Source: a virus
IMG/VR virus record: IMGVR_UViG_3300020424_000025
Span: 1 to 26,252 of that record
Length of the DNA stretch: 26,252 nucleotides
Direction: 5' to 3' (one strand)
A program made the translations under genes and the position numbers. The stretch's first letter is position 1. Every line of letters starts with the position of its first letter. A model generated the notes under the pieces. It was not told the DNA's origin. It ran no database searches and saw only the letters and a list, made by a program, of their open reading frames with translations. Positions 1-26,252 of this stretch are shown piece after piece.

Positions 1-1
1 G

Positions 2-409
2 CGGTGTATTTCAACAACTAGGGGTGGTTCACCAGATGAACTTAAACTAGAACAAGTTAAACTAAAACAAAAAACTAAAAAGAAAGGATATTCAGAAAAA
101 TTTGAATCTTTTTGGAAAAAGTACCAATCTCAAAATAATAAATGTGTATCTCAATCTAAGAAACCAGCCTATAGAGAATGGGAACAGCTAGACAAAAAAA
201 CACAGGAAAAATTAGAAGATGCACTAGAGGCAGATCAAAGACTAAGAGTAAAACTTATTAGAGACGGAAAATTTGTACCAATGTGGCCAGATTGTTTCAG
301 ATGGATTAAGAATGGACAATATGAACAGTTTTTAGAGTTGCGCGAACAGAAATCTAAGTCAAGATTAAATCCTATGCTTGCAAACAAAGCAAGTAATCAA
401 CCCTTTTAA
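2..409 (+). CDS. Replication organiser/helicase-loader-like protein, C-terminal part (5' end off window)
   Basis: The reading frame is open through the left edge, so only the last 135 codons are present. The protein carries FESFWKKY followed by KKPAYREWEQL and ends with a conserved-looking FVPMWPDCFRWIKNGQYEQF block. This pattern (Phe-Trp-Lys-Lys-Tyr, then a Lys/Glu-rich helix, then a Trp-rich end) is seen in the C-terminal domains of phage replication-organiser and helicase-loader-like proteins, which recruit the host or phage helicase to the origin. That assignment is by pattern only; the N-terminal DNA-binding part that would confirm it lies outside the window. The gene ends just before the tiny ORF at 414. 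It is the only visible trace of the replication region, which presumably lies upstream. Confidence 0.6.
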   Translation, partial: RCISTTRGGSPDELKLEQVKLKQKTKKKGYSEKFESFWKKYQSQNNKCVSQSKKPAYREWEQLDKKTQEKLEDALEADQRLRVKLIRDGKFVPMWPDCFRWIKNGQYEQFLELREQKSKSRLNPMLANKASNQPF

Positions 410-413
410 AAAC

Positions 414-503
414 ATGAAAAAAATTTTTGACATCGAAAAACTATTAAAACAATATTGGAAAGATGAAAATAACAAATTTTATAGAAAACTTAAAGGAGGA
501 TAA
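414..503 (+). CDS. Tiny ORF, 29 aa, doubtful
   Basis: An ATG-started frame of 29 codons (MKKIFDIEKLLKQYW..., ending KLKGG) fills the gap between the replication-type gene and the Cys-motif gene. It has no clear ribosome-binding site of its own. Its last codons overlap the strong AAAGGAGGA site that serves the next gene, so translation of it could feed ribosomes into that gene. It has a plausible amphipathic helix but no recognisable family. It may be a real leader-type peptide or simply an open stretch in AT-rich DNA. Confidence 0.3.
   Translation: MKKIFDIEKLLKQYWKDENNKFYRKLKGG
492..500 (+). promoter_or_regulatory. Strong ribosome-binding site fixing the start at 508
   Basis: AAAGGAGGA lies 7 nt upstream of the ATG at 508. 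It is one of the few near-consensus Shine-Dalgarno sequences in the window. It argues against the earlier in-frame ATG at 463, which has nothing comparable in front of it. Confidence 0.8.
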
Positions 504-507
504 TAGA

Positions 508-981
508 ATGCAAAACTATAAAAGATCTGCAATAGATCGAGATATTACTTTCAGACCACCAGTACACAACTGTTACGCCTGCAATGATACTGGAATAGTT
601 AATAATTCAGATGGATTAATTAACAATTACCTACCAGATTACGACATAACAGAGTCTGGAAAGAGAGTAGCTGGCAGTGATCTTGCCATTATTTGTTATT
701 GCGAAGCCGTTTACCCTAAATATAATGATGAGGCACAATTAACTGCACATGGTTTCAGAAATGGCGATGGTAATATAAGAAATAACGTAGGGATTGATGT
801 AGATAAAGATATAATTAGAGAGCTACATAATATAAGAAAAAAAGCTTGGAAAGAGACAGCTACACTAATGAGTCGATTAATTCAAAAAAACCTAAAAAGT
901 AAAAAAACAGAATTACCCGCAGAAATGCAGAAAGTTAAAGATGAATTAGCTAATTTTACAATTAAATCGCTAAATTCTTGA
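508..981 (+). CDS. Small Cys-motif (putative zinc-binding) protein of the replication region
   Basis: This is a 157-aa protein when started at 508, which has an excellent ribosome-binding site; an upstream in-frame ATG at 463 would add 15 residues but lacks one. Residues 22-29 read CYACNDTG and residues 63-65 CYC. Together they give two cysteine pairs (Cys22/25 and Cys63/65) that could hold one zinc ion. The CxxCxDTG element resembles zinc knuckles seen in DnaJ-like and phage replication-associated proteins. The rest is a charged helical segment with many Lys and Glu residues. Position directly after a replication-organiser-like gene suggests a helper role in replication, such as DNA or helicase-loader binding, but the precise function is unknown. 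Confidence 0.6.
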   Translation: MQNYKRSAIDRDITFRPPVHNCYACNDTGIVNNSDGLINNYLPDYDITESGKRVAGSDLAIICYCEAVYPKYNDEAQLTAHGFRNGDGNIRNNVGIDVDKDIIRELHNIRKKAWKETATLMSRLIQKNLKSKKTELPAEMQKVKDELANFTIKSLNS

Positions 982-1043
982 TTTTACTCCTTCCAGATTG
1001 CTCTCTAACACCCTTGTAATTTAATCCCTATACGTTTGTACCC

Positions 1044-1199
1044 TTGAAAAAACCTAAAGATTACCTAGTCTACGACCCATTACAAAAATGCAACTATCGA
1101 ATCCTAAACGGAAAGCGCATATGGTTACAGCCTAAACCTAAAGAAGTGTACCTGTCCAAAAAAGAGCTAGACTCAGGACAGTTACCAATCTCGCTATGA
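1044..1199 (+). CDS. Small ORF of 51 aa leading the modification/packaging block
   Basis: The frame is open from 1020. The best start is the TTG at 1044, giving a basic 51-aa protein beginning (M)KKPKDYLVYDPLQ and ending in LPISL. Its stop overlaps the ATG of the ParB-domain gene as ATGA, so the two are likely translationally coupled. No family is recognised. The compact, Tyr/Lys/Pro-rich sequence and the overlap favour a real gene over chance, but the rare start codon and the lack of a ribosome-binding site keep confidence moderate. Confidence 0.5.
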   Translation: MKKPKDYLVYDPLQKCNYRILNGKRIWLQPKPKEVYLSKKELDSGQLPISL

Positions 1200-1813
1200 C
1201 CTCAACTCCAAGCTACCCAGTAGTTTCACCCGAGCATATTAAACAATCTAGAATAATAGATTTAACTCTATACAAAGGCAATCCTAGAGTTCATAGTGAA
1301 TTACAAATTGAAAGATTAGTGAACTCTCTAAAAGAATTTGGCTTTACTAATCCTGTACTTGTTGATGACACAGGTAATGTTATCGCTGGTCATGGTCGTA
1401 TTGCAGCTGCAAAAAAGATAGGACTAGAGACAGTTCCAACTATTACACTCTCTCATCTATCAGAAGATCAGCGTAAAGCCTACATAATCGCTGATAATCA
1501 GCTGGCCTTAAACTCTAGTTGGGATGATGATTTACTTAAGATTGAACTAGAAAAGCTTTCAGAAAGTGGTTTCGATTTATCTGTTTTAGGCTGGGGCGAA
1601 GATATACCAACCTTTGCAGATGAGCCAGACTACGGCAGTTTAGATGATTTTGACGACCCTACTGGTGAACTGGCTAATGATGTAATGAAAGCAATACAGA
1701 TAGAATTTAGACCAGAAGATTATGAAGAGGCGAAAGAAGTAGTAGCACAAGCTAGAAAAAAAGGAATCTACGTAGGCCAAGAACTTGTAAACGCGCTTAG
1801 ATCATTAATCTAA
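1196..1813 (+). CDS. ParB-like N-terminal domain protein
   Basis: The 205-aa protein has a ParB/sulfiredoxin-type domain at about residues 15-125. It contains the GNPRVHS box near residue 29 and the GHGRIAAAKKIG motif (Gly65-His66-Gly67-Arg68), equivalent to the GHRR motif of ParB proteins. YIIADNQLAL and WDDDLLKIELEKL follow, as in phage ParB-methylase fusions. In those fusions an adenine methylase domain comes next; here there is only an acidic linker and an EFRPEDYEEAKEVV helical tail, so it is a stand-alone ParB domain. Known ParB domains bind nucleotide and DNA. In phages they recur beside DNA-modifying enzymes and terminases. Start is ATGA-coupled to the 51-aa ORF and the stop overlaps the methyltransferase start (TAATG). 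Confidence 0.85.
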   Translation: MTSTPSYPVVSPEHIKQSRIIDLTLYKGNPRVHSELQIERLVNSLKEFGFTNPVLVDDTGNVIAGHGRIAAAKKIGLETVPTITLSHLSEDQRKAYIIADNQLALNSSWDDDLLKIELEKLSESGFDLSVLGWGEDIPTFADEPDYGSLDDFDDPTGELANDVMKAIQIEFRPEDYEEAKEVVAQARKKGIYVGQELVNALRSLI

Positions 1814-2514
1814 TGAAGTTAACCAAAACTTCTTTAAACGGAGTTCAGTTCTTCTACAGAGAAGGCTACTCCGATATTAAGACTTTCAATGAGGTTTTTA
1901 TTGATAAATCTTACCTAAAAAAAGGTATGGAGATTCTTAATAATGAAAGTTGGCTAGATTGTGGCGGTAATGTTGGTGCTTTTTCTCTATTAGCAGCTTC
2001 TAAAGGTGCATCTGTAATAACTTATGAGCCTGACCCTTTTAATTGTGAATTAATTGAAAAAAATGCAAAACTTAATGGCTTTCAGAATGCCATAACAGTT
2101 AAACAAGCTGCCTTAGTGCATGACTTTAGAAAAGATACAACCTTATCTATTGCTCAAAATGGTAATGTGTGGCGTAATACCATAATGAAAAAAAAGAGTA
2201 ACAAAGCTATAAAAGTACCTTGTTTAAATTTTGATGAACAATCTGTATTAGCTGATAACTGCAAGATGGACATAGAGGGTGCAGAGATTCCAATACTTAC
2301 CCATACAAAAAGTAGTTTTAATAAACTTGTTTATGAGTGGAGTTTTGATATTGACCCAATGTTGCCAAAGATATGGAAAGTTATAGAAAAACAAAAGATC
2401 AAATACAAAGTAGAAGCACCATACAAAACAATCCACTATGAGGAAAGAGAGATTAAGTTATGGGGTAATCGCTGGTTCCCGCGTTGCATTATGGTTTATT
2501 GTTTTAAAAGATGA
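1813..2514 (+). CDS. FkbM-family SAM-dependent methyltransferase
   Basis: The protein is 233 aa with a Rossmann-type methyltransferase core. Motif I is WLDCGGNVGAF (residues 47-57, the SAM-binding glycine loop). An acidic ribose-binding residue follows in YEPDP (Glu72), and the FkbM signature KMDIEGAE lies at residues 151-158. FkbM enzymes usually methylate hydroxyl oxygens on small molecules or sugars. The gene sits between a ParB-domain gene and a TET/JBP-like oxygenase, with a 1-nt overlap upstream and a 4-nt overlap downstream. This placement makes a DNA-base substrate plausible, for example a hydroxymethylated pyrimidine made by the neighbour. That substrate is inferred; virion glycan methylation is an alternative. 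Confidence 0.82.
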   Translation: MKLTKTSLNGVQFFYREGYSDIKTFNEVFIDKSYLKKGMEILNNESWLDCGGNVGAFSLLAASKGASVITYEPDPFNCELIEKNAKLNGFQNAITVKQAALVHDFRKDTTLSIAQNGNVWRNTIMKKKSNKAIKVPCLNFDEQSVLADNCKMDIEGAEIPILTHTKSSFNKLVYEWSFDIDPMLPKIWKVIEKQKIKYKVEAPYKTIHYEEREIKLWGNRWFPRCIMVYCFKR

Positions 2515-3296
2515 AACTACCTGAACTAATCCTGAAGCCTGTAACTTCTCCTTTAAAGATTGGAGATAGTGTAGGCGGTTTCGAGCCTAATATTTTTGAA
2601 GATTGCATTCTAATAGACCCAGATGGTACTCCTGTGGGTTTGTTTATAAAAACATTGCCAGACGATTTACAGAACCTTGTGAATATAGCTGACAGAGAAA
2701 TACATACTAAACGCGTACCCAAATCAGAAATGAAAAGGTCTAGCGGTCTACATAATAAAAAAGCTGAAGTATTGCAATATTCAACTATTCTTGGTTCATG
2801 TCCACCTAAACCACATATGAGAAGGCCATACGCAACTAGATCATCTGTTCATTCTGTAAAAAGTGCTAATACTTTTGTTAAAGCAATGTTTGCAGCTGGT
2901 ATAAAATCTTTTGAAATAGTAAAAAAATATATTCCAACTGTTGCTGAAAATCATCTGTTTAAGATTAAGCAAAGAATCCCTGACAACTGGCGTTTCGCTA
3001 ATAATTTCAGTTCTACAATCTCAAATTGCAACATATCCGCACCAGTTCATCAAGATCACGCCAACGTAAAAGGTGCTATAAATATGATAATTACCAAAAG
3101 ACGTAACAGTAAAGGAGGTAACTTACACGTACCTGATTACAATGCCACGTTTGACCAAACCGATAACTCATTATTGGTATATCCAGCTTGGCGTAATCGA
3201 CATGGAGTTACCCCAATTATCCCTACTCATCAGGGAGGGTATAGAAACTCTCACGTTTGGTATGCGCTTGATTCCTTTCACAATCTAGAAAAATAG
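2511..3296 (+). CDS. TET/JBP-like 2-oxoglutarate/Fe(II)-dependent dioxygenase
   Basis: This 261-aa protein carries the residues of a double-stranded beta-helix dioxygenase in order: HQD (His180-x-Asp182) and GGNL (residues 202-205). The distal HGVTP follows (His231, Thr234-Pro235), then Arg245 in YRNSHVWYAL. In TET and JBP proteins the iron is bound by HxD plus a distal His in an H-x-x-T-P context. 2-oxoglutarate is held by an Arg about 15 residues later with R-x-S spacing; this protein has HGVTP and R-N-S with a 14-residue gap. Such enzymes hydroxylate the methyl group of 5-methylcytosine or thymine in DNA. ATGA-coupled to the methyltransferase and TAGTG-coupled to the small terminase. The target base is unknown and no cytosine C5-methylase is visible here. 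Confidence 0.72.
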   Translation: MKLPELILKPVTSPLKIGDSVGGFEPNIFEDCILIDPDGTPVGLFIKTLPDDLQNLVNIADREIHTKRVPKSEMKRSSGLHNKKAEVLQYSTILGSCPPKPHMRRPYATRSSVHSVKSANTFVKAMFAAGIKSFEIVKKYIPTVAENHLFKIKQRIPDNWRFANNFSSTISNCNISAPVHQDHANVKGAINMIITKRRNSKGGNLHVPDYNATFDQTDNSLLVYPAWRNRHGVTPIIPTHQGGYRNSHVWYALDSFHNLEK

Positions 3297-3619
3297 TGCA
3301 AAAAAAGAAGGCTACACAGTCAGAAAAAGATTATAGAACTTACAGAATTGCAAGCTTACTTGCACGTGGAGTAACGCGCTCAGAAATCATAAAATATACC
3401 GCGGCTGAGTGGGGGTTGAAGTTAAGACAGACAGAGCAGTATATCCAAGACGCGCGTATAGTTCTCAAGAAAGATTTTGACATTGACAGAAGGCAATTTA
3501 CCGCGGACATTTTAAGCCAGCTTTCTACCCTACAAAAAGAGGCTAGAAACAACAACCAATTACACGTTGCTTTAGGCTGCATTAACGCTATGGCAAAGAT
3601 TGCACAAATAACAACATGA
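3296..3619 (+). CDS. Terminase small subunit
   Basis: A GTG start overlaps the oxygenase stop (TAGTG), giving 107 aa. Residues about 15-50 form a helix-turn-helix-like segment (YRIASLLARGVTRSEI, then LRQTEQYIQDARIVL). A longer helical oligomerisation region with LSQLSTLQKEARN follows. The length, helical composition and position immediately before the large subunit are typical of small terminase subunits, which recognise the packaging site on concatemeric phage DNA and present it to the motor. The stop overlaps the large-subunit ATG as ATGA. Sequence identity alone would not be conclusive; the call rests on both HTH and context. Confidence 0.82.
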   Translation: MQKKKATQSEKDYRTYRIASLLARGVTRSEIIKYTAAEWGLKLRQTEQYIQDARIVLKKDFDIDRRQFTADILSQLSTLQKEARNNNQLHVALGCINAMAKIAQITT

Positions 3620-4959
3620 GCATCTTAACTAGAGAGGGTTCAGTATTAGATATTGCAGGCACTAGTGGAGTTTCGATTGATATAAAACAATTATTAGCAA
3701 ATATAAGAAATGATCTTCACGAACCACAAAAAGAGTTTTTTGATAATAGTAATACTGAAATATTAGGACTATCAGCTGGTTATGGTGCAGGCAAGACTAG
3801 GGCATTATGTGCAGTTTGCGTTAAGTTAGCTGCCCTTAATGTCGGCTTTACTGGTGCAGTTATGGAGCCTACAGGCTCATTGATTCGAGACATCTGGCAA
3901 AATGACTTTGAACAGTTCTTAGAACACTATGAAATACCTTACTCATACAGAGCTAGTCCATTACCTGAATACATTTTGCACTTACCTGAAGGGGATACAA
4001 AAATACTATGTAGAAGTTTCGAGAACTGGTCTAGGATTATTGGTCTAAATTTAGCTTTCGTATTAGCAGATGAAATAGACACTGTAGCACCATCTGTTTG
4101 TGATAGAGCATTTCCAAAGATTTTAGGTAGATTGAGGTCTGGCAATGTCAGGCAGTTTTGCGCAGCAAGTACACCAGAGGGTTTTAGATGGATGTGGAAT
4201 ACCTTTGGCTCAGAAGCAGCACAGGAAAGAACAGACCGAAAGCTAATAAGAATGAGAACGCAAGATAACCCGCATTTACCAGAAGATTTTATAGAAAGAA
4301 TGCAAGCAAACTACGACCCTAGTATGTTGCAGGCCTATCTCAATGGAGAGTTTACTAACCTCACAACTGGTCAGGTATATGACAGATTCGTAAGAGAAGA
4401 TAATATTGTAGATACTATTCCAAGTATCCAGATGGAGCCATTAAGGATAGGGGTAGACTTTAATATTGGAAATATGAGCGCTGTTATAGGGATTAAATTA
4501 GGAGAAAAATTGTTAATAATTGATGAGATTGTGTCAGCACATGATACAGACGCACTTGCACAGGAAATACAGCGTAGATATCCTACTAATAAGATTTACG
4601 TCTACCCTGATGCTTCAGGAGGCAATCGTAGTACTAATGCAGCAAAAACAGACATACAGATTCTTGAATCCTATGGCTTCACTAATCTCTCGGCCAAAAG
4701 CAATCCAGCAATTAGAGATAGAGTCTCTGCCGTACAGGGTTTGTTATGCAACGGAAAAGGGCAAGTACGTCTACAAATCAATGCCAGTTGCAAACGTATG
4801 ATTGAATGTCTAGAGTTACAGAGTTATACAGATAAGGGCGAACCAGACAAAGACGCTGGTTATGACCATATGAATGACGCACTAGGATATTTAGTCTGGA
4901 GAGAGTTTAATCCATTATTTGCACGTGCGGGCAAACGTACAGGCATTAGAATATATTAA
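3616..4959 (+). CDS. terL: Terminase large subunit (packaging ATPase and nuclease)
   Basis: The 447-aa protein has an N-terminal ATPase domain with Walker A GYGAGKT (residues 55-61). Walker B is VLADEID with Asp152-Glu153, and the coupling-type motif AASTPEG follows. The C-terminal RNase H-like nuclease has its acidic residues in GVDFNIGN (Asp281), VYPDASGG (Asp332) and YDHMNDALGYL (Asp417 and Asp421). The enzyme cuts concatemeric DNA and pumps it into the prohead through the portal. All catalytic motifs are present and the length is usual for the family. The start is ATGA-coupled to the small subunit. It is followed after 26 nt by the portal gene. Confidence 0.96.
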   Translation: MSILTREGSVLDIAGTSGVSIDIKQLLANIRNDLHEPQKEFFDNSNTEILGLSAGYGAGKTRALCAVCVKLAALNVGFTGAVMEPTGSLIRDIWQNDFEQFLEHYEIPYSYRASPLPEYILHLPEGDTKILCRSFENWSRIIGLNLAFVLADEIDTVAPSVCDRAFPKILGRLRSGNVRQFCAASTPEGFRWMWNTFGSEAAQERTDRKLIRMRTQDNPHLPEDFIERMQANYDPSMLQAYLNGEFTNLTTGQVYDRFVREDNIVDTIPSIQMEPLRIGVDFNIGNMSAVIGIKLGEKLLIIDEIVSAHDTDALAQEIQRRYPTNKIYVYPDASGGNRSTNAAKTDIQILESYGFTNLSAKSNPAIRDRVSAVQGLLCNGKGQVRLQINASCKRMIECLELQSYTDKGEPDKDAGYDHMNDALGYLVWREFNPLFARAGKRTGIRIY

Positions 4960-4985
4960 GAACATGGTACTATTGAGGCAAAACT

Positions 4986-6419
4986 GTGTATAGCTCACTA
5001 AATATTTACAATCAGCCCATAACACAAGCTGCTACAACAGTTGCCAGCCCTAACGCTGCTTACCAGAGAATGGCTCAGTTCTGGGACTTAATAACAGACT
5101 TGAAGGAAGGTACATATAAGATTAGAAGCGAGCATAGAAAATATTTACCACAGGAGGCTAGAGAGACTGACGATAGTTATGACGTAAGGCTTAGTAGGTC
5201 AACAGTAGTACCATATTTGCAGCGTATTGAAAAAATGCTTTCAGGTATGCTTGTAAGAAAGCCAGTAAGACTTGATGATGTCTCAGACCTAGTAAGAGAA
5301 CAACTATTCGATGTAGATTTAGAGGGTAATGATCTCAATGTGTGGCTCTACCAGACTGCAAGGCAGGCCATCAGCTTTGGTCATGTAGGTGTTTTAGTAG
5401 ATGCCCCAAAAGAAGGGGATAAAACTAGGCCATATTGGGTTACCTATACACCAAAAGATATATTAGGTTGGCGGTCTGAAATTATAGAAGGCTCAAGACA
5501 GTTAACTCAGTTAAGACTAATGGAACAAATAGTAGAGCCTGATGGAAAATACGGAGATAAGGTAATTAAACAGATTAGGGTATTAGAAAGAGGCAGATAC
5601 GAAATTCACAGAAAAGATGATAAAAAAAATGAATATAAATTATTTGATGAAGGAGAAATGAGTTTGAAAGATAAGATTCCCTTTGCAATAGCATATTCTA
5701 ATAGAGTTGGTTATTACGAAAGCCGCAGCCCACTATATGACATTGCAGAGCTAAACCTAAAGCATTATCAAATACAATCTGATTTAGATAATATTTTACA
5801 CATCAGTTCTGTACCATTGCTTGCTGTTTTTGGGTATCCCAATGCTGATGAAATAACTACTGGACCTAGCGAGGCACTAGCTTTACCGCCAGAGTCAAGA
5901 ATGGAATATATTAGCCCATCTGGAGACAGTTATGATAGTCAGTTCCAGAGATTAGCGGATATTAAAGACCAAATAAACACACTATCACTAGCAGCTGTAC
6001 TAGGGCAGAAGTTAGTAGGAGAATCAGCGGAAGCTAAACAAATAGATAGATCGCAGAATGATTCGACAATGATGGTAATAGCACAGCAAATGCAAGATTT
6101 AATAGATAATTGTTTAAAATTTCACAGCGAATATCTTAACGAGCCTAACGCGGGTAGTTCATTTGTTAATAGAGACTTTGTTTCTTCAAGATTACAGCCA
6201 CAGGAAATAACCAGTTTACTAACTCTGTTTACTGCTGGAACTATTACACAAGAAACTCTATTAAACCAGTTATCTGCTGGGGAAGTCTTAGGCGATGACT
6301 TTGACGTAGAAGAGGAGATTGAAGGTACACAAAGTGGTAGCTTAACAGAATCAGAACCACCTGAAGAGCCAGACCCAGAACCTGAAGATGAAGAAGAGGA
6401 GGCACCAGAGGAAGAATGA
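4986..6419 (+). CDS. Portal protein (DUF4055 type)
   Basis: This 477-aa protein starts with GTG, preceded by GAGG at 4975-4978 with a 7-nt gap. Its N-terminal region contains WDLITDLKEGTYKIR, then RLSRSTVVPYLQRIEKMLSGMLVRKP. The next block, FGHVGVLVDAP, is typical of the DUF4055 group of phage portals. The dodecameric portal is the unique capsid vertex through which DNA enters and leaves, and its position between terL and the MuF gene fits. The last roughly 30 residues are almost wholly Glu, Asp and Pro, an acidic tail that could contact the motor or the basic small proteins encoded downstream. That role is inferred. Confidence 0.88.
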   Translation: MYSSLNIYNQPITQAATTVASPNAAYQRMAQFWDLITDLKEGTYKIRSEHRKYLPQEARETDDSYDVRLSRSTVVPYLQRIEKMLSGMLVRKPVRLDDVSDLVREQLFDVDLEGNDLNVWLYQTARQAISFGHVGVLVDAPKEGDKTRPYWVTYTPKDILGWRSEIIEGSRQLTQLRLMEQIVEPDGKYGDKVIKQIRVLERGRYEIHRKDDKKNEYKLFDEGEMSLKDKIPFAIAYSNRVGYYESRSPLYDIAELNLKHYQIQSDLDNILHISSVPLLAVFGYPNADEITTGPSEALALPPESRMEYISPSGDSYDSQFQRLADIKDQINTLSLAAVLGQKLVGESAEAKQIDRSQNDSTMMVIAQQMQDLIDNCLKFHSEYLNEPNAGSSFVNRDFVSSRLQPQEITSLLTLFTAGTITQETLLNQLSAGEVLGDDFDVEEEIEGTQSGSLTESEPPEEPDPEPEDEEEEAPEEE

Positions 6420-6422
6420 TAA

Positions 6423-8708
6423 ATGAGTATTCCAGAGGTATTTTTTCGGGAAACTATAGACCTTAATAGATACAGTAATGCTGTAGCTAATAAATTTGTA
6501 GAAAACTATATTCAAGTAATTTACCAAACTACCAAACAGTTAGTTGAACTCGATAAGAGACAAAAGAAAGCAGGGGTAAATATTGCAGTAGCACCACAAA
6601 CAAGAAAAAGATTAAGAGCAATACTGGCACAATCTAAAGCAAGTATGGACAGATGGAATAAAGATGCAACAAAGCAAATGATAAAAGAAATGGAAGGACT
6701 AGCAAAGATACAGACAGGATTTATTGAGGGAGAACTCAAAAAAGCTGTAAAGTCTGGCGGTATTCCAATAAATTCAGTTGCAGTTAATCAAAGGTATGCA
6801 ACTTCCTTTGTTAAAACAGACCCTACGAAAGTCAACATATTTACAAGCAAACAATTTACTGAAGATGATTTTATTAAGTTTGGGTCGGGTAAATTTGAGT
6901 TAACAGCTAGGCAAGGTGCAATGATGACTTTGCCAAATGGCGAGACAGTTCAAAAAGCTTTTAGAGGTATAGCTGTAAGGAATCAAGCATTATTATCAAG
7001 AACTATTAGAGCTGGTGTTTTTAGTGGAGAATCAGTAAACGTAATTGCTAAAAGATTGGCTGGTACACTTGAGTTTGATGCAGTGGCCACTACAAGACAA
7101 AAAGTTGCAGCGGGTGGTCAGGCTATAAAATTAGCAAGCCATCAAATAAAAACAGTAGTTAGAACCTCTGTTAATCAGGTACAGAATCAAGCTTCTCAAT
7201 CTGTTTATGCGGCTAATAGCAAAGTAGCACCGAGGTATGAATATGTTGCAACCCTAGATAGTAAGACTAGCAACGTCTGTATAAGGCTTGATGGTAGGAA
7301 GTTTCAATACAATAAGGGACCAACACCGCCACAGCATTTTAACTGTAGGTCTACCACAGTTCCAGTTGTTGACTATGAAGGGTTAAGCAAGCGCAAAGGC
7401 TTTGAAGATCTAACAGAGCCACCAGTAGGAAAAGTAGTTAGCAGACCTAGTGCTACTGGAAGAGTCCCACAAGGGACACAATATGGCGATTGGTTATTAC
7501 AGCAAGATAAAAAACTACAAGTAAAGACTCTAGGCACAGCAAAAAAAGTCGATTTTTTTAAGAAATTAGCAAAAAAAGAAGGCTCTGGACACGCGGCTAT
7601 AAGAAAAATGATTAGGAATGATGGAACAGAAGTATCACTAGAAACATTACAAATACTTTATGGTAAGCCAACAGATGTAGCTAAAGCAATAAAAAAAGTA
7701 ACAAAAGCGCCCAAGATTAAGACATCACCAACTATGTCTACTGAGGGTGTTGATACATGGCTTACTAAGAACAGATTTGGAAATATTCAGGAGTTTACAG
7801 AGGATAGCTTAGACGGAATGGAAACTCTAGGCGGTTTGACTGAAAAACATATTAAGAAGATGAGATTGTTTATGAAAAAAGGTAATATTGTAAATCAATT
7901 CAATATGAAATATGAAAAAACTGCAGATATTACTAAGTTAAGGCAAAGATTTTTGACAGGTAAAAATTTTGAAGCTTTTAAAAAGTCTAATGAAACAGTT
8001 ATTAGAAGATTCGAAGCTATTGATAAGATTCCAGAAAAAAATTTAATTTCAGAGGTCAAAGATTGGAAAGAAAGGTGGAATGGTGTTGGCACTTTAAGGA
8101 GAGGGTCACGCAAAGATTTATTTGCAAGGAATATAAGAGCGTTAGAACAAGATGGAATGCTAGATGTTAGTTTTCAGAAAAAGGTAGTTAATAACTTATT
8201 TGGTAATGCAACTGGAAATACAAATGGCTATACCATTATGAGTTCTGGAATGGTTCATACAAGGTTAAGAGAAGGTGCGAAAAAAATTAGTGCAGCATCT
8301 GCTAAGCGAATAAAAAAAAGTGCAGCAAAAACTTTAGAAACTAACTTTAAATTCAGCAAATTTAAAGGCACAAAGTACGAGAGATACAGACAAGGACTTA
8401 AGGAAGGTATTGAGGAAGTATGGTCCAACTCACACCCAATGGACGAAACAATAGATTGGTTCTCTACTTTTGTTCATGAAATGGGACACCAAGTACATTT
8501 CCAAGCTGGTATGCCTAAGTTAGGAAGGCGTTTTTTGGACTTAAAAGGCATGACCTATCCGACTCAATACAGTCGTAAAGATGTAGCAGAACAATTCGCA
8601 GAATCTTTCACACAGTATATTTTTAATCCAGAAGGGTTGCAAAAGAATGCACCACGTTTGTATAAATGGGTAGATGAAACCTTTGAGGAGGCCATGAAAA
8701 ACTTATGA
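6423..8708 (+). CDS. MuF-type minor head protein with C-terminal HExxH zinc-protease domain
   Basis: The protein is 761 aa. About residues 180-320 form the MuF (SPP1 gp7-like) domain: a TVVRTSVNQVQNQASQ helix, then DSKTSNVC (Cys286), RLDGRKF, and PPQHFNCRSTTVP (His305, Cys308). MuF proteins are minor capsid components beside the portal that may travel with the DNA. A linker region follows. The C-terminus then carries FVHEMGHQVHF (His685-Glu686, His689) and EQFAESF (Glu723, Glu727), the layout of a gluzincin metallopeptidase with a third, glutamate ligand. Such C-terminal enzyme domains on MuF proteins are known as polymorphic effector or toxin modules. No separate prohead protease is visible, so capsid maturation is an alternative role. 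GAGGA at 6408-6412 supports the start. Confidence 0.85.
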   Translation: MSIPEVFFRETIDLNRYSNAVANKFVENYIQVIYQTTKQLVELDKRQKKAGVNIAVAPQTRKRLRAILAQSKASMDRWNKDATKQMIKEMEGLAKIQTGFIEGELKKAVKSGGIPINSVAVNQRYATSFVKTDPTKVNIFTSKQFTEDDFIKFGSGKFELTARQGAMMTLPNGETVQKAFRGIAVRNQALLSRTIRAGVFSGESVNVIAKRLAGTLEFDAVATTRQKVAAGGQAIKLASHQIKTVVRTSVNQVQNQASQSVYAANSKVAPRYEYVATLDSKTSNVCIRLDGRKFQYNKGPTPPQHFNCRSTTVPVVDYEGLSKRKGFEDLTEPPVGKVVSRPSATGRVPQGTQYGDWLLQQDKKLQVKTLGTAKKVDFFKKLAKKEGSGHAAIRKMIRNDGTEVSLETLQILYGKPTDVAKAIKKVTKAPKIKTSPTMSTEGVDTWLTKNRFGNIQEFTEDSLDGMETLGGLTEKHIKKMRLFMKKGNIVNQFNMKYEKTADITKLRQRFLTGKNFEAFKKSNETVIRRFEAIDKIPEKNLISEVKDWKERWNGVGTLRRGSRKDLFARNIRALEQDGMLDVSFQKKVVNNLFGNATGNTNGYTIMSSGMVHTRLREGAKKISAASAKRIKKSAAKTLETNFKFSKFKGTKYERYRQGLKEGIEEVWSNSHPMDETIDWFSTFVHEMGHQVHFQAGMPKLGRRFLDLKGMTYPTQYSRKDVAEQFAESFTQYIFNPEGLQKNAPRLYKWVDETFEEAMKNL

Positions 8709-8896
8709 CACCATTTGAAGCATTAGAACTATCAAGAAAATTTCCTAAAAACAGATCAGTGGTAAAACGTATTTACGATGCATTGCAAAAAACTAGAGGA
8801 GATAATAGAAAAAAGTTTGAACAAATAGTTGAAGGTTTGTACGTAAGTGCCATTGATGATGAGGACTTTGACATACTCAACAAATATTTTGGATAG
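8705..8896 (+). CDS. Small hypothetical protein, 63 aa
   Basis: Begins in an ATGA overlap with the MuF gene, so it is probably translated by the same ribosomes. The protein (MTPFEALELSRKF..., ending in DDEDFDILNKYFG) is predicted to be mainly helical, with a basic first half and an acidic end. No catalytic motif or known family is recognised. It is the first of a run of eight very small genes between the minor head protein and the scaffold, and might be a partner or inhibitor of the MuF C-terminal domain. That suggestion rests on coupling alone. Confidence 0.65.
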   Translation: MTPFEALELSRKFPKNRSVVKRIYDALQKTRGDNRKKFEQIVEGLYVSAIDDEDFDILNKYFG

Positions 8897-8898
8897 CT

Positions 8899-9030
8899 AT
8901 GCCATTAAGAAAAGGTAAATCACAAAAAATTATCTCAGCTAACATTCGTAAGCTTATGAGAGAAGGTAAAACACTAAAGCAGGCTCAAGCTATTGCATTA
9001 ACAACTGCTAAAAAACGTAAAAGGAAGTAA
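8899..9030 (+). CDS. Small basic phage protein, 43 aa (LRKGKSQKIIS family)
   Basis: An ATG two bases after the preceding stop opens a 43-codon frame beginning MPLRKGKSQKIISANIRK, with LMREGKTLKQAQAIAL in the middle and a KKRKRK end. The pattern of a short basic N-terminus, I-x-x-N-I-x-x-L and Gln-Ala-x-Ala-Ile-Ala-Leu is a recurring tiny protein in marine and other phage genomes near head genes. It is strongly basic and probably a small helical DNA- or capsid-binding protein. Function is not established. Confidence 0.75.
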   Translation: MPLRKGKSQKIISANIRKLMREGKTLKQAQAIALTTAKKRKRK

Positions 9031-9055
9031 TATAGTTACAGCTACTTTTATTATT

Positions 9056-9127
9056 ATGCCTTCACACTATGGTTCAATGAAGCCCAAGGGTAAAAAGAAA
9101 AAGGTTAAGAAGGGAGGCAAAAAGTAA
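9056..9127 (+). CDS. Lysine-rich mini-protein, 23 aa
   Basis: MPSHYGSMKPKGKKKK and a K/G-rich tail make up the whole 23-aa product. Tiny proteins with the MPxHY start and a lysine tract are found repeatedly in phage structural regions, which lifts this above a chance frame. Its stop overlaps the ATG of the next mini-gene (TAATG). Role unknown; the charge would favour DNA or the acidic portal tail as a partner. Confidence 0.55.
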   Translation: MPSHYGSMKPKGKKKKVKKGGKK

Positions 9128-9216
9128 TGGGATATATTTTTAAAGTGCAGGGCGAAGAGGAAACCAAAAAGCCTAAAGAAACCAAGCCAACTGCAAAAAA
9201 GAAAACTAAAAAGTGA
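9127..9216 (+). CDS. Lysine-rich mini-protein, 29 aa
   Basis: A 29-codon frame starting in a TAATG overlap, beginning MGYIFKVQGEEET and ending in a Lys/Thr/Pro-rich tail. The stop overlaps the GTG of the next gene (GTGA). The chained start and stop overlaps on both sides are the main evidence that it is translated. No family recognised. Confidence 0.5.
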   Translation: MGYIFKVQGEEETKKPKETKPTAKKKTKK

Positions 9217-9443
9217 CTAAGAAACTAAGGCGAGTTCCAAAGGACAAAAAGACAGGCCTACCTAAAAAGTACCTGTCTGGTGCTAAAAATAAATCTGCAA
9301 AAGCTGCAGAGATTAAAAGAACTGCCGAAGCTTACAGAAAAGGGTTGTATATTGATATTAAGGCTGTAAATAAATCACGCACTAACCAAAATGTCTCCTC
9401 AAGCAAAAAGAAGAAAACCACTAAGCGAAAAAGTAAAAAGTAG
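9213..9443 (+). CDS. Small basic protein with KKYLSG motif, 76 aa
   Basis: Starts at GTG in a GTGA overlap. The sequence contains PKDKKTGLPKKYLSGA, then AEIKRTAEAYRKGLYIDIK, and a tail of Lys, Ser and Arg. The D-K-K-T-G-x-P-K-K/R-Y-L-S-G pattern is a recurring element of short phage virion-region proteins. About one third of residues are basic. Its last 53 nt are also used, in a different frame, by the start of the next gene. Function unknown. Confidence 0.7.
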   Translation: MTKKLRRVPKDKKTGLPKKYLSGAKNKSAKAAEIKRTAEAYRKGLYIDIKAVNKSRTNQNVSSSKKKKTTKRKSKK

Positions 9444-9651
9444 CTTAAAGAAAAAGGCTGAAAAGTCTAAGTTTTTTTATGGAGAACTTGCACAGGTCTA
9501 TAGGAAAGGTCAAGGCGCTTTCTTGTCTAGCGGTTCAAGAAACGTACCAATGCCAGTATGGGCTATGGCTAGAGTCAATAGCTATATGAGAGGAGGCAAA
9601 GCTAGAACTGTAGATTCTGCAATTTACACAAAATACAACAAAAAAAGATGA
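9391..9651 (+). CDS. Conserved phage protein, 86 aa (DUF5824-like)
   Basis: The core YGELAQVYRKGQGAFLSSGS, followed by PMPVWAMARVNSYMRGGKAR, is a distinctive conserved block found in many phages, sometimes as a domain of larger MuF-associated proteins. The name DUF5824 is given from memory. The only reasonable start is the ATG at 9391, since no other start codon precedes the conserved block. This produces a 53-nt overlap with the preceding gene. The stop is ATGA-coupled to the next gene. The arrangement among head genes suggests a small virion or assembly protein. Confidence 0.75.
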   Translation: MSPQAKRRKPLSEKVKSSLKKKAEKSKFFYGELAQVYRKGQGAFLSSGSRNVPMPVWAMARVNSYMRGGKARTVDSAIYTKYNKKR

Positions 9652-9803
9652 AGCTAACAACAAGACAAAAAAATACTTTAGCTAAACATCAAAAAGCGCA
9701 TGGTCATACCAAGGCGCACATGGATTTTATGAAACGTAAGATGAGAGAAGGGGTTTCATTTACAGAGGCTCACAGATTAGCAATGAGAAGGAAAGGTAAA
9801 TGA
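9648..9803 (+). CDS. Small basic phage protein, 51 aa (KLTTRQ...HTKAHMDFM family)
   Basis: The protein begins MKLTTRQKNTLAKHQ, has HTKAHMDFMKRKMREG in the centre and ends FTEAHRLAMRRKGK. The T-x-R-Q...H-x-K-x-H-M-x-F-M...F-T-x-A-H layout is a common tiny phage protein located near the terminase and head genes of many genomes. It is His- and Lys-rich, helical and strongly basic. Both ends are ATGA overlaps with neighbours. Biochemical role unknown; DNA or metal binding is possible given five histidines in 51 residues. Confidence 0.78.
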   Translation: MKLTTRQKNTLAKHQKAHGHTKAHMDFMKRKMREGVSFTEAHRLAMRRKGK

Positions 9804-10081
9804 GTGACCCTAGGATAAAAAGGTTTGGACTTGCTGGTTTCAATAAGCCTAAAAGAACACCATCACACCCTACAAAGTCTCATGTTGTACTAGCTAAAGA
9901 AGGAGATAATATCAAATTAATTAGGTTTGGTATGCAAGGTGCAAAGACTAAACCACCTAGAAAGGGAGAGTCAGAAACAGACAAAGCAAAAAGGCGTAGT
10001 TTTAAGGCAAGACATGCAAAAAATATTGCCAAAGGTAAAATGTCAGCTGCATATTGGGCAGACCGCACGAAGTGGAGCTAG
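9800..10081 (+). CDS. Conserved phage protein, 93 aa (DUF6321-like)
   Basis: Contains SDPRIKRFGLAGFNKPKRTP, HPTKSHVVLAKEGD, IRFGMQGAKT and a closing SFKARHAKNIAKGKMSAAYW. This combination is a widespread, highly conserved small protein of unknown function in tailed phages, located between terminase/portal and capsid genes. The name DUF6321 is from memory. The C-terminal half is basic and helical. Start is ATGA-coupled to the 51-aa protein. It ends 29 nt before the scaffold gene. Confidence 0.82.
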   Translation: MSDPRIKRFGLAGFNKPKRTPSHPTKSHVVLAKEGDNIKLIRFGMQGAKTKPPRKGESETDKAKRRSFKARHAKNIAKGKMSAAYWADRTKWS

Positions 10082-10110
10082 TATTGTGAATAATTGTTAA
10101 TTTTTTATTT

Positions 10111-10782
10111 ATGGCTGACGAACCAATCAAACCAAATCCACCTGTAGATACAGCATCATTAATGGCAGAGGTTGAAGCACTCAGAAAAAGTAACAGAGAA
10201 ATTTTAGATGATTACAAAAAGGCAAAAGAGGCAGCCAAAGCAGTGCCACCAGATGTTGATGTAGATGCACTTATTGCTTACAAACAAAAAAAAGAGCAAG
10301 AAGAACTAGAAGCAAAAGGTAGATATGATGAGGCAATTGCAAAACAAGCACAACAGTATCGAGAAGCTGAAGAACAAAAGAACAAAAGAATCCAAGAACT
10401 AGAAGCCAGACAAAGGCAGCTAGAGGTAGAAGCCCCTGCAGTGACTGCACTTGCTGACGTTGTTCATGACCCTCAATATGTTCTGTCTCGCATTGACAAA
10501 GATCAATTAGCTAGAGAAACAGATGGAACAGTTGTTGTTGTAGATGGCTATAACAGAACTCCTGTTAAAGAGTGGGCTATGTCAAAGATGCCAGCATGGG
10601 TACAAAAAAATCCAAGACCACAAGGAGGAGGCGCAACCACAACTAAGGTTCAAACAGAAACTATTGCAGCTGGGGAAAAAAATCCATTTGCAAAAGAATC
10701 TTTTAACCTTACAGAGCAAAGTAGGTTATACAGAACAGACATAAATAAATATAATATGCTCAAAAACGCAGTTAGCGGTTAG
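10111..10782 (+). CDS. Putative capsid scaffolding protein
   Basis: The 223-aa protein has a long, highly charged helical region (residues about 15-110, rich in Glu, Lys, Ala and Gln, with EVEALRKSN and IQELEARQRQLEVE heptads) predicted to form a coiled coil. A globular middle part and a Gly/Thr-rich flexible segment come next. A short C-terminal segment, RTDINKYNMLKN, resembles the capsid-binding end of scaffolds. Immediate position upstream of the major capsid gene is the classic place for a scaffold, which guides coat assembly and is then removed. No protease domain is present in it. Identification is by composition and order rather than a catalytic motif. Confidence 0.78.
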   Translation: MADEPIKPNPPVDTASLMAEVEALRKSNREILDDYKKAKEAAKAVPPDVDVDALIAYKQKKEQEELEAKGRYDEAIAKQAQQYREAEEQKNKRIQELEARQRQLEVEAPAVTALADVVHDPQYVLSRIDKDQLARETDGTVVVVDGYNRTPVKEWAMSKMPAWVQKNPRPQGGGATTTKVQTETIAAGEKNPFAKESFNLTEQSRLYRTDINKYNMLKNAVSG

Positions 10783-10792
10783 TATAGTAACA

Positions 10793-10824
10793 ACGTGGTT
10801 GTGCTACGTCAGAGGTTGTGCCTC
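10793..10824 (+). promoter_or_regulatory. Two tandem hairpins with identical TTGTG loops upstream of the capsid gene
   Basis: In the 68-nt gap before the major capsid gene, ACGTGG-TTGTG-CTACGT (10793-10809, six pairs including one G-U) is followed after 2 nt by GAGG-TTGTG-CCTC (10812-10824, four pairs). The loops are identical while the stems differ but still pair. Neither is followed by a T-run, so these are not typical terminators. They could stabilise the capsid mRNA, form a protein-binding site, or mark a processing site. Seen in sequence; function inferred. Confidence 0.5.
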
Positions 10825-10850
10825 GAAGTAAACATATTTATTAAATTCTA

Positions 10851-11888
10851 ATGGCGACATTACGCAGTGATTTAATAATTCCTGAGGTGTTTACTCCCTA
10901 CTTAATCGAAGCTACAACTCAAACTGACAGCTTTCTACAAAGTGGGGTAGTACAACCTTTAGCAGAATTGAATCTATCCGCAGAAAGAGGCGGAGACTTT
11001 GTAAAAATACCTTTCTACAAAGCTAATTTAACTGGAGATTTTGAAGTTTTAACAGACTCAACATCATTAACCCCAGCTAAGATTACAGCTGATAATCAGA
11101 TTGCAGCTGTACTTCACAGAGGTCGTGCATTTAGTTCACGTGATTTAGCAGCTCTTGCAGTCGGTGGCGGTGTTGACCCAATGGCAGCTATTGCTCAGAA
11201 GATGGCAGCTTATGTTAACAACCAAAAACAAAAAGATCTCTATTCATGTTTAACTGGTGCATTTGGTTCAATCAATGCGAACTCCAGCAGTTCAGCTTTG
11301 TTTGATCTAACCATTGACTCTGAATCAGGTGATACTCCAACAGTGCTTAGCCCAAGACACGTAGCCAAGGCACAAGCCTTACTAGGCGATCAAGGTGGTA
11401 AGTTAACTGCTATCGCAATGCATTCAAAAGTCTTTTATGACTTGGTTGAGAGAAATGCTATTGATCGTATTTACGATAATACAGGCGCACCTGATGGAGA
11501 CGCTACAGGCGGTAGCACAACAAGGGCATTTGATGGACCTAACACTGTAAATACTTTTATGGGTTTACGTGTAATTGTTTCAGATGATATTCCCACCACA
11601 GGCAGCGGCTCATCAACAGAGTACTCTACTTTCTTCTTTACACAAGGGGCAGTAGTAACAGGGGAGCAAGCACCAATCAGAACACAAACTGATAGAGATA
11701 TACTTGCTCTAGAGGAAGCAATGGCAGTAGATCTTCATTACATCTACCACCCTGTTGGTCTTAAGTATGCAGTTTCAACTGTAAACCCAAACAGATCGAC
11801 ACTTGAAACAGTAGGCTCTTGGTCGAAAGTCTATGAAACTAAGAACATCGGTATCGTTCGCGCTACTAACGTATCTAATCAGGACTAA
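10851..11888 (+). CDS. Major capsid protein (HK97-fold type)
   Basis: The 345-aa protein follows the scaffold gene. Its N-terminus, LRSDLIIPEVFTPYLIEATT, resembles those of coat proteins that lack a large delta domain. Typical capsid-like stretches follow: GDFVKIPFYKANLTGD, LHRGRAFSSRDLAALAVGG, NTFMGLRVIVSDDIP and VDLHYIYHPVGLKY. Coat proteins of this length assemble into an icosahedral head by the HK97 fold. No maturation cleavage site can be located from sequence alone. There is no Shine-Dalgarno sequence directly before the ATG, although the hairpin pair lies just upstream, so its expression may depend on RNA structure. Confidence 0.9.
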   Translation: MATLRSDLIIPEVFTPYLIEATTQTDSFLQSGVVQPLAELNLSAERGGDFVKIPFYKANLTGDFEVLTDSTSLTPAKITADNQIAAVLHRGRAFSSRDLAALAVGGGVDPMAAIAQKMAAYVNNQKQKDLYSCLTGAFGSINANSSSSALFDLTIDSESGDTPTVLSPRHVAKAQALLGDQGGKLTAIAMHSKVFYDLVERNAIDRIYDNTGAPDGDATGGSTTRAFDGPNTVNTFMGLRVIVSDDIPTTGSGSSTEYSTFFFTQGAVVTGEQAPIRTQTDRDILALEEAMAVDLHYIYHPVGLKYAVSTVNPNRSTLETVGSWSKVYETKNIGIVRATNVSNQD

Positions 11889-11891
11889 ATC

Positions 11892-12257
11892 ATGCCATCA
11901 TTATTTGACGTAACTGCTGGTTCTTTAATTGGACCTACTACAGGTGGAACTGTCACACAGGCTAGTTCAAAAGCCACTGGAGTCACTCTAAATGCAGAGT
12001 CTGGCCAGATCACAATGAACAACGCAACACTAAACGCTGGGGTTGAAGTAACTTTCGCTGTTACAAATAGCAAAGTCTCATCAACAGACGTTGTCGTTGC
12101 CTGTCATGGTAGTGGCGGAACTGCTGGCTCATATCTTGTTAACGCAAGTGAAATAGGGTCTGGCAGCTTCAAAATTACAGTTTCTAATGTATCTGCTGGA
12201 AACTTAGGTGAAGCAATAGTTATTAACTTTGTTGCTCTTAAAGGTGCATCAAGCTAA
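11892..12257 (+). CDS. Capsid decoration/head fibre-like protein
   Basis: A 121-aa protein, three bases after the coat gene. It is rich in Thr, Ser, Gly, Ala and Val, with a beta-pattern: TGVTLNAESGQITMNNATL, then VTFAVTNSKVSSTDVVVAC, then GSFKITVSNVSAGNLGEAI. This repeating pattern occurs in a widespread family of phage proteins encoded next to the coat protein and thought to decorate the capsid surface. It is often also found at head-fibre ends. It has no signal peptide or catalytic residue. The role on the capsid is inferred from position and family pattern. Confidence 0.75.
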   Translation: MPSLFDVTAGSLIGPTTGGTVTQASSKATGVTLNAESGQITMNNATLNAGVEVTFAVTNSKVSSTDVVVACHGSGGTAGSYLVNASEIGSGSFKITVSNVSAGNLGEAIVINFVALKGASS

Positions 12258-12394
12258 TGGCAATATACGCATTTAGGCGTATGAGAGAGAGAAATGAAGC
12301 TGCTGCAAAAGTGGCTTCACTCACTCCTACAACAGAAGAGCCAAAAACTAAACCAAAGCCCAAAAAGGTAAAACTCAATGGCGATAACACTTGA
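12257..12394 (+). CDS. Small basic phage protein, 45 aa (MAIYAFRR family)
   Basis: Starts in a TAATG overlap with the decoration-like gene. The protein begins MAIYAFRRMRERNEAAAK and ends with a Glu/Lys/Pro-rich flexible tail. Short proteins with the MAxYxYRR/FRR start followed by a Lys-Pro-rich tail occur repeatedly in phage genomes between coat and head-completion genes. The final 17 nt overlap the next gene in another frame. Function unknown. Confidence 0.68.
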   Translation: MAIYAFRRMRERNEAAAKVASLTPTTEEPKTKPKPKKVKLNGDNT

Positions 12395-12938
12395 TGCTAC
12401 TGTTGGCGGTGCTAACGCGAACACTTACATAACCCTTAATGATGCAAACTCTTTTATCGAAGGGCTAGTTCTTAGTGATGACGCTGCAGCATGGGACGGC
12501 TCAAGCAACGACAATAAAAATCGTGCGCTTTTTACAGCAGCCCAAAGAATAGATAGAGAAAAATTTTTAGGAGCAAGAGTCTCTGATACTCAAGCTCTAG
12601 AATGGCCTAGGTCAGGAGTAAGGAAACCTGACACATACACAAATTTGTATGGTTTATCATTCCCAAATAGATTAGTTGCAGATTATTACCTCGACACAGA
12701 AATACCAGATAGGGTAAAACACGCTCAAGTAATTTTGGCTGTTTATCTTAACAATAATAGGAACGGACTGGAACTAAGTGGGTTAGAAGATTTTAGTGCA
12801 GTAAGTATTGGTAATATAAATGTAACTCCTAAATTTTACGGAGCTGTTGGGGTTGATCGTATTCCACCAATCGTTGACCACTACTTAATGGGTATTAGAA
12901 TAGGTGGAAGAGCAAACTTATCAATTAAGAGGTCATGA
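12378..12938 (+). CDS. Head-tail connector/head completion protein (DnaT-like annotated family)
   Basis: The 186-aa protein starts MAITLDATVGGANANTYITL and contains NRALFTAAQRIDREKFLGAR, then LEWPRSG, and a C-terminal region rich in hydrophobic helices. The NxYxTLxDAxxF and WPRxG patterns are hallmarks of a family often labelled putative DnaT-like ssDNA-binding protein. Those proteins sit at the head-completion position and are thought to be adaptors attached under the portal. Order directly after coat and before other neck genes supports the adaptor role rather than replication. Translation may be coupled to the 45-aa gene it overlaps. Confidence 0.8.
   Translation: MAITLDATVGGANANTYITLNDANSFIEGLVLSDDAAAWDGSSNDNKNRALFTAAQRIDREKFLGARVSDTQALEWPRSGVRKPDTYTNLYGLSFPNRLVADYYLDTEIPDRVKHAQVILAVYLNNNRNGLELSGLEDFSAVSIGNINVTPKFYGAVGVDRIPPIVDHYLMGIRIGGRANLSIKRS
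12927..12932 (+). promoter_or_regulatory. Ribosome-binding site choosing the ATG at 12941
   Basis: AAGAGG ends 8 nt before the ATG at 12941 and only 2 nt before the alternative ATG at 12935. The spacing favours the second ATG, two codons downstream. Confidence 0.6.
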
Positions 12939-12940
12939 AA

Positions 12941-13180
12941 ATGGGTTACGGCTACGAATATCCAGCAGCAATCATTATTACAGACACGGCTGCACATACA
13001 GGCAGATTTGGTAAAGTGCATTGTTTGACAGACGCAGAGGCAACATTTGTTGCTGAAAACATTACAGAAAATGGGTCAGCTACCATTAATGGCATCACAA
13101 TGAAAGCTTCCTCTGAAGTTTGTGGCGTTATTACAAGTATCACTCTTGCTAGTGGTCAGGTTATTGCTTATTTCTTATGA
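12941..13180 (+). CDS. Conserved beta-rich structural protein, 79 aa
   Basis: Starts at ATG 12941, best spaced from AAGAGG; an in-frame ATG at 12935 is possible. The protein contains HTGRFGKVHCLTDAEATF, NGITMKASSEVCGVITSITL and ends SGQVIAYFL. This is a small all-beta pattern shared by phage virion proteins encoded in the neck region. It may be a small decoration or neck component. No enzyme motif is present. The stop is ATGA-coupled to the head-closure gene. Confidence 0.65.
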   Translation: MGYGYEYPAAIIITDTAAHTGRFGKVHCLTDAEATFVAENITENGSATINGITMKASSEVCGVITSITLASGQVIAYFL

Positions 13181-13530
13181 GTCTTGCTAAAGCACTAAAA
13201 AAAGCAGCCAGTGCATCATTAAAAAAACTTGGCGGCGATGTAACTATCAGACAAGTAACAGCAGGGGCATACAATACCACTACTGGAGCTATAACTGAAT
13301 CAACGTCCGATACAACTATTAAAGGGGCGTTAAGTAATGTTACAAAAAGTCAAGTAAACGATCTGATCGAATCACAAGACAAATTGTTAACCATATCTGC
13401 TGGTGATCTTACATTTGCCCCAACAACTAAGGACAGAGTGGTAATAAGCAGCGTAGAATTTAAAATAATTCAAGTTATTGTGAATGAGCAGAATAATACA
13501 CCAATTAGTTTTGATCTTATCCTGAGGTAA
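13177..13530 (+). CDS. Head closure/neck protein
   Basis: This 117-aa protein has a basic helical N-terminus (KALKKAASASLKKLGG) followed by beta segments: DVTIRQVTAGAYNTTTG, IKGALSNVT, DKLLTISAGDL, then a DRVVISSVEFKIIQV end. The pattern of an N-terminal helix, a G-x-V-T-I-R strand, an A-Y-N-x-x-T-G loop and a final parallel pair is typical of small head-closure proteins that seal the portal-adaptor stack after packaging. Position between the connector and gp10-like gene fits. Starts in an ATGA overlap. Confidence 0.75.
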   Translation: MSLAKALKKAASASLKKLGGDVTIRQVTAGAYNTTTGAITESTSDTTIKGALSNVTKSQVNDLIESQDKLLTISAGDLTFAPTTKDRVVISSVEFKIIQVIVNEQNNTPISFDLILR

Positions 13531-13531
13531 T

Positions 13532-13909
13532 ATGGCCAGACAAATTTCTATCTTGCAAATCCCAAAGGTAATGGAGGAATCTGTAGAAATTTTGGTACAG
13601 GCAACAACTTTAGAATGGACAGCCAGAGTGAAAAAAGCAACGCCAGTATTTGAGCCTAGAGAAAAAGAAAAAGGTGTAGGAGGCTCTCTTAGAAATGCTT
13701 GGCAAACACAAATAAAAAAGTTTAGCGGTACTGTATCTAATAATTTGCCATACGCAGAACCAGTTTGTTTCGGAGAAAATTTACCACCATCTTGGGGTAA
13801 TACTTATAGAACAAGACAGGGTACTACTGCTGGATTTCCAGAGCTAATTGCTAAAGAATTACAAACTTGGGCTGACGGAGAGTACAGCAAGATCAAAAGG
13901 AGTATCTGA
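13532..13909 (+). CDS. HK97 gp10-like neck/tail completion protein
   Basis: The 125-aa protein carries a leading helix (VMEESVEILVQATTLEW), then TGxLR-like GGSLRNAWQTQ, and NNLPYAEPVCFGENLPPSW and an N-T-Y-R-T-R loop. The N-terminal helix, the SLRNAW box and the YAxPVxFG turn match the gp10-like family located at the head-tail joint. Four bases after GAGG (13524-13527). Overlaps the tail terminator gene by a TGATG junction. Confidence 0.78.
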   Translation: MARQISILQIPKVMEESVEILVQATTLEWTARVKKATPVFEPREKEKGVGGSLRNAWQTQIKKFSGTVSNNLPYAEPVCFGENLPPSWGNTYRTRQGTTAGFPELIAKELQTWADGEYSKIKRSI

Positions 13910-14331
13910 TGGCTGCTACAGATTTAAACACAGTCAGATCAACAATAGAGGCAAGATTGGCAACAGAACTAGCCAGCAGCCCCGCAATTCCTGTTGTTTT
14001 TAATAATATGACATTTGACTCTACTGCAGAAGATACCTTTGTACAGTGCATTACAAGTTTTGGAACTAATACTTATCTAACTCAGGGTGGGGCTACTGAT
14101 TCAGATAATTTGATTAGTGGATTAGTTTTACTGAATGTTTTTACAGAGGAAGGATTAGGGGCAGGGTCTAACTTTACAATTTGCAAAAGGCTTAGGGACT
14201 TATACAATAGAATTACAGTATCAAGTGTTATTTTTGATGCACCTATTGGTCCCGAAATACTTACTTCGAGTCCACAAGGTAAGTTTCAAACTCAAATCAG
14301 AGTAACTTTTTCTATTTATGAGGACCTTTAA
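13909..14331 (+). CDS. Tail terminator protein (DUF4128 type)
   Basis: This 140-aa protein shows LNTVRSTIEARLATEL, then NMTFDSTAEDTFVQC and SGLVLLNVFTEEGLGAGSNF, and ends TQIRVTFSIYEDL. The helical N-terminus, the acidic loop after an NMxF, the GxGxx loop and the final QIRVxF strand are the layout of DUF4128 tail terminators. They form the ring that ends tail-tube growth and binds the head. The gene lies immediately before the tail-tube region, as expected. Confidence 0.8.
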   Translation: MAATDLNTVRSTIEARLATELASSPAIPVVFNNMTFDSTAEDTFVQCITSFGTNTYLTQGGATDSDNLISGLVLLNVFTEEGLGAGSNFTICKRLRDLYNRITVSSVIFDAPIGPEILTSSPQGKFQTQIRVTFSIYEDL

Positions 14332-14333
14332 TC

Positions 14334-14486
14334 ATGGCAAAATTTGAAATAACAGAAGAAATGCTAGACGCAATCGAACATATTAAAGGCAGAAGAGAGG
14401 CTGCTTATTGGGACCCAGAGTGTAGAAAATATTATGAGAGTCAACAACTTTTGAAAAAAGATGTAAAAAACTCCGAAAAGAGTTAA
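14334..14486 (+). CDS. Small hypothetical protein, 50 aa
   Basis: An ATG two bases after the terminator stop opens a 50-codon frame (MAKFEITEEMLDAI..., YWDPECRKYYESQQLL, ending in KNSEKS). It is helical and mixed-charge, with a single cysteine. No recognised family. Placement between terminator and tube genes suggests a structural or chaperone role. The 3' end contains a weak 5-bp inverted repeat (AACTC...GAGTT). Confidence 0.6.
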   Translation: MAKFEITEEMLDAIEHIKGRREAAYWDPECRKYYESQQLLKKDVKNSEKS

Positions 14487-14515
14487 TATATTTGTAAATC
14501 TTTCTTTTTTTTGTC

Positions 14516-14935
14516 ATGGCAGCTATTAAAGGCGATGTAGGTAAGGTTATGTTCCATAATGCGGCTGGTACTGAAGCCGATGTATCAGGAACTAGATCTT
14601 GGTCATTATCAGTTTCAAAAGATACCTTAGAAACTACAGTTCAGGGTAATACCTCTAAAACTTTTATAGGTGGTCTTATATCTGGAGAGGGTTCAGCAGA
14701 ATTAATTTATGACCCATCTGGTAACTCAGATTATCAAGCATTTATTGATGATGTGCTTGTAACTGGAGACGCAGGCGATGCACTTTTTGAACTGTTCCCT
14801 GATTCAGCAACAGCTGCAAAAAAATTAAGTTTTTCTGGAATAATTACAAGTGCTGAATATGGTGCAACACTTGGGGAAACACAGTTAATAAACATATCGT
14901 TTATTACGACTGGTGCAATAACTTCAGCTATATAG
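14516..14935 (+). CDS. Major tail tube protein
   Basis: The 139-aa protein has alternating beta strands: GDVGKVMFHNAAG, then TRSWSLSVSKDTLETT, then SGEGSAELIYDP and TLGETQLINISFITTG. It contains the compact beta-sandwich pattern of siphoviral tube subunits that stack as hexamers around the tape measure. The position directly before the gpG/gpGT chaperone pair is the standard location. The ATG follows a T-rich leader without a clear ribosome-binding site. Confidence 0.83.
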   Translation: MAAIKGDVGKVMFHNAAGTEADVSGTRSWSLSVSKDTLETTVQGNTSKTFIGGLISGEGSAELIYDPSGNSDYQAFIDDVLVTGDAGDALFELFPDSATAAKKLSFSGIITSAEYGATLGETQLINISFITTGAITSAI

Positions 14936-14963
14936 TAAATTAAGATTATCTCGCACTTAATTT

Positions 14964-15317
14964 ATGGCACAAAAAACAACTCTCGACCTTTTAAAGGAGT
15001 CGTTTGACCTTTCTAAAAGGCGCAAATTTGACGTCAAAGATGATAATGGTAATGTTGTAGTCAGTTTATATTTCAAGGCCATTACAAGGTCTGACAGAGC
15101 CAGAGCAACGCAAAGGGCTGGCAGTGATGACCCTTTAATAGTTTCAACTCATATGCTTTGCCAATTAGCAGAAAATGAAGATGGTACAAAAGCTTTCCAC
15201 CCTGCAGACTTTGCTAACTTGCAAAATGAATTACCAGAAACTGTATTAAATGAAATTGAATTATTTTTATTTGGTGTAAATCAAAACGCAACCATTGATA
15301 ACGCAAAGGAATCCTAA
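14964..15317 (+). CDS. Tail assembly chaperone gpG
   Basis: The 117-aa protein begins MAQKTTLDLLKESFDLSKRR and ends with a helical ELFLFGVNQNATIDNAKES. In lambda-like phages gpG binds the tape measure while the tube polymerises and is absent from the finished virion. The length, position between tube and tape-measure genes and the existence of a frame-shifted extension just after its stop identify it. The stop is followed by a run of six G (15318-15323), unusual in this AT-rich sequence. Confidence 0.88.
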   Translation: MAQKTTLDLLKESFDLSKRRKFDVKDDNGNVVVSLYFKAITRSDRARATQRAGSDDPLIVSTHMLCQLAENEDGTKAFHPADFANLQNELPETVLNEIELFLFGVNQNATIDNAKES

Positions 15318-15499
15318 GGGGGGACAGCTGGCTAAATTTTGAGTTTTTCCTTGCAACAGAATTAGGTAAGACAGTAAGTGAATTAAGAACACAACTTACG
15401 GAAGAAGAATTGATATTTTTTGCTGCCTATTATGAATTAAAGTATGATAGAGAAAAGAAACAGGCAGATGCACTAAAACGCAAAGCCAAGTATAGTTAA
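14964..15499 (+). CDS. Frameshift product gpGT (tail assembly chaperone with T extension)
   Basis: The -1 frame is open from 15302 to the TAA at 15497-15499. Past the slip region it encodes DSWLNFEFFLATELGKTVSE, then LTEEELIFFAAYY and a Lys-rich end. This is the classic T domain of siphoviral chaperones. It has no ATG, GTG or TTG until a TTG at 15410, well inside the domain, so it cannot be started on its own. A -1 shift at about 15305-15311 would give a protein of about 178 aa. The T part recruits tube subunits to the tape measure. The exact slip position is inferred. Confidence 0.85.
15305..15311 (+). other. Proposed -1 ribosomal frameshift site (A-AAG-GAA)
   Basis: In the gpG frame the codons here are GCA-AAG-GAA-TCC-TAA. 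The only good slippery choice before the stop is A-AAG: lysyl-tRNA on AAG can re-pair with AAA in the -1 frame. The A-site codon GAA re-pairs poorly with GGA, so the site is not a textbook X-XXY-YYZ heptamer. The G-run after the stop may act as stimulator. The site is proposed from reading-frame limits (15302 to 15317). Confidence 0.5.
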
Positions 15500-15517
15500 A
15501 GGAGTTATTGTTTAGTC

Positions 15518-17893
15518 GTGGCAGTTTCTAATGTAGAGCTTAGAGTCAATGCAACGCAGGCAATTACAGCACTAAAAAATGTTGATGCTCAGTCAAAGAA
15601 ATTTAATACAACTATAAGTGGTACAAGCGGAAAGCTCAAAGCGACAACTGGAAGTTTAAAAGCTCTGCCATCAGGATTGATAGCTACAGGTGGAGGGGCA
15701 AAAGTTGCGGCTGGTGGTTTTGCTACTTTAACTGCAGCGGCTGCACCTCTCTTAGGTCCACTTATTGGTATTGGTGCTGTAATAGGTGGATTAACAAAAA
15801 CATTTGGAAATTTAGCTGCACAAGATTTCGCAACAGCAAAAGTTAAAACTCTAGGAGTTGACGCAGACGCTTTAAAACCTAAATTAGCAGGCTTATCAAA
15901 TGAGCTTAGCGGTCAAGTTTCACAACTTGATTTGTTATCAGCATCTTATGATGTAGCATCTGCTGGTTTTGGAGAGGTAGCAGAACTCTCAGACGTACTT
16001 AAAGCATCACAGTTAGGAGCTACTGGTGGATTTTCTGAATTGGCAACTGTTGCAGACGCAACTACTTCAGTGCTTAATGCTTATGGTTTGAGTTCAGATC
16101 AGGCGGCTAAGTTAGTTGATGGATTTATTCAAACACAAAATGATGGTAAAATTGTTGTAGATCAATACGCACAGCAGATAGGTCGACTTGCACCAATCGC
16201 AGCTGGTGCAGGGGTTGGTATAGAAGAACTCAATGCTGCAATATCTACTGTAACTGCCACTGGTGTTCCTGTAGAATCAACCTTTGCTGGACTAAGACAA
16301 GTCATAGCTTCAATACAAAAACCAACCAGTGAGGCAAGTAAAGCAGCTGAAAAACTTGGAATAGATTTTAGTGCTACAGCTTTAAAGACTAAAGGCTTGG
16401 GAGGTGTCTTAGCCGAAGTTGTAGAAAAAGGTGGAGCAAGTGAAGAAACATTAGCATTATTGTTTGGTTCTGTTGAGGCAAGAACTGCAATTTTACCTTT
16501 GTTAAATGACCAACTTGTTTCTTTCAATAAAAACCTAGAAAACCAAGCAGAGGCTCAAGGAGTTGCAGCAAGAGCATCATTTGAAGCATCTAACACTATT
16601 CAAGGACAACTCACAAGGTTAGGTTCTGCATTTACAAATTTAACTACAGAGGGTTCTGAATTTGGAATAATTATTAGAGAAACTTTAAAAGTAGCCGCAG
16701 TTACAGTCGAGGCTTTAAAAAGTGCCTTTGAAATCCTCTTAGCACCAGTAAGAGTGGTAAGCGCAGCAGTAGGGGAAATTGGTAAAAACATTGCACAAGC
16801 TTTAGGAATAGATGCAACAAATACATTATTTAATTTAGAACAAGGCTGGATTGGTATAAAAGAAGCTATAACAAACGCCACTAAAAATGCAGTGCTAATT
16901 GGAAAAGTAATTGGTGGTGTTATTGGAGTAACTATCAGAAATGTTATAACTTTAAGAAAAAAAATAATTGAAGGATTCACAACAGCAATCCAACCAGTCG
17001 TAGACTTTTTTCAAGGAGTACAGAAACTTGTTGTAAATACTGCACAAAACATAGTTAACTTTTTCCAAAGAGCATTTCAAAAAGTTGTTGATCTTATACC
17101 AGAACCATTAAAGAAACTATTAGGCGGTATTGAATTACCAAAAATAAATTTAGATATTGAAATACCGAAATTTCCAAATCCATTTAAAAAAATTAAAGAA
17201 TCTGTAGATGAGCTAGTACCTAAAATTATCGAATATTCAGAGGTAGAGACAGGTATAAAAGAGGCAGTCGAAGGGCAACTTGACGCAAAAAACGGAATTG
17301 TAGAAACAAATAACCAATTGAAAAAAGATGCTGATGAAATAAAAAAGAAAGAGGAGGAGGCTAAAGCTAGAGCCGAAGAACTAAAGAAAGAATTTGAAAG
17401 CATAGGTAAAGAGGTAAGATCAGGTTTAGTTGATAATTTAAGAGAGGCCATTAAAGGTAGCCAAACATTTGGTCAGGCACTAAATAATGTTTTGAATAGA
17501 TTAAAAGATAGACTCTTAGATTTGGCTTTAGATAAAGCTATTTCAGGACTTGGCAATATGCTTAGCGGTGGTAAAGGTTTTACAGGTGGTTTCCTTGGCG
17601 GTTTGTTTGGTAAAGAAAGAGGAGGTCCAGTTTCTGCAGGCGGTGCTTATGTAGTCGGAGAGCGTGGACCTGAACTATTACAAATGGGTTCAAAGGGTGG
17701 CAATATAATCCCAAACAGTGCGATAGGTGGGGGTGGCGATAACATTACTAATATTGTTAATGTCTCTGTAGATGCAACTGGTAGTTCAGTAGAAGGTAAT
17801 GATGCTGGCTCTCAACAGTTAGGGCAACAAATCGCTTTGGTCGTGCAAGAGACCTTAGTAAAAGAAAAAAGAAATGGAGGTTTATTAGCATAA
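15518..17893 (+). CDS. Tail tape measure protein
   Basis: The 791-aa protein starts at GTG; GGAG lies 13 nt upstream. It has hydrophobic stretches at about residues 65-95 (LLGPLIGIGAVIGG) and 460-480. A TP901-type core with NEL, DLLSASYDVASAGF and the GLRQVIASIQKPTSEASKAAEKLG block lies between. A Lys/Glu coiled coil follows at about 600-640. A Gly-rich C-terminal segment with GGPVSAGGAYVVGERGPEL is typical of tape measures. It sets tail length and may help DNA through the host membrane. At about 0.15 nm per residue, it would set a tail of roughly 120 nm. No lytic transglycosylase or peptidase domain is visible. Confidence 0.94.
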   Translation: MAVSNVELRVNATQAITALKNVDAQSKKFNTTISGTSGKLKATTGSLKALPSGLIATGGGAKVAAGGFATLTAAAAPLLGPLIGIGAVIGGLTKTFGNLAAQDFATAKVKTLGVDADALKPKLAGLSNELSGQVSQLDLLSASYDVASAGFGEVAELSDVLKASQLGATGGFSELATVADATTSVLNAYGLSSDQAAKLVDGFIQTQNDGKIVVDQYAQQIGRLAPIAAGAGVGIEELNAAISTVTATGVPVESTFAGLRQVIASIQKPTSEASKAAEKLGIDFSATALKTKGLGGVLAEVVEKGGASEETLALLFGSVEARTAILPLLNDQLVSFNKNLENQAEAQGVAARASFEASNTIQGQLTRLGSAFTNLTTEGSEFGIIIRETLKVAAVTVEALKSAFEILLAPVRVVSAAVGEIGKNIAQALGIDATNTLFNLEQGWIGIKEAITNATKNAVLIGKVIGGVIGVTIRNVITLRKKIIEGFTTAIQPVVDFFQGVQKLVVNTAQNIVNFFQRAFQKVVDLIPEPLKKLLGGIELPKINLDIEIPKFPNPFKKIKESVDELVPKIIEYSEVETGIKEAVEGQLDAKNGIVETNNQLKKDADEIKKKEEEAKARAEELKKEFESIGKEVRSGLVDNLREAIKGSQTFGQALNNVLNRLKDRLLDLALDKAISGLGNMLSGGKGFTGGFLGGLFGKERGGPVSAGGAYVVGERGPELLQMGSKGGNIIPNSAIGGGGDNITNIVNVSVDATGSSVEGNDAGSQQLGQQIALVVQETLVKEKRNGGLLA

Positions 17894-18240
17894 TGGCAAC
17901 TTTTCCATCAATCACTCCAGCTTACGGAGAAACTCAAACCATAGAACAAGACAATATAGTTATAAAACTTGGGGACGGATATGAACAGAGATTGGTTAGA
18001 GGGCTTGCAGCAAATAAAAGGTATCACGTTATTAGTTTAGTTTTTAATATTACACAATCTCAGGCAGATACAATTAACACTTTTTTGAATGCACGTTTTG
18101 ACGATCAAGATTCGTTTCAATACACGATAGGTGGAGAATCCTCTGCAAGAAATTTTAAATGTACTAGACGCAGTCAATCTATACCTCTAAACAACAGAGT
18201 TACAATGAATTTAACTTTCGAGGAAGTTTTTGAAGCGTAA
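17893..18240 (+). CDS. Minor tail protein gpM-like
   Basis: The 115-aa protein begins MATFPSITPAYGETQTIEQ and has LGDGYEQRLVRGLAANKR, then LVFNITQSQADTINTFLNAR and a closing VTMNLTFEEVF. This is the pattern of lambda gpM and related minor tail proteins: N-terminal strand, GDGYEQR turn, a helix and a final strand. gpM sits at the tail-tip end, above gpL. Starts in a TAATG overlap with the tape measure and ends in a TAATG overlap with gpL. Confidence 0.86.
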   Translation: MATFPSITPAYGETQTIEQDNIVIKLGDGYEQRLVRGLAANKRYHVISLVFNITQSQADTINTFLNARFDDQDSFQYTIGGESSARNFKCTRRSQSIPLNNRVTMNLTFEEVFEA

Positions 18241-18857
18241 TGGCAATACCACATTCTGAACTACAAAAAATAAACCCAAATTCTATTATTGAATTGTTTG
18301 AACTAGAGCTTGTAGAGGGTTTACATTATGCAACTGGTAATCCAACAAATGTACCTACAATTTACCGATTTCATGCAGGCGGAAATATAAGCACTTATGC
18401 AAACATAGTATGGCAGACCAATACCTATGAGAGATTTCCGATACAGGCAAAAGGTTATGAATTTAATGGAGAGGGACAAATCCCAAGACCAACATTAGTA
18501 ATGAGTAATTTAGGAGGTATTACAAGATCAGGTTCTGTTATTAGGGTTACAGATTTACTAATCACAGTAAATTTAGTGACAGCACATAATGATTTGTTAG
18601 ATGCGAAAGTAACAAGAAGAACACTTACAGCAGATGCACTAGACGCCAGTAACTTTGCTGGAAATACAAACCCTTTTGGTACACCTAGTTCAAATGAATT
18701 TCCAAAAGAAATACATTTTATAGATAGAAAGATTCAAGAAAGTAGAGATACTGTAACCTTTGAGCTAGTAAACAGGCTTGATATGGAAAATAAAAGAGTA
18801 CCAGCAAGACAGGTAACAAGAAAAGATTTTGAAGGTGTAGGTACTTTTATAAATTAA
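18240..18857 (+). CDS. Minor tail protein gpL-like, short form without cysteines
   Basis: The 205-aa protein contains IIELFELELVEGLHYATG, FHAGGNI, YERFPIQAKGYEFNG and GQIPRPTLVMSN, the conserved core of lambda gpL. It then has LVTAHNDLLDAKVTRRTL. In lambda, gpL ends with a cysteine-containing domain that holds an iron-sulfur cluster. Here the protein stops at RKDFEGVGTFIN just where that domain would begin and has no cysteine anywhere. It presumably still forms the tail-tip ring between gpM and the hub. The missing domain is discussed in the findings. Confidence 0.85.
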   Translation: MAIPHSELQKINPNSIIELFELELVEGLHYATGNPTNVPTIYRFHAGGNISTYANIVWQTNTYERFPIQAKGYEFNGEGQIPRPTLVMSNLGGITRSGSVIRVTDLLITVNLVTAHNDLLDAKVTRRTLTADALDASNFAGNTNPFGTPSSNEFPKEIHFIDRKIQESRDTVTFELVNRLDMENKRVPARQVTRKDFEGVGTFIN

Positions 18858-18859
18858 CT

Positions 18860-19201
18860 ATGAATGAATCCTGTAAAATGCAAGCTATTGAACACGCGAA
18901 AGAGCAAGCACCAAACGAATGTTGTGGTTTGTTTCTAAAAACTGAAAAAGGATATGAATATTTCCGATGTAAGAATGTAGCACACGAATTTGAAACTGAA
19001 TCTTTTGTTATCAACCCTTTTGATTATGCAGAGGGAGAGGATAAAGGAGAAGTTGTTGGAATTGTACATTCACACCCACAAAACGTATTGGAATTTTCAC
19101 CTGAAGATATTGCAAGTTGTAATTCAATACAAATACCTTTTTATCTCGTTTGTCCAGATTTAGATAAAATGATTGTAATTGAACCAGAGGAAGATGCTTA
19201 A
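18860..19201 (+). CDS. gpK-like tail-tip protein, JAMM/MPN metallopeptidase domain only
   Basis: The 113-aa protein has the JAMM arrangement: Glu20 in NECCGLFL, then VHSHP (His70, His72), Ser80 and Asp83, with exactly 10 residues between His72 and Asp83. This is the H-x-H-x10-D pattern of the MPN/JAMM zinc domain. In lambda gpK, a JAMM domain is followed by an NlpC/P60 peptidoglycan hydrolase domain. Here only the JAMM part exists. It is likely a tail-tip assembly protein. Its last bases overlap the gpI-like gene (19194-19201). Confidence 0.86.
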   Translation: MNESCKMQAIEHAKEQAPNECCGLFLKTEKGYEYFRCKNVAHEFETESFVINPFDYAEGEDKGEVVGIVHSHPQNVLEFSPEDIASCNSIQIPFYLVCPDLDKMIVIEPEEDA

Positions 19202-19769
19202 AAAAATAAAAGTTTATGGTTTTTTAAGAAAATATACAGGCCAAAGTGAATTTATGGCAGATGTAAATTCTCCTTATGAAGCATTCAGTTTTTTATTCTG
19301 TAATTTCAAAGGACTTGAGGAAAAAATGACTAAACAACTTTTTTGTGTAAAGGTAGGAGACAAACCAATTACAGAAAATTTTTTAAATTTAAGAACAGAG
19401 CAAGAAATTAAAATAATTCCTTTAGTTCATGGAAATTTCTTTAGTTTAGTCATAGGTTTGGGTCTTAAATATTTAGCAAAAAAATATGTTACTTCAGTAG
19501 TTTTAAAATATGTTTTGAGTTATGTAGCTGTTAACTTAATACAAAGAGGAATTAATAATCTAATTTCGCCACAGGAACCTACACGAAACGACCAATCACA
19601 ACAAGACCCGCTTGACCCTTCAGCTTTAGCAAGTAACTATTCATTTACAGGGCTGACAAATATAAGTCAGGCTGGTATTCCTGTAAACCTAGCTTATGGG
19701 GAAATTGTTGTTGGTTCTATAGTGGTATCAAATGGTATTGATACAGTTCAAGTGGAGGGTACAAACTGA
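19194..19769 (+). CDS. Tail assembly protein gpI-like
   Basis: Start chosen at ATG 19194 (MLKKIKVYGFLRKYTG), 3 nt after AGAGG. A TTG at 19179 would add five residues but has no ribosome-binding site. The 191-aa protein has an N-terminal ubiquitin-like segment with VGDKPI and EIKIIPL. A hydrophobic middle with possible membrane-active helices (FFSLVIGLGLKYLAKKYV, then VVLKYVLSYVAVNLI) follows, and an end with AGIPVNLAYGEIVVGS. Lambda gpI has the same layout and acts as a tail-tip assembly factor. It precedes gpJ directly. Confidence 0.8.
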   Translation: MLKKIKVYGFLRKYTGQSEFMADVNSPYEAFSFLFCNFKGLEEKMTKQLFCVKVGDKPITENFLNLRTEQEIKIIPLVHGNFFSLVIGLGLKYLAKKYVTSVVLKYVLSYVAVNLIQRGINNLISPQEPTRNDQSQQDPLDPSALASNYSFTGLTNISQAGIPVNLAYGEIVVGSIVVSNGIDTVQVEGTN

Positions 19770-22700
19770 TGAGCATAAAAGAATTTGACCAAAGCACAAC
19801 TTTTTCAAACCCTGATCTTCCGAGTGGTGCATTATCTTCAAAACAGTTTAATACAATAGTAGAACTACTTTCTGAAGGAGAAATAGAAGGTTCAGCAACA
19901 GCATCAAAAAACGGAGTGACAGATAAAACATCAACAGCTTATATAAATAGTTTTAAAAAAGATATTTTCTTAAATAAAACACCAATCTTACAAGCTGCTG
20001 CAAGTGTGACAGCACCACAGGATAGTGATTTTAACTTTCAAGATGTTGGCCTAGATTTTAGAGACGGAACTGCAAATCAAACATTTATCTCTGGAATTAA
20101 AAATATAGAAACAGAAGTTGGGATTGGCACAGAAGTTACAACCTCAAATCCAGTTACACATACTGTCAGTCAAACAACGATAAATGCAGTAAGGGTTACT
20201 TTGCAATTTCCCTCAATGCAATTCTTTAATGATAAAGGCGGCATTGATGGAGTAGAAGTACAGCTAAGAATTAAGATTATAGAAAATGATGGGACAACTA
20301 CTACAGCAGTAGATGACACAGTAAAGGGAAGGTCAACCAACGCTTATTTCAGAGATTATTTAATAAATTTTTCAAGTGGCACATCTTTTCCTGTCCAAAT
20401 TAGAGTTGAAAGAGTTACTGCAGATAGCACTGACTCCAAAACTGTAAATGCTTTTAGATTTTTTTCTGCTACAAACATAATAATGAAGCAGAACGCTTAT
20501 CCAAACACTGCACATACGGCACTAAGATTTAGTGCTGAGAAATTTCCAAGAATACCAAATAGACGGTACAAGATAAGAGGAATTAAAGTAAAAATACCAT
20601 CTAATGCAACAGTAAACGCAACTCATGGCAATCTTACTTATGCTGGGACATGGAATGGCACTTTTAAAGCTAGTAAAGAGTGGTGTTCTGACCCTGCTTG
20701 GATTTTGTACGACTTGCTAACAAATGATCGTTATGGCTGTAATATTGCAGAATCTTCTCTAGATAAGTTTAGTTTCAAGTCTGTAAGTGAATATTGCAGT
20801 GCTTTAGTAGATGCTGGTAATGGTGATGGAAGCACAGAGCCAAGGTTTAGTTGCAACGTAAATATTACACAGCAATCTGAAGCATTTAATCTTATAAACG
20901 CTTTATGCGGTTCAATGAGAGCTATTGCTTTTTATTCTGCGGGTTCTATAGCTATTTCTCAGGATTCTGAAGGTAAAACAACTAAATATATTTTCAATAA
21001 TTCAAATATTACTGAAGATGGTTTTGTTTATAACGGCTCAAGTTTAAAAACAAGACATACAGTTATCAATGTCCAATATTTTGACATGGTTACTCAGGAA
21101 CTAGATATCGAGACAGTTGAGGCTGATTCTACAACACAAACAAAATATGGCATCAGAACTAAAACTATTAAAGCATTTGCCTGTACTTCTAGAGGACAAG
21201 CTGCAAGATTAGGTAAATGGTTTTTATTTAACGAGCAAAATTCTGGAGAAACTTGTGCCTTTTCAACAACTTCTGCTGCGGGTGTTTTAGTTAGATGTGG
21301 AGATATTATAGAAATTGCAGATTCTTTGAAAGCTGGTGTAAGAAGAGGTGGCTTACTTTCTTCCGTTACCAGTACAACAGTTGTTGTTTTAGATGACTCA
21401 ACTTCAACAGATATTCCAACTACTAACAGTCCAACGATTTCTATTGTTATGCCTGATGGCTCAGTAGAAACTAAAAATATTAGTTCTGTATCTGGCTCAA
21501 CTATTACTGTTTCCTCGGCATTTAGCACCACACCTAACGTAAATGCTCCATACGTATTAGAGAGTTCAACTTTAGAGACTACAACTTGGAGAGTCATATC
21601 TGTAAGTGAAAATGATGATTCTACTTTTTCAATTACAGCGCTAGAACATAACGAGGGTAAGTATGCGTTTGTTGAAGATGGCACAGCTTTGCCATCAAGA
21701 AGTACAACAGTTTTAACAGTTGTTTTAGACCCACCAATTGGTCTACAAGCTTCAGAAAAAATTCAGGTAATAAATAATAAAGCTGTTGCAAAAATTTTAC
21801 TTGATTGGCAAACACAATTAGGTGCAAGTAGATATGAAGTTCATTACAGAGTCGACAATGGAAGCTTTTTTAAGCTTGATACAGTTTCAAGTGATGCTGA
21901 AATAGTTAATAGTCAGGCTGGTAGGTATGAATTTAGGGTATTTTCTTTTAATGGTATCGGAGAGCCAAGTAGAACAGCAGCGACATTAACATTTGATGCT
22001 GTAGGTAAAACTGCACCGCCAGCAAATATTACTGGCCTTACTTATGAACCTTTAACAGATAAACTTGCAAGGCTTAGATGGAACGCCCCAACTGAGCCAG
22101 ATGTTATTGCGGGTGGAAAAATTTTTATAAGGCACACACCAGACACTACAGGAAATGGTACTTTTACAAATGCAACTGATTTAATTACTGCAGTTGCTGG
22201 TAATACAAGTTCTGCTGAAATACCTATTCTAAGTGGAGAAGTAATACTTAGAGCGCAAGATGATGGCGGACGTTTTAGTACAGGAGAAACATCTGTAATT
22301 ATTGACCCGCCTGACCCTTTACCCTCTCTGATCGCACAAACTAGGCGTGAAGATCAAGATAATCCAAAATTTCAAGGAACTAAATCATTTACAGCTTTCG
22401 ACAGCTCTTCTAATTCGTTGACTTTAAGTGGCACAGGTTTAGTTGACGACATAACTGATTTTGATGCAGAGGCTAGTCTTGATTTCGCTGGGGGTGTTTC
22501 TTCATCTGGTAATTATAGTTTTGGTGGTACTGCTGGGGGTACCTTTTTAGATTTAGGTGGTGTATTTGCTTTAGACCTAAAAAAACATATGAAAACTCAG
22601 GCAATATTTCCTAATGATTTACTAGATAGCAGAGGTTTAATTGATAGTTTGCAAGATTTTGACGGCACAGACAGTGTAGATGTAAATGCTATTTTAGAGG

Positions 22701-23143
22701 TAAATGTAACACAAGATGACCCTAGCTCTGGCTCTGCAACTTATGCAGGGTTTCAAACATTTGCTAATGGGACTTATAAAGGTAGGGGCTTTAAGTTTAG
22801 AACTACTTTGACATCAAATGACCCAGCGCAAACAATACAAGTAACAGAATTAGGATATACAGCAAGTTTACAAAGAAGAACTGAGTCAGGCACACAAACA
22901 TCAAGCGGTTTGACAACTGTAAACTTTAGTTCTCCTTTCTTTGTTGGGACAAGTTCTTTGCTAGGAGCAAATAGCCAGCTACCATCTATCGGTATCACAG
23001 CAAGTGACTTACAAGCTGGAGACTTTTTTAACTTATCTGACATAACAGCATCATCATTTAAAGTACAATTTAAAAACAGTTCTGGAGCTTCAATTAACAG
23101 AAATTTTAATTTTACTGCCGTAGGATTTGGTAAAGGTGGATAA
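19769..23143 (+). CDS. Tail tip/host-specificity protein gpJ-like
   Basis: The 1124-aa protein is the largest in the window. It begins with the conserved gpJ hub region (GALSSKQFNTIVELLSEGEI, then FQDVGLDFRDGT). A middle part with SAEKFPRIPNRRYKIRG and WCSDPAWILYDLLTNDRYG forms the baseplate-hub domain shared by lambda-like phages. Two fibronectin type III-like modules lie at about residues 655-745 and 749-850, each with the beta pattern of YEVHYRV or LRWNAPTEPDV. A Ser/Asp/Gly-rich C-terminal region, with repeating DFDGTDS-like acidic segments, probably forms the trimeric tip that contacts the host. It overlaps gpI by one base (TGATG). Confidence 0.92.
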   Translation: MSIKEFDQSTTFSNPDLPSGALSSKQFNTIVELLSEGEIEGSATASKNGVTDKTSTAYINSFKKDIFLNKTPILQAAASVTAPQDSDFNFQDVGLDFRDGTANQTFISGIKNIETEVGIGTEVTTSNPVTHTVSQTTINAVRVTLQFPSMQFFNDKGGIDGVEVQLRIKIIENDGTTTTAVDDTVKGRSTNAYFRDYLINFSSGTSFPVQIRVERVTADSTDSKTVNAFRFFSATNIIMKQNAYPNTAHTALRFSAEKFPRIPNRRYKIRGIKVKIPSNATVNATHGNLTYAGTWNGTFKASKEWCSDPAWILYDLLTNDRYGCNIAESSLDKFSFKSVSEYCSALVDAGNGDGSTEPRFSCNVNITQQSEAFNLINALCGSMRAIAFYSAGSIAISQDSEGKTTKYIFNNSNITEDGFVYNGSSLKTRHTVINVQYFDMVTQELDIETVEADSTTQTKYGIRTKTIKAFACTSRGQAARLGKWFLFNEQNSGETCAFSTTSAAGVLVRCGDIIEIADSLKAGVRRGGLLSSVTSTTVVVLDDSTSTDIPTTNSPTISIVMPDGSVETKNISSVSGSTITVSSAFSTTPNVNAPYVLESSTLETTTWRVISVSENDDSTFSITALEHNEGKYAFVEDGTALPSRSTTVLTVVLDPPIGLQASEKIQVINNKAVAKILLDWQTQLGASRYEVHYRVDNGSFFKLDTVSSDAEIVNSQAGRYEFRVFSFNGIGEPSRTAATLTFDAVGKTAPPANITGLTYEPLTDKLARLRWNAPTEPDVIAGGKIFIRHTPDTTGNGTFTNATDLITAVAGNTSSAEIPILSGEVILRAQDDGGRFSTGETSVIIDPPDPLPSLIAQTRREDQDNPKFQGTKSFTAFDSSSNSLTLSGTGLVDDITDFDAEASLDFAGGVSSSGNYSFGGTAGGTFLDLGGVFALDLKKHMKTQAIFPNDLLDSRGLIDSLQDFDGTDSVDVNAILEVNVTQDDPSSGSATYAGFQTFANGTYKGRGFKFRTTLTSNDPAQTIQVTELGYTASLQRRTESGTQTSSGLTTVNFSSPFFVGTSSLLGANSQLPSIGITASDLQAGDFFNLSDITASSFKVQFKNSSGASINRNFNFTAVGFGKGG

Positions 23144-23177
23144 AACAGCTATTATAGAAAAAATTGCTTTAAATTAA

Positions 23178-24131
23178 ATGGCAAGAGTCGACAATACTGG
23201 TGGTTCAGGTTTTACAGTTGATAATGGTACTGGACTTGTTGTTAGAACAAAACTTAATCAAATAATTGCTGCACTTAGTACTGTTAATCAAGGTTCTGGA
23301 GACCCATCTATAGGAGTTGCCGCTTATGTGCCGCACATTGATGGTAATACTTTAAAAATAAGAAATGCTGCAAATAATGCCTTTGTAAGTTTAGGAGACG
23401 TAAGCCTTGCAAACTTTGGTCACGCTTCTTTATCTGTTGCTAATACATTCACAGCAAGAGCAACTTTCAATGTAACTTCTTCTATAACTTTACCTTCAGG
23501 TACTACGGCTCAAAGAGACAGCAGCCCAGCAGTAGGTATGATTCGCCATAACAGTCAAACAAATACCTTTGAAGGATACAATAATGGTGCTTGGGGTTCT
23601 TTAAGTGGTGCTAGTGGCATATCAAACGTGGTTGATGACACATCACCCCAATTAGGTGGAAACTTAGATGTCCAAGCTAATGAATTAAACACCTCTACAA
23701 CAAACGGAAATATTAAAGTTACACCAAACGGCACAGGATTATTTGAAATTAAAGGTAATACAAATGATGGGACTTTACAGCTAAACTGCAATGCAAATAC
23801 TCATGGGGTAAAAATTAAATCCCCTGCTCATAGTGCAGGCCAATCTTATACAATGATTTTGCCTGATAATCAGATAGCAGCAGATAAATTTTTAAAAGTT
23901 AAAAGTATTAGTGGTAGTGGAGCAACAGCAGTAGGACAATTAGAATATGCAGATGGCGGTGGCGGTGCTACTGGTGGTGGCGGAGAAAAGATTTTTCATG
24001 AATCTGAAAATGAAATGAATAATTCTTACACAATATCAACAAATCACAATGCACTTGTTGCTGGTCCCCTAACTATTGCAAGTGGTGCTACACTTACAAT
24101 AAATAGTCCTTCAGTTGTAACAATTCCATAA
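23178..24131 (+). CDS. Tail fibre protein, modular, 317 aa
   Basis: The protein starts MARVDNTGGSGFTVDNGTG and has VVRTKLNQIIAALSTVN, then a repetitive beta region with TSPQLGGNLDVQANELN. The block SYTMILPDNQIAADKFLKVK lies near residue 230. It ends with a glycine-rich stretch (GGGGATGGGG), then EKIFHESENEMNNSY and an ITINSP-type finish. These elements recur in marine phage fibres. The LGGNLDVQ and GQxYTMxLP motifs are shared segments, not enzyme signatures. No receptor can be named. It is TAATG-coupled to the next fibre gene. Confidence 0.78.
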   Translation: MARVDNTGGSGFTVDNGTGLVVRTKLNQIIAALSTVNQGSGDPSIGVAAYVPHIDGNTLKIRNAANNAFVSLGDVSLANFGHASLSVANTFTARATFNVTSSITLPSGTTAQRDSSPAVGMIRHNSQTNTFEGYNNGAWGSLSGASGISNVVDDTSPQLGGNLDVQANELNTSTTNGNIKVTPNGTGLFEIKGNTNDGTLQLNCNANTHGVKIKSPAHSAGQSYTMILPDNQIAADKFLKVKSISGSGATAVGQLEYADGGGGATGGGGEKIFHESENEMNNSYTISTNHNALVAGPLTIASGATLTINSPSVVTIP

Positions 24132-24715
24132 TGGCTTTAGTACTTGATGGTGGTTCGAATACAATTACTAATTTGGTAATAAATTCAGCAAATATTACTG
24201 ATGGCTCTATTGTCAACGCAGATATAAATGCAAGTGCAGCAATAGCAAGTTCAAAACTTTCTGGAAGTTTAGGCAAAATTTTACAAGTTGTTCAAACTTT
24301 CAAAAATGATGCTGCAAGCACATCTGGAAATAGTCATAGTGCTATTTCTGGCCTAACTGTTTCCATCACTCCATCTGCAACAAGTAGTAAAATTTTATAC
24401 TCAGGTCACTTATATTTGGCAAGCACTGGTTCTGAAGCTGTATTTCGTTTAACAAGGACTATTGGCGGTACAACAACTGAAATTGCAACTCCTAGTAATT
24501 TTGTAGATGACGAAGATGGTACTTTTGCTCATGGTGGTGGTTCAAGATATGGCGGTCACAGTTTTAACTTTTTGGATTCGCCAAATACTACAAGTGCAAC
24601 TACATACGGCATTACTTGGCAAACACACTCTGGTACAACATACCTAAATAGAACATGGGACGCTGGTTGGTTTCATGGAATCTCAACAATAACAGCAATG
24701 GAGATCGCAGTATAA
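24131..24715 (+). CDS. Tail fibre/receptor-binding protein A, 194 aa
   Basis: Starts in a TAATG overlap. The N-terminus (MALVLDGGSNTITNLVIN) is a short trimerisation or attachment segment with IASSKLSG. The remainder is a module with GKILQVVQT, then LTVSITPSATSSKIL, then FLDSPNTTSATTYGITWQT and ITAMEIAV. The same module is found in the two neighbouring genes. It is a common marine phage fibre-end domain, probably the receptor-contacting part. No signal peptide or catalytic residue. Confidence 0.75.
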   Translation: MALVLDGGSNTITNLVINSANITDGSIVNADINASAAIASSKLSGSLGKILQVVQTFKNDAASTSGNSHSAISGLTVSITPSATSSKILYSGHLYLASTGSEAVFRLTRTIGGTTTEIATPSNFVDDEDGTFAHGGGSRYGGHSFNFLDSPNTTSATTYGITWQTHSGTTYLNRTWDAGWFHGISTITAMEIAV

Positions 24716-25368
24716 TGGCAAGTATTAATTTAAAACATACATCAGGAAATGGCACTATCTTAAATAGTCCAGCGGCTAACCCTAGTTCTGACATTACTTT
24801 AAAATTACCCTCAACGACTGGTTCAGCTGGTCAGGTTTTAAAAGTAGCAAGCGCCAACCATAGTTCAACAAATGCAGAACTCGAGTTCGGTGCAGAAGGT
24901 GCAAGTGGTAAAATTCTACAAGTAATTCAAACAAAACTAAATACTGCTGTCTCGATTACTGGGGTTTCTGGTTACGCAGATATAAGTGGTTTTTCAGCAT
25001 CTATTACACCAGCATCGGCAAGTAATAAAATTTTAGTAATGGTGCAAATGATGGTTTCTACAGCTGGAGAAACCTATTTTCAACTTGTAAGAGGCTCTAC
25101 GGCAATAGGAAATTCAAGTGCTGGTAACTACAACTCTTTTACAGGTGTTTTTGGTAACACAGCACGAAGTAGTTATTACGATCTAAATTCACAAGTATTT
25201 AACTTTTTAGATGATGCACAAGATACAAACGCACATGTTTATAAAGTTCAATGGGGGAACGTAACAAATGTGAGTACTTATTTAAACAGAACGGCTTACA
25301 CCACATCAGGACTTTATTATTCATATAGTGGTGCTTCAAGCATTACTCTTATGGAGGTGGCAGCTTAA
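24715..25368 (+). CDS. Tail fibre/receptor-binding protein B, 217 aa
   Basis: The start is the ATG at 24715, overlapping the stop of fibre A (TAATG). An earlier in-frame ATG at 24655 lies inside fibre A and is unlikely. The N-terminus contains GNGTILNSPAANPSSDITLK, then GSAGQVLKVASANHS, a segment also related to that of the 23178 fibre. The second half is the fibre-end module: GKILQVIQT, ASITPASASNKILV, FNFLDDAQDTNAHVYKVQW, ITLMEVAA. Together these parts look like one shared tip domain on a different stem. Confidence 0.75.
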   Translation: MASINLKHTSGNGTILNSPAANPSSDITLKLPSTTGSAGQVLKVASANHSSTNAELEFGAEGASGKILQVIQTKLNTAVSITGVSGYADISGFSASITPASASNKILVMVQMMVSTAGETYFQLVRGSTAIGNSSAGNYNSFTGVFGNTARSSYYDLNSQVFNFLDDAQDTNAHVYKVQWGNVTNVSTYLNRTAYTTSGLYYSYSGASSITLMEVAA

Positions 25369-25406
25369 TGTCCATCTTATATAATTTAGTAAAAAGGAGA
25401 TTTTAA
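25368..25406 (+). CDS. Twelve-codon mini-ORF, doubtful
   Basis: An ATG in TAATG overlap with fibre B opens MSILYNLVKRRF and a stop, ending 2 nt before the next gene. It also spans the ribosome-binding site of that gene. It may be a coupling leader that hands ribosomes to the next start, or chance. There is no further evidence. Confidence 0.2.
   Translation: MSILYNLVKRRF
25394..25400 (+). promoter_or_regulatory. Ribosome-binding site of the 110-aa protein
   Basis: AAGGAGA, 8 nt before the ATG at 25409, is one of the better Shine-Dalgarno sequences in the fibre region. It marks this gene as independently translated, unlike its coupled neighbours. Confidence 0.65.
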
Positions 25407-25408
25407 TT

Positions 25409-25741
25409 ATGGCTTTAGACCATGAAGCTATTTACAAAGCATATGCTGGAACTGTTGTTAGTATTGATGACACAGCTGGCGCATTTGATAAAGATGGTAA
25501 ATCTGTAACGCTTGAGCAAAGCAAAATAGATACTGCGAGGACAACTTTAAATAATGAAGCTGCTGCAACTTTATATCAACGTCAAAGAACAGGCGAAGCT
25601 GGTACAACAGACACAATTTACCCGTCTATAGGCGATCAACTAGACAGTCTTTATAAAGATATAGTTGCTGGAACAGTAACAACATCAGGTGCCTTTGCAA
25701 CTGCAATTAAAGCAACTAAGGACAAATATCCTAAGCCATGA
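25409..25741 (+). CDS. Small tail-region protein, 110 aa (YPSIGDQLDSLY family)
   Basis: The protein begins MALDHEAIYKAYAGTVVSID and ends with YPSIGDQLDSLYKDI, then an alanine-rich helix and KATKDKYPKP. The YPxIGDQLDxLY and KxKYPKP elements identify a common phage protein encoded beside tail fibre genes. It may be a fibre-assembly or virion helper, but its function is not established. It sits between two fibre genes and starts with its own ribosome-binding site. Its stop overlaps the last gene by ATGA. Confidence 0.72.
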   Translation: MALDHEAIYKAYAGTVVSIDDTAGAFDKDGKSVTLEQSKIDTARTTLNNEAAATLYQRQRTGEAGTTDTIYPSIGDQLDSLYKDIVAGTVTTSGAFATAIKATKDKYPKP

Positions 25742-26252
25742 GTAGAGTAATTGCTAACGCTTATAGACATACTGCAGCTTCTGCAGATGCAATCACGCTA
25801 GATTCTTCTGGTAATGTTACTTTCCCAGCAAATGCAACTTGTTCTGGAACAGCCTCAGGCTTTGGTGGAGGTAAAATTCTTCAAGTCAAACAAACAGTCA
25901 AAACTGACACTTTTAGTTCATCTACTACAGGCAGTGATGTTGATATAACAGGTCTTAGCGTATCAATTACACCATCTGCTACGACAAGTAAGATTTTAGT
26001 TACTTATGACACTAATATAAGTGGGTCAAATGCTGGATACTCTGGAAATATATATTTGAAAAGAGGTTCTACAAAGATATACCAAGGTGACGCTGACGGA
26101 AGTAGAACAAGAAGTACGCAGTTTTTTATAACTAGAAATGACACTATTGGTCATTTAGAAGAAATAAAAGTACATGGTCAATTTTTAGACTCACCAAATA
26201 CAACAAGTGCTACAACTTATAAAATTTCAGTTAATGCAATAAATACTAATGT
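25738..26252 (+). CDS. Tail fibre/receptor-binding protein C (3' end off window)
   Basis: A frame starting in an ATGA overlap runs to the right edge with no stop, giving at least 171 residues. It begins MSRVIANAYRHTAASADAI, then DSSGNVTFPANATCSGTA. The fibre-end module is again present: GKILQVKQT, GLSVSITPSATTSKIL and FLDSPNTTSATTYKIS. The first part differs from those of fibres A and B, so the gene is a third member of the array with its own N-terminal attachment segment. The C-terminus is not visible. Confidence 0.72.
   Translation, partial: MSRVIANAYRHTAASADAITLDSSGNVTFPANATCSGTASGFGGGKILQVKQTVKTDTFSSSTTGSDVDITGLSVSITPSATTSKILVTYDTNISGSNAGYSGNIYLKRGSTKIYQGDADGSRTRSTQFFITRNDTIGHLEEIKVHGQFLDSPNTTSATTYKISVNAINTN

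What the first reader, a model, noticed from the sequence alone, without database searches (positions are those of the whole stretch)
1044..4959. Probable DNA base-modification cassette fused by start/stop overlaps to the terminase genes
Seen: a 51-aa ORF, ParB domain, FkbM methyltransferase, TET/JBP-like dioxygenase, small and large terminase are chained by ATGA, TAATG, ATGA, TAGTG and ATGA junctions, with no gap anywhere. Known: TET/JBP enzymes oxidise 5-methyl pyrimidines in DNA, and phage ParB domains often neighbour modification enzymes. Inferred: the phage modifies its genome, and the modification proteins are made in fixed ratio with the packaging motor, perhaps so that modification happens on, or is read at, concatemers just before packaging.
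Basis: partly seen in the sequence, partly recalled or inferred. Interest (0 to 1): 0.82.

Follow-up and report, generated by a model that had tools for sequence, protein, structure and literature searches.

The report
Swappable DNA-base modification cassette in cyanophages
This ocean virus carries a small gene set that probably oxidises bases in its own DNA with a TET-type enzyme and then caps them with a methyl group, and relatives of the virus swap the capping enzyme for sugar- or amino-acid-adding enzymes in the same position, so the resulting DNA base is probably new and can be tested in a virus already in culture.

Summary
In detail: 51-aa ORF, ParB, FkbM methyltransferase, TET-like dioxygenase, putative small terminase and large terminase are joined by five 1- or 4-base overlaps. 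The window is an IMG/VR fragment close to Prochlorococcus siphophages MED4-117 and P-HS2. The dioxygenase is a TET/JBP relative: AlphaFold pLDDT 93, the top 26 PDB fold hits are all TET-family enzymes, and the Fe/2OG residues are invariant. The new point is that the gene between ParB and TET is a replaceable slot. In 237 dereplicated loci (sample enriched for FkbM) it holds FkbM (159), TET-associated glycosyltransferase (31), other glycosyltransferases (11), kinase + amidotransferase + amino acid:DNA transferase (14) or nothing (18). The TET tree needs at least 27 slot changes. FkbM and a glycosyltransferase never share a slot. FkbM is therefore most likely the decorating step. P-HS2 showed no other modification enzyme in the genes scanned and no C5-methyltransferase or thymidylate synthase, so the predicted product is a 5-(methoxymethyl)pyrimidine, more likely from thymine. 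The base itself is unmeasured.

The parts
1044..1199 (+). 51-aa ORF (TTG start), conserved small gene of unknown function, only in close relatives
   Evidence: protein-level conservation with excess third-position differences; relatives
1196..1813 (+). ParB-domain protein, 205 aa, with a C-terminal tail (KAIQIEF..YEEA) shared by cassette-associated ParBs
   Evidence: PF02195 3.9e-7; phrog_620/498; tail found in one ORF in each of 324 loci
1813..2514 (+). FkbM-family SAM methyltransferase, 233 aa; occupant of the decorating slot
   Evidence: PF05050 2.6e-11, TIGR01444 58.6 bits; AlphaFold model pLDDT 92, class-I methyltransferase fold
2511..3296 (+). TET/JBP-like Fe(II)/2-oxoglutarate dioxygenase, 261 aa; H180, D182, N185, H231, R245 invariant
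   Evidence: PF12851 5.2e-6, sub-threshold; invariant columns; model pLDDT 92.8; top PDB folds TET2, CcTet, NgTet1, CMD1
3296..3619 (+). 107-aa ORF, putative small terminase (by position only)
   Evidence: phrog_34910, unknown function
3616..4959 (+). terminase large subunit, 447 aa
   Evidence: PF17289, PF03237, phrog_2

Best explanation
ParB-FkbM-TET is a phage DNA hypermodification cassette. SHOWN by sequence and structure: a TET/JBP-type dioxygenase, an FkbM-type methyltransferase and a ParB-domain protein are encoded together, and the FkbM position is a slot that relatives fill instead with glycosyltransferases or with kinase + amino acid:DNA transferase genes. INFERRED: ParB helps bring the enzymes to phage DNA. 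TET hydroxylates the 5-methyl group of a pyrimidine already in DNA, more likely thymine (to 5-hydroxymethyluracil) than 5-methylcytosine. FkbM then O-methylates that hydroxyl with SAM, giving a 5-(methoxymethyl)pyrimidine that hides phage DNA from nucleases, as the sugar or amino-acid caps do in relatives. The place before the terminase reflects operon layout rather than proven coupling to packaging.
For: TET identity: invariant HxD..N, H and R across 43 proteins including actinophage relatives; PDB profile hits are mainly TET2, CMD1, NgTet1 and CcTet, at weak E-values; the top 26 fold hits are all TET family. A 31%-identical TET that passes the Pfam cut-off is directly overlapped by an FkbM relative in another phage (L366). 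Slot exchange: TAGT PF20691 above cut-off; kinase + GATase + ADDT PF18724; other glycosyltransferases; class counts; at least 27 label changes on the TET tree, with close pairs such as L052 FkbM / L083 TAGT. FkbM relatives are tied to TET: 69 of 70 new loci recruited by FkbM alone carry TET, and the exception ends just after FkbM. Thymine: no PF00145 in MED4-117, P-HS2 or 13 of 15 other contigs, and no thymidylate synthase in any of 17. The 37 P-HS2 genes scanned show no glycosyltransferase, ADDT, kinase or second methyltransferase.
Against: No nucleoside measurement exists. The FkbM acceptor is inferred from slot logic; the fold search gives only generic class-I methyltransferases. One locus (L365) has FkbM together with ADDT, kinase and an FAD-type oxidoreductase, so FkbM may sometimes act on another group. 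Eighteen loci have an empty slot, so decoration is optional. A C5-methyltransferase occurs in two close relatives, so 5mC as substrate is not excluded. The thymine argument is indirect, since TET-associated glycosylation is also known from cytosine pathways.
Confidence: 0.6

Rival explanations
1. FkbM acts first: it methylates a base (C5 of cytosine, or adenine) and TET then oxidises that methyl group, as in C5-methyltransferase plus TET systems.
For: TET2-type enzymes act on 5mC and CcTet also on 6mA (PMC12730594); phages that pair a C5-methyltransferase with TET are known (same paper). FkbM precedes TET in the operon.
Against: FkbM is repeatedly replaced by enzymes that act after oxidation (TAGT, ADDT) or is absent while TET stays. 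FkbM lacks C5-methyltransferase features; the nearly invariant Cys150 is Val in L209 and L312.
Confidence: 0.15
2. FkbM methylates something other than the base, such as a sugar or amino-acid group added by another enzyme, a phage protein or a host glycan; the TET product stays as a hydroxymethyl base.
For: FkbM-family enzymes are mostly O-methyltransferases of small molecules and glycans (general knowledge). L365 combines FkbM with an amino-acid conjugation set. A different FkbM relative lies outside the slot in L084.
Against: The slot FkbM subfamily is tied to TET in essentially every locus recruited by FkbM and replaces base-decorating enzymes. No glycosyltransferase or ADDT was found in the P-HS2 genes scanned.
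Confidence: 0.15
3. One reading: overlaps with the terminase genes give fixed stoichiometry, so modification is made or read on concatemers immediately before packaging.
For: All five junctions overlap in the window; the cassette stays upstream of terminases of different lineages.
Against: TET-TerS overlap in only 38 of 92 relatives, repeats inserted inside the cassette of some, overlaps common genome-wide; no terminase annotated near the cassette in Prairie.
Confidence: 0.05
4. The dioxygenase is a non-DNA 2OG oxygenase (protein, glycan or metabolite).
For: The Pfam Tet_JBP score is below the curated cut-off; the RefSeq name is 'queuine tRNA-ribosyltransferase'; 2OG oxygenases and O-methyltransferases occur in capsule or metabolite clusters of cyanophage jumbo phages (PMC7824862).
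Against: All 26 top PDB folds are DNA-acting TET enzymes; catalytic motif conservation; swap partners are DNA-base enzymes.
Confidence: 0.05

Closest known systems
Thymidine hypermodification cassettes of actinophages (Gordonia CaiB, Rhodococcus Tonitrus; PMC9302106, PMC11955845)
   Same: ParB-domain gene first, then TET-like oxygenase, then decorating genes upstream of the terminase; 4-bp overlaps reported in CaiB.
   Different: There the decorators are ADDT/aGPT-PPlase and a kinase and lie after TET; here a single FkbM lies between ParB and TET. TET proteins are only about 21-28% identical.
Phage TET cytosine hypermodification with C5-methyltransferase and glycosyltransferases (Burke et al. 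2021, known to me only through citation in PMC12730594)
   Same: TET oxidises a pyrimidine 5-methyl in DNA and a second enzyme decorates the hydroxyl; TAGT occurs in the same slot in relatives.
   Different: No C5-methyltransferase in MED4-117 or P-HS2; a methyltransferase replaces the glycosyltransferase.
JBP / base J of kinetoplastids
   Same: TET/JBP oxygenase acting on thymine in DNA, then a second enzyme on the hydroxymethyl group (general knowledge).
   Different: The glucosyltransferase is replaced by FkbM; phage context.
Carboxymethylcytosine system (CmoX/CmoY) of Synechococcus phage S-B43 (PMC12783734)
   Same: Cyanophage cytosine hypermodification, often near a ParB-domain gene.
   Different: Different chemistry; no mention of TET or FkbM in that paper.

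Membership tests
TET/JBP dioxygenases | Tet_JBP domain at curated Pfam score | tested here: not met
   26.2 against 34.9 bits; actinophage relatives are also below it; the homologue in L366 scores 49.2 and passes
TET/JBP dioxygenases | HxD...H Fe(II) triad, 2OG-binding Arg, TET-type HxDxxN | tested here: met
   H180, D182, N185, H231, R245 invariant in 43 sequences; alignment to TET2 HRDxxN
TET/JBP dioxygenases | TET double-stranded beta-helix fold | tested here: met
   ranks 1-26 in PDB are TET2, CcTet, NgTet1, CMD1, E from 6e-11, TMq about 0.5-0.7
TET/JBP dioxygenases | oxidation of 5mC or thymine in DNA | not testable with these tools
   needs enzyme assay or nucleoside MS
FkbM methyltransferases | FkbM domain above curated cut-offs | tested here: met
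   PF05050 44.4 vs 22.7 bits; TIGR01444 58.6 vs 37.7 bits
FkbM methyltransferases | O-methyl transfer to a hydroxyl | not testable with these tools
   needs assay
Phage TET cytosine pathway | phage-encoded C5-cytosine methyltransferase | tested here: not met
   absent in MED4-117 and P-HS2; present in 2 of 15 related contigs; the window is a fragment and was not itself searched with this family
Thymidine hypermodification pathway | 5hmU kinase and ADDT/pyrophosphorylase | tested here: not met
   not among the 37 P-HS2 proteins scanned, but present in the same slot of related loci
Pre-replicative 5hmU/5hmC phages | thymidylate synthase-type hydroxymethylase | tested here: not met
   PF00303 absent in 17 of 17 records
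ParB partition proteins | full-length ParB family match with partition role | tested here: not met
   ParB_N domain passes but TIGR00180 is far below cut-off, 28.6 vs 58.45 bits

The most novel reading that the evidence does not exclude
Prochlorococcus siphophages and many environmental relatives carry a new DNA base, 5-(methoxymethyl)uracil (or -cytosine), made by TET hydroxylation followed by FkbM O-methylation, within a modular cassette whose capping enzyme is exchanged among phages much like an antigenic coat.
Probability: 0.4. Interest if true: 0.82.

Novelty: new variant of a known kind. Interest (0 to 1): 0.66.

Why it matters
It would add an O-methylated pyrimidine to the known phage DNA bases and show that phages diversify DNA camouflage by swapping one gene while keeping the oxidising enzyme and its ParB partner. 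It names cultured phages (P-HS2, MED4-117) in which the prediction can be checked with one mass-spectrometry run, and supplies a panel of natural TET-partner enzymes (FkbM, TAGT, ADDT sets) for DNA-base chemistry. It also corrects a widespread wrong name ('queuine tRNA-ribosyltransferase') on TET-like genes.

Tried and rejected
Packaging coupling through overlaps: junctions are not conserved. Queuine tRNA-ribosyltransferase annotation: rejected by fold. C5-methyltransferase source of 5mC: absent in the two cultured phage genomes. Nucleotide-pool hydroxymethylation: no thymidylate synthase. PADLOC defence match: only a ParB/MTase_II N-terminal overlap and a weak match for FkbM. Promoter and terminator scan: promoter count below shuffles, terminators near expectation, uninformative. 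FkbM fold search: only generic methyltransferases, not diagnostic. Literature for FkbM with phage DNA modification, or for 5-methoxymethyl deoxyuridine in phage DNA: nothing relevant in the held library; Iyer 2013, Lee 2018 and 2022 and Burke 2021 are not held, so prior mention of an FkbM-TET pair cannot be excluded. A genome-contig scan found only 4 loci.

Full report
Observation. Domain calls: ParB_N, FkbM (PF05050; TIGR01444) and terminase domains pass curated cut-offs; Tet_JBP is detected below its cut-off. The 107-aa 'small terminase' is assigned by position only. The 51-aa ORF is under protein-level selection in close relatives. Overlaps are denser in the cassette (5 of 5) than elsewhere in the window (8 of 26) but are a general habit of this genome.

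Origin. The window is a 26-kb virus record whose TET protein is 98-99% identical to that of the Prochlorococcus siphophages MED4-117 and MED4-184/P-HS2. P-HS2 is in culture; a T7-like packaging mode with 490-bp terminal repeats has been suggested for it (PMC7852597).

The dioxygenase. A 38-sequence alignment gave a confident AlphaFold model (pLDDT 92.8, pTM 0.90). Foldseek ranks 1-26 are all TET-family enzymes (CcTet, TET2, NgTet1, CMD1), followed by FTO and AlkB. His180, Asp182, Asn185, His231 and Arg245 are invariant even in actinophage relatives at 21-25% identity. The profile's PDB hits are mostly TET enzymes, at weak E-values. The PHROG and RefSeq name 'queuine tRNA-ribosyltransferase' is wrong for this protein.

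The replaceable slot. I recruited relatives by TET and, separately, by FkbM. In 237 dereplicated loci with ParB and TET in reach, the stretch between them holds FkbM in 159, TAGT in 31, a distinct GT-A-like enzyme in 9, another putative glycosyltransferase in 2 (no profile match; my reading of the sequence), kinase + GATase + ADDT in 14, nothing in 18, FkbM plus an ADDT set in 1 (L365), and 3 unassigned actinophage cases. The counts are not a population estimate, since FkbM was also used for recruitment. TAGT and ADDT assignments pass Pfam cut-offs for several representatives. No locus has FkbM and a glycosyltransferase in the slot; L084 has a different FkbM relative elsewhere on the other strand. 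On a 104-row TET tree the labels need at least 27 changes, with sister pairs carrying different occupants. Conversely, FkbM is tied to TET: of 70 new loci recruited by FkbM, 69 contain TET and the other ends just after FkbM. In L312 and L366 the order is TET then FkbM.

Mechanism. TAGT, ADDT and kinase enzymes decorate hydroxymethyl pyrimidines (from the family definitions and published pathways cited in PMC11955845 and PMC12730594). Exchange of FkbM with them, at a fixed place and with a constant TET and ParB, makes O-methylation of the TET product the simplest reading. Among 37 P-HS2 non-structural and cassette proteins, ParB, FkbM and TET are the only modification candidates. No C5-methyltransferase or thymidylate synthase is present in P-HS2 or MED4-117, which favours thymine in DNA as substrate; ADDT and kinase genes in the same slot of close TET relatives point the same way. 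Two near relatives do encode a C5-methyltransferase about 3 kb upstream of the cassette, so cytosine stays open. Product, acceptor group and base are inferred, not shown. Whether the host supplies 5mC was not tested.

ParB. The 324 loci in which the tail profile hits each carry one ParB-like protein ending in a KAIQIEF..YEEA-type tail, including L365, whose N-terminal half is not recognised as ParB_N. The tail may dock the enzymes (inference). ParB domains fused to or beside phage methyltransferases are common and of unknown role (PMC12704722; PMC12783734).

Packaging link. The cassette sits just upstream of terminase genes of several lineages, including a GpA-like one in L177 and L206 (my reading of the sequence). 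Translational coupling is not conserved: TET-TerS overlap in 38 of 92, against TerS-TerL in 89 of 91. So a positional association is shown, while fixed ratio or modification timed to packaging is speculation.

Comparison. Actinophages have ParB-TET plus ADDT/kinase or TAGT upstream of the terminase (PMC9302106, PMC11955845). The kind of system is therefore known. What appears new is FkbM as a frequent decorator in cyanophage-like and other environmental relatives, and the one-slot exchange. I found no paper in the held library that describes it, but key papers are not held.

Noticed in passing
L021, L022, L024, L029, L034, L064, L098 between FkbM and TET: A 190-290 nt non-coding array of short repeats (TTTACACC, GAGTAAAT) splits the cassette in one subgroup; absent at that place in the window, MED4-117 and P-HS2. 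It could be a replication or packaging site.
   Followed up: partly
L365:3372-7485: One locus combines ParB, FkbM, ADDT, an FAD-type oxidoreductase, a P-loop kinase and TET: the richest version of the cassette, and the only one with FkbM plus amino-acid conjugation genes.
   Followed up: partly
L366:3057-4648: A divergent TET that passes the Pfam cut-off overlaps an FkbM gene in a different, 53-kb phage contig with no ParB recognised next to it.
   Followed up: partly
L041:1219-2124 and contig of L047: C5-cytosine methyltransferase about 3 kb upstream of the cassette in two close relatives only.
   Followed up: partly
NC_020857 and NC_020847 records (L002 and hits H2, H5): RefSeq names are misleading: the TET-like protein is called queuine tRNA-ribosyltransferase, and the ParB protein is called DNA methylase.
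   Followed up: yes
window:6423-8708: Head-morphogenesis gene is one 761-aa ORF here and in P-HS2 but is annotated as two overlapping ORFs in MED4-117: a frameshift or a sequencing error.
   Followed up: no
L261, L262, L269, L253 slot: TAGT preceded by a nucleotidyltransferase-like gene and a HAD/kinase-like gene, suggesting phage-made activated donor for an unusual cap.
   Followed up: no
window:1640-1813 (ParB tail): C-terminal KAIQIEF..YEEA tail shared by cassette ParBs even when the ParB_N part is unrecognisable.
   Followed up: partly
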